64,000 bases of DNA from Bacteriovorax sp. MedPE-SWde (GTDB taxonomy: Bacteria > Bdellovibrionota > Bacteriovoracia > Bacteriovoracales > Bacteriovoracaceae). A program made the position numbers and the translations under genes. The stretch lies in the NCBI GenBank assembly GCA_001874305.1, contig MPCU01000004.1, positions 248,001 to 312,000 on the forward strand, read 5' to 3'. Positions 1-64,000 of this stretch are shown piece after piece. How positions within the stretch are numbered: the stretch's first letter is position 1; the number at the start of each line of letters is the position of its first letter. Below the pieces are notes generated by a model. It did not search any database. It saw only the letters and a list, made by a program, of their open reading frames with translations, and had not been told where the DNA came from.

Positions 1-667
1 AATACTCGTTGGTGGAAGTACATTCTATGTACGAAGCTTAATTAAGGGGATGTATGAATCTCCCTCTCCGACTGATGAACTTAAAGAAGAGATTGAAATA
101 CTCTATAAGAAAGAAGGCATAGCTCCTTTTATAAACTTCCTTTCTAAAAATGATCCTGAGTCACTTCAGCAATTACATGAAAATGATCACTATCGTCTAA
201 TGAGGGCCTATGAACATTATAAGACGACAGGATCTCCTATATCAGTACAAAAGAAATCCTATGATGAAAATAATCCTTATGACTTCTCAAAGAATATTCG
301 TCCTGATTGGGATATGCTCCATATCTCTTTAGAGTTACCAAAAGAGCTCCATTGGCAAATAATGGAAAAGAGGGCTAAAGAGATGATTGACACTGGTCTC
401 ATCGAAGAAGTTAAGGAATTACTCGCACAAGGCCATACTGGGCATGAAAAACCAATGCAATCTATTGGCTATAAAGAAACACTAGCTCACCTATCAGGAG
501 ACTTAACTAGTAAGAAAGAACTAGTGGAAAGAGTCTTTATTAATACGAGAAGATTAGCAAAGTCCCAGAAGACATTCCTAAAGAAAATAACTCCAAAAGA
601 AACTTTCCATACTCTTGAGGAAAGAGATAAAATATTCGACTTAGTAAGTAGGTTTCTCAATAGTTGA
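1..667 (+). CDS. miaA: tRNA dimethylallyltransferase MiaA, 5'-truncated by the window edge
   Basis: Transfers a dimethylallyl group to N6 of A37 in tRNAs that read UNN codons. The frame is already open at base 2 and reads ILVGGSTFYVRSLIKG before the first ATG at base 50. That matches the family's conserved V-G-G-T/S-x-x-Y-x-R segment, so base 50 is internal and the gene starts outside the window. The visible 221 residues cover the C-terminal half, including HYRLMRAYE and the R-A-x-x-M-I-x-x-G-L-I-x-E-V region and the A-K-S-Q-K-T-F end. The family is usually about 300 residues, so roughly 80 are missing. The nucleotide-binding loop is not visible. Recognition is confident. Confidence 0.93.
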   Translation, partial: ILVGGSTFYVRSLIKGMYESPSPTDELKEEIEILYKKEGIAPFINFLSKNDPESLQQLHENDHYRLMRAYEHYKTTGSPISVQKKSYDENNPYDFSKNIRPDWDMLHISLELPKELHWQIMEKRAKEMIDTGLIEEVKELLAQGHTGHEKPMQSIGYKETLAHLSGDLTSKKELVERVFINTRRLAKSQKTFLKKITPKETFHTLEERDKIFDLVSRFLNS

Positions 668-729
668 AAGAAATTCACCTCGTAGTTTCGCTTACTTTTT
701 AATGTTACAATCACACATAAGGATTTTAT

Positions 730-1593
730 ATGTCTTCAGTTAAAAGGATGAAAATTATTATCATCTCAGATGGTACAGGTGAAACGGCAAAGGCCATTTC
801 TCGTGCCGTTATGACTCAATTTCCAGACAAAGATGTTTACTTCACGAGATTTAAAAATGTCCGATCTAAGGATCAGATTAAATCAATATTTGAAGAAGCA
901 GCTATCCACCACGACCTTGTTATATATACAATTGTTAGCTCTGAGTTAAGAGATTATATTTCTGAGATATCAAGATTAAAACATGTAAGAGCACTCGACT
1001 TAATGGGTCCTGTTATTACAACATTCTCTAATTACTTTGAGCAAGAACCTGAATCTATCCCTGGTCTTCTTCACCAAGTTAATAGTGAATACTTTGACAG
1101 AGTTGCCGCTATGGAATTCACTTTAAATCATGATGACGGAAGAAACTTAAGTACTCTACACCTTGCAGATGTCATTCTGGTTGGAATTTCGAGAACATCA
1201 AAAACTCCTTTATCTGTGTATCTATCTCAACATGGAATAAAGGTCGTTAATATTCCTATTATCAACGGACAAGACTTACCTAAACACCTATTTGAAGTTG
1301 ATCAAAGAAAAATATTTGCACTAACAATTGATCCTGACGCACTCTACTCTATTAGAAAGAACAGACTCAATAAATTAGGGGCTGAACAGCACACTGGAGA
1401 CTATGCGGAAACGAGCAAAGTTACAGAAGAAATAGAATGGGCCAATCAAATTTTCAAATCTAATAAACGATGGCCAATATTCAATGTTACAGACAAGGCA
1501 CTTGAAGAAACTGCTTCAGACATTATGAAGCTTTTAAATATGAGAAAGAATAATATTTTTAAACAACTTAAGAGTAATGAAGACGATGAATAA
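730..1593 (+). CDS. ppsR: PEP synthase/PPDK regulatory kinase-pyrophosphorylase (PpsR family, DUF299)
   Basis: Bifunctional regulator that phosphorylates (ADP-dependent) and dephosphorylates a Thr of PEP synthase or pyruvate,phosphate dikinase, switching the gluconeogenic enzyme off and on. The 287 residues begin with an IIIISDGTGET segment. A P-loop-like GISRTSKTP lies at residues 152-160 and the MEFTLNHDDG block at 128-137, all family hallmarks. Length is close to the usual ~270. AAGG lies a few bases before the ATG. The stop codon overlaps the start of the next gene by one base (TAATG), so the two are probably translationally coupled. The target enzyme is not in the window. Confidence 0.93.
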   Translation: MSSVKRMKIIIISDGTGETAKAISRAVMTQFPDKDVYFTRFKNVRSKDQIKSIFEEAAIHHDLVIYTIVSSELRDYISEISRLKHVRALDLMGPVITTFSNYFEQEPESIPGLLHQVNSEYFDRVAAMEFTLNHDDGRNLSTLHLADVILVGISRTSKTPLSVYLSQHGIKVVNIPIINGQDLPKHLFEVDQRKIFALTIDPDALYSIRKNRLNKLGAEQHTGDYAETSKVTEEIEWANQIFKSNKRWPIFNVTDKALEETASDIMKLLNMRKNNIFKQLKSNEDDE

Positions 1594-2927
1594 TGGGTAT
1601 ATTTAAGAACTTTAACGAAATTTCAGTACACTTTTCATCTTGTATTAATACTAAGGTGACCAATGAGTCAGGAAAAGTAGTTGGTAAGTTATGTGACTTC
1701 TTTGTAGACTACGAAGAAATTTACCCAATAGTTATAGCCATACAATATAAGCGTAACGGAAGATTTTTTTATATTAACTGGACTGACATTGTTCTATTCA
1801 ATTATAAGAATATCGTTATCAAAGACTCTGCTGAAGAAGGTCACAGTAGAACCTACCCAAAGATTAGTGAAAAAAAAGTAATTACAAGTATACTTGCCAA
1901 TCAATTCACAGAGGCAATCGAATACCCTCCTCTTGGAAAAGTTATTCTAGACAAACAAATTGTTGATACCTCTGGTAAAAAAGTTGTTCGTGTAAATGAT
2001 ATTCAAATAATCAAAGTTGGACAGTTTTTAAGAGTCACACATGCAGAGATTGGTATTCGAAGCATGTTACGTAGACTTGGATATGAAAAAATCACCGATG
2101 GTATTGTAAAGCTTATTAGACCCAAATCCAATTACCTAACTAAAACTCAACTTATTAACTGGAAGTATGTTCACGCAATACCAAATAGAAATATACACAG
2201 TAATGTAAAACTCAATCTCACAAATGACGATATTAAAAATATACACCCAGCTGATCTAGCCGATATCCTAGAGGACTTAGATTCCTATGGACGAGGAGTT
2301 ATCTTTTCAGGACTAGATGCAAGAGCAAAAGCTGAAACACTTTCAGAAGTTGATGAGGATCTTCAGTCTTCGTTCATAAAGAATGAGTCACCAGAAGAAG
2401 CTGCAAAAATCATTGAAGAGATGGATACTGATGATGCAGCTGATATCCTTCATGACCTAGATGACGATCGAGCAGAGAAAATTATATCTAATATTCAAGA
2501 TGATGAGCACAAGGAAGAACTTCAAGAGCTCATGGTCTATAAGGATGATACGGCCGGTGGTCTTATGTCATCAGAGTTCTTTGAAGTAAGATCAGAGGAA
2601 ACAAAAGAAGAAATTCTAGAGAGAATTCCTCAAATCTTTGACGATGTTGAAACTATTTATGATCTTTACATCATTGATACTAATGAAAAACTTCTGGGTA
2701 CTCTCCCTCTATCAGAGCTACTGTCTTCAAAAGAAAATATTATAGTTAAAGATATTATGAATACCTCAGACATTAAATCTGTTGAACCAGATGACCCATG
2801 GAAAGAAGTCGCAACTTATATGAGTAAATATAGCCTGCTCACTGTTCCTGTTTTAAAGGATAATGAGATTCTAGGAATAGTATCCGTTGATGATGTCCTT
2901 CACTGGCTTTTAAACGAGAGAAGTTAA
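1593..2927 (+). CDS. membrane-free MgtE-N/CBS sensor-like protein
   Basis: 444 residues with no membrane segment. Residues 1-175 look like paired PRC-barrel-like beta domains. Residues 212-320 have the repeated short helices and acidic D-D-A-A-D-I-L / HPADLADILEDL pattern of the MgtE N domain, ending in DDTAGGLMSSEF, the junction seen in MgtE. Residues 325-440 form a CBS pair. In MgtE these cytosolic modules sense Mg2+ and gate the membrane channel; here the channel domain is absent. The next gene, 17 bp downstream, is an Nramp-related transporter, so this protein is inferred to be its detached Mg2+-sensing regulator. Domain calls are confident; the regulatory role is inference. Confidence 0.8.
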   Translation: MGIFKNFNEISVHFSSCINTKVTNESGKVVGKLCDFFVDYEEIYPIVIAIQYKRNGRFFYINWTDIVLFNYKNIVIKDSAEEGHSRTYPKISEKKVITSILANQFTEAIEYPPLGKVILDKQIVDTSGKKVVRVNDIQIIKVGQFLRVTHAEIGIRSMLRRLGYEKITDGIVKLIRPKSNYLTKTQLINWKYVHAIPNRNIHSNVKLNLTNDDIKNIHPADLADILEDLDSYGRGVIFSGLDARAKAETLSEVDEDLQSSFIKNESPEEAAKIIEEMDTDDAADILHDLDDDRAEKIISNIQDDEHKEELQELMVYKDDTAGGLMSSEFFEVRSEETKEEILERIPQIFDDVETIYDLYIIDTNEKLLGTLPLSELLSSKENIIVKDIMNTSDIKSVEPDDPWKEVATYMSKYSLLTVPVLKDNEILGIVSVDDVLHWLLNERS

Positions 2928-2944
2928 AAAAGAGATTATAAGTA

Positions 2945-4222
2945 ATGCCAGAACTTAAAGATAAAATAAAACGCTATAATGTTCCTCCTTTTCTAAAGAA
3001 GATTATTATTCTACTTAGTGTTGTTGGACCAGGCCTTATTACTGCCAATATTGATAATGACGCAGGAGGGATAGCAACATACTCACTTGCTGGTGCGCAA
3101 ACAGGTTATCGTCTGTTATGGACACTTATTCCAATTACCATTGCTCTTATTATGGTCCAAGAAATGTCTGCGAGAATGGGAATTGTATCAGGAAAAGGCT
3201 TAGCAGACCTTATCAGAGAGAAGTTTGGTCTTAAGATTACTTTCTATACTCTATTCTTTTTAATCTTTGCCGACCTTGGAAATACCATGGCAGAGTTTGC
3301 GGGAATCGCCGCGGCCGGAGAAATCTTTGGTATTTCAAAATACTTATCTGTTCCCATCAGCTCACTCTTTGTATGGCTTCTCATTTTAAAAGGTGATTAT
3401 AAAATAGTAGAGAGAGTATTCCTCTTGGGGTGTACTGTTTATCTGTCATATATTATTTCTGGTGTAATGATGAAGCCAGATTGGCTTGAGGTGTTAAATG
3501 CAACCTTTGTACCTACAGCTCAATCTATTAATGCTAAAGATATGCCTATAATTGTAGGGTTAATTGGTACCTCTATCACCCCCTGGATGCAGTTCTATAT
3601 TCAGTCCGCTGTTGTCGAAAAAGGGATATCCATTAAGCACTTATGGGAATCTAAGATAGATATCATTGTTGGTTGTACTTTTATGGTTACGGTCACTATG
3701 TTTATTATTATTTGTTGTGCTGTAACACTACATGAAGCAGGAATACAGATAACAGGTGCCAAGGATGCGGCACTAGCACTAAGACCCTTGGCAGGAGACT
3801 ATTCAACAGTCTTATTTGGAGTTGGACTTTTTAATGCGTCCATTTTTGCAGCAGCACTACTTCCCCTAGCTACGAGCTACTATGTTTGTGAGGGTATGGG
3901 ATGGGAATCTGGCGTGGATAAAAACTTTGAAGAAGCACCACACTTCTTTTCAATTTTTACAGCTCTTATATTAATTGGAGCTGCAATGGTTCTTATTCCA
4001 GGTATAAACTTATTCAGTATTTTAATCTGGTCCCAGGTTGCAAATGGAATACTAATACCTATTATTCTTCTCTATATCATAAACCTCTGTAATGATCCGG
4101 AAATTATGGGTGAATATACAAACACAGTTATGTACAACTTTATTAGCTACTCAATCGTAGCTCTCATGGTCTTAGTAAATGGTGCTCTTATTTATTTCGA
4201 AGGAATTAAACCTCTACTCTAG
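2945..4222 (+). CDS. Nramp (SLC11)-related divalent metal transporter, possibly of the Mg2+-transporting NRMT type
   Basis: 425-residue polytopic membrane protein with the Nramp frame: GPGLITA at 28-34, AGAQTGYRLLW at 49-59 and about eleven hydrophobic segments. The canonical metal site is altered. The first-helix D-P-G-N reads D-N-D-A-G-G (37-42), and the sixth-helix M-P-H reads T-P-W (212-214), followed by MQFYIQS. The methionine that favours transition metals in true Nramps is therefore missing, as in the Mg2+-transporting NRMT branch. The gene follows the MgtE-N/CBS sensor closely and probably shares its transcript, which also points to Mg2+. The substrate is inferred; the family assignment is firm. 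Confidence 0.83.
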   Translation: MPELKDKIKRYNVPPFLKKIIILLSVVGPGLITANIDNDAGGIATYSLAGAQTGYRLLWTLIPITIALIMVQEMSARMGIVSGKGLADLIREKFGLKITFYTLFFLIFADLGNTMAEFAGIAAAGEIFGISKYLSVPISSLFVWLLILKGDYKIVERVFLLGCTVYLSYIISGVMMKPDWLEVLNATFVPTAQSINAKDMPIIVGLIGTSITPWMQFYIQSAVVEKGISIKHLWESKIDIIVGCTFMVTVTMFIIICCAVTLHEAGIQITGAKDAALALRPLAGDYSTVLFGVGLFNASIFAAALLPLATSYYVCEGMGWESGVDKNFEEAPHFFSIFTALILIGAAMVLIPGINLFSILIWSQVANGILIPIILLYIINLCNDPEIMGEYTNTVMYNFISYSIVALMVLVNGALIYFEGIKPLL

Positions 4223-5032
4223 GATACTTGAATTGATTCCATAGGCATCAAATATATAACTGTCAGGAGTTTCAACAAAGAGCTTAAGCCCATTAAGTTT
4301 CTTGTGCTCTTCTATATAGTCTTGATAACAAGAATAGTTAGTAAAAAGTCTATTCACAAAGGTGTCTTGTTTAGTAAATGCAAATCTCTCAGCTCTGAAT
4401 CGGTATAATTGATCGAGGTTAATATAACTCCTGTATTCATTACTTAATATTACTCTTTCAGTATCACTTAAGAAAGTAGAGAAATCCCCATTACCAGTAT
4501 GTCCTCTTTCAGTAGCAATCACTTGCATCATTTGATAGTTCTCAGAGTATTGATCATATAGTTTAAAAACTTCTGAAAGCTCTACTTCTATTTTAGAGTC
4601 TAGAGCATGACTTATTTCATGATAGAGAAATATTACCAATAATCCTAATTCGTCAGAGCTATTTACATATATCGCCTTCTCCTCGTGAATATAGAGTGCA
4701 GAAGTCTTATTATCAATTCCATATTTTCTTCTAATTGCTGCCGTGAATTCATTTATTGAGACTTCGCTATTTTTTCTAAGTACGTTAATCTGCTTTCCAA
4801 TAGCAGGGTCAACTTCTAATACAATGTCAAAGGCCTTTTCAAGTTGTCCTTTTGAATTAAGGGATACATTCGAATTGAAAAGTTCAATTTCACATTTAGA
4901 AACTTCAAGCTTTTGGTTATCACGATATGTCCTCCACTGCGGAGAATGATCGATATCAAGACCAAAGTTATTTCCAAAATTAAAAGCGTAAGTATTGAAA
5001 AGGAATAGTGAAATAAAAAGAAGTTTGTTCAT
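4214..5032 (-). CDS. putative secreted zinc-metallopeptidase-like protein (HEISH motif)
   Basis: 272 residues beginning with a probable signal peptide (MNKLLFISLFLFNTYA), so likely exported. Residues 138-142 read H-E-I-S-H followed by A-L-D, a zincin H-E-x-x-H with a conserved-looking tail. Possible third ligands are the Glu in NEYRSY or RAERFAF about 70-90 residues downstream. I do not recognise the exact family. The gene is convergent with the transporter and overlaps its end by 9 bp. It could be an exported peptidase or an inactive structural relative. Function is tentative. Confidence 0.6.
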   Translation of the reverse strand: MNKLLFISLFLFNTYAFNFGNNFGLDIDHSPQWRTYRDNQKLEVSKCEIELFNSNVSLNSKGQLEKAFDIVLEVDPAIGKQINVLRKNSEVSINEFTAAIRRKYGIDNKTSALYIHEEKAIYVNSSDELGLLVIFLYHEISHALDSKIEVELSEVFKLYDQYSENYQMMQVIATERGHTGNGDFSTFLSDTERVILSNEYRSYINLDQLYRFRAERFAFTKQDTFVNRLFTNYSCYQDYIEEHKKLNGLKLFVETPDSYIFDAYGINSSILE

Positions 5033-5128
5033 GAAGGTAGCTATAACCTAAATGTCCAAACTTCTTAATTATTTTTGTGTAAGTATATATAAAGTTCATT
5101 AGTTAAGTGGCTGATTTTTCTATTACTA

Positions 5129-7108
5129 TTAAAGTAATTTACACAGATCAACAACTCGAGACTCACCTATCGTTATTTGAATACTCTTTCTTGGACCTTT
5201 GTTGTTCTTTTGGATATAAACCTCATATTCTTTATCAACAGAAGCTCCTTCGCTATTAAGAGTTGTCGCAAATCTAATTCCAGGCTTTTTCCTAATTGGA
5301 ACAACCTCTTCTCTTTGCTCACCAAACATCTCAAAGCTAATATTTCCCACAAAGCATGCACGACTTGTCATCAAATACCCAAATGCTGCCTGAGGAGTCT
5401 CATCAATTTCAATTTCCTTTACTACTCCTGTCGTTGCAGTAAAGTTCTTCAAGATAAAGTGCTCCCTCTTCGGTCTTTCAACTCTAATAGTTTGTCCGGC
5501 ACCAATAGGAATTGAAGCATTGTTAAGAACATCTACCTTAATTTTCTTACCATTTACAAAGAGCTTGTCTCTACGTCTTTCGAAATTTAAGAGTTTAACC
5601 TCTGCTGTTCGAACATATTCTTTCTTATTAGCAGGCTTTCTCTTTCGATGATTCGCCTCTTTCTTTTGAACTACTTGTACATCACTCGAGCCACCAAAGT
5701 TCATGATTTCAGTTGAGTACTTATAAGCGAAAACAGAGAGAACAATACCAAGACCAGCAACTAGTATCGCCGCCTTTGAATTTCCCTTTGCCTCAGTTTT
5801 CTTCTTCTTTTTTACACGCTTGATCTTTGTTTTCTTAGTCTTATCTGACATATCAAGCTTTTTAACTTTGGTTCTTGTTTTAGTAAGGTCAACTTTCTTA
5901 TTACCTAAGGTAACTTCAGACAAAGTTCCAGTTCCACTATCATCACTTCCAAGCGAGACATCTTCACTATCTCCACCAAAGCCAAAGTCTAGTTCTTGCT
6001 CTAGACCTTTACGTTTTTTAGTAGCGTCGCCATCTTGAGTTACGGCCCCGCCAGAGGGAGCAGAATCACCGGAATTAGAGTTTGTTCCTGTTTCAAGCTC
6101 TCTCTTAAGGTCTGAAAGATATGGACTGATATCAACTTGTCCAAATTGATATAATCTTTCTCTATCTTTTTTAATCTCTTCTTTGAAGAGTTCTTTCGCA
6201 AAGTATGAAAGATCTGAAGCATTGAAGTCAGGAAAAGTTGAATAGAGAAATTTATTAAGAGCACGACCGAACTCTTCTAGAGTTTGATATCTCTTATTTC
6301 TATCTTTGTGCAGTGCCTTCATTACAATTTTATCTAGTTCCTCTGGAACATTAGGATTAATTGATGAAGGTTTTGGTATTTTACATTCTTGAATCTTTTT
6401 AAGGACAGCAAGATCATTTGATGCTTTAAATAGTTTTCTACTACAAAGCATTTCCCACAGAGTAATCCCTACTGCAAATAAGTCATAGCGAGGATCAAGC
6501 TCATGTCCATCAAGATACTCAGGAGCTAAATAAGATAGCTTACCTTTAATTGTACCCGCCTGAGTTGCCTCAGAGTTCGTTTCAGATTTTGCAATACCAA
6601 AATCGATGACTTTAATTGAACCATCGAATGTAAGCATAATATTGTGCGGAGAAATATCTCTATGGACAATATTAGCTGGCTTACCTGTAAGCTTATCTGT
6701 AAATGTATGTGCGTAATGTAGACCCTGACAAGATTGAATCGTAATATAAACAGATATCTCAACAGGAAAAACATAGTTTCTTTTCTTTAATTGATCGAGG
6801 TATTCTTTAAGGTTTCTTCCATCACAATATTCCATTGCAACAAAGAGTTGATCATTTTGAAGGCCGTAATCATAGGTTTGAACAATATTTGGGTGTAAAA
6901 GACCAAATGTGGTCTTAATTTCATCCATAAACATTGTTTTAAATGAATCATCTTTTGAAAATTGGGGTTGTACCATTTTAATCGCAACAACTTTATCCGC
7001 CTGTTCTCCAAGAAAACGTGCGCGACAAATTTTTGCCATACCACCATCAACAAGATGATCTAAAATTAAATAACGTCCGAACCGATCAAACTTTTTCTCG
7101 TCAGTCAT
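5129..7108 (-). CDS. membrane-anchored Ser/Thr protein kinase (PknB-like)
   Basis: Kinase domain at about residues 10-285. It has a glycine loop LVDGGMAKI, the ATP-binding Lys in VVAIK, catalytic loop HRDISPHN, IDFGIAK and an APE-type LAPEYL segment, so all catalytic residues are present. HRDIS rather than HRDLK is typical of myxobacterial and Bdellovibrio kinases. An acidic, Ser/Gly-rich linker follows, then a very Lys-rich stretch, one membrane helix (about 445-463) and a C-terminal extracytoplasmic domain of about 190 residues. A TTG 18 bp upstream is possible, but ATG at 7108 is preceded by GAAGGAG and is preferred, giving 659 residues. Substrate unknown. Confidence 0.88.
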   Translation of the reverse strand: MTDEKKFDRFGRYLILDHLVDGGMAKICRARFLGEQADKVVAIKMVQPQFSKDDSFKTMFMDEIKTTFGLLHPNIVQTYDYGLQNDQLFVAMEYCDGRNLKEYLDQLKKRNYVFPVEISVYITIQSCQGLHYAHTFTDKLTGKPANIVHRDISPHNIMLTFDGSIKVIDFGIAKSETNSEATQAGTIKGKLSYLAPEYLDGHELDPRYDLFAVGITLWEMLCSRKLFKASNDLAVLKKIQECKIPKPSSINPNVPEELDKIVMKALHKDRNKRYQTLEEFGRALNKFLYSTFPDFNASDLSYFAKELFKEEIKKDRERLYQFGQVDISPYLSDLKRELETGTNSNSGDSAPSGGAVTQDGDATKKRKGLEQELDFGFGGDSEDVSLGSDDSGTGTLSEVTLGNKKVDLTKTRTKVKKLDMSDKTKKTKIKRVKKKKKTEAKGNSKAAILVAGLGIVLSVFAYKYSTEIMNFGGSSDVQVVQKKEANHRKRKPANKKEYVRTAEVKLLNFERRRDKLFVNGKKIKVDVLNNASIPIGAGQTIRVERPKREHFILKNFTATTGVVKEIEIDETPQAAFGYLMTSRACFVGNISFEMFGEQREEVVPIRKKPGIRFATTLNSEGASVDKEYEVYIQKNNKGPRKSIQITIGESRVVDLCKLL

Positions 7109-7164
7109 ACCTTCATACTCCTTCAATATTTTATCGGAGTATTCAGGTCAATTCTTAACTTTTT

Positions 7165-7680
7165 TTATAATTTCAGCTCTTCAAAATTAGGAAAGTTAAT
7201 AAAAATAGGGTCTTCTAGCTTATTTTTTCTACAATAGAGATTCACTTTGTGAAGCGAAAGGGAGAGCTGTTGAAAGTCTGGGTGCATTTTTAGTGATCTC
7301 GTGAAGTCTGGCGCAACGACATGCTCATACCTATGATCTCTCATTTGGGCCTTAAATAAGGAGTGAGAAATCTTCTCAGACGTATATGAATAGTTCATTG
7401 AAAGAAAGACTTGACCGCAGTCTTTTAGTCTTCTTCTTTCATCTCTTGAGAACCAAGTTCTGAATGAACTTTCTTCAGGAATTTCAGTATAAATTACATC
7501 GTAAAGCATTGTTAGTTCTTGAAACCATGAAACTCTCTTAAACTCTAAAGAACTGTCCCACTTTGTATTCTTGTAAATACCACCTCTAATTTTAGCCGTA
7601 CCTACTTTTGTCATATTCTTATTTAGAGAAGCACATGATGTTAATGCTGCTATTGAAACTAATAATATAAATTTATTCAT
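7165..7680 (-). CDS. small lipoprotein of unknown function
   Basis: 171 residues from the ATG at 7680, which has GGAA five bases upstream; an ATG four codons earlier lacks this. The N-terminus MNKFILLVSIAALTSCAS is a lipoprotein signal with lipobox L-T-S-C, so the mature protein should be lipidated and exported. The rest is basic and mixed, with a second Cys pair (DCGQ, YCRKN). I recognise no family. It overlaps the end of the upstream hydrolase gene by 8 bp, so co-translation is likely. Confidence 0.7.
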   Translation of the reverse strand: MNKFILLVSIAALTSCASLNKNMTKVGTAKIRGGIYKNTKWDSSLEFKRVSWFQELTMLYDVIYTEIPEESSFRTWFSRDERRRLKDCGQVFLSMNYSYTSEKISHSLFKAQMRDHRYEHVVAPDFTRSLKMHPDFQQLSLSLHKVNLYCRKNKLEDPIFINFPNFEELKL

Positions 7681-8545
7681 TCTTATTCCCATGAGTAAAA
7701 CTTTTGTCTATCCAATTATAAATATCTTTAAATGCGTTGTCTCGATCAATTTCATTAAAAAATTCGTGTCCTAAATCTTTATATTTCTTTAGAGTTAAGT
7801 GGTTTTCATCAATACTAGAGGCAAATAGCTCACTCTTTTCTCTATCTACGACCCGATCTTCAAGACCCAAGGCCATAAAAACAGGTCTATTTATATAGTA
7901 TGCCGATCTCTTAACTGAAGAAAATAACTCAAGTAATGCCTTGTACATCCCAACGGTTATTTTCTTATTAATAAGGGGATCATGATCGTAATTTTGAGCA
8001 AGATTCTTTTCTGATGTTACATCTTCACCCATAAATTTTGCATTAATTTTTACTTTATCAGCAATCGAACTTCTTCCGATCAATTCTTCTATATGAAATG
8101 TCTTAGATTTTTTAAAATGGACAGTAGGATTTATTAACGCCATTCCAAGTATTTCTATCTTCTCAAGAAGAAACATCATCGCCACAAGACAACCAACACC
8201 GTGACCAATTGTGACGAGCTCTTTATCTTCATAATGACTTTCGAATACTTCCCAGAATTTTAAATAATCAGATTTAAATATATGAAAATCATCAACATGG
8301 CCTCTTGTTCCACTACTTAAGCCATGTCCTCTCATATCAATAAATGTGCAACCTATTTTGTGCTCATTAAGAAACTTTGCAAAAGGTAGATAACGATCAT
8401 GATACTCTCCTACATCATGAAAGAATATCACCTGCTTTTTAAATTCTTTTAAACCTAAGAATTTAACATATAGACTCTCTCCATTTGGAGAGAGTTCTAC
8501 ACTTTCATTTCTTTCTGAAATTTTCTTCTTAGTTTTCTTGGACAT
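7673..8545 (-). CDS. alpha/beta-hydrolase fold protein lacking the nucleophile Ser
   Basis: Resembles monoacylglycerol-lipase/lysophospholipase proteins: an oxyanion-side VIFFHDVGEY segment, the DMRGHGLSSG motif, and late Asp (LGLEDRVVD) and His (DLGHEFF) acid-base residues. The nucleophile elbow, normally G-H-S-x-G, reads G-H-G-V-G; the codon is GGT at about 8200, checked base by base. Unless another residue substitutes, it should not work as a Ser hydrolase. ATG at 8545 is chosen because the ATG at 8572 sits 44 bp inside the upstream gene without a ribosome site, but this start is not certain. It lies in a run with the GYF-PilZ gene and the lipoprotein. Confidence 0.75.
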   Translation of the reverse strand: MSKKTKKKISERNESVELSPNGESLYVKFLGLKEFKKQVIFFHDVGEYHDRYLPFAKFLNEHKIGCTFIDMRGHGLSSGTRGHVDDFHIFKSDYLKFWEVFESHYEDKELVTIGHGVGCLVAMMFLLEKIEILGMALINPTVHFKKSKTFHIEELIGRSSIADKVKINAKFMGEDVTSEKNLAQNYDHDPLINKKITVGMYKALLELFSSVKRSAYYINRPVFMALGLEDRVVDREKSELFASSIDENHLTLKKYKDLGHEFFNEIDRDNAFKDIYNWIDKSFTHGNKNE

Positions 8546-9323
8546 AACTAGATATTGCTCTCTCTGCTTCATCTGATAGATCTATGAAACGAAGAGCAAA
8601 GCCTTGATTTCCATTCAGAGTTCTAACAACAAGGCCAGTAGCTACAAAGTGGTAATTGTCGTTATCAGGGTGAACATTAAGAGATATTTCATCTCCCTCT
8701 TGGCACGGTAGATTAGACACAAGAATCTGCATTCCACCAATTGAGATATCACGGCAGACTCCTTCAAAAACATCTTTGCTATCATGAAAGAACATTCTCG
8801 CAACAAATGGTTTACGATCATTGCTTCTCTTCTCAACTTCATCTATGGCCGGAGGCAAGCCTCCAAATACGTTTTCATATATAGGTGTTTCAGCAAGAAA
8901 GATCCATTCTTTCATACCAGGAATAAAGACAAGAGTTTTATCATTAATCCTATTCTCATCATAAGACTTTTTTAATTCATTTAATGTATATGGACCATAT
9001 TCAACTTGATCACTTCCCCTATCAAGTCCAATCTTTATTGAGATAACCTTATCTGTATTTTTGAGACTATCCCAACTAAATTCTTTAGCTTCAACTTCAT
9101 CAATAACCGGAGGCATTGCATTCATAACAGGAGGTTCATCATCAACGATATTAAGTAAGTGTGTAAGTTCTTCAACATCCTGAAGTTTAACCCAGTTATC
9201 AAAGCCTTTCTTCCAAACGTAGCCATCACTATTTAGTGTGCCAGTTTTAATTAAAGACTCTAAGTCTGACTCCTCAACTGGTCCAACTCTTTCACCATTT
9301 TCAACATAATACCATTTAGTCAT
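8529..9323 (-). CDS. double GYF-like and PilZ domain protein
   Basis: 264 residues, cytoplasmic. Two GYF_2-type modules (W-Y-Y-V-x-N-G-x-x-x-G-P-V at the N-terminus, and Y-G-P-Y-T-L-N-E-L around 105-145) are followed by a PilZ domain from about 170. The PilZ part keeps the c-di-GMP signature: R-S-N-D-R (RxxxR) just before it and D-I-S-I-G-G. It is therefore likely to bind c-di-GMP and relay it through protein contacts made by the GYF modules. GGAG lies eight bases before the ATG. First gene of the minus-strand run; a divergent lipoprotein gene begins 126 bp away. Partner unknown. Confidence 0.85.
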   Translation of the reverse strand: MTKWYYVENGERVGPVEESDLESLIKTGTLNSDGYVWKKGFDNWVKLQDVEELTHLLNIVDDEPPVMNAMPPVIDEVEAKEFSWDSLKNTDKVISIKIGLDRGSDQVEYGPYTLNELKKSYDENRINDKTLVFIPGMKEWIFLAETPIYENVFGGLPPAIDEVEKRSNDRKPFVARMFFHDSKDVFEGVCRDISIGGMQILVSNLPCQEGDEISLNVHPDNDNYHFVATGLVVRTLNGNQGFALRFIDLSDEAERAISSYVQEN

Positions 9324-9374
9324 TTTTTGATCTCCATATACTAATATACTTCTATTTTAACCCTTTGAATTTCT

Positions 9375-9402
9375 TAGGAATATCCTAGGAGTTATGTTCC
9401 TA
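9375..9402. promoter_or_regulatory. inverted repeats in a divergent intergenic region (candidate operator)
   Basis: Between the divergent GYF-PilZ and vWA lipoprotein genes the sequence reads TAGGA-N3-TCCTA (9375-9387) and then TAGGA-N7-TCCTA (9386-9402), so TAGGA half-sites alternate in orientation. This could be an operator for one or both genes. No protein is identified. Confidence 0.3.
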
Positions 9403-9448
9403 GCAGATGGTACTAAAGTTTTTTACTCAAGCTTCCGATAATTAGCTT

Positions 9449-11029
9449 ATGAAACGACTAATATTTATAATTCTGACATTAATGCTTTATTCATGTGCCA
9501 AACAGGAGTTCATTCCTCCTAATAACTTTGACACTACACAGACTGCTGAAAAGAAAACAGGAAGCTCACAATCCTGTGCTCAGTTCACCTATGTCAGACC
9601 TCCTGTAGACCTTCTCTTTCTATGGGACAACTCTACAAGTAGTATCTATATTAATGATCAAACGAAGCAAGCACTTAATAGTGTTGTTGGCTACATTAGT
9701 GAAAGATTTGATTATCAGGTAATGATGGCACCATTAATGGGTAACGGAAATAATGAAGCCGTTTTCTTCAGTCGTTCAGGCCACAATCCAGGTAGTGGAA
9801 TCACAACAATTTCACAAGCATCTGCAGGTACCTATATTGACCAATTTAGTAAGGTTAATGGTTCTGGAGAGAATGGTGTTCAAAGATCTGTTGATTTAAT
9901 AAGAAATAATCAAAGTAACGGCGTTTTTAGAAAGAATGCTTATACACTCGTTATTACAATGTCTAATGATGATGACAATTCTTGGGTTGATCCTAGCTCA
10001 AGTTTTGAATTTGATCCTTATAGAAGAGACTTGTACACAAAGGCAAAGGCACATGACTTGCTTTGTATGAGAGGAAATTACACTCCATCAAGTCTATACA
10101 ATAGTACATTCTCAACATTTAATTCGAGTTGCTCTAATGCTCCTAAGTTAGATGCAATTATGATGAGATATGTTTCAATTTCTGCACTTTTTTCTCAAAA
10201 CTCATGTTCTGTTTCGAGTCAGCTTACACAGAACTATGTTTACAAGAGAATTTCGGAATATATTTATGGAACTTCTTACTCAAATGGATTTACCTTTCCA
10301 CCAGCGGTAGTTGTTAATCCTGAAGAACATTCGGATCACTTTAATATTTGTCGTGGTAACTTTACAAATATCTTCGATGGCGTGAATAATGCAATTACAG
10401 ATGCTGTTATTGCTCACGTTTACAAGTACTGGCCAGTAACTTCAGACTCCTCTACAGAGCTTGATGAGTCATCACTAACTGTTACGATGTCTAATGGTAG
10501 TACATTTGATCAAATTCCTAATAGTGTAAGTATTATTAGAGATGACTTTGGTAAGAATGATAGGGATAACTATGGAAATCCAGTTAATGGTTATCGACTT
10601 GTAAGTAATCCAACTACAGTTAATACAAGATTTCTACCAACCCCAGGAGAAGCATTCACTGGTCGCGTAATTGAACTCTTTGGAACAGCAAAAGTTACTT
10701 ACCCTGCATGTATACTTACAACTTATTCAGAACCAGACTCATACTTTGGTTACGTACACATGGCCGATAGACCAAATGAAGCTACAATTAGCCTTAAGAT
10801 AAATGGTAACGTTATTCCAAAAGGTGGAACGAATGGTTGGGAGTTAATTAAATCTGGATCATCACCACAATGGCATAGTAACTTCAATATTAGAATTCAA
10901 GGTCCTGGAAACTATAATCCAAAGACCCCGGGAACCCTTAAAACAGGATACTTCGTTAAGCTTAATGGAAGTGCTGTTTACAGTAATAATGCGAAAGTTG
11001 AAATTAGTTATTCACCTTCCGCTAATTAA
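9449..11029 (+). CDS. vWA-like lipoprotein
   Basis: 526 residues with lipobox L-Y-S-C at 13-16, so an exported lipoprotein. PPVDLLFLWDNSTSS places a MIDAS-like D-x-S-x-S at 60-64 at the end of a hydrophobic strand. A later strand, YTLVITMSNDDDNSW, resembles the second acidic MIDAS element, giving a von Willebrand A-like fold in the first half. The second half is probably beta-rich and has several Cys. Such domains bind ligands through a divalent metal, so surface adhesion is one possibility. It is monocistronic, and its stop overlaps that of the convergent gene. Confidence 0.72.
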   Translation: MKRLIFIILTLMLYSCAKQEFIPPNNFDTTQTAEKKTGSSQSCAQFTYVRPPVDLLFLWDNSTSSIYINDQTKQALNSVVGYISERFDYQVMMAPLMGNGNNEAVFFSRSGHNPGSGITTISQASAGTYIDQFSKVNGSGENGVQRSVDLIRNNQSNGVFRKNAYTLVITMSNDDDNSWVDPSSSFEFDPYRRDLYTKAKAHDLLCMRGNYTPSSLYNSTFSTFNSSCSNAPKLDAIMMRYVSISALFSQNSCSVSSQLTQNYVYKRISEYIYGTSYSNGFTFPPAVVVNPEEHSDHFNICRGNFTNIFDGVNNAITDAVIAHVYKYWPVTSDSSTELDESSLTVTMSNGSTFDQIPNSVSIIRDDFGKNDRDNYGNPVNGYRLVSNPTTVNTRFLPTPGEAFTGRVIELFGTAKVTYPACILTTYSEPDSYFGYVHMADRPNEATISLKINGNVIPKGGTNGWELIKSGSSPQWHSNFNIRIQGPGNYNPKTPGTLKTGYFVKLNGSAVYSNNAKVEISYSPSAN

Positions 11030-12087
11030 GCATACTTTGCTCCGGCCTTCTTAGAATTATGTGCATCAATTGCATTCTGTAATCTAAGGGCCGGAAATAT
11101 TTTCTTCAGTTTCTTATAATACACAAGACATGAAAGTTTATTGAACTCTCCTACAACAATATCATCGCAGAGACCGACATTAATAGCATCTTTAAGATCT
11201 TCATCAGATATCGCAATTTGTTTTTCTTTAAACTCTTCTAAAATTGCACTTAGGTTCACAGGACCCTTGTCCCCTTCAAAATTTGCTACTTTAAATTGTT
11301 CCATAATCTTTCCTAATAGTCGTTCACACTTAGGAGAAACTCTCATTTTCTTATCATCTTCTTTAAGTCGTTCTTGATTAAAGAAAACAAGGATACTTCT
11401 TAAACCTTCTATATCGTGGAACTGAACAACTTTAGGTAAGTTTTCTTCATCATTAACAAGCTCAAGATAATGCTCTTCTTTTAAAACATTAAAAAGCTCT
11501 TCATATTTTATTTCTTGAATACTATAGATATCAAATAGGTAATACTTTAATTTATTTATATGGATTTGGTGTCTACCATCAACTTCTTCACCATGGGTCT
11601 TAGCAACAAGATAGAGAGTTCCAAGAACTTTTAAAATATCTACTGTATGAAAGAACTTGTAACCACCAACTTTTCCACCAGCACCAAAGCCAACAGAATT
11701 ATTCTCAAGCTCACGAACTTTATCATTTGTTTTTCTAAGTCTATCTGCAAGAGTATTTACAATAGTCTTAAACCAAGGGTTTAAACCCATCATGGCCTTG
11801 TCAAATGCCTTAAACGATACTCGAATAACATCTGTTGAAACGATTGCTGTTGCAGAACAACTTCTTCTAGCGGCCTTAGCATCAAAGTAGGCCATTTCAC
11901 CAATAACTTCACCGGATCGCAAAATTGCGATATCAACAAAGCCCTTCCCTTTAGGGACGAATAAACGAATTTGACCTTTCTGAATTATATACAAACAATC
12001 AGCGGTGTCGTTCTGATTGAACATGACATCACCTGGTTTGTACTGAATGAGACCTGATTTTCCACCGGCCTTAGGCGCTTGAGCCAT
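11026..12087 (-). CDS. cyclic-nucleotide-binding (CRP-like sensor) domain protein
   Basis: 353 residues from ATG 12087, which has GAGGG just upstream; a longer frame to 12123 would begin inside the preceding gene's terminator. Residues 8-125 form a cNMP-binding beta barrel: P-G-D-V-M-F, the G-E-V-I-G-E-M-A phosphate cassette, and a following R-R-S-C-S-A-T-A. The C-terminal 230 residues show no recognisable HTH or catalytic domain and are mostly helical with many Lys and Leu. The ligand could be cAMP or cGMP. Cyclic-nucleotide control is inferred from the fold only. Confidence 0.78.
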   Translation of the reverse strand: MAQAPKAGGKSGLIQYKPGDVMFNQNDTADCLYIIQKGQIRLFVPKGKGFVDIAILRSGEVIGEMAYFDAKAARRSCSATAIVSTDVIRVSFKAFDKAMMGLNPWFKTIVNTLADRLRKTNDKVRELENNSVGFGAGGKVGGYKFFHTVDILKVLGTLYLVAKTHGEEVDGRHQIHINKLKYYLFDIYSIQEIKYEELFNVLKEEHYLELVNDEENLPKVVQFHDIEGLRSILVFFNQERLKEDDKKMRVSPKCERLLGKIMEQFKVANFEGDKGPVNLSAILEEFKEKQIAISDEDLKDAINVGLCDDIVVGEFNKLSCLVYYKKLKKIFPALRLQNAIDAHNSKKAGAKYA

Positions 12088-12106
12088 ATTTCCCTCTCTT
12101 CCTAAG

Positions 12107-12135
12107 AAAGAATAAAGCAGCACCTAAGGTGCTAC
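12107..12135 (-). terminator. Rho-independent terminator after the thiolase gene
   Basis: On the minus strand an 8-bp stem with one G-U pair (GTAGCACC / GGTGCTGC, loop TTA) is followed by TTTATTCTTT. It lies 3 bp after the thiolase stop and separates it from the cyclic-nucleotide-binding gene. Confidence 0.6.
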
Positions 12136-12137
12136 TT

Positions 12138-13304
12138 TTACTTAATTTTTTCTAGTATTAATGATAACGCTTCACCGCCGCCGATGCAAATAGAGGCCAT
12201 TCCGTACTTAGCGTTTCTATTTTTCATGGCCGACATAAGTGTTACGACTATTCGAGTTCCTGAACAACCAATAGGATGTCCAAGAGAAACACCTGAACCA
12301 TAGATATTAACTTTATCATGAGGGATATTCATTTCCTTCATTGCTGCCATTGGAACGGCCGCAAAAGCTTCATTAATTTCGAAGAGGTCAATATCTTCAA
12401 TCTTAAGTTTTGCTTTAACTAAGTTCTTTTTCATTGCTTCAATAGGTGCTGTAGAAAACCATGTAGGTTCTTGTGCATGATTTGCATAAGCAACAATTTT
12501 AAAATCTGCTTGATCTTTATATTCTTCACCAGCAAGAATAACTGCTGCAGCACCATCATTTATAGTAGAGGCGTTTGCTGCAGTAATAGTACCTTCCTTA
12601 TCAAAAGCTGGTCTTAACTGAGGAATCTTATCAAATTTTGCTTTAAAAGGTCCTTCATCTTGCTCAACAACAGTATCCCCTTTTCTACCCTTAATAGTTA
12701 CAGGAACTACTTCTTTAGCAAAAATACCTTCGTTAATTGCAGCTTGTGCTCTTTTAAATGATTCAATAGAAAACTCGTCTTGTTGTTCACGAGTAAGCTC
12801 ATATTTCTTAGTACATTCTTCCGCACAATTTCCCATTGGGCGATCTGAATAAACATCCCATAATCCATCCCATTGCATAGAATCTTTCATCGCCGCAGGA
12901 CCAAACTTAGAAACACCAGTTCTTGAGTTCATTATTAAGTGTGGCGCTTGTGACATATTTTCCATTCCACCAGCAACAACAACTTGGTTGTCTCCAGCAA
13001 GAATAGTCTGAGCACCAGTAATAATAGTTTTCATTCCTGATCCGCAGACCTTATTTAAAGTCGTACATGGAACAGACTTTGGTAACTCAGCAAAGATTGC
13101 AGCTTGTCTAGCAGGAGCTTGTCCAACACCAGCAGTTACAACATTTCCCATAAATACTTCATCAATTTTATCACCAGAAATACCGGCTTTTTCAAGGGCT
13201 CCTCTAATTGCAGTTGCACCAAGATTAGGTGCTGAAACTGTTGATAGTGCTCCAAGAAAGCTGCCACTTGGAGTTCTTGCTCCAGATAGAATATAGACGC
13301 TCAT
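12138..13304 (-). CDS. acetyl-CoA acetyltransferase (thiolase)
   Basis: Condenses two acetyl-CoA to acetoacetyl-CoA, or cleaves 3-ketoacyl-CoA in the last step of beta-oxidation. 388 residues, normal for the family. The nucleophile Cys is in KVCGSGMK (about 87), with the His motif I-N-E-A-F-A, GHPIGCSG, and the C-terminal second Cys in CIGGGEA. AAGGAG abuts an upstream ATG but lies six bases from the ATG at 13304, so the latter is chosen. The hydroxyacyl-CoA dehydrogenase, crotonase and acyl-CoA dehydrogenase genes at 19.6-22.4 kb would complete a short-chain cycle. AtoB and PhaA types cannot be told apart here. Confidence 0.92.
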   Translation of the reverse strand: MSVYILSGARTPSGSFLGALSTVSAPNLGATAIRGALEKAGISGDKIDEVFMGNVVTAGVGQAPARQAAIFAELPKSVPCTTLNKVCGSGMKTIITGAQTILAGDNQVVVAGGMENMSQAPHLIMNSRTGVSKFGPAAMKDSMQWDGLWDVYSDRPMGNCAEECTKKYELTREQQDEFSIESFKRAQAAINEGIFAKEVVPVTIKGRKGDTVVEQDEGPFKAKFDKIPQLRPAFDKEGTITAANASTINDGAAAVILAGEEYKDQADFKIVAYANHAQEPTWFSTAPIEAMKKNLVKAKLKIEDIDLFEINEAFAAVPMAAMKEMNIPHDKVNIYGSGVSLGHPIGCSGTRIVVTLMSAMKNRNAKYGMASICIGGGEALSLILEKIK

Positions 13305-13434
13305 AGTCATCTCCTTATATAATTAATTTCAGGCATTTAACCATATTGAGAAAAGTAAGTCACGTTTCAAGCATTGACGCTACTACCAAAGTGCGTTATC
13401 TTCCCAAAAATACTTACTCAAGAGGAAAAAATCC

Positions 13435-13869
13435 ATGCTTTCAAGAAAAGACTCACCATTTCTCATCGACCTACCTATTGAATGGGTAGATAAAGTTACA
13501 GAGCTTCTACAAGACTCTTATCGCCAACAACTTGTTGATGAAGGTAGAGTTTTCGAAGTTTACGGTAAGATATATAAAGGAGAAGTTCTTGTTATAGCTA
13601 GCCTTGTAAACCCTACAGAAGAGTTTGCGATAGCTACGACATACTTTGTTTCAATGGATTTAGAAGATGGTCAAGATCATACTAAGCTTCTTGATTCTCT
13701 AGTTGATTCAATTGGTGCATTCTTTGATGTTTTCTTTGCAACTAAAGACTGGATGGATTACCAAGATCAGTGGCAATCAGAAAAGTTCAAGGACCTCGAT
13801 ATCTTTTATAAAATTAATAGAGAAAATATTGGGCTAACAATCAAGGCCGACCAACTTCTTAATCAGTAG
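13435..13869 (+). CDS. conserved-looking small acidic protein of unknown function
   Basis: 144 residues, no signal peptide or membrane segment. The composition is acidic with alternating strands and helices (EVYGKIYKGEVLVIASLV, then a helical middle), suggesting a compact cytoplasmic alpha/beta domain. AAGAGGA precedes the ATG by about eight bases. I do not recognise the family. It stands alone between the divergent thiolase and the convergent sensor kinase and is followed by a hairpin. Confidence 0.65.
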   Translation: MLSRKDSPFLIDLPIEWVDKVTELLQDSYRQQLVDEGRVFEVYGKIYKGEVLVIASLVNPTEEFAIATTYFVSMDLEDGQDHTKLLDSLVDSIGAFFDVFFATKDWMDYQDQWQSEKFKDLDIFYKINRENIGLTIKADQLLNQ

Positions 13870-13880
13870 ACTTCTTTTAG

Positions 13881-13912
13881 GGCTACTTAGTTATTAGGTA
13901 GCCTAACTTTTA
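13881..13912 (+). terminator. probable terminator of the 13435 gene
   Basis: A 9-bp stem (GGCTACTTA / TAGGTAGCC, one G-U pair, loop of five) followed by a short T-rich stretch. It contains the stop codon of the convergent histidine kinase gene. Confidence 0.5.
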
Positions 13913-16733
13913 CAATTGTATATTCCCCAACTTTAGAATCTATGAGTATATCCCCTACATGGGATCGCATAATATCATTAGCAATACATAGTCCTAAGCC
14001 TGAGCCTATTTCTGATTGCTTTGTCGTGACAAATGGCTCAAAAACATCTTTTAAAATCTCATACGGTATTCCCATTCCATTGTCAGAGACTTCCAAAACA
14101 ACAAATCCTTTTTCAATATAACATCTAAAAAGAATTTCTTTTTCTTTCTTACTCAGCGAAAGTTCATACAAGGCATTATCAATTACAATCGACAAGACTT
14201 GGCCAATAGCACTATGAGAAATAAGAAGTTCTCCGACATCAGATAAATCCCACTTCACTTCAAGATCTAGGTCATATAAGTTCTTAAGTTTTTCAACCTC
14301 TCTCTTACATATTGCCTCATAGAAATATTTAACATTTGTACTTTCATAGTCCGAGCTAGACTCCGATAGAGTCTGCATTTTAGAAATAATTTTATCAACT
14401 CTTATTCCATGCTTCTTTATAAGATCTGAAGAAAATAATATATTTTGAAACTCTTTCTTTTCTACTAATGAAGTACCTTCGTCATTTAATATTGTATCAA
14501 TAGATTTATTTATTAACTCCGCACCATTATTAATAAAGTTTAAAGGGTTCTTTATTTCATGTGCAATCCCAGAGGCCAGGAGACCTAACGAAGCCATTTT
14601 TTCTTGAGATACTAACTGATCCTGCATCTCTTCAATTCTTTTTAAACTTTCATATAGTTGCGAATTCTTCGTCTGCAACTCCTGTGTTCTTATACTGATT
14701 AGACTTTCAAGCTCTTTAAACTGATTATTCATTATTTCTTCTTTTTCTTTATAGAAGCTAATTCTTGTATGTAGCTCTTTAGGAGAAATTCTATACTCAG
14801 CGAGTGACTCACTATAGTAGTTATAGAGCTCATCTTTTTCGCGCTTGGTAAGTAAGCCCGCTTGTACTACTGCACGGTGGGCCATTGCTGCACCGATGAC
14901 TCCAGTTAGTCTCTTTTCAAACTCTTGTGAAAGCTCAAATAGTTTAACAATCCCAATCCTATCTTTATTATCTACACCTACTTTTCTTAAGACTTTCAAG
15001 AATATTTCTTCAGCCTTTTCCTTGTCATAATATCTATTAAGTATTGATCGAAGAATTCGCTTCTTCTTTTTCATATCAATATTTGTTTTAATATTTTCGT
15101 CTTCAATTTCAATGAGATCTTCATCGTTAAATGCTTCTGCAAAATCATTCGCAATTTGATCTTCTGATACTCCCCTTGTAGACAATAATGAAATCCCTAA
15201 AAAAGAACCTACGTTAAAAAACATTGACCAAAATACAGCGTGAGATAAAGGATCAATCCCCTCTAGACCAAAAAGGCTTTCAGGCTTTAACATACTAATT
15301 CCCAAGAGACCATTTTTTAATAAGTCACTTCCAAAATACCCACTCTTAATAAATGCCGGTAAGTATAATGTATAAAACCAAACTAAAGCCCCTAGAGCTA
15401 TTCCAACAAGAGCTCCATTCTTATTGGCCTTTCTCCAAAAAAGAGCACCTATAATAATTGGTGCGAACTGAAGGGCTCCTGCAAAAGAAACCATTCCCAT
15501 TGACACTAGCGCAACATCTTCTCCGGCCACAAAAACATATATTACCGCCAGAACAATTAAGCAGGTTGCTGTTAGCCAACGAAATGGAAGTATTGTTCGA
15601 GTTAAAAATGTTCCAGACTCGACCTTTGAAATAAGAGGAAGATAGAGATGATTCGTAATGATTGTAGTAACAGTCATCGTCGAAATCATGATCATACCTG
15701 AAGCGGCAGCAAATCCACCTAAGAATGTAAGTAGCGTCAAGTTAACATAGCCATGAGTAAATGGAATTGTCAGAACAAAACGATCTGCTCCTCCCACTCC
15801 ACCTAATGATAGTCCAACGATACTTACTGGTATTACAAATAGATTGATTAGAAATAGGTATAATGGGAATCCCCAAATAGTATTTTCAATATGCTCGGTG
15901 TTTGAGTTTTCAATGACAGCAACATGAAACTGTCGAGGAAGAAAGATAATTGCACTGGCAGAAAGAATCATATAAGTGATCCAAGTAGTAACTGAGCCGG
16001 AGTTCTTACCCATAAAAGAATAATCCTTAGAAACCACTTCTGTTAATTGATCTAAAACTGAAAAATATCCATCATTAATTACGTAGCAAGAAAAGATTCC
16101 CACAACTATAAAAACAAAGAGTTTAAATAAACACTCAACTGCAAGAACAAAAATCATCCCGGGATGCCTTTCTGTAGGGTCTAGCTTTCTAATTCCAAAC
16201 AGTATTGTAAATACTGACATTATTAAGGCAAAACCAATTGCAACATAAAACTTCATATCGACAAGGGAGATACTTCCATCAACTTTTACAATTGTCATAA
16301 AGGTCGAAATTAGTGCCTTAAACTGAAGTGCGAGATAAGGAATTGTTGCCAGAACAACAACGAGAGCTCCAACAACACCTATTGAAACAGACTTGTCATA
16401 TCTTGCAGAGACAAAGTCAACAATGCTTGTGACATGTAACCCTTCCTTTATTTTAACAAGTCTCTTTAATAGAATTCCCCAAAATAAAACCATTAAGGTT
16501 GAGCCAAGATAGATTGTTAAGAAAAGTAAACCTGAGTTTGATGCTTTGCCAACTGACCCATAGAATGTCCAACTCGTACAATAGACGGCCAAGGACAAGC
16601 AATACACAAATGAGTTATTAACAATTTTACTTTGAGGATTTTGAGTAACTTTTTTGTCCACAAAGAATGCGATCAGAAACATTACTGCTGCATATGAGAA
16701 AATACAAAATACTAAAGTCTGTATATTAATCAC
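13887..16733 (-). CDS. sodium/solute symporter-histidine kinase fusion (CbrA-like)
   Basis: 948 residues. The first ~500 form about 13 membrane helices of the SLC5/PutP symporter type. After a linker (about 530-650) and a coiled coil, a histidine kinase follows: H-box with phospho-accepting His at about 725 (ASGIAHEIKNPL), N-box IDNALYEL, G1 DNGMGIP and G2 GSGLGLCIA, all intact. In CbrA-type proteins the transporter part is thought to link solute uptake to signalling. The gene overlaps the upstream 79-codon membrane-protein gene by 4 bp. No response regulator is adjacent, so the phosphotransfer partner lies elsewhere. Ligand unknown. Confidence 0.88.
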   Translation of the reverse strand: MINIQTLVFCIFSYAAVMFLIAFFVDKKVTQNPQSKIVNNSFVYCLSLAVYCTSWTFYGSVGKASNSGLLFLTIYLGSTLMVLFWGILLKRLVKIKEGLHVTSIVDFVSARYDKSVSIGVVGALVVVLATIPYLALQFKALISTFMTIVKVDGSISLVDMKFYVAIGFALIMSVFTILFGIRKLDPTERHPGMIFVLAVECLFKLFVFIVVGIFSCYVINDGYFSVLDQLTEVVSKDYSFMGKNSGSVTTWITYMILSASAIIFLPRQFHVAVIENSNTEHIENTIWGFPLYLFLINLFVIPVSIVGLSLGGVGGADRFVLTIPFTHGYVNLTLLTFLGGFAAASGMIMISTMTVTTIITNHLYLPLISKVESGTFLTRTILPFRWLTATCLIVLAVIYVFVAGEDVALVSMGMVSFAGALQFAPIIIGALFWRKANKNGALVGIALGALVWFYTLYLPAFIKSGYFGSDLLKNGLLGISMLKPESLFGLEGIDPLSHAVFWSMFFNVGSFLGISLLSTRGVSEDQIANDFAEAFNDEDLIEIEDENIKTNIDMKKKKRILRSILNRYYDKEKAEEIFLKVLRKVGVDNKDRIGIVKLFELSQEFEKRLTGVIGAAMAHRAVVQAGLLTKREKDELYNYYSESLAEYRISPKELHTRISFYKEKEEIMNNQFKELESLISIRTQELQTKNSQLYESLKRIEEMQDQLVSQEKMASLGLLASGIAHEIKNPLNFINNGAELINKSIDTILNDEGTSLVEKKEFQNILFSSDLIKKHGIRVDKIISKMQTLSESSSDYESTNVKYFYEAICKREVEKLKNLYDLDLEVKWDLSDVGELLISHSAIGQVLSIVIDNALYELSLSKKEKEILFRCYIEKGFVVLEVSDNGMGIPYEILKDVFEPFVTTKQSEIGSGLGLCIANDIMRSHVGDILIDSKVGEYTIVKVRLPNN

Positions 16734-16969
16734 TTCTTATTCCCTTGCATCTTTCTCTTTATTCTCGAAATACAAAATAATATGAAGATAAGAGAGCCCC
16801 ATATGCAAAAGATATAAACGATAATTGCCTTCGGGTGATTCATATTATCAACAGAGACAAATGGCCAAGTCATAAGAAAGAAATAGACTACGGCAAGAAT
16901 GTACAGAAACTCATTCTTTACCATTATCTTCTGTATAAGATATTTAATTTGTACGAATTCGTTTCTCAT
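16730..16969 (-). CDS. small two-helix membrane protein, likely partner of the symporter-kinase
   Basis: 79 residues with two hydrophobic segments (about 20-40 and 49-68) and a basic tail, the size and layout of the small accessory proteins encoded before SSS-family transporters. It overlaps the kinase gene by 4 bp (ATGA), so co-translation is likely. AGGG lies close to the ATG at 16969; ATG at 16924, which would remove 15 residues, is also possible. The partner role is inferred from position. Confidence 0.65.
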   Translation of the reverse strand: MRNEFVQIKYLIQKIMVKNEFLYILAVVYFFLMTWPFVSVDNMNHPKAIIVYIFCIWGSLIFILFCISRIKRKMQGNKK

Positions 16970-16997
16970 AACCCTATTCTAAGCGCATATGACACTT

Positions 16998-17006
16998 TGC
17001 TATAAT
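16998..17006 (+). promoter_or_regulatory. extended -10 promoter for the 17162 gene
   Basis: TGC-TATAAT is a perfect extended -10 element with no clear -35. Transcription from about 17013 would give a leader of about 150 bases ahead of the small secreted protein gene. Confidence 0.55.
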
Positions 17007-17161
17007 AGTTTATTTCAAAATTTTACAATATATAGAACATGTTCGCAAAATCAACAAGTTACTTCGGAGGTAAGACATATTGTGCACTAACCCAAGGCAT
17101 TTACTATTTTCTCAACTAACATTTTAATAATTAATAAATTTAAGAACGTTACGAGGAAGAG

Positions 17162-17497
17162 ATGAAGAAACTACTATGTCTATTAGCACTTGTTCTATTA
17201 ACTCAATCAGCATGGTCTGCAGTTGTAGAAGGAATGATCAACTGGGGTCCTTATATAAACTGCGAAGTCTATAATTCGTCACATAGACCAGAGTTAGTTC
17301 GCTCTTATCAATACACAATTACATATACTACGGGAATGACTGAAACTCGAAATGTACCTTGTCAATTTAACTGTAGGATAAACCCATACTCATTCCAAAG
17401 ATTCACAGGACCAAGAAATTCCCCATATGTAATGTCTGCATCTTGTAGGGCCTTTACTGTGCCACCAAGACATAGAAGACCATATCCTAGATATTAG
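17162..17497 (+). CDS. small secreted Cys-containing protein
   Basis: 111 residues. MKKLLCLLALVLLTQSAWSA is a clear signal peptide with a cleavage site near SAWSA. The mature part is about 90 residues with four Cys (NCEVY, PCQFNC, SCRAF), which could form two disulfides, and a basic Pro/Arg-rich tail (RHRRPYPRY). GAGGAAGAG lies before the ATG. An extended -10 upstream and a strong terminator downstream make it a one-gene transcript. Family not recognised. Confidence 0.75.
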   Translation: MKKLLCLLALVLLTQSAWSAVVEGMINWGPYINCEVYNSSHRPELVRSYQYTITYTTGMTETRNVPCQFNCRINPYSFQRFTGPRNSPYVMSASCRAFTVPPRHRRPYPRY

Positions 17498-17522
17498 GAA
17501 TCACCTAAAAAGGTAAGGTACA

Positions 17523-17548
17523 GGGAAGCTTTAAGCTTCCCTTTTTTT
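17523..17548 (+). terminator. Rho-independent terminator
   Basis: Perfect GGGAAGC / GCTTCCC stem with loop TTTAA, followed by seven T. It ends the 17162 transcript. Confidence 0.9.
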
Positions 17549-17999
17549 ATGCTACTTTCTTCGTTGGATCTTTATGATAGTTGATTTCATCTGTGAAGAA
17601 TCTCTTCTCACAGTCACCTAAGTTCTTTTTAACAAGTCTGGCCCTAAAGGCTTCATCAATCTTATTCCACTTTTCAATTAACTCTTTACTCGCCTTAGCT
17701 TCTACAAAAGCTTCTTGAAGCAGATCCTGTCGTAAATCAAATAACTCTTCACTTATGAACATATGCTTGTGTGCAGGAACCGGTAGACGGCCCATGTAAA
17801 CACTTCCGCCACCAAGTGTACTTGTCATAAAATCAACTTGCTGAGCTTCAATTCTATCTTGAGGAACCTCTTGAAAATATAATCCAATCCAAGGGTGCTC
17901 ATATACTTTGTCATAGAATAATTTACTAACCTTGATAAGCATTCCCCTGCCACCAAGCTTCTCAAATTCTTCTTTTCTCTTTTTTTCTTTTTCATCCAT
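17547..17999 (-). CDS. truncated haemoglobin-like globin
   Basis: 150 residues of the 2-on-2 truncated globin family. FEKLGGRGMLIKVSKLFYDKV matches helices A-B, and G-G-G-S-V-Y-M-G matches the E-helix end. AHKHMFISEELFDLR is the F-helix region, with probable proximal His 77. It would bind haem and O2 or NO; roles in NO detoxification or O2 handling are common in the family. It lies 9 bp after a gene for a different globin and is probably co-transcribed with it. Subgroup not assigned. Confidence 0.82.
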   Translation of the reverse strand: MDEKEKKRKEEFEKLGGRGMLIKVSKLFYDKVYEHPWIGLYFQEVPQDRIEAQQVDFMTSTLGGGSVYMGRLPVPAHKHMFISEELFDLRQDLLQEAFVEAKASKELIEKWNKIDEAFRARLVKKNLGDCEKRFFTDEINYHKDPTKKVA

Positions 18000-18008
18000 A
18001 TTAAAAAC

Positions 18009-18398
18009 CTATGCCGCTTTAGAAACGGTTAAAGCACCATCATGCATTTTTGAACAAATATGCTCAATTAAACTACCTACACGTGACTCAATCTCTTCAT
18101 CCCAATCTTCTGCAAGTACATGACGAAAAGACTTCATTAATGATCTTTTTACTATTTGGTAATGCTTAGGTGTTACCTCATAAGAGACATGCCTAACTCC
18201 AAGCTCAAATAGAAACTCATCTAGCTCTTCCCTCTTTTCAATAAGAGAGAACACTTTCTTTAAACCAAACTTAAGCTCTTTCTTTTGGAGTGATAAGTTT
18301 GTATTTCTAAAAGTTTCTACGATCTCAGGAGTCTCCTCAAAGAAATCCTTGTAGAAGTAGTCAACGAATAGATCAATATTGTTTAAGATTTTTTCCAT
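18009..18398 (-). CDS. single-domain globin (flavohaemoglobin-type haem domain)
   Basis: 129 residues resembling the haem domain of flavohaemoglobins. LFVDYFYKDFFEETPEIVETF matches helix B-C, and LGVRHVSYEVTPKHY places the proximal His at about 70 with the usual pattern after it. There is no FAD/NAD reductase domain, so an external reductase would be needed. The N-terminal A helix looks short; the start is weakly supported. It is first in a two-globin unit with the truncated globin. Confidence 0.78.
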   Translation of the reverse strand: MEKILNNIDLFVDYFYKDFFEETPEIVETFRNTNLSLQKKELKFGLKKVFSLIEKREELDEFLFELGVRHVSYEVTPKHYQIVKRSLMKSFRHVLAEDWDEEIESRVGSLIEHICSKMHDGALTVSKAA

Positions 18399-18461
18399 AC
18401 TCTATTGTATCGGAAGTATTGATATTCTTATTAGAGAATAAGAGGCATTAAGAAAAAATTA

Positions 18462-18493
18462 AGAAAAAAAAAGGAGATCAATAAGATCTCCTT
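18462..18493 (-). terminator. Rho-independent terminator of the histone-like gene
   Basis: On the minus strand AAGGAGATC / GATCTCCTT (9 bp, loop TTATT) is followed by a long T run. It sits 25 bp after the gene's stop. Confidence 0.9.
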
Positions 18494-18517
18494 ACTAGAT
18501 ATTATATATTTATGAAC

Positions 18518-19501
18518 CTATTCTTCATCGTTTATAGACTTAACAGAACTCTTAGTCTCAAAGGCCATATCTTGATCATCTTCACCATCAAGATCATCAA
18601 CATCATCAAAACCTTCGTCTGATTCAATATTAAGTTCTCTTAATACTGAAATGAAAGTCTTATTATCTTCTAGGTCAGCTAAGATACTCTCAATAAACTT
18701 AGGCGGATACTTTTCAATTAGCTCTTCTATGAACTGTTGAAGCTTTCCTTCTTCGAGTATTGCTTGCTTTCTCTTAATATTTTTCCAGTTAAGGATATAG
18801 TGGTAACGACAGTAACCTAGAGTTGTCGAAGGATTATCACATCCTCTTTCAGAACACTCGTCTGAAGTCGACACAAAGAAACTTACCGAACTTATTGCAT
18901 CAAAGATTTCCTGAAGAGCGTGATCTTCCGAAAGTATCTCAACTTCCTCAACAACTGCTTCTTTAACCTTAGCAATAACTTTCTTAGACTCTTTCTTTGA
19001 ATTGAAGTTCAATTCACCTTGAGCCTTATCTGCCTTCTTCGTTGTTTTCTTTTTAGCTATAGCTTTCTTAACTGGAGCCTCAACAACTTTTTCAACTTTC
19101 TTTGCTACCTTCTTCTTAGCAGAAGAAGTTGCTACTTTTTTTGCTACTTTCTTCGCTACTTTTTTCGTAACTTTTTTAGCTACTTTTTTCGTAACTTTTT
19201 TAGCTACTTTTTTTGCAACTTTCTTCGCTACTTTCTTCGCTACTTTCTTCGTAACTTTTTTTGCTACTTTCTTAGCTGCTTTTTTTGTAACTTTTTTTGC
19301 TACTTTTTTAGCTACTTTCTTCGCAACTTTTTTTGTAACTTTTTTCGCTACTTTTTTTGTAACTTTTTTAGTTACCTTTTTCGCCGTCTTTTTAGCAGCC
19401 TTTTTCGCTACCTTCTTCTTAGCAGAAGAAGTTGCTGTCTTCTTCGTAGTTTTCTTCGCAGCTTTTTTAGCCACTTTTTTAGCAGTTTTCTTCTTTGCCA
19501 T
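18518..19501 (-). CDS. histone H1-like Lys-repeat protein with Cys/His C-terminal domain
   Basis: 327 residues from ATG 19501, preceded by GGAGA; a longer frame to 19567 has no such site. Residues 2-140 are almost only Lys, Ala, Val and Thr in KKVA/KKVT units, like bacterial histone H1-like DNA-binding tails. ATSSAKKKVAKK occurs twice, flanking the repeats. The C-terminal half is ordinary protein: C-x4-C-x9-C-x2-H (about 216-234), a possible zinc site, then a basic WKNIKRKQ helix and an acidic Asp/Glu tail. Nucleoid compaction is the likely role; the fused Cys/His module is unusual. A strong terminator follows. Confidence 0.8.
   Translation of the reverse strand: MAKKKTAKKVAKKAAKKTTKKTATSSAKKKVAKKAAKKTAKKVTKKVTKKVAKKVTKKVAKKVAKKVAKKVTKKAAKKVAKKVTKKVAKKVAKKVAKKVAKKVTKKVAKKVTKKVAKKVAKKVATSSAKKKVAKKVEKVVEAPVKKAIAKKKTTKKADKAQGELNFNSKKESKKVIAKVKEAVVEEVEILSEDHALQEIFDAISSVSFFVSTSDECSERGCDNPSTTLGYCRYHYILNWKNIKRKQAILEEGKLQQFIEELIEKYPPKFIESILADLEDNKTFISVLRELNIESDEGFDDVDDLDGEDDQDMAFETKSSVKSINDEE
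19113..19490. repeat. in-gene tandem repeat of a 12-bp unit (KKVA/KKVT codons)
   Basis: Degenerate 12-bp units encode four-residue KKVA or KKVT repeats of the histone-like protein. Third positions vary, so the array is kept by selection on protein or by old duplication rather than fresh slippage. The opposite strand gives a spurious Phe-rich ORF. Confidence 0.85.
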
Positions 19502-19617
19502 ACCTACTTTCTCCAAGATTTTTTTAAACAAGGCGATATTCCAATAAGGGGGGCCAAACGACCCCATTTAATATAGAACTAAGTTATTTAAGTATCATTT
19601 CTGACAGTTCTTCGCAA

Positions 19618-20757
19618 CTACTGAATGTTTTTAAGCTCATTAGCAGCAATTACAATTCTCTGAACTTCAGATGTACCTTCATATATTTCAGTGATTTTCG
19701 CGTCGCGGAAGTATCTTTCAACAGGATACTCTCTAGTGTATCCATTTCCACCACAAACTTGAATAGCTTTCGTTGTTACCCACATTGCAGATTCAGCTGC
19801 AAATAGCTTTGCCTGAGCACTTGCTAAAGAATATGAAGCTCCTTCATCTTTAAGTCTCGAAGCTTCCCATATAAGGAGACGTGACGCAGCAATTTTTGTA
19901 CTCATATCTGCAAGCATAAACTGAATCGCTTGAAGATCTGAAAGTGGCTTTCCAAACTGGATTCTCTCAGTTGAATATTTCTTAGCGTAACGAAATGCTG
20001 CTTCAGCAATCCCTAGTGCTTGAGAAGCAATACCAATTCTTCCACCATCAAGTGTCCCCATTGCTACTCTAAAGCCTTTTTCGTATGTACCTAGTAAGTT
20101 CTCTTTTGGAACTCTAACTTTATCTAGTGCTATTTGTGCCGTTGAAGATCCTTTAATTCCAAGCTTATCTTCAAGCTTCATTACTTCAAAACCTTCAGAG
20201 TCTGTCTCAACAATGAATGCCGATATCCCTTTATGGTTTGGTGTCTTCGTTGTCTTAGCGAAAACGATAGCGATATTTGCTTCTTTACCATTTGTGATGA
20301 AGTTCTTCGTTCCTGTGATTTCATAGTAATCACCTTTGTCTTCAGCAAAAGTAGTTAGTGAACCAGCATCTGAGCCAGCATTTGGCTCACTTAAACAAAA
20401 ACAACCAATATGCTCACCTGTAGCAAGCTTAGGAAGATATTGTTTCTTTTGATCTTCATTTCCAAAAGCAAGGATTGGATAAACACAAAGAGATGTGTGA
20501 GCTGAAACAAGAACACCTGTTGAACCACAAGCTCTAGAAATCTCTTCTACAATAATTGAGTACGCAGTGTAATCCATTCCGGCACCACCATACTCTTCAG
20601 GAATATAGCTTCCTAAGAAACCATTCTCTCCAAGCTTTGCAACTAATGAAGAAGGAATCTCTCCATTCTTATCTATATCTGCAGCTATTGGCCCAACTTC
20701 GCTATCTGCGAATTTCGAAACCATATCTCTAATTTCTTTATAATCACTTAACATCAT
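19618..20757 (-). CDS. short-chain acyl-CoA dehydrogenase
   Basis: FAD enzyme that oxidises a short acyl-CoA to the 2-enoyl-CoA. 379 residues, the standard length. The catalytic Glu is in IYEGTSEVQR near the C-terminus, with FCLSEPNAGSDAGS (FAD binding) in the middle and the G-T-L-D-G-G-R-I-G-I-A block. GGGAG lies seven bases before the ATG. Last gene of a run with 3-hydroxybutyryl-CoA dehydrogenase and crotonase, so butyryl-CoA is a likely substrate. No electron-transfer flavoprotein gene is adjacent. Confidence 0.92.
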   Translation of the reverse strand: MMLSDYKEIRDMVSKFADSEVGPIAADIDKNGEIPSSLVAKLGENGFLGSYIPEEYGGAGMDYTAYSIIVEEISRACGSTGVLVSAHTSLCVYPILAFGNEDQKKQYLPKLATGEHIGCFCLSEPNAGSDAGSLTTFAEDKGDYYEITGTKNFITNGKEANIAIVFAKTTKTPNHKGISAFIVETDSEGFEVMKLEDKLGIKGSSTAQIALDKVRVPKENLLGTYEKGFRVAMGTLDGGRIGIASQALGIAEAAFRYAKKYSTERIQFGKPLSDLQAIQFMLADMSTKIAASRLLIWEASRLKDEGASYSLASAQAKLFAAESAMWVTTKAIQVCGGNGYTREYPVERYFRDAKITEIYEGTSEVQRIVIAANELKNIQ

Positions 20758-20781
20758 ATATTTCTCCCAATTATTAACTTT

Positions 20782-21576
20782 TTACTTACCTTTAAACTCT
20801 GCTCTACGCTTTTCAACGAAGGCCTTTGTTCCTTCCTTCATATCGTATGAACTAAAGATCTCGCCAAAGTACTTTGCTTCAACTTCTAAACCCTCTGACA
20901 CAGTAAGATCATTACCTGTATTCATAACATGCTTAGATAGAGCTACAGCAAGTGGTGAGTTATGACTAATCTTAGTCAGTGTCTCGTTGGCCGCATTCAT
21001 CATGTCTTCAATTGAAGAAAATGACTTTACAACTAGCCCCATATCTTTAGCTTCATCTATCTTAATATTTCTACCTGTATAGAGAATTTCTTTCGCCTTA
21101 TTTCTACCGACTAATTTTGCTAGTCTCTGTGTTCCACCAAACCCAGGAATAAGCCCTAACTTAACTTCTGGCTGACCAAATACAGCTGTTTCAGTTGCAT
21201 AGATAAAGTCACATGACATTGCCATCTCACATCCACCACCAAGTGCAAAACCGTTCACACAGGCAATTACTGGAAATGGAAGCTCTTCCATAAGAAGAGT
21301 ATTCTCTTGTCCAAGAGTTGCAAAATCATAGGCCTCATCAGACGTCATATCTGTCATCTCAACAATATCGGCCCCAGCAATAAAAGCCTTCTCACCTGCA
21401 CCAGTAAGAATCATCCCTTTAATACCATCTACATTTTCTTTTAAAACAGATAGTAGATCCTTAAGCTCCATATGAACCTGAGAGTTTAAAGCGTTTAGAC
21501 TCTTTTCTCTATTAATCGTTAGAACAGCAAAATCACCATTCTTCTCAAATTTAATTGTTTCGAAATTAGTACTCAT
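20782..21576 (-). CDS. enoyl-CoA hydratase (crotonase)
   Basis: Hydrates 2-enoyl-CoA to 3-hydroxyacyl-CoA. 264 residues. The oxyanion-hole segments [11 protein letters not shown] and [17 protein letters not shown] are present, as are the catalytic Glu in [16 protein letters not shown] and the second Glu region. ATG 21576 is preceded by GGGAAGGG and is preferred over a start five codons earlier. It overlaps the end of the dehydrogenase gene by 11 bp. Middle gene of a beta-oxidation operon. Confidence 0.93.
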
Positions 21577-22432
21577 AAACACCCTTCCCAACTTTTCTAC
21601 CGTATCTACCAGCAGTTACATACTTCTTTAATAATGGACATGGTCTATACTTTGTATCACCGAGTCCCTCGTGTAGAACTTCCATAATTGCAAGACAAGT
21701 ATCTAGTCCAATAAAGTCTGCTAATTCAAATGGACCCATTGGCTGATTACAACCAAGCTTCATTGCCGTATCGATTCCACGAGCTTCCGCTACACCTTCA
21801 TATAATGTATAAAATGCTTCATTAATCATTGGCATTAAAATTCTATTTACAGCAAAACCAGCAACATCATCTGCTCTAACAACAGTCTTACCCATTTTTT
21901 CTGCAGCAGCTTCAACAGCATTAATTGTTGCCTCATCTGTTTCAAGACCAGTGATCGTCTCTACAAGCTTCATTACAGGAACAGGATTCATAAAGTGCAT
22001 ACCAGCAACTTTCCCTACACGATTTGTCGCAGCAGCGATCTCCGTAATAGAAATTGATGAAGTATTTGAAGCAAGAATCGCTTCAGGTTTTACTACTTCA
22101 TCTAACTGCTTAAATATTTCAAATTTAATTTTCTTATTTTCAGTTGCGGCCTCAACAACAAGATCACAATCTTTCAGATCTGCCATAACTGTTGTGGCCT
22201 TAAGATTCGCAAGCGCCTTATCAGCGAAAGCATTATCCCACTTACCTTTCTCAACACCTCTAGCAAGTTGCTTCTTAATAAAGTTGTGACCAAAGTCTAG
22301 TCCCTCTTTATTAATATCAAAAAGAACTACTTGAAAATCACTCATTGCTGCGACCTGCGCAATTCCACGACCCATTTGACCAGCACCAACGACACCGATG
22401 AGCTTCACTTCAGTATCTTTACTTGAAGACAT
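21566..22432 (-). CDS. 3-hydroxybutyryl-CoA dehydrogenase
   Basis: NAD(P)-dependent oxidation of 3-hydroxyacyl-CoA to 3-ketoacyl-CoA. 288 residues. Rossmann motif G-A-G-Q-M-G-x-G-I-A near the N-terminus, [12 protein letters not shown], catalytic His in [15 protein letters not shown], and the C-terminal dimer domain with [23 protein letters not shown] lies seven bases before the ATG. First gene of the operon with crotonase and acyl-CoA dehydrogenase. It could run in the degradative or the butyrate/PHB direction. Confidence 0.93.
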
Positions 22433-22623
22433 ATAAACTCCTTTAATTGAGAATTAATTTGGATAAAAATCGTGGTGATCATACACACCGAAAGGTCCTT
22501 TAACAACTTTTTTGGGCCATGCAACATACTGATTTCACAATGAACAACTCTCTAAGCCCCCATAAACTATGCACTTCTTACACGACACGCAAGGCCATAA
22601 AAAAAAGAGGCTTCACAAAACCC

Positions 22624-22652
22624 TTGCCATTTGTCATAATAGGCCCTATAAA
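22624..22652 (+). promoter_or_regulatory. sigma70-type promoter of rpsT
   Basis: TTGCCA, 17 bases, TATAAA; the start point would be about 50 bases before the rpsT start codon. A good vegetative match for a ribosomal protein gene. Confidence 0.7.
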
Positions 22653-22709
22653 AACAGTCTCAAATTAAAGTTGAATCTAGAAATAAATAGCTAACGTTAG
22701 GAGTTGATT

Positions 22710-22970
22710 GTGGCAAACCACAAATCTGCAAAGAAAAGAGCAAGACAAACAATCGTAAGAAACGCAAGAAATACAATCAAAAGATCTGCAATGAAAACTG
22801 CTGTAAAGAAAGTTAGAACTGCAATCTCTGAAGGTAATAAAGAAACTGCTGCTACACTACTTGTTGGTGCACAGAAAGTTTTCGCAAAACTAGCTAAGCA
22901 CGGAATTATCAAAGGTAATACTGCTGCAAGAAAGACTTCACGTCTTGCTGGACAAATTAACAAGCTCTAG
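22710..22970 (+). CDS. rpsT: 30S ribosomal protein S20
   Basis: Primary 16S rRNA-binding protein of the small subunit. 86 residues beginning M-A-N-H-K-S-A-K-K-R-A-R-Q, exactly the family start, read from a GTG at 22710 with AGGAG six bases upstream; a TTG two codons earlier is too close to that site. Very Lys/Ala-rich and helical, as expected. Single-gene unit with its own promoter and a strong terminator. It faces holA-lptE, a common neighbour in other bacteria. Confidence 0.97.
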   Translation: MANHKSAKKRARQTIVRNARNTIKRSAMKTAVKKVRTAISEGNKETAATLLVGAQKVFAKLAKHGIIKGNTAARKTSRLAGQINKL

Positions 22971-23010
22971 TCCGCTAGAAACTTATTAGTTAATTGCTAA
23001 AAATATATAA

Positions 23011-23039
23011 AGCAGAGTAATTTATTACTCTGCTTTTTT
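23011..23039 (+). terminator. Rho-independent terminator of rpsT
   Basis: Perfect 10-bp stem AGCAGAGTAA / TTACTCTGCT, loop TTTA, then six T. It may also stop minus-strand transcription less well. Confidence 0.92.
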
Positions 23040-23062
23040 GCGTTCAATTTCAAAATTATCTC

Positions 23063-24004
23063 TTAGTACTTTAGGTAGTTCTTACGAATTTCATCTCGTA
23101 ACCAGTCACTCTTTTGCTTAGATAGAATCTCTAATTCAGTAAAAAGCTCCATATAACTCAAGAGCTCTTCAGGCCTCCATCTTCTCGCTGCATTTTCAAG
23201 AGATAAGTCATACTTTGACGGCTTCTTCTTTGCTGAAGCATAGCCTGGATCAAGCATCTTTAAAATATGTCCCTGAATGAATGAAAAGAACGATCGATAG
23301 ACTTCATAGTCATTCTCTATAACAAGAAGTGACAGAAAGAATCTCTTCATATTCTTCGTATTAAATAAGTCTGCCTGAGCAAAGTTATCTAGGTGCTGCG
23401 CTCTAATAAGCCCCTTCACCGTTTCAAAGCTAATAATACCATCTGACTTATGGGCCGAAAGTATCATCAAAGCATTATAATAACTCTCAGCCGTTGGCTC
23501 TAGAGAGTTCACAAGATAGTTTCGAACTTGCGGAATAAGCTTTATCTCAAAGAAGTCGGCCAAGACGTCTACATACTTATTCATTTCCCAAAATCTTGGA
23601 GCTTCGTACTGTATTGAATCGAGTGACTTTGCTAATTCCTTATCTGCAATTTTCTTATTTGAAAACAGAAGTAACTTAGTATCTTCAGGTAAAGTATTGC
23701 TTAAATCAGCTTCTATAAGAAACTTCTTTACCTTCACATTAATCTTATCTGATTCTAAAACTACACATGGTCCTGAGCTACCAAAGAGACCTGGAGACAG
23801 GATATTATCCTCTATCCAGCCTACAGTTAAGTCTGGTCCATAGGCCTTTGTATATGTGGCCTCAAGAGATTGTATGATGATTCTTTCTACAAAACAGTCA
23901 GGAAAGATAACAAATGATGCACGAGATTTTTTTATCGCCGCAAGAACCTTATCGTTTTGACCAAATGGGACCTTAGTTACAGTAGGCTTAGTAGGCATTT
24001 GCAA
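23063..24004 (-). CDS. holA: DNA polymerase III delta subunit-like protein (HolA)
   Basis: Delta is the clamp-opening subunit of the clamp loader. The 313 residues are diverged but match in length and pattern: an N-terminal ATPase-like domain with LFGSSGPCVVLES, then KLLLFSNKK, and helical C-terminal domains with LYNALMILSAHK-type helices. Context is the best support: it overlaps lptE by 17 bp and lies beside rpsT, the arrangement of lptE-holA elsewhere. No Walker A motif is expected in delta. Moderately confident. Confidence 0.75.
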   Translation of the reverse strand: MQMPTKPTVTKVPFGQNDKVLAAIKKSRASFVIFPDCFVERIIIQSLEATYTKAYGPDLTVGWIEDNILSPGLFGSSGPCVVLESDKINVKVKKFLIEADLSNTLPEDTKLLLFSNKKIADKELAKSLDSIQYEAPRFWEMNKYVDVLADFFEIKLIPQVRNYLVNSLEPTAESYYNALMILSAHKSDGIISFETVKGLIRAQHLDNFAQADLFNTKNMKRFFLSLLVIENDYEVYRSFFSFIQGHILKMLDPGYASAKKKPSKYDLSLENAARRWRPEELLSYMELFTELEILSKQKSDWLRDEIRKNYLKY

Positions 24005-24650
24005 GTACCTCTCTAAGACTTTCCGCTAAGGAGTCCGCACTATCAATTAGTGACTTTCTTAAATTTCCACGGTTCTTCGTTCCCCTAACAGGTGCTGAAG
24101 AATCTATACCACCGACCTCATTCTCAATTGTATATGATCCACTAACAGTGAAAGATTTTGAAAATATTGTTCTAGGGAATGAAGATTTTGAAAACTTAAA
24201 ATAATTTACAAAGAAATCTATCTCTTCCTTTGTTGGTCTTTTTAGAACGACTATTTGAACATTTAAGTCATAAGCACCTGAAGTAGGTAGATAGAATGCA
24301 TTTCTTTCACCAATAGTATCCTGCTGCTCAGTATTCATAAGAGTACTATTTGAATAGCGAACTTCTTTATTCACATCATTTTTGGAAGTGATAATTCCTA
24401 ATATAACAGCGTCTTCATTTTCAATTGATCCTGAGTTTACCTTAAGGTCAGAGTATGAAGAAAGAACCTGATGAACGGCCTTAGTATAGGCCGGCGTAAT
24501 ATGTGACAAAGAGGTCTTATTTATGAACATTGGAATGGCCATACTCCTAACCCCTTGAGATGTGAAAGGGTTAGATTGATTACGAAATTTATAGCCAGCA
24601 CAAGAGCTTAAAAACAGTGAAATAAACAAAAATAAAATGGCGTTCCTCAT
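23988..24650 (-). CDS. lptE: LptE-like LPS-assembly lipoprotein
   Basis: LptE plugs the LptD outer-membrane pore that inserts LPS. 220 residues, lipobox L-S-S-C-A-G-Y-K-F. The mature start with G-Y-x-F and the IPMFINKTS strand are typical of the family. Beta strands alternate with helices as in LptE. It overlaps holA, the usual partner. The gene implies an outer membrane with LPS. Confidence 0.8.
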   Translation of the reverse strand: MRNAILFLFISLFLSSCAGYKFRNQSNPFTSQGVRSMAIPMFINKTSLSHITPAYTKAVHQVLSSYSDLKVNSGSIENEDAVILGIITSKNDVNKEVRYSNSTLMNTEQQDTIGERNAFYLPTSGAYDLNVQIVVLKRPTKEEIDFFVNYFKFSKSSFPRTIFSKSFTVSGSYTIENEVGGIDSSAPVRGTKNRGNLRKSLIDSADSLAESLREVLANAY

Positions 24651-24730
24651 GCTTTAACTATGCCTTAAGTACCGTCTATTAGTCTATTTTTTCTTTCTTT
24701 GACGCGACTCTTACTATATGATGGCCATCA

Positions 24731-25243
24731 ATGAAGTCATTAAAAGATGTCCTTGGGGACAATGAATTTTCGAATAGAATATCACGTGCAAAAGTCAAAG
24801 ACTCAGCAGATATTTTCGATTTCCTTGAGATGATAAATAATTGGGAAAAAGTAGTTGGACCTAAACTTGTTGAACATACAATCCCTCTGAAGTTAAAAAA
24901 TAGAAACCTTACAGTCTTAACTTCCCACCCTGTATTTGCACAGCAACTTTCTTTCATGGAAACGGCAATCATCGAAAAGATTGCGAAGTGCTTTCCTTCG
25001 ATTCCGGGACAAATTAAAAAAATATTCTTTCAAGCTGATAATAGACACTTTCAACAAAAGAAAGAACTGCACTCAGTAAAGAAAGTTAAGAAAGAAGAAT
25101 TTGAGCAAAAGTGGCATAAAGAGTCTCCTCAATACAAGAGGCTTATGGCCCAGGCGAATGAATTATTTTCAGATATTACAGATGAGACAATGAAAGAATC
25201 TTTGAAATCAATTTTTATTCAATCCTCTAAGCCTGAGAAATAA
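24731..25243 (+). CDS. DUF721/DciA-like protein
   Basis: 170 residues. N-terminal 90 residues show the DciA/DUF721 pattern: W-E-K-V-V-G-P-K-L-V-E-H-T-I-P-L, then a strand ending in LTVLTSHPVFAQQLSF, and a following helix. DciA proteins help load the replicative helicase DnaB in bacteria lacking DnaC. The C-terminal part is Lys/Glu-rich and probably disordered. Divergent from lptE; its end overlaps the convergent methyltransferase gene. The ribosome site is weak. Confidence 0.7.
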   Translation: MKSLKDVLGDNEFSNRISRAKVKDSADIFDFLEMINNWEKVVGPKLVEHTIPLKLKNRNLTVLTSHPVFAQQLSFMETAIIEKIAKCFPSIPGQIKKIFFQADNRHFQQKKELHSVKKVKKEEFEQKWHKESPQYKRLMAQANELFSDITDETMKESLKSIFIQSSKPEK

Positions 25244-25786
25244 TACTTCTTTAGATCTCTTCAATACTCTTTTTTCAGCAATTCCTTTAATCGCATCATC
25301 TATTTCTTTTAATGCATCATTATCTCGAAGAACAATATAGAAGCTCCCCTTACGAGTTAAGAGAGACAATGCCTTTTTAACAAGTGCACTAATCTCTCCT
25401 GAATCGAAGGCCCGACAAAGATCTTTATTTCGATTTGGAGAGGTCCTATGGTGAGCACGATTAAAGTATGGTGGATTCATAACTATAATATCAAAGTCCT
25501 CGACCATATCAATTTTGATGAAGTCACCAACGACTACCTCTGAAAAATTCTCTGTGCGAAACTGTGATAAATTTAGTTCAATATGTTCTTTAAAATCAGT
25601 TTGTTTTTCGACAAAGCTTGCCCTTGATATATTGAGACCTTTTGAAATTTCAATTCCCACAATACCTGAACCACAACATATATCTAAAAGACTACCACCT
25701 TTAGGCGCATCTTTAATGACGAGGTTTGCAAGTTGAGTTGAGTCCTCAGAAAACTTATAGAATTTTGGTTGAGAGTATTTAAGCAT
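25208..25786 (-). CDS. N6-adenine methyltransferase, TrmN6/YfiC-like
   Basis: SAM-dependent enzyme with LLDICCGSGIVGIEIS (motif I) and NPPY (motif IV), the N6-adenine signature. In TrmN6 the target is A37 of tRNA1-Val. ATG 25786 is chosen because the protein then begins MLKYSQPKFYKFSEDS, matching the family's opening Q-P-K-x-x-F-x-x-D block; the extra 30 codons to 25876 lie inside the upstream gene. It overlaps tsaC by 8 bp. Substrate inferred from family; 192 residues, short for TrmN6. Confidence 0.72.
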   Translation of the reverse strand: MLKYSQPKFYKFSEDSTQLANLVIKDAPKGGSLLDICCGSGIVGIEISKGLNISRASFVEKQTDFKEHIELNLSQFRTENFSEVVVGDFIKIDMVEDFDIIVMNPPYFNRAHHRTSPNRNKDLCRAFDSGEISALVKKALSLLTRKGSFYIVLRDNDALKEIDDAIKGIAEKRVLKRSKEVLFLRLRGLNKN

Positions 25787-26375
25787 GATAGTGAAGATAC
25801 TTCTGTAAGACTTCTTCAATCTCTTTATGTTTCGAGCCCTTTCGAAGAAACTTATATTCACTTCCTGATAAGACAACTATTGTCGATGAATTCCCCGTTA
25901 CTTCTTTATTATAAGTAGTAGTAACAATCAGCTCGTTTGAAGCATACTTCTTCCAGAAATCCTTTGCATCAACTTCATCAGTAATAGGTTGTTCACCTGA
26001 TATATTTAAGCTAGTTGTAGTTATTGGTGCTTCAACTTCAGAAATAATATTATTAACAATTTCACTATCTAAAACTCGAATACAAACAAAGTCAGTCTCA
26101 CTAAAAGCAACACTAGGAAGATCATTCTTAAAAAGAATCTTATCTAGCCCAAAAGTAATTTCATATTGCATTAACTCTAGGATTAACTCCTTAAGAGAGT
26201 CACTTAGTTCTACATGTCCAGTTAACTGATCTACTGAGGAAAAAAGAATCGATAGAGGCTTATTTACAGGACTTTTCTTTATCTGAGATATCTTAATATA
26301 AGTCTCTTCCTTATATGCATTCCCGCCAATTCCCCACACTGTATCCGTTGGATAAATAAAGATTTTGTTACTCAT
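25779..26375 (-). CDS. tsaC: L-threonylcarbamoyladenylate synthase (TsaC/YrdC/Sua5)
   Basis: Makes threonylcarbamoyl-AMP from Thr, bicarbonate and ATP, the first step of t6A37 tRNA modification. 198 residues from ATG 26375. The family opening YPTDTVWGIGG, K-K-S-P-V-N-K-P-L-S for nucleotide contacts, S-L-N-I-S-G and the R-K-G end are present, though diverged (ICIRVLD for the usual V/LRxP). It overlaps the gene before it by 4 bp and the methyltransferase after it by 8 bp, so two tRNA-modification genes are coupled. Confidence 0.85.
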   Translation of the reverse strand: MSNKIFIYPTDTVWGIGGNAYKEETYIKISQIKKSPVNKPLSILFSSVDQLTGHVELSDSLKELILELMQYEITFGLDKILFKNDLPSVAFSETDFVCIRVLDSEIVNNIISEVEAPITTTSLNISGEQPITDEVDAKDFWKKYASNELIVTTTYNKEVTGNSSTIVVLSGSEYKFLRKGSKHKEIEEVLQKYLHYHA

Positions 26376-27427
26376 AGGATCCACCATAAAAAGAGTTTTT
26401 CTTCATAACCTAGCTTTATTAATTCAAAAAATCCATAAAGACCAAACTTATCTTTTTTAAGACCAGATAAGTAAGTATTCTTCTTTATTGTAAACGCAGG
26501 TTTTCTAAATCGTGGATCTTTTTTTGCGATATATTTCTTAAATGTCGGATTTTCAATTGCTTGTAAAACTGCCTCCACTTCATAATTTTCGTAACGTTGA
26601 AAGTTAGAAGCAATCTGAGATGATAATCTCTTTCGGATCTTTTCATTCACAGGTAGGTGGTAACGTAAGATGCCAAATTCACTAGGTATCATTTTAATTT
26701 GAGCTGGAGACTTAAAAAAGTCATATAAATATTGAGTTCTTTCAAGATTATCACTAATAGTATCGATCCAATAACTTGGATAAGATACTCCGTATGTATA
26801 ATTAGATTTATCAAATGTAATTTTAGAAACAAAGAACTCTCCTAACAAAGAGTTAATTATCTTATTTAATTCAATATCTTCAATATCCAATAATCTCTGA
26901 AAATACATTTTCTTTAAATTTTCATCACAATCAAAGTTCCATATTCTTTCAATATTCTTCATGAATAGATTCGCAAAAAACTTTCTATCTTTAAAATTTA
27001 TTTTCTTATCAATTCCAAGAGGTAAATAAACGGCAGGAATTTTTACTAACTCTGATAATACTTTATTCATTAAAAATTTGTTTCCGACCTCAAGGGCAAA
27101 GAACATTTTCATAACTAAATCAAGATAGGATACTCCCTTCACTTGTTCAAATACACCTTTAGATAAACTATGATTTTTATCTCTGCTAAGTTTATCAATA
27201 TCTCTAAAAAGGCCTATGTATCTGCTCTTTTGAACCTTATCTTTGTCTACACTTATCTTTTTGAGGAATTTATAATCTTCTTGAGTCGAAGATATTTGTT
27301 TTAATGAATTTAATAATTGGCTTCGATCCATCGACTGATCTAGCAACAACTTAATCTCCACAGGAAACTGTCCTATACATTTCTGATAGTACTCTTTCCA
27401 CTTATCAAGATTATTTGTTTTTCTCAT
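26372..27427 (-). CDS. hypothetical protein; probably the C-terminal part of the upstream GYF-membrane gene
   Basis: 351 residues, no recognised domain; helical, Lys-rich, with KKYIAKKDPRFRKPAF near the end. The ATG at 27427 has no ribosome site (a T-rich run precedes it). The frame stays open upstream for 45 codons to a run of ten A inside the preceding gene, and those codons look like real protein (KWGEVELKYNLYGHGF). I therefore infer it is made as a fusion through a -1 shift, placing these residues beyond the membrane helix, outside the cytoplasm. It could instead be a separate gene or a fresh frameshift. It overlaps tsaC by 4 bp. Confidence 0.55.
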   Translation of the reverse strand: MRKTNNLDKWKEYYQKCIGQFPVEIKLLLDQSMDRSQLLNSLKQISSTQEDYKFLKKISVDKDKVQKSRYIGLFRDIDKLSRDKNHSLSKGVFEQVKGVSYLDLVMKMFFALEVGNKFLMNKVLSELVKIPAVYLPLGIDKKINFKDRKFFANLFMKNIERIWNFDCDENLKKMYFQRLLDIEDIELNKIINSLLGEFFVSKITFDKSNYTYGVSYPSYWIDTISDNLERTQYLYDFFKSPAQIKMIPSEFGILRYHLPVNEKIRKRLSSQIASNFQRYENYEVEAVLQAIENPTFKKYIAKKDPRFRKPAFTIKKNTYLSGLKKDKFGLYGFFELIKLGYEEKLFLWWIL

Positions 27428-27571
27428 TAAAAAGAAAAAGAGACGCGTTTGGTAATCATTAATTTCATTACACTCTTTAGGGATTCCCTTGAATTCAGAG
27501 ATATTAAAACCATGACCATAGAGGTTATACTTAAGCTCTACCTCGCCCCATTTTAAAGGGATTTTTTTTTT
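27428..27571 (-). other. A10 slippery run and in-frame upstream extension (candidate programmed -1 shift)
   Basis: The minus strand carries ten A at 27571-27562. In the upstream gene they read GTA AAA AAA AAA and the frame stops three codons later (TCC CTT TAA). A -1 shift, or one extra A in the mRNA, continues as I-P-L-K-W-G-E-V-E-L-K-Y and runs without a stop into the 26372-27427 frame. A_AAA_AAA is a classic slippery heptamer, and runs of nine or more A are known sites of polymerase slippage. A homopolymer sequencing error is the plain alternative. Confidence 0.6.
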
Positions 27572-28863
27572 ACGTCGAACGACTTTTCTTGTGCTTGAGC
27601 AGAGTTAATAAGAAGAGTGTCTTTCATTCCAAAAAGCTGTTGTCCAAGAACTTGAGTATAGTAGAAGTAAACACCATATAGAATTCCAGCAATTAAAAGA
27701 ATGAAAACATACATAATTAATCGATCATTTCTTTTTGGTGCTTCAATTTCGTCGGAGTTTACCTTCTTCTTCTTTCTTCTTCTCTTTTTCTTTTTTGGGC
27801 GGGGCATTTCTTCAGGAGAAGAAGCCGTCTTTACATCACTAGACTCGATCTCTTCTACTTCTTTTACCTCAGGAATACTTTCCTCAAGGCTACTTTTTTC
27901 TTCATTTAAAATATTGTTTATATCGTCTTCTATTTCAGCTACTTCATTCTCACTTGGACTAGTATCATCTAAGCCAGAGATATCAAGATCAAGTCCATCA
28001 CTTGAATCAGACTCACTAGTCTCTTCAGGAGACGACTCGCCTAGACTCATATCGGGATACTCAAGGTCATCTTCTACAGGAAGTTGTAGAGGTCCTTCCT
28101 CCTCAGACTCAGCACTCTCTTCCACTACTTCCTCAGATGGAGAATCAAGAGAGAGCTCCACTGCAAGGTCTAGCTCTTCAACTTTTTCTTCTGCTTTACT
28201 TTCTATAGCACTGTCTTCAGTTATTTCTTTAGCCTCAGGTGTAATGAGATCGGGAAATTCAAGATCATCATCATCTGGAAAAATAGTTTCCCCTTCTTCT
28301 TCACCATCAACATCAGCGGTGCTTTCTACTTTTTGCTCTTTCTTTTCCACTGGAGTGCTAGCGACAGGAGTTGGCTTCTTATAGTCCATTTCCTTAATCT
28401 CATCAAGAAGGCTATTAGAGCTTTCATTAGAGACCATATCAGGGTAGTCGAGGTCATCATCCTCAGGGAAAACTATTGGCTCTTCATCCGCTGACTCACT
28501 AGACTCAGAAGTACTAGGTGTCGCAGGAATATCAGAGGCACTAGGAGCTTTATTAACTTCAGTACTATGTGCTGTATCTTTTAAATTTAATATTGATTCC
28601 GGAGTAACTGGCTCCACTTGTGCATTTGCAAGACTGGTAAATGCCTCAGCAACTGGATTAAAGGTTTGCTTTTGATTATCATGTAAATATTTTTGAACAA
28701 GGTCTTTCTCTTTAACCCAAAACCAATAGCCATTACCACTACAGACTTCGTCTTCGTCCGTAAGAGAACCTGAGTTAAGCAACTCAATAACCTTCTCCTT
28801 AGTCACCGGACCAAGGATCTTGTTCTGTTTAGTTCTAATTAGCCAGTTGTTTTCAGTATTCAT
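27553..28863 (-). CDS. GYF-domain single-pass membrane protein with acidic repeats
   Basis: 436 residues. A GYF_2-type module at 1-58 (W-L-I-R-T...I-L-G-P-V-T) is followed by a long, very acidic Ser/Glu-rich region. That region contains three copies of an F/L-P-x-D/E-D-D-L-x-Y/F-P-D motif (about 132, 195 and 261). A Lys/Arg-rich stop-transfer cluster (356-367) precedes one membrane helix (383-403). The ~33 residues after it end in the A10 run, so this form is probably the short product of a frameshifting gene. The layout matches the kinase at 5.1-7.1 kb (acidic linker, Lys cluster, helix). It follows mlaD by 6 bp. Confidence 0.75.
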   Translation of the reverse strand: MNTENNWLIRTKQNKILGPVTKEKVIELLNSGSLTDEDEVCSGNGYWFWVKEKDLVQKYLHDNQKQTFNPVAEAFTSLANAQVEPVTPESILNLKDTAHSTEVNKAPSASDIPATPSTSESSESADEEPIVFPEDDDLDYPDMVSNESSNSLLDEIKEMDYKKPTPVASTPVEKKEQKVESTADVDGEEEGETIFPDDDDLEFPDLITPEAKEITEDSAIESKAEEKVEELDLAVELSLDSPSEEVVEESAESEEEGPLQLPVEDDLEYPDMSLGESSPEETSESDSSDGLDLDISGLDDTSPSENEVAEIEDDINNILNEEKSSLEESIPEVKEVEEIESSDVKTASSPEEMPRPKKKKRRRKKKKVNSDEIEAPKRNDRLIMYVFILLIAGILYGVYFYYTQVLGQQLFGMKDTLLINSAQAQEKSFDVKKKSL

Positions 28864-28869
28864 TATTAT

Positions 28870-30243
28870 TTAAAGAAAAAATCCTATTAGACCTTTAAGG
28901 TCTTCATCGTTAAATTTTAAACCACCACTAAAGATAAAGTTTGCATCGTTAGATATATCTTCAGCTTGTGCTCTTAAGTAAAATGCACTTAGGATTCTCT
29001 GATCAATTGAGAATCTAATATTTGCACCAATATCATCTCTATAATCGAAAACCTCTAGAGATAATCTTGTCCCCGCAGAGAAGAAATCATAGTCAACGCC
29101 TAGACCACCAGAAGACTCAATGAATCCACCTTTAAATGACCAGTTTTGAACACGACGACCAATAACTGCCGTAAACCTATATGTGTCTTTCTTTCTCTTT
29201 TCTTCAATTTGTACTGTCTCAGTTCCACCATCGGTAGAAGTTGTTGTTTGAGTAGTAAGCTTTGGTCCAAGTTCTGAAGCAGCGATTCCTAAGATATAGA
29301 ATCTCTCAGGAGATGGAAAAATTCTTAACTCTGCAGTTGATTCACCTTTACCAGCTGTTGTATTTGCCCCTGCAAAAACTTCAACTTCAGTTCTTATATT
29401 ATCAACTTTAGAAACAATCTTTTTTACACTAGCTAAAGTTTGCTTAACTTCATCAGCGATCTCTTCTTCAACAAGAAGCTTTCCAACTGTCCCCTTACCA
29501 TTTCTTACGTCACGAACAATACTTTTTAAGTCACCCATCATATTGTCTGTTTTAGCTAAGATCTCTTTAACATCTGAGATGGCACTTTCCGGCTCATCTT
29601 TATCAAAGTGATATGCCAGTTGCTCAGAGAATCCTTCTAAGTTATCAACAATATTATTAAGTTTTTGCTCATTTCCAGTAACAACTCGCTTAAGTGTCGC
29701 TGTAACTGTTTTAGTATTACTTACAAGTTCTTTTACATCATCAAGAATTAGTTTAATTGGTGGTTTCTCACCTGGAGGAGCTATTGAGTCCTTTATAGAC
29801 TGGACAATAACCTTTACGTCCTTCATTACCTCACCAGCATCTTTAACAAGAGCTTCGACACCCCCACCTTCAACAGATTCTAAGAAAGCGTTACTAGACA
29901 GGCGTTTTTGTGAGTTACCAACATAAATCTCAAGATACTTGTCCCCTAAGAAACCAACAGACTTAATTTTAAGCTGAGAATTTTCAGTGATTTTTACTCT
30001 TTTAAGAACTTCAAAAGTAATTAATGCTTTATTTCCTTGAAGCTCAATATCTTTAATACGTCCGGCGTTAATCCCCGCTACCTTAATAGGTGTCTTTGGA
30101 AAAATACCTGAAGCATCATTAATAATAGTTCTATATGTAGCATAGTCACCAAACCCAGACTGGTTTGATGTAATAGCTAAAGACATTACTACAACTGCTA
30201 ACATTGAGCAGAGGGCCATTAACCCAACTTTAAACTCATTCAT
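28870..30243 (-). CDS. mlaD: MlaD/MCE-domain lipid-transfer protein
   Basis: 457 residues. An N-terminal membrane helix (VGLMALCSMLAVVVMSLAI) is followed by an MCE domain (about 35-120) with I-K-V-A-G-I-N-A-G-R-I and G-F-L-G-D-K-Y-L-E-I. A long helical region and a beta-rich C-terminus (about 300-457) follow, much longer than E. coli MlaD (~180). MCE rings carry phospholipids between the two membranes. The extended C-terminus may span further across the periplasm. GAGAGGG precedes the ATG. Forms an operon with mlaF and mlaE; no mlaC or mlaB homologue is visible nearby. Confidence 0.85.
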   Translation of the reverse strand: MNEFKVGLMALCSMLAVVVMSLAITSNQSGFGDYATYRTIINDASGIFPKTPIKVAGINAGRIKDIELQGNKALITFEVLKRVKITENSQLKIKSVGFLGDKYLEIYVGNSQKRLSSNAFLESVEGGGVEALVKDAGEVMKDVKVIVQSIKDSIAPPGEKPPIKLILDDVKELVSNTKTVTATLKRVVTGNEQKLNNIVDNLEGFSEQLAYHFDKDEPESAISDVKEILAKTDNMMGDLKSIVRDVRNGKGTVGKLLVEEEIADEVKQTLASVKKIVSKVDNIRTEVEVFAGANTTAGKGESTAELRIFPSPERFYILGIAASELGPKLTTQTTTSTDGGTETVQIEEKRKKDTYRFTAVIGRRVQNWSFKGGFIESSGGLGVDYDFFSAGTRLSLEVFDYRDDIGANIRFSIDQRILSAFYLRAQAEDISNDANFIFSGGLKFNDEDLKGLIGFFL

Positions 30244-30256
30244 TTAATCCCTCTCC

Positions 30257-31009
30257 CTAGAGGTTTATAAATTCTTTAACCAGTGGATGGTCAGAATTTG
30301 CAAATTCTTTTGCAGGTAAGTACTCAACAATATTACCACGATTTAAAAATGCCACATAGTCGGAAATTTCTAATGTCGCCTTAACATCGTGAGAAATTAT
30401 TATTGAAGTTAATTCATTTTCTTTATGTAGTTGACCTGTTTCAACAATTAAATCATTGACCATTTTTGTCGTGATTGGATCAAGGCCTGTAGTCGGCTCA
30501 TCATAGAGCATGATCTTTGGACTAAGGGCCAAAGCTCTAGCAAGACCAACTCTCTTTCTCATCCCACCTGACAGTTCACTTGGAAGTTTATCAAAAGAAA
30601 CTTCTTCGAGACCAACAGACTTCAGTAGACCATGGACCTTTAGCGTTATTTCTTCTTCACTAGACTTGGTAAATTCTCTTAGAGGGAATGCCACATTTCC
30701 AAAAGTAGTCATTGAATCAAAGAGTGCCGCGTATTGAAAGAGCATTCCAAAATTCTGTCTAAACTCTCTCATATCAACTTCTTCAAGTTCACTGAGATCG
30801 TTTCCTAGTACGGATATCGTTCCACTTGTTGGCTTATGAAGACCAAGTATATGCTTTAATAAAGTTGACTTTCCCGCTCCAGAAAAGCCTAGGATTGTAG
30901 TAATTTTACCTTTAGGAATATCAAAATTTAGTTCGTTTAAAACTGTATGAGTTCCAAAAGTCTTTGTGAGTTGTTCGATTCCGACGGCCGGATTTTCAAA
31001 ACTAAGCAT
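30257..31009 (-). CDS. mlaF: MlaF-like ABC transporter ATPase
   Basis: ATPase of the MCE lipid transporter. 250 residues. Walker A GFSGAGKST, Q-loop FQYAALFDSMT, signature LSGGMRKRVGLARAL, Walker B IMLYDEPTTGLDP and the H-loop (IISHD) are all intact. The F-D-S-M-T stretch after the Q-loop is typical of MlaF. AGGAGG lies five bases before the ATG. Encoded between mlaE and mlaD. Confidence 0.93.
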   Translation of the reverse strand: MLSFENPAVGIEQLTKTFGTHTVLNELNFDIPKGKITTILGFSGAGKSTLLKHILGLHKPTSGTISVLGNDLSELEEVDMREFRQNFGMLFQYAALFDSMTTFGNVAFPLREFTKSSEEEITLKVHGLLKSVGLEEVSFDKLPSELSGGMRKRVGLARALALSPKIMLYDEPTTGLDPITTKMVNDLIVETGQLHKENELTSIIISHDVKATLEISDYVAFLNRGNIVEYLPAKEFANSDHPLVKEFINL

Positions 31010-31018
31010 CCATGCCTC

Positions 31019-31819
31019 CTATAAAACCTGTACTAAAAAGCTTGTTAAAAAGTAATCAAGAACGAGAACTGAAATCATTCCCCAAACAACAGCTAGGTTT
31101 GTCCCCTTACCAACTCCCTCAGCTCCTTTTGAAACTGAGAAACCAAAGTAAGTCCCAATTATCGCTATAACAAAACCAAAGACTAGCGCTTTAATAGCAC
31201 CCTGGGCAATGTCACTAACATACATAAAGTTTCCAAGCTTAGATAAGTAGATTGATTCATCTATTAAAAGTGCCTGCGTCCCTACAATATATGATCCGAT
31301 ATTACCGATGAATAAGAAGAAAATACTTAACATTGGTACAGAAAGAGTCGCTGCCAAGATTCTTGGAACAGCGAGATATTGCATACTATTAACACCCATA
31401 ACTTCTAGGGCATCAACCTGCTCTGTTACTTTCATTGTTCCTATTTGCGCTGCCATAGCGGCTCCTGCACGTCCTGCAACAATTAACCCAGTTAACACTG
31501 GTGCAAGTTCTTTAGCTAAAGAGAGTGCAACAACTGGCCCTACAAGAGAGTCAACATTGATGAGTTTGAATCCAAAGTATGTCTGATAGGCCATAACCAT
31601 ACCAGTGAATGAACCTGCGAGAGTTATAATAAATAAACTCTTATTTCCTATAAAGTGCATCTGCTCAAAAAACAGCTTTGCCCTGTAGGGAGGTCTTACC
31701 GCCCAATAGAAAAAACTTAGAATGTATCGACAAATTAAACCAAGACCTGAAACGTTCTTTATAACGATTTTGCCGATTCCTTCCGTGAATCTTTTAAAGT
31801 TATCCATAACTAATTGCAT
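31019..31819 (-). CDS. mlaE: MlaE-like permease
   Basis: Membrane subunit of the MCE transporter. 266 residues with about five hydrophobic segments. Family blocks include GLIVAGRAGAAMAAQIGTMKV, EQVDALEVMGVN, Y-L-A-V-P-R-I-L-A and the late GAEGVGKGTN. First gene of the mlaE-mlaF-mlaD group; the gap to mlaF is 9 bp. The ATG five codons downstream is an alternative start. Confidence 0.92.
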   Translation of the reverse strand: MQLVMDNFKRFTEGIGKIVIKNVSGLGLICRYILSFFYWAVRPPYRAKLFFEQMHFIGNKSLFIITLAGSFTGMVMAYQTYFGFKLINVDSLVGPVVALSLAKELAPVLTGLIVAGRAGAAMAAQIGTMKVTEQVDALEVMGVNSMQYLAVPRILAATLSVPMLSIFFLFIGNIGSYIVGTQALLIDESIYLSKLGNFMYVSDIAQGAIKALVFGFVIAIIGTYFGFSVSKGAEGVGKGTNLAVVWGMISVLVLDYFLTSFLVQVL

Positions 31820-31903
31820 CGGGAATATTTTAATGCACTTTTGACTGTGAGCCTAGCATTGTTTTACGTGCGCAACGCACAAACCTTAAGTTTTTTTAGA
31901 GGG

Positions 31904-32548
31904 TTAACCTCCGCCACCGCCATTTCCATTTAAAAGTTGAAGAAACTCTTCTCCATTATTGTTTAATAATGGGTTTGGACCTAGTTGAAGATTCTGTTCA
32001 AAGTTTCTTAAGGCATTTTGCTGATCAATCATTTCTTGAAAACGATTAGGAATTTTAAACCTTTCAACTTCTTGTCTAAATAATTCCGAAGCAGAGAAGT
32101 TAGCTTGTGCTTCATTTTCAACTCTTCCAAAACTTTCTAAATCAAAATCGTGAATCTGACTTTGACCTGAATTTACAAGGTCAAGTTTCCCTCCTAAATT
32201 CAATTCAAGAGAAGTTGGTTGTTCTGCAAAATCAATATTTAATGGCTTTCTTAAAAGCTCTACATTTAAAGGTTTAAACACTACCTTCTTAACTTCTTTA
32301 ATATCTTCTTCATAAACAAAGTCCCCATTCATTAATTCAACTGATTGAATTTCAGAAATCATTGGAATATTTTTATGTAGATTATACTTCTTAATCGTTC
32401 CACTTAAGATTTCATTTTCTTCATGAGTAATTATTTTTTGAATATTCAATATACTTGTCTTATCAAGACGCCAACCAGTTGTCGCAAGAGAAACTTGTGA
32501 CAATAGAGATATGAAAATGAATGTCGAAACTCTAATGTAATTTTTCAT
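31904..32548 (-). CDS. secreted protein of unknown function with Gly-rich tail
   Basis: 214 residues from ATG 32548, which has AAGGA five bases upstream. A signal peptide (FIFISLLSQVSLA) precedes the mature start. The middle has repeated short strands with LN-L motifs (ELNLGGKL). The end is Asn/Gln-rich and finishes in a run of five Gly. No family recognised. It overlaps the end of the regulator gene before it by 17 bp, so the two are probably linked. Confidence 0.68.
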   Translation of the reverse strand: MKNYIRVSTFIFISLLSQVSLATTGWRLDKTSILNIQKIITHEENEILSGTIKKYNLHKNIPMISEIQSVELMNGDFVYEEDIKEVKKVVFKPLNVELLRKPLNIDFAEQPTSLELNLGGKLDLVNSGQSQIHDFDLESFGRVENEAQANFSASELFRQEVERFKIPNRFQEMIDQQNALRNFEQNLQLGPNPLLNNNGEEFLQLLNGNGGGGG

Positions 32549-33365
32549 TATCATCCTTCAGTACAGTAAAGCTATCCATGGCCGCCGTTGCGAAACATGG
32601 AATATCTCCCTGATTCTTACCGTCTTCATATAGGTTTAGCAAATCTTTATGAAACTTTCTAAAAAGCTCCTGCTCAGCTTCAATACCCATTTGATTTAGT
32701 GAGCCAGTTATTGTCATTATATAATTTCTTTTTCTGCCAAAGTGCTTTGTTCTATATAAGCGCATTAGTGTCTGCGCAATTTTATGCATTGTTTCTAGTG
32801 CAGGAATAAAAAAGTTTGAAGATTTCGCCTTATAAATTCGAGAGTCCTTTTCAATAAGGCCTCTACCTTCAAGAGTTTGAAGAGCACTCTCACCTCTAAC
32901 ACCCATTACTTCATTCGCCCTCTGGGCAGTTATCCCCGCTGAAGTATGTGCGAGATGATATGCAATACAAAGATCATCACTTTCATTTAATGCCTTTTCT
33001 ATAGACTCAGAAGTTATCTCTACTTCGTGCTCATAGGTTACCTTGTAACTCTCTTTCAAATATTGTGAAATATTCGAATTAAAGTGATTAATAACATCTG
33101 TAAGCTTCTGTTTTTTTGAAATAATTTGAAGAATTCTAAGAACTTTGTCTTGATTTAACTTTTCGTCTGATATCTCGGCCTTTGCAAGCTTTCTTATATA
33201 TTCACGACTTAATTCACTATCTCTTTGCGCCATTGCACGAAGGGATAGCTGTGGATTATCAGCAAGATACGACGTAATTTCGTCTCTTATTGCCTTGGCA
33301 ACAGGAGACTGTTCTCTAACAGAAATACTTGAATGTGTATGACTTTCAGTAACGTTAATATCCAA
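32532..33365 (-). CDS. putative regulator related to TIGR02147/DUF4423 proteins
   Basis: 277 residues. The N-terminal half has helix-turn-helix-like helices (SLRAMAQRDSELSREYIRKLA). The C-terminal half resembles the DUF4423 region of TIGR02147 regulators: a winged-helix block (LEGRGLIEKDSRIYK) and the FGRKRNYIMTITGSLNQMG segment followed by a long helix. Such genes are frequent next to secreted-protein genes in predatory deltaproteobacteria. It starts with TTG at 33365, supported by GAGAGGA at the right distance; no ATG is available. It probably controls the secreted-protein gene it overlaps, by inference. Confidence 0.55.
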   Translation of the reverse strand: MDINVTESHTHSSISVREQSPVAKAIRDEITSYLADNPQLSLRAMAQRDSELSREYIRKLAKAEISDEKLNQDKVLRILQIISKKQKLTDVINHFNSNISQYLKESYKVTYEHEVEITSESIEKALNESDDLCIAYHLAHTSAGITAQRANEVMGVRGESALQTLEGRGLIEKDSRIYKAKSSNFFIPALETMHKIAQTLMRLYRTKHFGRKRNYIMTITGSLNQMGIEAEQELFRKFHKDLLNLYEDGKNQGDIPCFATAAMDSFTVLKDDNEKLH

Positions 33366-33593
33366 TTTAATCCTCTCAACAATCCTTATATAAACCCCTC
33401 TGACCCATGTAAAGTCACCATGTAATTATTTTCCAAACACTTATGACCTAAGTACCTATTTCCTGACTTATCTTGTGTCAGAAACTCATTCCTTTTTTCT
33501 ATTTTATATTTTCATACCTCCCCTGAGCTCGTAGAAATCATTTCATTGAAACAAAACATAAAGATCTCGAAAGAGACAATCCAAGGAGAGAAA

Positions 33594-33953
33594 ATGAAAA
33601 CACTTACACTACTAGTACTAACAGCACTTACAACTCTTTCAGCATCAGCAATTGATCAAGCAACTCTTGATAAATTAGTAGCAGCTGCAAAGAAAGAACA
33701 AACAATCGATCTTACAAAGAACCCAAACATCTACTCTCAACTTTATAGAGATCTATCTGAAGAAGATAAGACAGAGTTGTTTGGCGCACAAAGAAGATTC
33801 ATGGATTCAGGAGCATTCGTTCCAGATATGACAGCAGCTTGTTCAAGATGGGTAACTATCGGAACGGTTATCAAACAAGATATGACTGCAAATATGGAAA
33901 GAGAAGAAGTTTACTTTGATGTAAATGAAGCTGAACTACAACAGTTAAGATAA
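33594..33953 (+). CDS. small secreted protein
   Basis: 119 residues from ATG 33594, which has AGGAG upstream; a longer frame to 33546 lacks it. MKTLTLLVLTALTTLSASA is a signal peptide. The mature ~100 residues are Asp/Glu/Lys-rich and helical, with one Cys. No family recognised. It is followed after 34 bp by a four-gene plus-strand run and may be its first gene. Confidence 0.7.
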   Translation: MKTLTLLVLTALTTLSASAIDQATLDKLVAAAKKEQTIDLTKNPNIYSQLYRDLSEEDKTELFGAQRRFMDSGAFVPDMTAACSRWVTIGTVIKQDMTANMEREEVYFDVNEAELQQLR

Positions 33954-33987
33954 TTCTTTAAAAACTGATTAGACCTTGGAGGACGAG

Positions 33988-34608
33988 ATGAAGAAACTCA
34001 TTATACTATTTACTTTCTTAGTAGGAGGGACTCATCTCTCCCTCCAGGTTTTAAAACTAATACCAGTTAACCCTATTTCAAAACACTACAGCTCCATCGT
34101 AAGAAAACTAGATAGTGGCTTCTTTCCACAGAAGTGGATGTTATTTGCACCGGAGCCACCAAAGTATAGTCATCGATTTCATTATCGTTGCTCTCTAGAT
34201 AATAAAGAATGGTCGCATTGGAACGATCCAGTTGAAACCCACCTATCCAACCACCATAAAAATCGCTTTAGTACTGATCAATATCTAGTCAGATACTATA
34301 AAGATTCAATTAGATACATAAACAACTCACATTCTTTAATTGGTAAAGAATTGGGCTGCACAGACAAGAAAGACAGAGCTTGCTACGATAAAACAATCGC
34401 AAAGCTTACAAAACTTAAAGAATATAAATCAATGAGTAATATCGTTAAGGATCTATGTAAGGCCGAATACAAGACAGACTTTACATACATTCAATTTAGA
34501 TCTCTTACGATATATCCAATTCCATATTCAAAGAGAAATACACCTAAATCAAATACTAAGATAATTACGAGACACTACCCTATTAGCAAGGTTGGAGAAG
34601 TTATATGA
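33988..34608 (+). CDS. DUF5819-like membrane-anchored protein
   Basis: 206 residues from ATG 33988, five bases after GGAGG; the frame also runs back to a TTG at 33976. One N-terminal hydrophobic helix is followed by QKWMLFAPEPPKYSH, the F-A-P-x-P pattern of DUF5819 proteins, which often occur beside HTTM-domain genes. The rest is basic and Tyr-rich, with about four Cys. It overlaps the HTTM gene by 4 bp (ATGA). Role unknown; it probably acts with the HTTM protein. Confidence 0.7.
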   Translation: MKKLIILFTFLVGGTHLSLQVLKLIPVNPISKHYSSIVRKLDSGFFPQKWMLFAPEPPKYSHRFHYRCSLDNKEWSHWNDPVETHLSNHHKNRFSTDQYLVRYYKDSIRYINNSHSLIGKELGCTDKKDRACYDKTIAKLTKLKEYKSMSNIVKDLCKAEYKTDFTYIQFRSLTIYPIPYSKRNTPKSNTKIITRHYPISKVGEVI

Positions 34609-35771
34609 TTTCTGAAATTAAAAAATATCTATTCGATAAAGATAATTCAAATACCATCAGGCTATTTCAAATTGCACTATATAGTATTGGGCTCTTAGAG
34701 ATATTATTAAGACTTCCAAATATTGAACTCTTCTACGGCAGTCCTCACAAGATATTAGAAAGTGGAGACAATGGAGGAATCACTTTCATTTTTGATCTCT
34801 TTCGCATTTTCACTTGGAAATATAACTATATTCCTGTTATCGCCACATATATTGTATCTCTATTAATTAACTTATCAGCAAAACAAACAACATTTTCAAA
34901 ACTGACCTCATGGTACCTCTATGGAGTTCTAAACTACTACTGCCCTTCAATTGCTGATGGTGGTTGTGCGATTATACTAATCTTTTATTTCTATTCGACT
35001 CTTTTTACAAATGGAAGTACTGAGGTAAAGAAGTTTATCAACAACTTCATTCTACTACTTATTCAATTACAAGTTTGCTTTATATATTTATCAGCAGGTT
35101 TGGCCAAGGCGAATGGTAAGTTATGGACGAGAGGTGTAGCTACTTACTATGCGCTTCAAGTTGATCAGTTCTCTTTACCTATAGTTCAGGGCTCACTTGC
35201 AAAGAGTTCTCTCTTTATAACTCTATCTTCACTAGGTACGTTAATATTTCAACTCTCTTTCCCTTATCTTGTTTGGAATAAGAAAACTCGTCCATTAGTT
35301 ATTCTAATTGGGTCATTAATTCACTTACAAATATCTCTTTTAATGGGCTTGATAACTTTTGGATTTATAATGTCTGCTTCTTATATCTCTTTCTATGAAG
35401 ACGAGAAATCCAAAAATATTATAAACTTATTTAAATCAAGGCCTCTAACTGTCTTCTTCGATAGTCAATGTGTAAAGTGCATGCAATTTGCAAAAGCTGT
35501 AAAAGTCATCGATTTTTCTGAATCCATTACCATTAGAGATGCTCAAGAAGATTCACACTATCTTCCAACTCTACATTCTTACTCAGAAGAAAAGGAATAC
35601 ACTGGTTTTAACTCTATCGCTCAGATTCTCTATAGTCTTAAAATTTTAATTCCACTCTTTCCAATGATATACTTGCTAGAGAAAACAAGAGTTGGAACTT
35701 GGATCTATGATCGCTATATACTAAAGTCTAATTGGAGATTGAAATGTACCGCTGGATCTTGCTCGCTTTAA
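34605..35771 (+). CDS. HTTM-domain membrane protein fused to a DCC1-like thiol-redox domain
   Basis: 388 residues. About 1-262 form several membrane helices of the HTTM (vitamin K-dependent carboxylase-related) type, with GKLWTRGVATYYALQ as the typical loop. From 280, LTVFFDSQCVKCMQFAKA is the C-x-x-C start (Cys 289/292) of a DCC1/DUF393 thiol-oxidoreductase-like domain. Fusion of the two suggests redox work at the membrane, perhaps linked to quinone chemistry; that is inference. It overlaps its neighbours on both sides, so the three genes are coupled. Confidence 0.75.
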   Translation: MISEIKKYLFDKDNSNTIRLFQIALYSIGLLEILLRLPNIELFYGSPHKILESGDNGGITFIFDLFRIFTWKYNYIPVIATYIVSLLINLSAKQTTFSKLTSWYLYGVLNYYCPSIADGGCAIILIFYFYSTLFTNGSTEVKKFINNFILLLIQLQVCFIYLSAGLAKANGKLWTRGVATYYALQVDQFSLPIVQGSLAKSSLFITLSSLGTLIFQLSFPYLVWNKKTRPLVILIGSLIHLQISLLMGLITFGFIMSASYISFYEDEKSKNIINLFKSRPLTVFFDSQCVKCMQFAKAVKVIDFSESITIRDAQEDSHYLPTLHSYSEEKEYTGFNSIAQILYSLKILIPLFPMIYLLEKTRVGTWIYDRYILKSNWRLKCTAGSCSL

Positions 35772-36757
35772 TAGGGTTAACAATGAATAATACTCACGCA
35801 AGTTTTATACAAAAATCAATTGAAGTTCTTAATACGATTGAAGAAAGTAACTTCATCCACTCATACGTGGCATATATTAAAGATGGAGATCAGTATGAGA
35901 TTGTGTCTAATGGGCCGAAAGAAATTAGTACAAAACACTTATTTCAAATCGGGTCATTAACAAAAGGTTATACTGGTGTAGTGGTTTCTCGTCTTGTAGA
36001 CAAAGGTGTCCTATCTCTAGATACGACTCTTGGTGCGCATATAAAAAATCTTAATAAAGAGATTGGTGAAATAACCTTAAAAGAGCTAGTTACACATACC
36101 TCTGGTCTTCCAACAGATGGCGATGACCTTCATAAGAGATCTAACCCATATAAGAATTATTCTAAGGAGAAGTTAATCTCTTTTATAAATGAAGTTAGCC
36201 TTAATAAGAAAGGCTTCATTTATTCAAATATAGGTACAGCACTTGTGGGCCTACTGATAGAAGAAATCTCTGGTCGAAAGTATTCAGATCTTCTGGACGA
36301 ATTATTTACTGAACTACAAATGAACTCTAGTTCTTTATTATCAAAAGATATTATTCAAGGATATACTGGTTGGCTAAATAAAACGGGTCCCTGGGATTTA
36401 GGAGTTGCGGAATCTTCAGGAGCAATCTCTTCTAGTCTTGAAGACCAAATTAAGTTCTCAAACTTTCTTTTAAGCACTAAGCAAACTAGTACCTTTGCAC
36501 CATTATTCCCTATAGGAGATTTTGCGATAGGTTATTTTTGGGGAGTGTCTCTAAGTGGAGATCTTATAACTCATGCTGGTCAAACATTAGGACATAGCTC
36601 ATTTCTAGCTGTAGATAGAAAAAAAGATCGCGCAATAGTCGTCCTCTCCAATACTGGAGTAGACCTTAACTTCCTACTAAACCTAATAGAAGATGAAGAA
36701 GTTAAAATTCCCAGTAATTTCTTTATAAAGAAGCTCTATAAGGATATTTTAAAGTGA
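35744..36757 (+). CDS. serine beta-lactamase-like hydrolase (class C fold)
   Basis: 337 residues from ATG 35744, with GGAG six bases upstream. A signal peptide is likely (LLALIGLTMNNTHA). Active-site motifs of the family: S-L-T-K (in QIGSLTKGYTG), Y-S-N and H-A-G-Q. These enzymes include esterases, D-aminopeptidases and AmpC-type beta-lactamases; the exact substrate cannot be read from sequence. Its start lies within the end of the HTTM gene. Convergent with recQ, overlapping by 9 bp. Confidence 0.82.
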   Translation: MYRWILLALIGLTMNNTHASFIQKSIEVLNTIEESNFIHSYVAYIKDGDQYEIVSNGPKEISTKHLFQIGSLTKGYTGVVVSRLVDKGVLSLDTTLGAHIKNLNKEIGEITLKELVTHTSGLPTDGDDLHKRSNPYKNYSKEKLISFINEVSLNKKGFIYSNIGTALVGLLIEEISGRKYSDLLDELFTELQMNSSSLLSKDIIQGYTGWLNKTGPWDLGVAESSGAISSSLEDQIKFSNFLLSTKQTSTFAPLFPIGDFAIGYFWGVSLSGDLITHAGQTLGHSSFLAVDRKKDRAIVVLSNTGVDLNFLLNLIEDEEVKIPSNFFIKKLYKDILK

Positions 36758-38557
36758 TGCTTGATTAAATTCAGCAATGATTGGTAAGAAGTCATTTGCA
36801 AACTTCTGACACTTCTTTTCACCCACACCATGTACTTCAAGAAACTCTACTTCATCCTTTGGAAGTAGTGATGCCATATCAATCAAAGTCTTGTTACTAA
36901 AGACTTGATATGGAGGAACCTTAAGTTCTTTTGCTAAGGCACTTCGCTTGTCTGTTAGTTTTTCAACAAGTACGTCGTGAACACCATCTTTTTCAATAGT
37001 TTTTCTAACTTTATTAAATGAACCATTGGCCTTCTTAAGAGGTCGATTAACTTCAAAGCTTTCACCTTCTTTTAAGATTCCTACTGCTTTTGGCCCTAGT
37101 CCAAGAGTTCGATACTCTAAACTTCTATACTGAAGAACCTCTCTAAAGAGTAAATTTCTAACAATAAAGTTCCATTCTTTTGCCGGAGTATCCTTGCCTA
37201 TCCCATAGACAGAGAGTTGATCATGTCCCCTGCTCAGTAGTTTTTCATCTTTAGAGCCTCTTAGAACATCTATAATATACTTGGCCCCAAAAGTTTGCCC
37301 AGTTCTAAAAACTGTAGATAAGAACTTCTTAGCTTCAAGAGTTGCATCATGCGTTTCAAAGTCATTTAAACAACAGTCACAATTTCCACAATCCTGTGGA
37401 TACTCCTCTCCAAAGTACGAGAGTAGGTATTTTCTTCGACAAGTCGTAAGCTCACAAAAACTAAGCATTGAATCGATCTTAGCACTCGCGATTTCTTTAT
37501 AAACACCTTGTGCATCAGATCTATCCAAGAAACCTTTATTTCTGACAAGATCATCTAGGCCAAAAACCATCCAAGCGACTGCGGCCTCACCATCTCTTCC
37601 GGCACGACCCGTTTCCTGGTAGTAGCTCTCAATATTTTTTGAAAGTCCCATATGGGCCACAAAGCGTACATTTGGTTTGTCGATTCCCATTCCAAAAGCA
37701 ATGGTTGCGACAATTATAATATCTTCTTCTTTTTCAAATTTATCCTGCGCCATTGAGCGGTCTTCATCAGAAAGTCCCGCATGATATGCAAAGGCATTAC
37801 GACCCTTCTCTCTTAGTTTCTCACAAACCTGATCAACTCTCTTTCGAGTACCACAATAAACTATACCTGTTTCACCTTTATGATTACTTAGGAATTCAAG
37901 CAGCTGCTTCATTCCATTATCTTTAGGTTTAATTTCATAGCGAATATTAGAGCGATCAAAACTTGAGACTAGCTCTAAAGGGTTATTGAATCTAAGATTC
38001 GTAACAATATCCTGTCTAACTTTCTCATCGGCCGTTGCTGTCAAGGCCATCATCGGAGTATTAGGCAGCAAGTCTCTTAAAGAGCCAAGAGTCATATAAT
38101 CACTTCTAAACTCGTGTCCCCATTGAGAAACACAGTGGGCCTCATCAACAGCAACAAGCGATACATTTGATATTTTTAAAAGATTCTTTATTTTTTGAGA
38201 CGCTAAACCTTCAGGAGATAGGTAGAGCATTTTCACATTCCCATCTACGACATTCTGATAGATTTCATTCCAAACATCCATATCAAGTGTTGAATTGAGA
38301 TACTCAGCAGATACACCATTTATTTTAAGTGCATCGACCTGGTTTTTCATAAGTGAAATTAAGGGGGAAATAACAATTGTTAAGCCATCAAGACAAAGAG
38401 CTGGAACTTGGTAACAAAGGGACTTACCACCACCAGTAGGCATCAATACGAAAGTGTCTCTTTCTTCGAGAATGCTTTCAATTGCTTGTTTTTGATTTAA
38501 ACGAAAATCATCATATCCAAAAACGCCCTTAAGGATATCGTAGGCCTTATCAATCAT
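36749..38557 (-). CDS. recQ: ATP-dependent DNA helicase RecQ
   Basis: 3'-5' helicase for recombination and fork repair. 602 residues from ATG 38557; the longer frame to 38653 has non-homologous codons before MIDKAYDILKGVFGYDDFR. Helicase motifs are MPTGGGKSLCYQ (I), DEAHCVSQWGHEFR (II) and QETGRAGRDGE (VI). The RQC zinc site is C-R-R-K-Y-L-L-S-Y-F-G and CGNCDCC, and the HRDC domain lies at the C-terminus (KELKVPPYQVFSN, HGVGEKK). All domains are complete. Confidence 0.95.
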   Translation of the reverse strand: MIDKAYDILKGVFGYDDFRLNQKQAIESILEERDTFVLMPTGGGKSLCYQVPALCLDGLTIVISPLISLMKNQVDALKINGVSAEYLNSTLDMDVWNEIYQNVVDGNVKMLYLSPEGLASQKIKNLLKISNVSLVAVDEAHCVSQWGHEFRSDYMTLGSLRDLLPNTPMMALTATADEKVRQDIVTNLRFNNPLELVSSFDRSNIRYEIKPKDNGMKQLLEFLSNHKGETGIVYCGTRKRVDQVCEKLREKGRNAFAYHAGLSDEDRSMAQDKFEKEEDIIIVATIAFGMGIDKPNVRFVAHMGLSKNIESYYQETGRAGRDGEAAVAWMVFGLDDLVRNKGFLDRSDAQGVYKEIASAKIDSMLSFCELTTCRRKYLLSYFGEEYPQDCGNCDCCLNDFETHDATLEAKKFLSTVFRTGQTFGAKYIIDVLRGSKDEKLLSRGHDQLSVYGIGKDTPAKEWNFIVRNLLFREVLQYRSLEYRTLGLGPKAVGILKEGESFEVNRPLKKANGSFNKVRKTIEKDGVHDVLVEKLTDKRSALAKELKVPPYQVFSNKTLIDMASLLPKDEVEFLEVHGVGEKKCQKFANDFLPIIAEFNQASL

Positions 38558-38696
38558 ATTGTGTTCCAAAGTGTTCAATGCTTGCGGGCTCCACAATACC
38601 AAGGCCAACACCTCCCGCCTACACCTATTGGGAGTTTTTTGATTCAACTTCAAGTTAGAAGTCTTATACTTTCAATAACTTAACAGTTGATCTTCA

Positions 38697-39953
38697 TTAT
38701 TTAAATTTTGGATCTGTTAGGGACTTCTTTAAAAAGAGAACCAAGTCCTTCTTTTGAGTATCCGTTAAATTAATCATATTTCTCTTCATCACAGGATGAG
38801 CGACTTCTTTTTTTCTAAAAAGACGGTAGTGATTTGTTTCAACAAACAACTTACCAGCATAGATATCATCAAAGGCATCAAGCCATCTCGAATTGTAATC
38901 ATCCAGAGATTTTAATCCTCCAGCATAATGATTAACAACATCTTCTAGTTTTTGATAAGCCCCTGAATGAAAATACGGTGCAGTTAAAGCGACATTTCTT
39001 AGAGGTGGCGCTCTAAATACATAGCGATGTCTTTCCTGTCCTGTAAATTCAAATCGCCCCTGATCATTATGGTGAATATCTTTACCTGGTCCTACTTGAG
39101 GTGCCGCGATATTTGCCATGGCATTTCCACCTAATAAAGTTTGTCCATGACACACGATACAGCGCCCACTTGTAGCAAAGACAATCGCCCCACGTTTTTC
39201 AGCTTCACTAAGCGCCTGAATTTGACCTCTAAGATATTTATCCCAAGGAGTATTATACGAAGCGAATTCAAATTTTTGAAAATGTGCTAGAGCATTACCA
39301 ACGTGACCAATATTTAACTCCACAACGTTGGGAAATGCTTTAGAAAAGAGCTCTTGATATTCAGACTTATCAAGTAGTCTGGCCATAACTCTCTTCCATG
39401 CCTCTTCATCGGTTTTTGCATCAGCAATTTCATTAGTTCCCTTCGCACCTCTCATCTCTTCATGAGAGAGTATCGGAAAAAGAGCTTGTGCAGCAAGAGC
39501 ACTTCCTAACTCATCTGTAATATCCCATCTCTCAGGGTAGTCACCATTTAAAACTTCCGATGGTGTTGTATAAACTTCCCCTCTTCTGTCATAGGCAACA
39601 CGTCCATCCCAAAATAGAGTTCTCATTTCTGGATGATCTAAATTAAATAGCGCTGGAGAATTTCGAGGAATAATAGTTTTCCCATCTTCTCCAAGAGAAA
39701 GCACAAGTCCATCGCCTGTTCCTTTTTTAGGATCGTGGCAACCTGCACAGCTAATATTTCTATTTCCAGATATCTCATTATCAAAGAAGATTTTCTTTCC
39801 TAAATTAAAGATGTCTCGATTCATTCCAGTAGGTTTTGCTACGGCCTTAAAGCGAAACCTATTGATGTAGTTTTGGAGTTCAACATCGTTATTAGATGCG
39901 TAACAGCCTAAAAATAGAACCATTGCCAATAGTATCTTATAAAGTATCTTCAT
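38697..39953 (-). CDS. dihaem cytochrome c peroxidase-like (MauG/CcpA family) lipoprotein
   Basis: 418 residues from ATG 39953, with GAGGA five bases upstream. The N-terminus ends in a possible lipobox, L-F-L-G-C. Two haem c sites are C-A-G-C-H (NISCAGCHDPKKGTGD) and C-I-V-C-H (GRCIVCHGQTLLGG), the standard dihaem pattern. Other family blocks are RNSPALFN, FWDGR and F-R-A-P-P-L-R-N-V-A. It reduces H2O2 with electrons from cytochrome c, or oxidises another protein as MauG does. Periplasmic. Confidence 0.9.
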   Translation of the reverse strand: MKILYKILLAMVLFLGCYASNNDVELQNYINRFRFKAVAKPTGMNRDIFNLGKKIFFDNEISGNRNISCAGCHDPKKGTGDGLVLSLGEDGKTIIPRNSPALFNLDHPEMRTLFWDGRVAYDRRGEVYTTPSEVLNGDYPERWDITDELGSALAAQALFPILSHEEMRGAKGTNEIADAKTDEEAWKRVMARLLDKSEYQELFSKAFPNVVELNIGHVGNALAHFQKFEFASYNTPWDKYLRGQIQALSEAEKRGAIVFATSGRCIVCHGQTLLGGNAMANIAAPQVGPGKDIHHNDQGRFEFTGQERHRYVFRAPPLRNVALTAPYFHSGAYQKLEDVVNHYAGGLKSLDDYNSRWLDAFDDIYAGKLFVETNHYRLFRKKEVAHPVMKRNMINLTDTQKKDLVLFLKKSLTDPKFK

Positions 39954-40031
39954 TTTGTCCTCAATCAATCTTATGCGCAGAATATTACACAAGCTTTTGT
40001 TTGAGTAGTCAAACAGAAATGAAGATATTTA

Positions 40032-42101
40032 TTAGTCTAGCGGTACAACTTTATTACTTTGAATATTTTGTGCATTATTTTCGTACCAATCTTCAAATAG
40101 TGATCCCTCACTACTTGCCCATATTGCAAAGTAGTTAAAAGCGTTAAATATCGGAATTCTCTCCTTGGGATGAGGAATTTTTGAAGGGACGTTTATTACC
40201 CATGGAAGATAATTAGTAGTACGATAATAAACCCCTTGAGTAACACTAGATGTGTCATCATGTTTTCCAAGTAAGTTCGAATCCCCTAATGATGTTGGAC
40301 CAAAACCAATTTGATGTATCTCGTCACTTCTTTTTTGTCCCTTAATAAGGAATGGATCATAAGGTGGTAATCCTATCTGTCCAATATTAACAGCTTCATT
40401 AAGATTTATCGTGATGTTAATAGAGTCACTCTCAACCGACCTTGACCTATACACATTAGAAAACTTAGGAAAGCTCTGGTTTACATTATCACTAACAACA
40501 ATAACTGCATCATTTTGATTCATCTCTGTTCCATTCGAGTTAAAAATAATCTTGTTAGTAGAAATTGCCTGACCTGTTACTGAAGAGACGAGTGTTGGGG
40601 AAATAGGCAATTTGATAGCAAAACCATTAGACTGACTAGCTCCTGTTGCAACGATTTGAAATTCTCCTCTTATTTGAATAACTCCTCCTGTAGCATTTGT
40701 TACATATTGATAATTATAAAAAAGGACTAAATCATTGAAGTCATAATCTCCTAAAAAAGGCCAAAGGTCCTCAAATAATAAAGTTCCATAGTTCCCCTTT
40801 GAAGGGTAATAGTTGTCAAATGCCTTAGTATCATCATCTGGATAATCGTCATACTCGTCATCAACACCATCATTATCACTATCTCTTGTTTCATCAATTG
40901 GTGTAATTGCATCAGTACTAATTGCTGAAATTGGATTGACCTTCATATAAAATATTGCGTCATTAAAGTCTTCATCAGAACCTGCATCTCGAACTAAATC
41001 TTCAAAACCAATTACAATTTTCTCCTCTTCTGAGTCATAAAATAAAACGTTGTGTTTCTGAAACTCTGGACTAGCCTCAGGGTTAAACTCGGGAACACTA
41101 AATACCGTATAATTCCAACTTTGATCATAGAATCGAATACAACTACTACTCGAGTTCCAACCATTTGCTGTTAAGAAATAGGATATTGTCGTTCCGCCAT
41201 CAAATTGCCCCAAATATACTTTATCACCAGGAATAAGTCCTCCTCCGCTTCCAGAGTTACTTACGTTAGGAAAAATAATTTGTAGATTATCTATATCTTC
41301 TGCAGACGAAGGAGGGCTTTCTGTTGGATAACTAAAGAAACCTAGAGTATTTTTATAACCTGCACCTTCGGTTAAATAAGTTATCCAAACATCTCCAGTA
41401 TCTATAAGCTTCAAGTTTGCATAGACACCTTCAGTAATAAACTCAGGATGATATAAAGGAACAGGCTTTCTTTCAGGTAAAGATATATCGACTCTTTCAA
41501 GGAAACTTTGCGTGATAACTTCGTCGCCTTTTATAATATTATCTGGTACTCCAATAGAGTTATAAGTTTCGGCTAAAAAACTGTACTTACTTTCCCAGGG
41601 ACTTATAGATTGTACACAAGGTACCTTGGCATAGGCATATGGAAAGAATTTATTAAGTAACCAAGATACAATATTGCGAGAAGACAGCTTTCTACTTTTC
41701 ATAACTGTAGATATTCTTTTTACATACTTCTTTCCTAGGAATGAATATCTTATGAAGATGGCCTTGATAGTTTTTGGTATTTTTATTTTTAAAGTTATAT
41801 ATCCATCTTTGTCTGAGATTCTTTTTCCTAGAAACTTCCCTCCCAAATTAGGCTCTCCATCAAAGACTTCGACTACTCGATTAGCTAGTGCACGCTTACG
41901 CCACTCTATAAGAACATCAATATTAATAACTCTCGACATCTCATATTTAAAGCTATTTGTCGTATACAGTTTGGTATTATTTGCCTTACTTTGCGATGCC
42001 AGCTCCTTATCCTTTTCACTTTCACTCTGAATGCAAGTAGATAAAATGGGAATGAAGAATAATAGAAATAAGGATCGCCTACATATAGCTAAAATATTCA
42101 T
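40032..42101 (-). CDS. LruC-domain lipoprotein with calcium-binding linker
   Basis: 689 residues. Lipobox L-S-T-C ends the signal peptide. The first ~150 residues carry beta segments. The middle has a DUF4114-like block (V-I-G-F-E-D, GSDEDFNDAIFYM). DSDNDGVDDEYDDYPDD is a thrombospondin type 3-like Ca2+ loop. The last ~250 residues contain FEDLWPFLGDYDFNDLVLFY, the LruC signature. LruC proteins are large surface lipoproteins of unknown function. GAGAGG precedes the ATG. Monocistronic. Confidence 0.8.
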   Translation of the reverse strand: MNILAICRRSLFLLFFIPILSTCIQSESEKDKELASQSKANNTKLYTTNSFKYEMSRVINIDVLIEWRKRALANRVVEVFDGEPNLGGKFLGKRISDKDGYITLKIKIPKTIKAIFIRYSFLGKKYVKRISTVMKSRKLSSRNIVSWLLNKFFPYAYAKVPCVQSISPWESKYSFLAETYNSIGVPDNIIKGDEVITQSFLERVDISLPERKPVPLYHPEFITEGVYANLKLIDTGDVWITYLTEGAGYKNTLGFFSYPTESPPSSAEDIDNLQIIFPNVSNSGSGGGLIPGDKVYLGQFDGGTTISYFLTANGWNSSSSCIRFYDQSWNYTVFSVPEFNPEASPEFQKHNVLFYDSEEEKIVIGFEDLVRDAGSDEDFNDAIFYMKVNPISAISTDAITPIDETRDSDNDGVDDEYDDYPDDDTKAFDNYYPSKGNYGTLLFEDLWPFLGDYDFNDLVLFYNYQYVTNATGGVIQIRGEFQIVATGASQSNGFAIKLPISPTLVSSVTGQAISTNKIIFNSNGTEMNQNDAVIVVSDNVNQSFPKFSNVYRSRSVESDSINITINLNEAVNIGQIGLPPYDPFLIKGQKRSDEIHQIGFGPTSLGDSNLLGKHDDTSSVTQGVYYRTTNYLPWVINVPSKIPHPKERIPIFNAFNYFAIWASSEGSLFEDWYENNAQNIQSNKVVPLD

Positions 42102-42200
42102 ACAACCTCTCTTTACTCAGGGAGTTGCACTTTAGATGCCACTATAAATGACTAATTTTAATTAAGAGAAGATATAGAAGTGTGCCAGAGTGGTACACTT

Positions 42201-43313
42201 TTATATCTTATATACTTTTGGAACTCGTTGAGTAACATGAATAAAGACTTCATATGGAATAGTTCGAGACTGATCACAGATACGCATAAAGTTCTCTGAA
42301 GAGTGATCCCAAACGACAAACTTATCACCAATATTAAGCTGTTCTGCCTTTTGCTTTTCAAAGAAAACTTGTGCCATATCCATATTTACACGGCCTGCAA
42401 TTTGACCTTCCATTCCATCATGTAATAATTTTACTCCCTGATAGCGAGTAGAAAAACCATCACCATAACCTAGAGCTATAATTGCAATCGCCCCATTTCC
42501 AGGACAAGGTGTCGCACCATAGCCAATAGGTGTTCCCTTTTGAATATCAAAACTATTTATAATAACTGTCTCAAGAGATGAGATAAGTTTTCCATCCCAT
42601 TTACTTTTTTCTCGGTACTTTGGAATCAAAGAAGTTGGGCCAAACATCATTAGGCCTGGTCTAATATGGGTTTCATCTAGTCCTGCGCCCTGCTCTATTG
42701 CTCCAGAATTAGAAAGAGAAGTTTTCTTTAATTCTATTCCACTATCAATGAACTTTTGCTTAAGCTCTTTAAATCTCTTCTTTTGATCAAGGTTTTTCTT
42801 ATTCGAGTCCATTGGAAGAGATGCAGAAGAAAAGTGTGAGAGTAGATGATAAACTTCACGTCTTCCATTTCTCTTAATCTTATCTATCACTTCTTCGGCT
42901 TTGGAATCGTCTATTCCCAGTCGATTCATTCCCGTGTTAAATTTCAAACAAAGTGGAAAATTCTTAAACTCTTCAGTTTCAAGAAAGTAATCAAGATTAG
43001 ATTCATTTGAGATAACAGGAATGACTCTATAATTAAGGTAAATTTCTGTTGCTTGCTTAAGCATGAGTTGAACATCAGAGAAGACATAGATTTCAAACTC
43101 TCCATCAGGAATCTCTTCTCGAAGCCTTAATGCCTCTCCTATAGAGGCGCAACCAAATTCTTTAATCCCAAGCTCGTGATGGGAGAATCTTGTAACGGGA
43201 ACCATTCCGTGGCCATAAGCATCGGCCTTCACCATAAAGAGAACTTCATTATTCGGGGCAATTTTCTTTAGCGACTCATAATTTGATGCCAACAGAGATA
43301 AGTCTATCTCCAT
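42201..43313 (-). CDS. alr: alanine racemase
   Basis: PLP enzyme that makes D-Ala for peptidoglycan. 370 residues from ATG 43313, with GAGGAG just upstream; the frame runs to 43331, but those starts lie ahead of the site. The PLP Lys is in FMVKADAYGHG (Lys 29). Other motifs are FNTGMNRLG, SNSGAI, HIRPGLMMFG, the catalytic Tyr region LGYGDGFSTRYQG and V-N-M-D. The upstream gene stops 15 bp before, so they may be co-transcribed. Confidence 0.95.
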   Translation of the reverse strand: MEIDLSLLASNYESLKKIAPNNEVLFMVKADAYGHGMVPVTRFSHHELGIKEFGCASIGEALRLREEIPDGEFEIYVFSDVQLMLKQATEIYLNYRVIPVISNESNLDYFLETEEFKNFPLCLKFNTGMNRLGIDDSKAEEVIDKIKRNGRREVYHLLSHFSSASLPMDSNKKNLDQKKRFKELKQKFIDSGIELKKTSLSNSGAIEQGAGLDETHIRPGLMMFGPTSLIPKYREKSKWDGKLISSLETVIINSFDIQKGTPIGYGATPCPGNGAIAIIALGYGDGFSTRYQGVKLLHDGMEGQIAGRVNMDMAQVFFEKQKAEQLNIGDKFVVWDHSSENFMRICDQSRTIPYEVFIHVTQRVPKVYKI

Positions 43314-43327
43314 TTGACTCCTCATTC

Positions 43328-44683
43328 TCATAGAGTAACTTCTCCAGCAGCACCGGCCTCTAGACCTTTGCCATCAAGATGATTAATTAACCCATATTGT
43401 GAACATGGTATTTCTCTCACATGTAGTTTGATATTTTGAAGATCTATTTTTTGAGCTCCATCAAAGTATTTAGCAATAGAGAATCTACTACAAAGATCCT
43501 TCGTTGCAACAAATGCTTCATTGAAAATATGTGATGAAACAGGAAAGACAACTGAATCAACAGCGACGTTATAAATATCTCCACTTTCAATAATTGGACT
43601 TAAGTAAATTCTAAAGTCATTCCAAAACTTATCCCACTTAAAGTGAGCATCAGCTTTAATCTCTTGAAAGTCTAATATATCAGAAAGGTCTATTCCTATG
43701 AGATGTGTGTTGTCAGAAGCTTGAGATAATCTTGCCATTAAATCAAAAGAAGTTTTTGATTCAACAACGCTTAGTCTCTCCATTTTCTTCACATATGTTT
43801 GTGCGTAAAGTCCGTTTAGAACAATTTCTGCAACTTCCCAGTCTAATGAAAATAAGACTTCGTCTTTAACTTCTAGCATTAGCAGACCATTAGTCTGAAG
43901 TGCGTCCTTAGATAAAGAGATGGCAACGACAGGATTTGTAACAAGTGATGAGAGAACATTTTGAGTCATAGCAATTGCATGATCCCCTATTCCATCAACA
44001 AGAGTATGTCCTAGCCACAGAGGAGGTGTTTCTAATTTCTTAGTACCATCCATATCCATAGAGATTAATTTATTCTTAGTTTCATTTAACTCAAAGAAAG
44101 AATAACTTAATACAAAGTCTTTCTTATCTAGTACCGCCGGTATGACTTCCGAAAAGAAACCATTCTGTGCATTTACTTGAATATCTTTTACCAGGTCAAA
44201 AAGCATTTCTTTAAAGAATAGTTTTTCTTTTTGTGCCTGATTATTTGCCACTAATTTAGACTGTCTTGTTTTATACTCGTGATGAAAATTCTTAAGATAA
44301 GTCATTTCATTAGAAGTGTTTGCCTGAGAATTATAACGAACAAGAAGGTTTTTAATCTGTCCAACAAGATCTCTATCTTGATCAACATAACCAAGATGAT
44401 CCATTCCATAGGTATGAACTAGCATTGGCGCCGACTCTTCATTAAAATAGAAACCTAATTTTAAAGAAGACATCTCTCTGCGGGAAACAATAGGTGATCC
44501 CTCATAAAGACATTTTTCAATATCTAAAACACAAAGGTCATAAGAGGACTCAATTTGAGCAATTAAAAAGCTCTCTGCTGAGTCAAAGCAATCAGGGATA
44601 ATATTCAGTTTTCTAAAAACTTTTCCCATTTCATTTGCAACTTTTAAGTTATCTAATAAAATTGCTACCTTTGGTCGCGTCAT
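43328..44683 (-). CDS. unrecognised protein with a receiver-like N-terminus
   Basis: 451 residues, no membrane segment. Residues 1-110 look like a degenerate response-regulator receiver: PKVAILLDN, an Asp in the strand YDLCVLDIE, and the spacing of helices. The acidic pocket seems incomplete. The central and C-terminal parts resemble no domain I know. A GTG directly precedes the ATG and both fit AAGGAG. Next to alr, perhaps by chance. Confidence 0.6.
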   Translation of the reverse strand: MTRPKVAILLDNLKVANEMGKVFRKLNIIPDCFDSAESFLIAQIESSYDLCVLDIEKCLYEGSPIVSRREMSSLKLGFYFNEESAPMLVHTYGMDHLGYVDQDRDLVGQIKNLLVRYNSQANTSNEMTYLKNFHHEYKTRQSKLVANNQAQKEKLFFKEMLFDLVKDIQVNAQNGFFSEVIPAVLDKKDFVLSYSFFELNETKNKLISMDMDGTKKLETPPLWLGHTLVDGIGDHAIAMTQNVLSSLVTNPVVAISLSKDALQTNGLLMLEVKDEVLFSLDWEVAEIVLNGLYAQTYVKKMERLSVVESKTSFDLMARLSQASDNTHLIGIDLSDILDFQEIKADAHFKWDKFWNDFRIYLSPIIESGDIYNVAVDSVVFPVSSHIFNEAFVATKDLCSRFSIAKYFDGAQKIDLQNIKLHVREIPCSQYGLINHLDGKGLEAGAAGEVTL

Positions 44684-44768
44684 CACTACCTACTCCTTAA
44701 TAATTCCCTTAAATATCTGAACACAAAAAACACACCACGTCCAATTTTGACACGGGGTAATATACTAA

Positions 44769-45284
44769 TCAGAGAAAAGGGACAAGATCCTCAATGGTAT
44801 CAACTGCGCTAGCATTTTCCTGAGTCAAAAGAACCTGCGCTTTCTTATATAGAGGCAGCCTACTTTCAAATAGTTGAGACATAAAGGCCTCGCCTTTCTT
44901 GGCCAAAGGTCTACCACCCTGTTTCTTTATTCTTTGCCAGCATTCAGCAAACGTAGCTTCGAGATATATAAGTTTTCCATCAACAGAGTTAATGAACTCT
45001 GCGACTTCAGGTGTTTCAAGTGCGCCACCCCCAAGAATAATGAGATAATTATCCTTAAAGTTCTGATCAAGTAGCTTCAGCATATCAAGTTCGTCTTTTC
45101 GAAACTCCTCGATTCCTATTTCTTCAATATACTCACTAAGGTGGTCATATCCTGAGCCCATACGGTTGAAGATTTCGTCATCTAGGTCAAAGACCTGAAA
45201 TTGAGAACTTTTTGAAAGTTTATCGCCAAAAGTGGTCTTTCCTGCACCGGAGAAACCACAAAGAAATAATTTTTGCTGAGTCAT
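44769..45284 (-). CDS. aroK: shikimate kinase
   Basis: Phosphorylates shikimate in the aromatic amino acid pathway. 171 residues, the family size. Walker A GFSGAGKTT (9-17), D-L-D-D-E-I for shikimate and Mg2+, F-R-K-D-E in place of the usual F-R-x-x-E, I-L-G-G-G-A and the lid R-P-L are present. Single gene, divergent from yceD. Confidence 0.92.
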   Translation of the reverse strand: MTQQKLFLCGFSGAGKTTFGDKLSKSSQFQVFDLDDEIFNRMGSGYDHLSEYIEEIGIEEFRKDELDMLKLLDQNFKDNYLIILGGGALETPEVAEFINSVDGKLIYLEATFAECWQRIKKQGGRPLAKKGEAFMSQLFESRLPLYKKAQVLLTQENASAVDTIEDLVPFL

Positions 45285-45381
45285 GCTCTTGAAATCCTTG
45301 TAAAAAGTATGCTCACACTATACAACCCGCGTTATCTGGAGTAAATACAGGAGCAATTTTTAAAATTAATAGAAGGTAAAA

Positions 45382-45948
45382 ATGGAACACAATATTAAAG
45401 ATAATCCTCTTGCAGAATCTGTTATACTAATCAGCAAGTTCAGAGACGCTGAAGAGACAAGCTTTGTTTTAAACCGAGAGAATGCTCCTTGGCTTACAAA
45501 GATTCTCGACAACATCAAGAACGAGTTTGAGCCAGATTCAGTTCCAGAAGGTACTGAAAATATTGAAATAGAGCTGACTCTTAAAAGAGACTCAAACTCA
45601 ACATTTGGTGAATACCTCTACCTGGAGGGTGTTGCTAGAGGTGGTTACCAAGCAACATGTGTAAAATGTCTTGTTGATACGCCACTTACTTTTGAAAAAG
45701 AGTTTAAGGGTGCTTACGTTAATAAAAGATATGAAGATGATCCTGAATATGAAGAAGTTGATGAGATATTCATCAATAATGAGACGGCAGATCTCTTTTT
45801 CCATGACAGAGGTAAAGCAGATTTAGTTGATATCGTAACAGAAGCTTGCTTCTTGGGAACGACTCGCTACCCTCTTCACGATGAGGACTGCAAAGGGCTT
45901 TGCCACACTTGTGGGATTGACCTAAATACAGAGACTTGTAAACATTAG
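45382..45948 (+). CDS. yceD: YceD (DUF177) large-ribosomal-subunit accumulation protein
   Basis: 188 residues. The DUF177 core is seen in Y-L-E-G-V-A-R-G-G-Y-x-A-T-C-V-K-C-L, followed by strands and an acidic C-terminal block. It ends with C-K-G-L-C-H-T-C-G-I-D-L-N, a Cys pattern that may bind zinc. The family is linked to 23S rRNA accumulation and nearly always precedes rpmF, as here (96 bp). Confidence 0.88.
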   Translation: MEHNIKDNPLAESVILISKFRDAEETSFVLNRENAPWLTKILDNIKNEFEPDSVPEGTENIEIELTLKRDSNSTFGEYLYLEGVARGGYQATCVKCLVDTPLTFEKEFKGAYVNKRYEDDPEYEEVDEIFINNETADLFFHDRGKADLVDIVTEACFLGTTRYPLHDEDCKGLCHTCGIDLNTETCKH

Positions 45949-46044
45949 AGTAAAAATAGGTTGTCATTGTGTATTAAAGCATGTACCAATGTAGCCTCGA
46001 ATATAAATTAATTAATCTTGTAGTTGAATATAACGGAGTTAAAG

Positions 46045-46251
46045 ATGGCAGTACCTAAGAAAAAAACCAGTGTAAGTAGAAAAGGACTTAGAAGAGCTGG
46101 ACAACACCATAAATTATACGCAAATAACGTAGTTCTTTCTGACGAAACAACTGGTGAACTAACTAAGAAAGGACATATTTCTCCTTCTGGTTACTGGAAA
46201 GGTAAGAAAATTTTCGATACTAAAGCAGACAAAGAAGAAACTGCAGAGTAA
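46045..46251 (+). CDS. rpmF: 50S ribosomal protein L32
   Basis: 68 residues beginning MAVPKKKTSVSRKGLRRAGQ, the family start. ATG 46045 has GGAG seven bases upstream; a TTG seven codons before it does not. The usual zinc Cys pairs are missing, so it is the Cys-free form of L32. A terminator follows. Confidence 0.95.
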   Translation: MAVPKKKTSVSRKGLRRAGQHHKLYANNVVLSDETTGELTKKGHISPSGYWKGKKIFDTKADKEETAE

Positions 46252-46281
46252 TCATTCGATAATTAATTATCACATATAATG

Positions 46282-46310
46282 AGCCCACTTTTAGTGGGCT
46301 TTTGTTGTTT
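46282..46310 (+). terminator. Rho-independent terminator of yceD-rpmF
   Basis: Stem AGCCCACT / AGTGGGCT with loop TTT, then TTTGTTGTTT. It ends the yceD-rpmF unit and separates it from the fibre gene. Confidence 0.88.
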
Positions 46311-46444
46311 GGGCCAGCGCGAAACCCAATATAGCGACCTTCCAAACTATTGTTTTTAACTGGCCTATCTACTAAAGAGGTACACTCTCTTTGTAACATC
46401 TAGAAATCATATTACGCTATCAATTAGCATATTTACTTAAGTGC

Positions 46445-46500
46445 GATACAAGCTACTTGTATCACTCTTATCGAGATCACCTTAAGGCGATCTCTTTTCA
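46445..46500 (+). other. two hairpins in the leader of the fibre gene
   Basis: GATACAAG-CTA-CTTGTATC (46445-46463) is followed by a hairpin GAGATCACC-TTAA-GGCGATCTC (46473-46494) with one mismatch and TTTTC after it. The second resembles a weak terminator 40 bp before the start codon. The 287-bp gap otherwise holds no gene that I can see. Confidence 0.5.
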
Positions 46501-46538
46501 AACCGAAAGTAAATTAACTAAACAAGTTTGGTGGATTT

Positions 46539-49202
46539 ATGATGAAAGTAAGAATATTAACGACATTACTGTTCCTAACCTCATGCCTTAGCCCATTTGA
46601 AAAGGGAGTGACTGATATTGATATCAAGAACTCCATTATAGAGAATGAAGCTCAGCCTGTTATTTCGAATGTAACTCTTATCAATGATCAACTAACAGTT
46701 ACCGGCTCAAATTTTTCAAACCTAAACTCCGTAAAAATTAATTCTAATAACCTCTCTGTCATATCAAACGATGGCTCAACATTAGTTCTCTCTGCAGCAG
46801 GCTCTATTGTCCTTGCTCTTAATACAGCTCTAAATTTAGTCATTGAGAACTCATACGGAGCAGCTTCCGTACCTGTAACTTTCAATTTAGTCGACGACTC
46901 TATAACAAGTGCAAAGATAGGAGACAAGGAAGTCAAGGCCTCCGACCTTGACTCAATGGGACTAACAACAGGACAGGTACTACAGTGGAGTGGATCAACG
47001 TGGCAAGGTGTTGACCTATCGGGACTCGCCTATCTTGGAACCTGGGATGCAACAGCTCCGGGAGTTGGACCTGACGCAGGAGCAGGAGGTAGTCCAGGTG
47101 ATTACTACATTGTTAATACTTCCGGAACAGTTGACATAGATGGAACAAATATTTGGACCATTGGTGATTGGGTAATTTGGAATGGACTTATCTGGGACAA
47201 GATTGATAACTCCACAGGAGTTAAAACTTTTAATGGTCGATCAGGAACTGTTACTCCACTAGCAAATGATTATACTTGGAATCAAATAGATAAAACTACT
47301 TCTTCAATTGGAGATGTGGCCGATGTTGATATGACAGGTGTAGCTGCAGGAAAAATATTAAAGTGGAACGGATCGGCCTGGGTTATTAATGATGATCTCT
47401 CAAACGGTGGTGCCGGTTCTGTAACTTCTTCGGAAATTCAAAATGACTCAATAGTAGATGCTGACATTAATGCTTCAGCAGCAATTGCACAGTCAAAGAT
47501 TTCAGGGCTAACTACTGCACTAGCAGGAAAGCAAGCGACAATAACAACTGGTACAACAACAGAATACCTAAGGGCCGACTTAACAAAGGCAACTTTAAAT
47601 ACAACAGTAGTCCCTGAAGGTACGAACGAATACTTCACTGTTTCCAGAGCAAGAGTCGCAACGATTAGTGATGCTATTGCTGATACCGTTACAACTTTAG
47701 CACCAACACAAAATGCTGTTTTTGATGCTCTAGCACTAAAGCAAAACATAATTACAAATCCAGTGACTGGTACAGGAACTGATAATAGAGTCTCTCTTTG
47801 GAATGGAACAACAGCTGTTGATGCGAGTGCAATTACAGAAACAAAACTTAACTACCTAACAGATGTCACAGGAAATATTCAAGCGCAGCTAGATAGTAAA
47901 TTAGCAAGCGCCAACGAAAAGTGGGATACAGCTATTGGAGGCATAAATTATTCAGCAGGAAACGTTGGAATTGGTATAGCGACTCCTACTGAAAAACTCG
48001 AAATTGCAGGAAATATAAAAGTATCAGCTCCAAGTGATATCTGTATTGATGGTGGGAACTGCTTAAGCCAGGTAGATAGTAACTTAATGAACAAAGAAAC
48101 ATTAACCCTAGACAAGACTCTTGTTGCAGGTACAAATGTAAAATTTCAATACTTAGATCCAAATGGTACATCAAGAAATATAACATTAGATACTGCCAGT
48201 GCTTATGCTGGAGCTCTTTTTAATATCAAAAACAATGGTACAGACTCAAGGTATTTGACTATCAAGCAAGGGGCCACAACACTTGATACTATTTATGCAG
48301 GTGGTTACTCTCAAATGATTTATGATGGTGCGAATTGGGTTATGGCAAGTCCATTTGGTGGTGAAGCTGGAGCACTTGATGAGAATGTATTCTTAGGTAG
48401 TGGAACTCAAGCACAAAATGCAGGATCAGCATTAGGATATAGGGCCAATGCAAATTCTGGCGCAGCGGCGCTTGGTTACTATGCGAGCGCTTATATCAAA
48501 GGTGTTTCCCTTGGTTACCAAAGTCACTCTTACAATCACTCTGTGGCCGTCGGTTATCAAGCTGGTTATGGAGACAATAAGCCAAATGGAACATATACAG
48601 AGGGTGATGGAAATGTCTTCTTAGGTTATAAGGCAGGATATAGTCCTAGTTTAACTAAAGACTTTAGCAATACCCTTATTATTGCTAACGATGATCTCGA
48701 TACGAAAACACCTCTAATCTTTGGAAAGTTCGATACTGGTTATATCGGAATTGGAACGACAACCCCTACAGAAAAATTAGAAGTAAGTGGAGACGTAAAA
48801 GCTGTAGACTTCGTCTACTCATCAGATGAGAGATGGAAGAATAATTTTGAAAAAATTGAAAGTGCTCTTGAGTTAATTGTTAACCTTCAAGGTTATTTCT
48901 ATGACTGGAGAAGAGATGAGTTCCCAGACAAAAACTTCTCTTCGAAAAAACAAATAGGTTTTAGTGCACAAGAAGTTGAAAGAATCATTCCAGAAATAGT
49001 TGTTACAGGCAGTGATGGTTTTAAAGGAGTGAAGTACTCAAAACTTGCGCCAATTCTCGTCGAAGCTCTTAAGGAACTAAAAAAAGATCATGGACGAGAG
49101 ATAGCTAGTATAAAAATTGAAAATGAAAAGTTGAAATCAGAGACTAAGGCCATGAAGGAAATACTTTGCGAGATCAAACCTAGCGCTAAAATATGTAAGT
49201 AG
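46539..49202 (+). CDS. trimeric fibre/adhesin lipoprotein with S74-type chaperone end
   Basis: 887 residues, lipobox L-T-S-C-L. An IPT/TIG-like beta domain (about 40-105) is followed by a mosaic of phage-tail-fibre-like repeats. An array with SALGYRAN / AAALGYYAS / VSLGYQSH (about 625-690) looks like a YadA-type head, which is trimeric. The C-terminus is an intramolecular chaperone of the endosialidase type: SSDERWK (Ser 761/762, Lys 767) gives the Ser-Lys dyad for self-cleavage, ending in a coiled coil. This layout fits the mosaic adhesive trimer fibres described in Bdellovibrio. A role in host contact is inferred from them. Confidence 0.85.
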   Translation: MMKVRILTTLLFLTSCLSPFEKGVTDIDIKNSIIENEAQPVISNVTLINDQLTVTGSNFSNLNSVKINSNNLSVISNDGSTLVLSAAGSIVLALNTALNLVIENSYGAASVPVTFNLVDDSITSAKIGDKEVKASDLDSMGLTTGQVLQWSGSTWQGVDLSGLAYLGTWDATAPGVGPDAGAGGSPGDYYIVNTSGTVDIDGTNIWTIGDWVIWNGLIWDKIDNSTGVKTFNGRSGTVTPLANDYTWNQIDKTTSSIGDVADVDMTGVAAGKILKWNGSAWVINDDLSNGGAGSVTSSEIQNDSIVDADINASAAIAQSKISGLTTALAGKQATITTGTTTEYLRADLTKATLNTTVVPEGTNEYFTVSRARVATISDAIADTVTTLAPTQNAVFDALALKQNIITNPVTGTGTDNRVSLWNGTTAVDASAITETKLNYLTDVTGNIQAQLDSKLASANEKWDTAIGGINYSAGNVGIGIATPTEKLEIAGNIKVSAPSDICIDGGNCLSQVDSNLMNKETLTLDKTLVAGTNVKFQYLDPNGTSRNITLDTASAYAGALFNIKNNGTDSRYLTIKQGATTLDTIYAGGYSQMIYDGANWVMASPFGGEAGALDENVFLGSGTQAQNAGSALGYRANANSGAAALGYYASAYIKGVSLGYQSHSYNHSVAVGYQAGYGDNKPNGTYTEGDGNVFLGYKAGYSPSLTKDFSNTLIIANDDLDTKTPLIFGKFDTGYIGIGTTTPTEKLEVSGDVKAVDFVYSSDERWKNNFEKIESALELIVNLQGYFYDWRRDEFPDKNFSSKKQIGFSAQEVERIIPEIVVTGSDGFKGVKYSKLAPILVEALKELKKDHGREIASIKIENEKLKSETKAMKEILCEIKPSAKICK

Positions 49203-49256
49203 AAACTAAGAACATCCAAAATACTGGTTTGCGCAGACAAGTCTTAGGCTTGTCTG

Positions 49257-49763
49257 TTATTCCAGGTCTTCCAATGTGATTGCTCGAACCTGCATATCTC
49301 TCCATTGACCTTCACTGAAAATACGCTTCTCACTTATCCCCTCAATCCTAAGTCCTGCTTTTTCCGCAATCTTTATAGAAGGTTTATTGTCTACTTCTAT
49401 TAGGGCCTCGACTCGATGTAGCTCTAAGTCCTTAAATGCATAATCAACTCCGGCCTTAGCAATCTTCGAACCAAGTCCCTTACCCCAGTGATTATTATAT
49501 ACTCTATACCCCAGCTCACAGGATAAAAATGGAGTTGGGTCTAGCTTTGAAAGAATAAGCTCCCCGACGATTTCATTATTTTCAAAAACAAAGAATGAAT
49601 AGGTCTCTCTATTTTCCGCTTTTTTTTGAGTGGCCTCAATAAGAACTTCAAAGCCTAGCAAGAGGACTGTTTGCTTATCTTTATCGATATCCTGTCGATT
49701 CTTTCTAGGCTGCATTCTATCAATTGCATCACAATACTGATCAAAGTGATCAAGGGACTTCAA
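49257..49763 (-). CDS. GNAT acetyltransferase (RimJ/RimL-like), start uncertain
   Basis: 168 residues in the form read from TTG 49763. The acetyl-CoA loop region V-Y-N-N-H-W-G-K-G-L-G-S-K and the A-E-K-A-G-L-R-I-E-G block are typical of Rim-type N-acetyltransferases. The first strand, S-L-V-F-E-L-K-S-L-D-H, lies before the TTG and is open upstream only as far as a stop at 49826, with no ATG, GTG or better TTG. The true start may be non-canonical (ATC or ATA), or the gene is damaged. It follows the coiled-coil gene by 31 bp. Substrate unknown. Confidence 0.7.
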   Translation of the reverse strand: MKSLDHFDQYCDAIDRMQPRKNRQDIDKDKQTVLLLGFEVLIEATQKKAENRETYSFFVFENNEIVGELILSKLDPTPFLSCELGYRVYNNHWGKGLGSKIAKAGVDYAFKDLELHRVEALIEVDNKPSIKIAEKAGLRIEGISEKRIFSEGQWRDMQVRAITLEDLE

Positions 49764-49794
49764 TTCAAAGACTAGACTATGAGAGTTAAACTTC

Positions 49795-50625
49795 TTATTG
49801 ATTAACTTCTCGATTTCTATCTGTCAGTGGTGCTTTTTGAGAGGGTGATACATTTGACTTAAAAATCTCAAATGATTCTTGAAAGTGCATAATCTGAGAT
49901 CTTGCTTGGGCCACAGACTGCTTTAAAGAGTTTCTTTCAATCTCAAGGTTTTGATTAGATTTTTCAAGACCTTCGATTCTCATTTCGTGGGACTCTCTTA
50001 ACTGGTCCAACTCTTCGGCTTGGGCCTTCATTATCTTATAGGCCTTAATAACTTTTGCTTTCTCATCTTCTAATTGATGGCAATCTTGATCTAAACTTTT
50101 AGACTTTAGAGTTTCTTCTTTTAAATCAAGTTCAATCTCGCAGTTATGAGAAGTTAATGTATCCACCTGATCCATTAATTCTTCACTCTCTACTGTTTTT
50201 AGTTTCAGCTCATTTTCGAGCTTAGCGATTTGAGCAAGTAAGAAGTCTTTTTCAGAAACTATCGTTTCAGTTAAGAGCTCACTCTTTTGTACAACTGCAT
50301 TGATATCAGCATTTTCGGCCTTAACTGCCTCTAGTTCAAGAGAGACGTCTTGTAGCTGTCTTTGTGCAATGCTTAATTGGTCTTCGCTTTCTTCATGCTT
50401 TTTGATGGCATTTTTCATATCTTGCTGAGCAAGTGCTGATTCGGCCTTTAACATTTTTTGAGCTGATAGTATTTCTTGAACCTCTAATTGTAGCTGGCTA
50501 ACTTCAGTAGTTCTTGAATTCCAAATGGCTTCACAAATCCCCATTTGATTATTCTTCTTGGCCTTTTCAAAAAGACCCTTGTTAGATTCTACAAGTTCTA
50601 CAAAACTTCCAAATACTTTCGCCAT
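49795..50625 (-). CDS. long coiled-coil protein of unknown function
   Basis: 276 residues, no signal or membrane segment. From about residue 40 to 255 the sequence is heptad-patterned and rich in Glu, Lys, Leu and Gln, so a near-continuous coiled coil of about 30 nm. The short N-terminal domain contains a Trp. It could be a scaffold or a filament-forming protein. Encoded in the segment between rpmF and fabH. No family recognised. Confidence 0.7.
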   Translation of the reverse strand: MAKVFGSFVELVESNKGLFEKAKKNNQMGICEAIWNSRTTEVSQLQLEVQEILSAQKMLKAESALAQQDMKNAIKKHEESEDQLSIAQRQLQDVSLELEAVKAENADINAVVQKSELLTETIVSEKDFLLAQIAKLENELKLKTVESEELMDQVDTLTSHNCEIELDLKEETLKSKSLDQDCHQLEDEKAKVIKAYKIMKAQAEELDQLRESHEMRIEGLEKSNQNLEIERNSLKQSVAQARSQIMHFQESFEIFKSNVSPSQKAPLTDRNREVNQ

Positions 50626-50759
50626 TATTTCTTCCTTGAAATATATTCTTTCTACAACTCTATTATAAGTGAAAGACCTAGTAGAAAGGTACTAGGTATC
50701 CCTTTCTTGACACACAGCACTCAAAAATAACTCACCTACCTTCAATTACATACAGCTTG

Positions 50760-50773
50760 TTGACCGTAGGTCA
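50760..50773 (+). promoter_or_regulatory. inverted repeat upstream of fabH (candidate operator)
   Basis: TGACC-GTA-GGTCA. A second repeat with the same half-site, TTGACC-ATTAA-GGTCAA, lies at 50881-50897, next to the fabH ribosome site. Two copies in one intergenic region suggest binding by one regulator, possibly of fatty-acid synthesis. Not matched to a known site. Confidence 0.35.
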
Positions 50774-50843
50774 TTGTTTTTATTCGTCATTTTATTGCAT
50801 AACAGCTTGCCAAGGTAGGTTTTTATTAGAAGAATACATGCCG

Positions 50844-50882
50844 AGAGCTTACGTTATTTTTTAACTTAAGCTCTTTTTTTTT
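50844..50882 (+). terminator. strong terminator or attenuator ahead of fabH
   Basis: Stem AGAGCTTA / TAAGCTCT, extended by an inner GTTA / TAAC with loop TTTTT, then nine T. It lies only about 30 bp before the fabH start. No plus-strand gene precedes it for 1.6 kb, so it may end a short leader RNA or attenuate fabH. Confidence 0.75.
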
Positions 50883-50914
50883 GACCATTAAGGTCAATCC
50901 CTATTGAGGTAGTC

Positions 50915-51916
50915 ATGGATATAAAAGTCAAAATCAAAGGTACGGGAATTTATGCTCCTAAGAAAGTTGTAACAAACTTTGACCTTGAAAAAATTGTCGA
51001 AACATCTGACGAGTGGATTTTTGAAAGAACAGGAATTAAGCAAAGACATATTTGTTCAACAGAAGGTGGCGAGTGGCCAAGTGATATGGCATATCATGCA
51101 ACACTTGATGCACTTAAAGCTGCTAACTTAGAACCAAATGATATCGACATGATTTTATTTGCCTCAGTTACTCCAGACCACAAGCTTCCCAACACTGCTT
51201 GTATCCTTCAACAGAAACTTGGAATAACTAATAAGTGTGCTGCACTTGATATCGCAGCAGCATGTTCGGGGTTTGTTTACGGACTCAATATGGCAACAGG
51301 ACTTATAAAGATGGGAGCAATTAAGAACGCTCTTATCATTGGTTCTGAAATGCTTAGTCGTGAAATCAATTGGAAAGATCGTAACACATGTATCCTTTTT
51401 GGTGATGGTTGTGGTGTTGCAATAGTTGGAGCAAACGAAGACGCATCTGATTCATCAGACGTACTTTCACTACACCTTGGTGCTGATGGAAAAGGAAAAG
51501 AGTTCTTTGACCAACCTGTAGGTGGAGCCGTTGAGCCTATCACTCCGACACATATTGAAGAAAGCTCTCACTTTATGCAAATGAAAGGTCGTGAGATGTT
51601 CAAAGTTGCAACGAGAACTCTTGCAGAGAATGCAAGAATTGTACTAGATAGAGCTGATGAAAAGCTTGAAAATGTTGATTGGTTAATCCCACATCAAGCA
51701 AACGTTAGAATTATAGAAACAACAGGTAAGCTTTTAGGAATTGATCCTGAGAAAGTTATTATCAACATTGATAAGTATGCTAATACCTCTGCTGCTACGG
51801 TTCCAATCGCAATGCACGAAGCAATAACGGATGGAAGAATTGAAAGAGGACAACTACTTCTTTTAGATGCATTCGGTGCTGGTCTAACGACTGGGGCAAC
51901 TTTATTACGTTACTAA
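50915..51916 (+). CDS. fabH: 3-oxoacyl-ACP synthase III (FabH)
   Basis: Starts fatty-acid synthesis by condensing acyl-CoA with malonyl-ACP. 333 residues with the Cys-His-Asn triad: Cys 117 (AAACSGF), His 260 (PHQANVRI), Asn 290 (YANTSAATVP). First of fabH-fabD-fabG-acpP. plsX, commonly just before it, is absent. Confidence 0.96.
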   Translation: MDIKVKIKGTGIYAPKKVVTNFDLEKIVETSDEWIFERTGIKQRHICSTEGGEWPSDMAYHATLDALKAANLEPNDIDMILFASVTPDHKLPNTACILQQKLGITNKCAALDIAAACSGFVYGLNMATGLIKMGAIKNALIIGSEMLSREINWKDRNTCILFGDGCGVAIVGANEDASDSSDVLSLHLGADGKGKEFFDQPVGGAVEPITPTHIEESSHFMQMKGREMFKVATRTLAENARIVLDRADEKLENVDWLIPHQANVRIIETTGKLLGIDPEKVIINIDKYANTSAATVPIAMHEAITDGRIERGQLLLLDAFGAGLTTGATLLRY

Positions 51917-51933
51917 GAAATTAGGGATAAATT

Positions 51934-52887
51934 ATGACAAAGAAAATAGTACTTATATTTCCAGGTCAAGGTGCACAGTATGTCGGAATGGGTAAGAACC
52001 TTGAAGGACACGCTTCATATGACTTATTAAAGAAAGCTAATGATGTTCTTGGATATGATATCTCTAAAATTATGTTAGAGGGTCCAGAAGAAGATCTTAC
52101 AATGACTCAAAATACTCAACCAGCAATCCTTACTCACTCTCTAGGACTTTACCAAAAGGCCAAAGAAATTCTTGATGAGAAAGGGATTGAAGTCTCAGCT
52201 GTTATGGGACACTCAGTTGGTGAGTACCCTGCCCTAGTTGCTGCCGGAGCTCTTAGTTTTGAAGATGCTGTTAAAGCGGTAAATAATAGAGGTAAATTCA
52301 TGCAAGAAGCTGTTCCTGCAGGAATGGGTAAAATGTATGCAGTCCTAAAAGTACCTGCTGATGTTGTTAAGAAAGCTTGTGACGCTGCTTCAACTGATGA
52401 AAATAAGGTTATGCCAGCAAACTTCAATGAGCCAGGACAGATTGTTATCTCTGGTCATGCAGAGGCCTGTGATAAAGCTGTTGCATGGATTACTGAGAAC
52501 TACACTGAGCCACATAAAATGGTTCCTTTAAAAGTTAGTGCTCCTTTCCATTCTTCTCTAATGCTTCCAGCAAGAGAGAATATGGCAACATTCTTTGGAG
52601 GAATTAACTTCACTGACACAAAGGTTCCCTACATCGCTAATATCGATGCAAAGAGATATGAAGCTGGAACGTCTGGTGACGTTGTAAAAGAAAACCTTAT
52701 CAAGCAAATTGATGGTGCCGTTTTATGGACTCAAAGTTTTCAACAATTAGATGAAGATACTCTTTGTCTTGAAGTTGGACCAGGTAGAGTTCTTATGGGA
52801 CTAGCTAGAAAAATCAATAGAGGTATTAAAGTTATCTCACTAGATAAAGATGGAGCATTTGACGAACTAAAGGAGGTTCTATCATGA
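51934..52887 (+). CDS. fabD: malonyl-CoA:ACP transacylase (FabD)
   Basis: Moves malonyl from CoA to ACP. 317 residues. Starts with F-P-G-Q-G-A-Q, nucleophile Ser 94 in GHSVGEY, His in VSAPFHSSLM, and the E-V-G-P-G-R end. It overlaps fabG by 4 bp, and AAGGAGG for fabG lies inside its end. Confidence 0.96.
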   Translation: MTKKIVLIFPGQGAQYVGMGKNLEGHASYDLLKKANDVLGYDISKIMLEGPEEDLTMTQNTQPAILTHSLGLYQKAKEILDEKGIEVSAVMGHSVGEYPALVAAGALSFEDAVKAVNNRGKFMQEAVPAGMGKMYAVLKVPADVVKKACDAASTDENKVMPANFNEPGQIVISGHAEACDKAVAWITENYTEPHKMVPLKVSAPFHSSLMLPARENMATFFGGINFTDTKVPYIANIDAKRYEAGTSGDVVKENLIKQIDGAVLWTQSFQQLDEDTLCLEVGPGRVLMGLARKINRGIKVISLDKDGAFDELKEVLS

Positions 52888-53648
52888 TCGCACAATTTAA
52901 AGATCTTGAAGGAAAGAGAGTTTTAGTAACGGGTGCAAGCCGAGGAATCGGTTTAGAGATCGCTAAGATGTTAGCGAAACAAAATGCTCACGTTATTTTC
53001 AATTACCGTGAAGGTAAAGAAGAAGTAGCAAAGAAAATTGAAAATGAACTTAAAGAGCTTGGTGCAAGTGACGTAACAGGGCTTTTATTTGATCTTAACA
53101 ATGAAGCCCAAATGAAAGAAGCCGTTACTAATTTTGCTAAAGAAGTTGGACCTATTGAAGGACTAGTTAACAATGCTGGTGTTTCTAAGGACTCTCTTCT
53201 TATGAGACTTAAAAGAGCTGACGTTGACTCAATTATCGATACAAACCTTAAGGGTGGAATGATGCTTACAAGTATTCTTTCGAGACAATTCTTAAAGGCC
53301 GAGAACGTAAGTATCGTTAACATTAGTTCTATTGTCGGACTAATGGGGAATATTTCACAAGCTGCATACGCTGCATCAAAAGCTGGTATGATTGGCTTCA
53401 CTAAGTCCGTGGCAAAAGAGCTAGGTAGTCGAAATATCAGATGTAACGCAGTATGCCCTGGTTTTATTCAGACAGATATGACCGATGCACTTGAAGAAAA
53501 GGCAAAAGAAGCGTATCTTTCTTCGATTCCAGTTGGAGACTTCGGTAAGGCAGAAGATGTAGCTAATTTAGTTTGTTTTCTAATGAGCCAATCTTCAGCA
53601 TATATAACTGGAGAAGTTATTAAAGTTGATGGTGGACTTTACATTTAA
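52884..53648 (+). CDS. fabG: 3-oxoacyl-ACP reductase (FabG)
   Basis: NADPH-dependent reduction of 3-oxoacyl-ACP; SDR family. 254 residues. Cofactor motif TGASRGIG, NNAG, catalytic Ser (NISSIVG), Tyr and Lys (AAYAASKAG). AAGGAGG seven bases before the ATG gives strong translation. Operon with fabH, fabD and acpP. Confidence 0.96.
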   Translation: MIAQFKDLEGKRVLVTGASRGIGLEIAKMLAKQNAHVIFNYREGKEEVAKKIENELKELGASDVTGLLFDLNNEAQMKEAVTNFAKEVGPIEGLVNNAGVSKDSLLMRLKRADVDSIIDTNLKGGMMLTSILSRQFLKAENVSIVNISSIVGLMGNISQAAYAASKAGMIGFTKSVAKELGSRNIRCNAVCPGFIQTDMTDALEEKAKEAYLSSIPVGDFGKAEDVANLVCFLMSQSSAYITGEVIKVDGGLYI

Positions 53649-53693
53649 TTTATATAAAAATTTATAAACTGTTTTAAAAATCAGGAGAGACAG

Positions 53694-53918
53694 ATGCAAG
53701 AACAAGTAATTAAACTAATTAGTGACGCAACAAAAATTGACCTAGCAAAAATCAGCCTTGAGACTTCATTCGTTGATGATCTTAACCTTGATTCACTAGA
53801 TATCGTTGAACTTATGATGAAAATGGAAGACGAATTTGGTGTTGAAATTCCTGAGGAAGATGCTGAAGGTCTTAAGTCTGTAAAAGACGTAGTTACTTAC
53901 TTAGAAAAAAAGCAGTAA
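53694..53918 (+). CDS. acpP: acyl carrier protein
   Basis: 74 residues, highly acidic. Ser 34 in DLNLDSLDIVELMM is the phosphopantetheine site. Carries the growing acyl chain. GGAGAGACAG precedes the ATG. Followed by a terminator, so fabF, usually next, is not in this transcript. Confidence 0.97.
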   Translation: MQEQVIKLISDATKIDLAKISLETSFVDDLNLDSLDIVELMMKMEDEFGVEIPEEDAEGLKSVKDVVTYLEKKQ

Positions 53919-53929
53919 TTAAAATAAAG

Positions 53930-53953
53930 AGCTCCTAACGGAGCTTTTTTTTT
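53930..53953 (+). terminator. Rho-independent terminator of the fabHDG-acpP unit
   Basis: AGCTCC / GGAGCT stem, loop TAAC, then nine T. The same stem is reused after the next gene (54662). Confidence 0.9.
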
Positions 53954-53969
53954 GTCCAAAGGAGAAAAT

Positions 53970-54656
53970 ATGAAACTAGTTCTTTTTATAACAACAATTG
54001 CACTTTTCACATCATGTTCAGTTCTTAACAAGGCCAAGGTTCATCAAAGAATGAGTAATGACCTAGACAAATATACTTATAACTACTCTCTTAAAGAACT
54101 TTTCAATAAGGTAGATGCATCCCTAAAAGATAACTCTATTACTGATGGTAAATTTATTATGGTTTCGGCCGACCCTCGTATGCCAAAACCAGATGCTCAA
54201 GACAAGAATAGAGAGAAGCTTGAAGAAGGATTTACCTTTAATAATAAGTTCTACATGACTAGTAATGATATAGGTTTTAACCTCTTAAACCTTGATTTTA
54301 GCGGTGCTAAAGATAAGATATTCACTTCTAAGTATCACGTAATCAAAAATGATAGAAAAGAGTTTATCATTGTAGATTCAGACAAAATCATTAAAGGAAA
54401 GTATATCTCTAAAGATAAGTCTTCATTAAAAGTTGAAATTATAACTCGAGTTATTCAACCAGTAGAGCTTTCACTAGATTGGCTTTCTTTAGTTAAAGGA
54501 AAAGGACTTAAAATACTTTCAAACAAAAGTCCGGTCGACTTAGAAAAAACGCTAAACTATACAATACCAGATAAGGCCTCTGAGTTAAGCTACTACTTTA
54601 AATTTAATAAAGAAGAAGCGAATAAGAAAGAAGCTGACCTTTTAAAACAACTTTAG
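53970..54656 (+). CDS. lipoprotein of unknown function
   Basis: 228 residues from ATG 53970, six bases after AAAGGAG. Lipobox F-T-S-C-S. The rest is Lys- and Asp-rich with alternating strands (TSKYHVIKNDRKEFIIVDSD), perhaps a beta barrel or sandwich; the end is a charged helix. No family recognised. First gene of the cargo between acpP and fabF. Confidence 0.7.
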   Translation: MKLVLFITTIALFTSCSVLNKAKVHQRMSNDLDKYTYNYSLKELFNKVDASLKDNSITDGKFIMVSADPRMPKPDAQDKNREKLEEGFTFNNKFYMTSNDIGFNLLNLDFSGAKDKIFTSKYHVIKNDRKEFIIVDSDKIIKGKYISKDKSSLKVEIITRVIQPVELSLDWLSLVKGKGLKILSNKSPVDLEKTLNYTIPDKASELSYYFKFNKEEANKKEADLLKQL

Positions 54657-54661
54657 AAATT

Positions 54662-54682
54662 AGCTCCTAGCGGAGCTTTTTC
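54662..54682 (+). terminator. Rho-independent terminator
   Basis: AGCTCC / GGAGCT stem with loop TAGC and TTTTTC. Nearly the same hairpin as after acpP. Confidence 0.82.
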
Positions 54683-54793
54683 TTTGCCTAAATAAATGGC
54701 ACATAAGAGAGAAAACCTCTTACCTAAAAGTCTCTAACCATTTAAATTCAGGTAGCTTTTCCGACTACTTAACTATCGTATTAAATTACCGAT

Positions 54794-55390
54794 ATGAGAG
54801 TTATGAAAAAGCTACTAATCCTAATATTTATGGCCTTTCCCATTATGGCCTCTGAAACAATTAAAGACGCCATAATAATGGCAATGAATGAAAACCCTGG
54901 TGGTTTCTTTGAAGACCGTTCCGGCAGCAGACCAAAAAATCTTGGTCTCGCAAAAGATATGGCCGGTCAATTAAGAGTTAAAATAGAAGTCGATAGTTCA
55001 GGAACAAAGAACTTTGTTTCCAATATTATCTCTACTCTAGATGATATTAGAGATGTTGATCATATTAAGAAAAGTGACAGACAAAGGCATGCAGATATAA
55101 AAATGACTTTTACCGGTGTTGACGGGAAAAAGCATGAAGTTAAATGTTCGGCAACCCAAGAGTATGAATGTGGTCGACTTAGTCTTATTGGCTGTTGGGG
55201 AAAAGACGGAATTACAGTTGGACCATCAGGGCAAGATCATAACTTTAGATATTTTTATAACGAGCACTTAGCTAGTGATGAGCAATGCTATAAGCAAAGT
55301 ATTCAAACAAGAAGAAAGCAGTATCGTGGTGGCGAAGAAGTTACTCCTTCTGAATATACTGAATCACCTTCAAGATCATCAGAACGATAA
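54794..55390 (+). CDS. secreted protein of unknown function
   Basis: 198 residues; a signal peptide of about 20 residues (LLILIFMAFPIMA). The mature part has four Cys (KCSAT, ECGRL, GCWGK, QCYKQ), probably two disulfides, and a Ser/Glu-rich tail. An ATG three codons downstream is an alternative start. No family recognised. Second gene of the acpP-fabF cargo. Confidence 0.65.
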   Translation: MRVMKKLLILIFMAFPIMASETIKDAIIMAMNENPGGFFEDRSGSRPKNLGLAKDMAGQLRVKIEVDSSGTKNFVSNIISTLDDIRDVDHIKKSDRQRHADIKMTFTGVDGKKHEVKCSATQEYECGRLSLIGCWGKDGITVGPSGQDHNFRYFYNEHLASDEQCYKQSIQTRRKQYRGGEEVTPSEYTESPSRSSER

Positions 55391-55413
55391 AAAAAGGCTC
55401 CTTATTAGGAGCC
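55389..55413 (-). terminator. Rho-independent terminator on the minus strand
   Basis: GGCTCCT / AGGAGCC stem; on the minus strand it is followed by six T, so it ends the 55441 gene. On the plus strand the T tract is poor (TCTCTC), so it acts less well for the 54794 gene. Confidence 0.8.
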
Positions 55414-55440
55414 TCTCTCATTCTATATAACCGTATTTTC

Positions 55441-56394
55441 TTATAATGCACTTACTTGAAAATCATCTCCTATAACTTCACTACCTTCACAAACAATCTT
55501 ATGGGCATCGTTAATTCCTTTCTTTTGAAATGCTTTATCTGCCATATCAATCATTGTATCAACATTGTCACAAAGTACTGGTTCTGCTTTAAATTGAGCG
55601 GCCTTTCTTTGTAATACTTTGTATGCCTTAGCAAGTTTCTTCATTTTCTGACATGAACCAAGAGTCTTTTCTGCCATACCTAAGTCAGCTTCAAGGTTAT
55701 CAATTTCAACATGAAGATTTCTGTTTCTTTCCTCAAGGTGGTCAATCTTCTTTCTTAATTGAACAACTGTTGGTTTTGCCGTTCTAGCTGATGTTAACTG
55801 ACCCTGAAGGCTTGATACATCCGCTTGAACTCTAGCAATTTTAGCTGGAAGTGCAGCTTTTTCCTTTGGAAGATTTACAAGTACTTTTTGAGCTCTTGCT
55901 TTCTTCTGTTGAGCTTGAGCAACTTTTTGCTCTGCCTTCTTGATTCTACTTCTGTATTTCTTTCTACAAAAAGTTCCTCTAATTCCACTCTTACAACCAT
56001 CTTTTTTCATCTGGTTATGTGCTCTCTCTTTTTGTCCTGCAACAACTTCATTTTGCGCCTGTCTAATTTTAGACTTTTCAGCTTTTTGAAGTTGTCCCAT
56101 CTTAGTTGTCAAAACTTGCAATCGACTTTCAAGTTGATTCGCCCTACTTCTTGCACTTGAAACACTATTTGCAATAGAATGAATTTCATTTTCTTTTTCA
56201 CTCTTTTGAAATCTTAGGTCCTGAATTTGACCATTAAGATCCTGATCTCTTAGTTCTTCAATTTCGCCTACGATATCATCGACTATGATTTTGTGTGGTG
56301 AACAGATTTTAAAATCTTGTTGAAAATTAGCTCCAGCTCCAGCAGTCACAAACGTACATAAAATAGCAGTTACAATTGTCTTTTTCATAGTCAT
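55441..56394 (-). CDS. exported coiled-coil protein
   Basis: 317 residues from ATG 56394, four bases after AGGAG; a frame to 56571 exists without such a site. Signal peptide TIVTAILCTFVTAGAGA. Most of the mature protein is heptad-patterned helix, with a very basic middle and a Cys pair (DGCKSGIRGTFCRKK). The C-terminal ~60 residues contain three more Cys. A periplasmic rod is likely. No family recognised. Confidence 0.68.
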   Translation of the reverse strand: MTMKKTIVTAILCTFVTAGAGANFQQDFKICSPHKIIVDDIVGEIEELRDQDLNGQIQDLRFQKSEKENEIHSIANSVSSARSRANQLESRLQVLTTKMGQLQKAEKSKIRQAQNEVVAGQKERAHNQMKKDGCKSGIRGTFCRKKYRSRIKKAEQKVAQAQQKKARAQKVLVNLPKEKAALPAKIARVQADVSSLQGQLTSARTAKPTVVQLRKKIDHLEERNRNLHVEIDNLEADLGMAEKTLGSCQKMKKLAKAYKVLQRKAAQFKAEPVLCDNVDTMIDMADKAFQKKGINDAHKIVCEGSEVIGDDFQVSAL

Positions 56395-56591
56395 CCCTCT
56401 CCTTATAACTATTAGGTGATATCTTAAAACTTGGCAGTCATTGCTTTTGTTTTGATTAACCAGAGTAAAGCAAGGGCTGTGCCAAAAATAGCGGACAAGA
56501 GACGAGGGTTTAGTGCCAGACTGACACTGGAATTTTGATATTTGCGGTAATTTTTTGGGATAAAATAACACTAGGCGAACTTTGGCACCAT

Positions 56592-56852
56592 TTACTTTTT
56601 ACACTTCTCTATTTCAAGTGTCTTTATATTCCATTTTACTAAGACTGGACTTCTATCACGAGCAGATCCGGCAAGACATTTAGCTGTATTCTTGTCTGCA
56701 TAATAATATGCTGCCATCTCTTTAAAGGTAACAGTATATCTTCTCGATTTAGATATTTTCCTTACTTTTGATACATGTAATCTTCGACTTAATGACTTTG
56801 CTGACGCAAGATTTGTTACAAATAACAACAACACAACTACTCTCATTACCAT
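56592..56852 (-). CDS. small secreted basic protein
   Basis: 86 residues with a signal peptide (VVVLLLFVTNLASA) and a strongly basic mature part containing two Cys. It starts inside the end of the glutaminase-like gene (7-bp overlap), and GAGGAG lies about nine bases upstream. Given the coupling it may be a partner, inhibitor or helper of the enzyme; that is inference. No family recognised. Confidence 0.62.
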   Translation of the reverse strand: MVMRVVVLLLFVTNLASAKSLSRRLHVSKVRKISKSRRYTVTFKEMAAYYYADKNTAKCLAGSARDRSPVLVKWNIKTLEIEKCKK

Positions 56853-58483
56853 TGCTCATGCTCCTCGCCCCAGTGGTCAAGGCCACCTGAGTATTGTTCC
56901 ATTGTATCTTTTGCCATTGAGATCTTTTGATCCTCTGTAAGTTCCATATCAAGTAACGGCCAATATGGTTCAGAACTAGTCACTGCAAAGCTAGTTTTGT
57001 TAAAGAATGCCGTATTAGTCGGAGTAGGATAAACAACTTTATCTGACTTAGAAAAATCAACTTCCATCTTTAAGGCCCATTCTTTTGCACTTAAAGGTTT
57101 ATCTGAAATAGAAGGGTCTATAATCATTTCTTCGACACCACCTTTACCATCATCAACATAGACAAGAGGTGCAACGTGGTAGCCCCACTTCATTTGCGGA
57201 GACTCTCCAGGAACTTGTAAGCTTCCTCTTAACCACGCTTTATCAACATGAATCCCCTCTTCTTCAAACATTCGCGCCATTAAGTGTGCTCTTGCATAGC
57301 ACCCGTCAAAAGTATAATTCCAAGCTATATCTTTACGCGCTCTGGCCTTATCAAATATCTCTTGTGCTTTCTTAGCTGAAATTGATTTCTTAGATGATCC
57401 ACGAATATCTTTACTCTTCTTGTAGCCTTCAGGGCTGTAATATACACCCTTATGAACGCAGGCAAACTCAGGCAGGCTATCTTCATTAACGTAGTAACTC
57501 TCTAAAGAACCATTCGCAAAATCAATTAGCTGAACCATCTCTGAATTGATTCGATCTTCGTTCGCTTGCTCCACAACTTTTTTAAAGTATGGAACCATTT
57601 GTTTTCCACAAGTTGAAACTTCATTTAATAGGTAGTTAACATAAGAGTGATCAGTAAGATTTTTAAAGAGATCAGGATCGTCTTTGTAGCGAGAAGGTAC
57701 GAGCATTTCCTTTTTAAAAGGATTACTACTTTTTTCTTCACGCGACTTTGTTAAGAGAACTTCGCCAGTATAAGCTAAAAGGCTCTCAATCCCACTATGA
57801 TCTTTTGCCAACTTTCCATCTTTAAATGCAAAAGCTCCAAAGTAACTTGTATGTGTAGCTTTATCTTTAAGGATAATAATATCATTTCCATACGAGTCTT
57901 TCCCACATGAAAGAAGTGGGCATGCAGGATACTTATTGTTACGAGAACAATTTAGATTCTCTCCATTACCAAGCTCTACTTTGAGATTATTACTTTTTAG
58001 TAAATCGCCGTAATGTTTTTCCTGCTTTTCAATATTCATTTTAATGGTTGATGCTAGTTTACTAATCTCTTTATCTTCCGGATCTATTTCACCTGGCTGT
58101 GCATATCTAAAAAAATCACTATAGAGATATTCTAATTCATCAGCATAATCAGCAAAGCCTCCTACATATGGAGGCTTGTTATCTTCATCAAATAATGTGG
58201 CCCTAGAAATTTCCGCAACAAAGAGGTCCGTTCCATCATCTGTATATATTTCGTTAACTTCTAAACGTTTAACCTTTCCATCTTTAGTCTTCTTTGCCGC
58301 TGCAAAAGACCAACCCATTTCTTTAATGAGGTACTCGCTCCCTTCATCATCTTTACAATAGAAATACTTCTCAGCTTCATTTCCCTTACAATTAGTAAGG
58401 GAGGGATGACCAGCAAGGTTAATTTTGTAGGCATAAATTGATATAGACTGCATCAGTAGCAGAAATAATATAACTCTTCTCAT
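56846..58483 (-). CDS. predicted secreted protein-glutaminase-like deamidase
   Basis: 545 residues from ATG 58483, which opens a signal peptide (MRRVILFLLLMQSISIYA); the frame to 58615 adds codons with no such role. The C-terminal third has DGCYARAH (Cys 395), W-G-Y-H-V-A-P (His 436) and I-I-D-P-S (Asp 456). This is the Cys-His-Asp set of bacterial protein-glutaminases, with the same 41- and 20-residue spacings as the Chryseobacterium enzyme as I remember them. The enzyme would convert protein Gln to Glu. The N-terminal 370 residues are unrecognised and may be a pro- or targeting domain. First gene of a pair with a small basic protein. Confidence 0.78.
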   Translation of the reverse strand: MRRVILFLLLMQSISIYAYKINLAGHPSLTNCKGNEAEKYFYCKDDEGSEYLIKEMGWSFAAAKKTKDGKVKRLEVNEIYTDDGTDLFVAEISRATLFDEDNKPPYVGGFADYADELEYLYSDFFRYAQPGEIDPEDKEISKLASTIKMNIEKQEKHYGDLLKSNNLKVELGNGENLNCSRNNKYPACPLLSCGKDSYGNDIIILKDKATHTSYFGAFAFKDGKLAKDHSGIESLLAYTGEVLLTKSREEKSSNPFKKEMLVPSRYKDDPDLFKNLTDHSYVNYLLNEVSTCGKQMVPYFKKVVEQANEDRINSEMVQLIDFANGSLESYYVNEDSLPEFACVHKGVYYSPEGYKKSKDIRGSSKKSISAKKAQEIFDKARARKDIAWNYTFDGCYARAHLMARMFEEEGIHVDKAWLRGSLQVPGESPQMKWGYHVAPLVYVDDGKGGVEEMIIDPSISDKPLSAKEWALKMEVDFSKSDKVVYPTPTNTAFFNKTSFAVTSSEPYWPLLDMELTEDQKISMAKDTMEQYSGGLDHWGEEHEQW

Positions 58484-58674
58484 AAGTGACTCATCGTCAG
58501 TTTCTTCTAAATACTTGAGTTTAAACGTCAATTTTTGCATCACCCAAAAATATTGTAAGAATCCCGCTCGGTCTTGCACAAATAGTTGAAATTTATATGA
58601 TTCTGGACTTGCCAAAGGACCTCTATCGAGCTGAAATAGTCACTTAAACCGCAATCGCCAAACGAGGAGGAAAT

Positions 58675-59922
58675 ATGACAAGACGAGTGGCAATCACGGG
58701 AATGGGGACCATCTGTGCCCTAGGACATAATTTAAATGATGTATGGAATGGACTAACTGAAGGACGTTCTGGAATTTCTCAAGTTGAGAATTATGATATT
58801 GATAAACTAGCAATCAAAATTGCTGGTGAAGTAAAAGACTTCGAAATCTCTGAAGAGCTTCTTGAACCAAAAGAAGCTCCACGCTACGACCGTTTCATTC
58901 ACTTCGGTCTCCATGCTACAGATGAAGCTTTAAAGAATTCTGGAATTGATCTTAAGTCTTATGATCCATATAAAGTTGGATCTATCTTAGGTGTTGGTAT
59001 GGGAGGTTTCCCTATTACAGAACAAACAGGAAGAACTTTTGTAGAGAAGGGACCAAGAAGAATTTCTCCTTTCTTTATTCCAGGAATTATTCCAAATATG
59101 GCAACAGGTATCCTAAGTATTAAATACGGATTCATGGGTGTTAACTACACTGTTGCTTCAGCTTGTGCTTCTTCATGTCACGCTATTTCAAATGCTGTAG
59201 AAGAAATAAAATCAGGACGTCATGACGTTATGATCACTGGTGGTACAGAAGCTGTTGTTTGTAATCTTGCAATGGGTGGATTCATCAATATGAAGGCATT
59301 CTCTAAGAGAACAGACGAACCTCAAAAAGCATCACGACCTTTTGATACAGGAAGAGATGGTTTTGTAATGGGTGAAGGTGCAGGAGTAATTATTCTAGAA
59401 GACCTTGAAAGTGCAAAGAAAAGAGGAGCGACAATCTACGCAGAAATCGTAGGTCATGGAGCTTCTTCAGATGCTCACCATATTACAGCTCCACATCCAG
59501 AAGGTGCCGGTGCATTTGGTTGTATGAAAAAAGCAATTGAAGATGCTGGAATCAAGCCAGAAGATATTGGATATGTTAACGCTCACGGAACTTCTACTCC
59601 ACTTGGAGACAAGGCCGAAACTAAGGCCATTAAAATGGTTCTTGGAGAGGAGCACGCAAAGTCTATTAATGTAAGTTCGACAAAATCAATGGTTGGTCAC
59701 CTACTTGGTGCAGCTGGTGGTGTTGAAACTGTATTTACTGCGATGACTCTACATACAGGGGTAATCCCTCCAACAATAAACTTAGACGACCAAGATCCTG
59801 ATTGCGATCTGAACTACACTGCGAATAAAGCTGTTGAGAAGCAAGTTGATTATGCACTTAACAACTCATTTGGTTTTGGTTCTACAAACTCATCACTAGT
59901 CTTAAAAAGATATACAGAATAA
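58675..59922 (+). CDS. fabF: 3-oxoacyl-ACP synthase II (FabF)
   Basis: Elongating condensing enzyme. 415 residues. Nucleophile Cys 164 (ASACASSCHAI), His motifs NAHGTSTPLGD and VGHLLGAAGG, and the F-G-F-G-S-T-N-S end. GAGGAGG precedes the ATG. Normally just after acpP, here separated by 4.7 kb. glyA follows by 12 bp. Confidence 0.96.
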   Translation: MTRRVAITGMGTICALGHNLNDVWNGLTEGRSGISQVENYDIDKLAIKIAGEVKDFEISEELLEPKEAPRYDRFIHFGLHATDEALKNSGIDLKSYDPYKVGSILGVGMGGFPITEQTGRTFVEKGPRRISPFFIPGIIPNMATGILSIKYGFMGVNYTVASACASSCHAISNAVEEIKSGRHDVMITGGTEAVVCNLAMGGFINMKAFSKRTDEPQKASRPFDTGRDGFVMGEGAGVIILEDLESAKKRGATIYAEIVGHGASSDAHHITAPHPEGAGAFGCMKKAIEDAGIKPEDIGYVNAHGTSTPLGDKAETKAIKMVLGEEHAKSINVSSTKSMVGHLLGAAGGVETVFTAMTLHTGVIPPTINLDDQDPDCDLNYTANKAVEKQVDYALNNSFGFGSTNSSLVLKRYTE

Positions 59923-59934
59923 TTAAGGGGTAAT

Positions 59935-61185
59935 ATGTTTCACGAAGATTCTCAAAGTTTAGAAACAATGGATGCAGAGATTTTTTCTCTAACTAATCAA
60001 GAGCTTGAAAGACAAGAACTTGGTTTAGAGTTAATTGCATCAGAGAACTATGCCTCAAAAGCAGTTATGCAAGCACAAGGTTCAATTCTAACTAATAAGT
60101 ATGCAGAAGGTTTACCGAAGAAGAGATACTACGGTGGATGTGAAGTTGTAGATAATATTGAACAAATAGCAATCGATAGAGCAAAAGAACTTTTCAAATG
60201 TAAGTTTGCAAACGTTCAACCTCACTCTGGTTCACAGGCGAATATGGGAGCATACTTTGCGATCATTCAACCAGGTGACAAAGTTATGGGAATGGACCTT
60301 GCTCAAGGTGGGCATCTTACACATGGCTCCCCTGTAAACTTCTCAGGAAGACTATTTGATATCGTATCCTATGGTCTTGATGTTGAAGCAGAAGTTTTAG
60401 ACTATGACCTGATTAGAGAAGTTGCTCTAAAAGAGAAACCAAAATTAATTGTTGCCGGTGCAAGTGCTTATCCAAGATCAATAGACTTTAAAAAGTTTAG
60501 AGAAATTGCAGATGAAGTTGGGGCCTACCTACTTGTTGATATGGCACATATCGCAGGTCTAGTTGCAGCAGGTGTACACGAAAGTCCAATTGAACACGCA
60601 CATATTGTGACGACGACAACTCACAAGACTTTAAGAGGTCCAAGAGGTGGTCTAATTCTCACAAACGATGAAGAGCTAGCAAAGAAGATTAACTTTAATA
60701 TCTTTCCAGGTATTCAAGGTGGTCCACTTGAGCACGTAATTGCTGCCAAGGCAGTTTCATTTAAAGAAGCTCTTTGCCCAGAATATGTAGAGTATCAAAA
60801 GCAAGTTATAGCTAACGCCAAAACTCTTTCAGAGTCTTTAATTGGACTTGGAATGGAAGTTGTTTCTGGCGGTACTGATAATCACCTTATTCTTATGAAA
60901 ACTGACCCAGCAGGGCTGACAGGGAAAGTTGCAGAGCAAACTCTTGAAGCGGCAGGGATCACTTGTAATAAGAATATGATTCCAGGTGACTCAAGGTCTC
61001 CTTTTGTAACTTCTGGTGTAAGACTAGGAACTCCAGCAATCACAACGAGAGGTCTAAAAGAAGATCAAATGAAATTAGTTGCGAACTGGATCGTTCAGGC
61101 CCTGAAGTCTCATGACAAACCGGCTGAACTTGAGAATATCAAAAAGAATGTAACCGAACTTTGTAAGCAGTTTCCAGTTTACTAA
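59935..61185 (+). CDS. glyA: serine hydroxymethyltransferase
   Basis: Converts Ser and tetrahydrofolate to Gly and methylene-THF. 416 residues. PLP Lys 231 in [32 protein letters not shown] and the S-G-S-Q-A-N loop are typical. AAGGGG precedes the ATG. Co-transcribed with fabF by spacing. Confidence 0.97.
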
Positions 61186-61194
61186 GAAATAAGT

Positions 61195-61224
61195 GGGGCC
61201 AAGCAAAACTGGCCCCTATTTATC
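61195..61224 (+). terminator. probable terminator of fabF-glyA
   Basis: GGGGCCA / TGGCCCC stem, 8-base loop, followed by TATTTAT; the T tract is interrupted. Confidence 0.6.
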
Positions 61225-61308
61225 CCTTAACTATCTAATTTTATACAGCTAAATTATCAATTGTCAGAGTGAGCTTCTTTCTAGTACTTATAGCTTAGAG
61301 GTTTATTT

Positions 61309-61803
61309 ATGTTCTGCCCATCATGCAACGCACAAGACACTAAAGTAATAGACTCGAGACATCTCTCGGACGGTCTAGCTGTACGTCGACGCCGCGCTTG
61401 TCAGGTTTGTGAAAAACGATTTACTACCTATGAAAAATTACAATTGCAGATGCCAGCTATTGTAAAGAATGATAAAAGACGTGAACCTTTTAATAGAGAA
61501 AAGATGAGTAAGGGTATCAATAAGGCCTGTCAAAAACGTCCTGTAACAACTCAGGAAATAAACAGACTTATTGATGATATAGAAAGAACTTTAGCTGAGA
61601 ATCATCCAGGTGAAGTTTCTGCTAAAATTGTTGGTGAGATCACAATGGAAAAGCTCTACCTTCAAGACCCTGTTGCATATGTTAGATATGCTTCATTCTA
61701 TTGGAATTTTAAGGATATTAACGGTTTTATCCACAGTTTACAAAAAAGTATCGGACAAATAAGTAAAGGAAATGCAAGTGAACCAACCCAGCTTCAGCAA
61801 TAA
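61309..61803 (+). CDS. nrdR: transcriptional repressor NrdR
   Basis: Zn-finger/ATP-cone repressor of ribonucleotide reductase genes. 164 residues. C-P-S-C and C-Q-V-C form the zinc site, VRRRRACQVCEKRFTTYE is the signature, and an ATP cone spans about 47-137 (V-K-N-D-K-R-R-E-P-F-N-R-E-K). The end overlaps nusB by 26 bp. NrdR-nusB adjacency is common. Confidence 0.96.
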   Translation: MFCPSCNAQDTKVIDSRHLSDGLAVRRRRACQVCEKRFTTYEKLQLQMPAIVKNDKRREPFNREKMSKGINKACQKRPVTTQEINRLIDDIERTLAENHPGEVSAKIVGEITMEKLYLQDPVAYVRYASFYWNFKDINGFIHSLQKSIGQISKGNASEPTQLQQ

Positions 61804-62260
61804 AACAGTTTCAAGAGAGTACGCTTTTAAATTTATCTATAAGCTCTTTTTAAAAGATTTTTCTATGGAAAAAGAGAAGATGGTATCTGACTCTATTGTT
61901 ATGGATCAAGCAATCCTAGAGTTCGAAGATAGCTATATAAAAGAAGATGAAGAGCATTTAGACAATGAACTAAACCCTTCAATTCAAAACTACGCTAAGA
62001 CATTAATCTCTGGTTATGTTGCGAAAGAAGCTCAAGTAATTGATCTCATTGGAACATTTCTACAGAAGAGAAGCTTTTCTTCAATTGGAAATATTGAAAA
62101 AGCCGTTCTTACTCTTGGTGTATACGAACTACAGTTTACAGAGACTCCAAGTAAAGTTGTAATCAATGAGTACATCAACTTAGCAAAGAAATTTGGAACT
62201 AAAGAGTCATTTGCATTTATCAATGGTATCCTTGATAAAGTGAACAAAGAGACAAAGTAG
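61778..62260 (+). CDS. nusB: transcription antitermination factor NusB
   Basis: rRNA antitermination factor. 160 residues. The start SREYAFKFIYKLF and the later F-S-S-I-G-N-I-E-K-A-V-L-T-L-G-V-Y-E-L block followed by VVINEYINLAKKFG are typical. GTG 61778 is chosen, as AAGGA lies seven bases before it and directly abuts the ATG at 61772. Contains an acidic insert at about 35-60. Confidence 0.93.
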   Translation: MNQPSFSNKTVSREYAFKFIYKLFLKDFSMEKEKMVSDSIVMDQAILEFEDSYIKEDEEHLDNELNPSIQNYAKTLISGYVAKEAQVIDLIGTFLQKRSFSSIGNIEKAVLTLGVYELQFTETPSKVVINEYINLAKKFGTKESFAFINGILDKVNKETK

Positions 62261-62262
62261 TA

Positions 62263-62673
62263 ATGAATTCAGAACTCTATAATAATATACTGGCCCATAT
62301 AAATACTGATACTGTCGGTGTTATATGGTTCAGTGAAAGCACTCTCTCTGAACCAACAGAAGTTAATGAGATATTTGACTATATTGTGGATGGACAACTG
62401 AGAGAGTTCGTAGAGTTTACAAAAGAAAATAATATAGAGACTGAAAAAGAAAATAACTTTTTCATTTCCCACAATTTTGATTCTCCTTTCATTTTATTCA
62501 ACACATGCATCTCTCATGAGTTCTCTAAGAAAGACTTCAATGACTTCAAAATGATACTATCTAAACTTGGTAATCATAGTCAGAAGAACCTTGCCGTAAT
62601 TTACCCTAAGAGCTTCAAACTCCCAGAAGTTGTTAAGAAGAGTGACCTCACAATTAGAGAGTTTTCTTACTAA
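62263..62673 (+). CDS. hypothetical protein
   Basis: 136 residues, cytoplasmic by composition, with an alpha/beta look (GVIWFSES, FILFNTCIS, NLAVIYPKSF). It starts 2 bp after nusB, so it is in the same transcript. The end overlaps rlmN by 4 bp in the opposite direction. No family recognised. Confidence 0.6.
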   Translation: MNSELYNNILAHINTDTVGVIWFSESTLSEPTEVNEIFDYIVDGQLREFVEFTKENNIETEKENNFFISHNFDSPFILFNTCISHEFSKKDFNDFKMILSKLGNHSQKNLAVIYPKSFKLPEVVKKSDLTIREFSY

Positions 62674-63701
62674 TCAGCTGTATTCAATTGACCACAGGCG
62701 GCCAGAACATCATCACCCTTTGTCGTTCTAATAAGAGTAGGTATTTTATAAGTATCAAGGACCTCTTTAAAGGCCTCTACACGACTTTGACTCGGTCTCT
62801 TATACTCTGATCCAGGAAATGGATTAAATGGAATAAGGTTAATATAGGCACGTTTACCGGCCAATAACTTCCCCGTAATGTGAGCATCTTCTTCACTATC
62901 ATTAAATTGATCTATTAAAAGATATTCATAGGTAACAAATTGCTTCTTCTTAAGAGGAATATCATCAATATATTTGAGGACTTCATCTAATGGGAAGCGC
63001 TTATTTATTGGGATTAACTCATTTCTCTTTTCTTCAAATGGGGAATGCAGGGATAGAGCGAGATTTACTCCAGGAATTTCATCCTTCCATCTCTTTAGTC
63101 CTGGAAGGTAGCCCGAAGTTGAAATAGTTATTTTCTGTGTTCCAATACTAGTCCCCTCTTGCGCTTGAAAAATTTCACAAGCTTTTTTTACTGTATCGAA
63201 ATTATGGAGAGGCTCTCCTTGACCCATAAAGACAATATTTAAAATTCTCTCTTCACCGGGTCTATTCTCTCTTAGCCACTTCCATGCTCCAAGAAATTGT
63301 CCAACGACTTCCTCAGTCTCAAGATTTCTCTTAAGTCCTTGGGTACCTGTAAAACAAAATGAGCAATTCATTGCGCAGCCAACTTGTGAAGACAAACAGA
63401 TAGAATATTTATTATGAAATGGAATTAAAACAGACTCAACCTTACGACCATCTTTTAGTTCAAAGAGAAACTTAACCGTTTTGTCATCGGCCATATGAAC
63501 TGTATCTATTTTAGGAAGATCAAATTGAAAATTCTCTTCTAAAAAGACTTGAGTCGTTTTAGAAAGATCCTTCCTACACACATCAAAGTTCTTCTTCTTG
63601 TAATGCCAATTAAAGAGTAGATTTGCCCCACTAATATTTAGACCTTCAACTTGAAGAAGCTCCTTTAATTCGGAATAATTTAATGAATAGAATGATCGCA
63701 T
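62670..63701 (-). CDS. rlmN: 23S rRNA (A2503-C2)/tRNA (A37-C2) methyltransferase RlmN
   Basis: Radical-SAM enzyme. 343 residues. C-x3-C-x2-C (Cys 109, 113, 116; GCAMNCSFC), F-M-G-Q-G-E-P-L-H-N, ALSLHSP and the C-terminal methylated Cys region AACGQL (about 336). The Q-V-G-C and the G-D-D-V-x-A-A-C end are characteristic. Monocistronic by position. Confidence 0.95.
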   Translation of the reverse strand: MRSFYSLNYSELKELLQVEGLNISGANLLFNWHYKKKNFDVCRKDLSKTTQVFLEENFQFDLPKIDTVHMADDKTVKFLFELKDGRKVESVLIPFHNKYSICLSSQVGCAMNCSFCFTGTQGLKRNLETEEVVGQFLGAWKWLRENRPGEERILNIVFMGQGEPLHNFDTVKKACEIFQAQEGTSIGTQKITISTSGYLPGLKRWKDEIPGVNLALSLHSPFEEKRNELIPINKRFPLDEVLKYIDDIPLKKKQFVTYEYLLIDQFNDSEEDAHITGKLLAGKRAYINLIPFNPFPGSEYKRPSQSRVEAFKEVLDTYKIPTLIRTTKGDDVLAACGQLNTAD

Positions 63702-63968
63702 GCGCGCATACTATATGATGTCATCTCTCTTAGAAAGTAGTTTTATTATTAGCTTGCCCTTACACCGTCTAAGCATCCCATTAGTTTGAATTTAATCCAT
63801 ACAAAATCAATTTTCTAACAATAAAAACAAGTAGTTAATTTCAGTTACTTAGCGAATTCTGAACAGTAAAAAAATTTCACGGATCGATCTAAATGTAGCT
63901 AAATGCCTAGAGATTCGATATAAGGACGAAGTATATAAAATTTAGATCGCATGGACTAAGGAGCTCCC
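63702..63968. other. non-coding leader with a 10-bp inverted repeat
   Basis: No gene is seen between rlmN and the TTG start at 63969. CGATCTAAAT at 63885-63894 recurs inverted (ATTTAGATCG) at 63940-63949, and CTAAATG is also repeated directly. It could fold as a leader or be an operator. No known riboswitch pattern is recognised. Confidence 0.35.
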
Positions 63969-64000
63969 TTGAATTTCAAAACTATCGGTACGTCTGCACT
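63969..64000 (+). CDS. start of a TTG-initiated gene, cut by the window edge
   Basis: TTG with AAGGAG five bases upstream, reading M-N-F-K-T-I-G-T-S-A. Only ten residues are visible, so the product cannot be named. Confidence 0.5.
   Translation, partial: MNFKTIGTSA

Follow-up and report, generated by a model that had tools for sequence, protein, structure and literature searches.

Only scattered examples of cellular genes with functional transcriptional slippage have been described, most of them confined to one species. On the A11 tract of tssM1 the RNA polymerase adds A's at 20–25%, and of the two genes tssM1 (Citrobacter rodentium) and tssM3 (Yersinia pseudotuberculosis) one depends on slippage for its long form and the other for its short form (PMC4256274). 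Transcriptional slippage on A9 is described for Thermus thermophilus dnaX, with a threshold of about 9–10 A for the process (Baranov et al., PMC1088944). For the protein considered here, the described counterpart is Bd0075 of Bdellovibrio, a protein listed as predation-essential that combines a GYF-like domain in the cytoplasm with TPR domains on the extracytoplasmic side (PMC12034629).

The window, that is, the whole 64-kb stretch of DNA analysed, contains on its minus strand a run of ten A (27571–27562), at which a GYF-like/transmembrane ORF is joined to an ORF of 398 codons in the −1 frame. The first-pass annotation had described this run, a stop of the upstream frame three codons past it, a −1 frame that stays open past the run as far as a stop at 26372 and has 45 codons before its first ATG (27427), the absence of a ribosome site at that ATG, and a location beside mlaEFD. 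All of these points hold: the upstream ORF (28863–27553) ends in DVKKKSL, the ATG at 27427 is preceded by a T-rich stretch without a Shine-Dalgarno sequence, and Pfam identifies MlaD, ABC ATPase and MlaE genes upstream. One extra A produces a single 830-codon frame across the run. The features of the locus, in the order mlaE, ABC ATPase, mlaD, GYF gene, YrdC, are as follows.

31019..31819, minus strand: mlaE (Pfam MlaE, 2.8e-73)
30257..31009, minus strand: ABC ATPase, mlaF-like (Pfam ABC_tran, 3.1e-35)
28870..30243, minus strand: mlaD-like gene (Pfam MlaD, 2.2e-14)
27553..28863, minus strand: zero-frame ORF, short form of 436 aa with GYF-like domain, acidic linker, Lys/Arg-rich patch, TM helix and short extracytoplasmic tail
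28642..28845, minus strand: GYF-like (GYF_2-type) domain, probably cytoplasmic (A2 profile match; the weak Pfam GYF_2 match of this N-terminal domain is below cut-off)
27664..27720, minus strand: predicted transmembrane helix LIMYVFILLIAGILYGVYF (hydropathy scan)
27589..27600, minus strand: A-x-A-Q motif (AQAQ), signal-peptidase-like ([AVSTIG]xAQ in relatives)
27562..27571, minus strand: putative A10 slippage run (conserved as A9–A14 in relatives)
26372..27571, minus strand: −1 frame with the predicted exported domain, entered when the mRNA gains one nucleotide or the ribosome shifts by −1
27428..27561, minus strand: coding stretch from the run to the first ATG, with beta strands and the invariant Cys34
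27470..27472, minus strand: invariant Cys codon, Cys34 of the exported domain, upstream of the first ATG
27377..27379, minus strand: second invariant Cys codon, Cys65 of the exported domain
25779..26387, minus strand: Sua5/YrdC family gene, directly downstream (Pfam, 2.6e-30)
25208..25876, minus strand: small-domain methyltransferase gene, downstream (Pfam MTS, 6.3e-11)

The run is the sole A10 of the window and, since dinucleotide shuffles give an expected count of 3.8, one A10 is on its own no excess. In the whole genome (G000, a 3.76-Mb assembly of 15 contigs), where the window occupies C10:248001–312000, pattern searches counting both strands found 8 loci with at least ten A as against 107 with exactly nine, and only one of the 8, the run at 27571–27562, joins two long ORFs. 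None of the 30 exact-A9 runs sampled from the 107 for ORF status lies inside an ORF, and the coding sequence of this genome strongly avoids long A-runs. The sole other A10 within a long ORF (C3:80237–80246, minus strand, locus L085) is in frame, encoding DEIKKKVNDI, and seems to form a linker joining the halves of a large protein, by eye malate-synthase-like and then serine-hydrolase-like; this is possibly a second slippage gene.

In a first search of relatives, homologues of the downstream protein were found in 13 of 58 genomes, 12 of them with A9–A12 at the join and a −1 relation and one with a continuous frame. The family survey covers 129 genomes of Bacteriovoracaceae/Halobacteriovoraceae, among which the GYF-like domain profile finds the gene in 121 and the exported-domain profile matches 63. 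The layout could be classed in 115 genomes, which are kin, so that the counts are not independent. Comparison of homologues shows that both the run and the frame relation are conserved: 77 genomes from 29 genera have the two parts out of frame at an uninterrupted A9–A14 (mode A10), with a −1 relation in all but two. The run is also present in two isolates, Bacteriovorax sp. BSW11_IV and Halobacteriovorax marinus 36_234_T64. Both parts share one frame in 16 genomes from 9 genera (counting G006, whose domain is very divergent), 17 genomes from 6 genera have the short form only, and five genomes from five genera have two genes (counting G016, whose signal peptide is less clear than those of G031, G074, G107 and G108). 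Because the same arrangement recurs in 77 genomes, sequencing error is ruled out as the source of the frame break. The layout state needs many separate changes on a quick tree that is partly doubtful, with G006 and G017 on long branches and G133 auto-labelled +1 in a tie while being truly −1.

The protein appears continuous through the join. Between close pairs of genomes the changes by codon position are 67:39:182 before the run, in the zero frame, and 289:178:557 right after it, in the −1 frame, the third position being dominant in both, and coding constraint thus acts on both sides of the run in the respective frames. Cys34 and Cys65 are invariant in 42 domain sequences. In the AlphaFold model of the domain (pLDDT 83.9, pTM 0.82) beta strands occupy residues 6–28 and are followed by helical hairpins, and the first ATG corresponds to residue 49, after the strands. 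Across the relatives the distance between the run and the first ATG varies from 2 to 297 codons, and a Shine-Dalgarno-like site accompanies that ATG in 2 of 75. The first-pass annotation had named as evidence against a joined gene homologues with two separate genes and a good start at 27427; separate genes do exist, in the five genomes above, and they do not rescue the start at 27427. From the comparative evidence, conserved recoding of the gene appears near certain.

What do the alternative layouts tell us about the products? The split relatives G031, G074, G107 and G108 have, besides the GYF gene, a domain gene that opens with a classical signal peptide, e.g. MIKPILFCLLLLSTTIQAQ, and since the domain there carries its own signal peptide, it is an exported one. 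In the recoded layout its sole export signal, the TM helix together with the AxAQ motif, sits in the other frame. The motif is conserved about 20 residues past the TM helix (27589–27600 in the window), and 57 of 65 junction genomes have [AVSTIG]xAQ at a distance of 4–10 residues ahead of the run, compared with 9 of 810 control windows; cleavage at this putative site might free the exported domain from the membrane. In the short-only relatives, which comprise nearly all of genus g14 as well as some others, the ORF stops about 10 residues past the TM helix and runs directly into the YrdC or the methyltransferase gene. Their existence means that the short form is able to stand alone, just as the in-frame relatives show the long form to be a real protein. 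Of the in-frame relatives, 11 of 16 retain A9–A10 at the join and five are without it, while in genus g24 sisters switch between in-frame and −1 with the run constant at ten, and the run therefore seems to be kept for its own sake. Read together, these layouts indicate that both products are real, that the domain is exported and that the run itself is under selection.

We therefore propose, with a probability of roughly 0.78, that programmed transcriptional slippage governs expression of the gene and gives a short and a long isoform. RNA polymerase on the A10 tract would produce mRNAs with varying numbers of A. Those with ten A would be translated into the 436-residue protein with its cytoplasmic GYF-like domain, linker, TM helix and short tail, and those with one extra A (or two fewer) into the 830-residue protein, which would carry a disulphide-capable beta/alpha-helical-repeat domain past the membrane. 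Both isoforms would be made at a useful ratio and would cooperate at the inner membrane, where they may play the part that Bd0075 has in Bdellovibrio predation. The direct basis of this mechanism is the run, the two open frames, their conservation, the constraint on both sides, the absence of an internal start and the existence of short-only, long-only and two-gene relatives. The claim of the first-pass annotation that a single gene makes two forms, a short one in the membrane and a long one of about 830 residues with an exported domain, is strongly supported by comparative evidence. In-frame relatives that retain the run, relatives with the short form only and the second run before the TM helix in many relatives had not been foreseen there.

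The first-pass annotation had left open whether the polymerase or the ribosome slips. The run was measured at 74 sites and is A9–A14 at every one of them, with a −1 direction in 72; at the junction alone 64 sites are −1 and one is +1, and the length there is A9 in 8, A10 in 47 and 11–14 in 10. The phase of the run relative to the zero frame is 0, 1 or 2 in 37, 12 and 25 sites, so what is kept is the length of a homopolymer and not a codon-phased signal. In the domain after the junction (n = 87) the longest A-run is 7–8 in 59 cases, 9 in one and 10 in none, which shows that the A_AAA_AAA heptamer is tolerated while runs of at least nine are avoided. Together with the A-run counts in G000, this gives a limit of about 9–10 A, the same as that described for transcriptional slippage (PMC1088944). 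Around the 74 runs SD-like motifs are scarce (7 of 74), and no stimulatory RNA structure was seen (mean z −0.03 to −0.19). With no RNA stimulator, a varying phase and a length never below nine, slippage of RNA polymerase is clearly favoured over a −1 shift of the ribosome. If the polymerase adds A's, as on tssM1 (PMC4256274), a −1 relation would be the easiest to repair, and the direction bias would be explained by this.

The same long form would result if ribosomes underwent programmed −1 frameshifting on an A_AAA_AAA inside the run, and this accounts for several of the observations: every one of the 74 sites has the heptamer in the zero frame, a near-uniform −1 direction is expected of a ribosome too, and the following stop is close behind (median 11 nt). 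However, junction runs of 7–8 A are never found, though these genes commonly contain runs of that length; A_AAA_AAG is in frame at just 4 of the 74 sites, a +1 relation occurs in G120 and G148, and the run is retained even where the frames are already joined. We thus consider ribosomal frameshifting unlikely. Somewhat less likely still is neutral tolerance, where a run decays to a frameshift and slippage rescues the product without regulated use, as in ‘pseudo-pseudogenes’. Such tolerance fits the wandering of the sites by lineage, to the linker in g10, g65 and G129 and into the domain in g61, and the occurrence of linker shifts in both directions, but it predicts neither the retention of the run where rescue is unneeded nor the strong −1 bias at the junction, and coding sequence otherwise excludes long A-runs.

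Phase variation, with replication slippage toggling the long form within a population, is very improbable as an account of the gene. Long A-runs are mutable, and the sisters G120 and G121 do differ by one A, but random switching predicts a ratio of about 1:1:1, while the junction shows 64 (−1), about 16 (0) and 1 (+1). Moreover, the close pairs G113/G119, G128/G133, G093/G094 and G142/G143 match in run length at both sites, and A10 is present in in-frame and −1 relatives alike, the difference between them lying in the flanking bases and not in the run length; on these state ratios, run lengths and flanking bases we reject phase variation as the main explanation. Two separate genes, the second starting at 27427 or another internal start, are scarcely credible despite the five relatives with such a layout, since the four clear split genes bring a signal peptide that the window domain is without, and internal initiation is ruled out by the invariant Cys34 and the strands of the fold preceding the ATG and by the absence of a conserved start or Shine-Dalgarno sequence.

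Programmed transcriptional slippage may act at more than one place in some relatives. The linker before the TM helix contains A≥9 in 43 of 118 genomes and A≥10 in 35, usually in frame; the window genome has no linker run, only the junction run. The further of the two other-frame stops lies at a median of 14 nt from the linker run, compared with 43 nt for other lysine codons (among relatives that are not independent), and such close stops in both other frames suggest a third, soluble product. A second run of A9–A13 before the TM helix is seen at loci of genus g24 (L122, L123, L133, L143 and others) and of g3 (L022, L027, L029, L031). The frame changes at the linker site, in either direction, in G014, G109, G110, G129, G148, G080, G141 and G122, and at L071 (G080), L081 (G141) and L131 (G122) there are two frame changes each, the linker run giving +1 and the junction run −1. 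In genus g61 (L116–L119) the slip run lies about 60 residues inside the exported domain and the relation is still −1. A tentative reading, to which we give somewhat less than even odds and which covers relatives with both runs (e.g. genera g24 and g3) and not the window genome, is a three-isoform device: through serial poly-A slip sites flanking the TM helix, slippage of the polymerase would by itself apportion one transcript to a soluble GYF protein, an anchored GYF protein and the exported-domain protein, with tract length conserved and the frame drifting between −1, 0 and +1.

A slip tract kept over 29 genera, together with relatives in which one form alone, short or long, or a pair of genes has become fixed, represents an unusually good natural experiment. 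Why is the choice of isoform left to polymerase slippage at all? This is the question that the layouts open. The literature that we searched contained no earlier report. Annotation splits this gene and hides an exported domain in a group of predatory bacteria; the counterpart in Bdellovibrio is reported to be essential for predation.

The exported domain itself has no Pfam match (no TPR at E≤0.01 and no shared family) and no sequence match to a solved structure. A structure search with the domain model gave a best Foldseek E of 0.026 and a VIA-align Z of at most 6.5, to helical repeats; such matches speak only for a common arrangement and do not demonstrate a new fold. Bd0075 and the window gene both combine a GYF-like domain, a TM helix and extracytoplasmic helical repeats, and Bdellovibrionota GYF genes match profile A2. 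However, the Bdellovibrio gene is one continuous frame without a run and encodes canonical TPRs, whereas the window gene is recoded and its exported domain is without a Pfam match. In the rest of the phylum, Bdellovibrio-type genomes included, a GYF-TM gene is either short or a continuous GYF-TM-TPR frame without a run. Comparison of the exported domain with the Bdellovibrio TPR region gives an hhalign probability of 23.5 over 94 columns, a weak link, and since the fold matches are generic as well, we claim a shared layout and not orthology of the exported part. The long form may serve the same kind of role as Bd0075.

Among the described slippage genes, mxiE, spa13, spa33 and mxiA of Shigella (PMC5009743) are similar in that homopolymer slippage sets the ratio of two products, but they encode other proteins within a single lineage. 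The dnaX run resembles those of our in-frame relatives and the linker run in being in frame with stops near in both other frames; dnaX, however, encodes a cytoplasmic polymerase subunit and its long form is the default. The likeness to tssM1 and tssM3 (PMC4256274) is in the poly-A tract within the gene of an inner-membrane protein and in short and long forms that differ by an extracytoplasmic domain. Those two are isolated cases in two species, whereas here the tract extends over 29 genera, in an unrelated protein and often with a second run.
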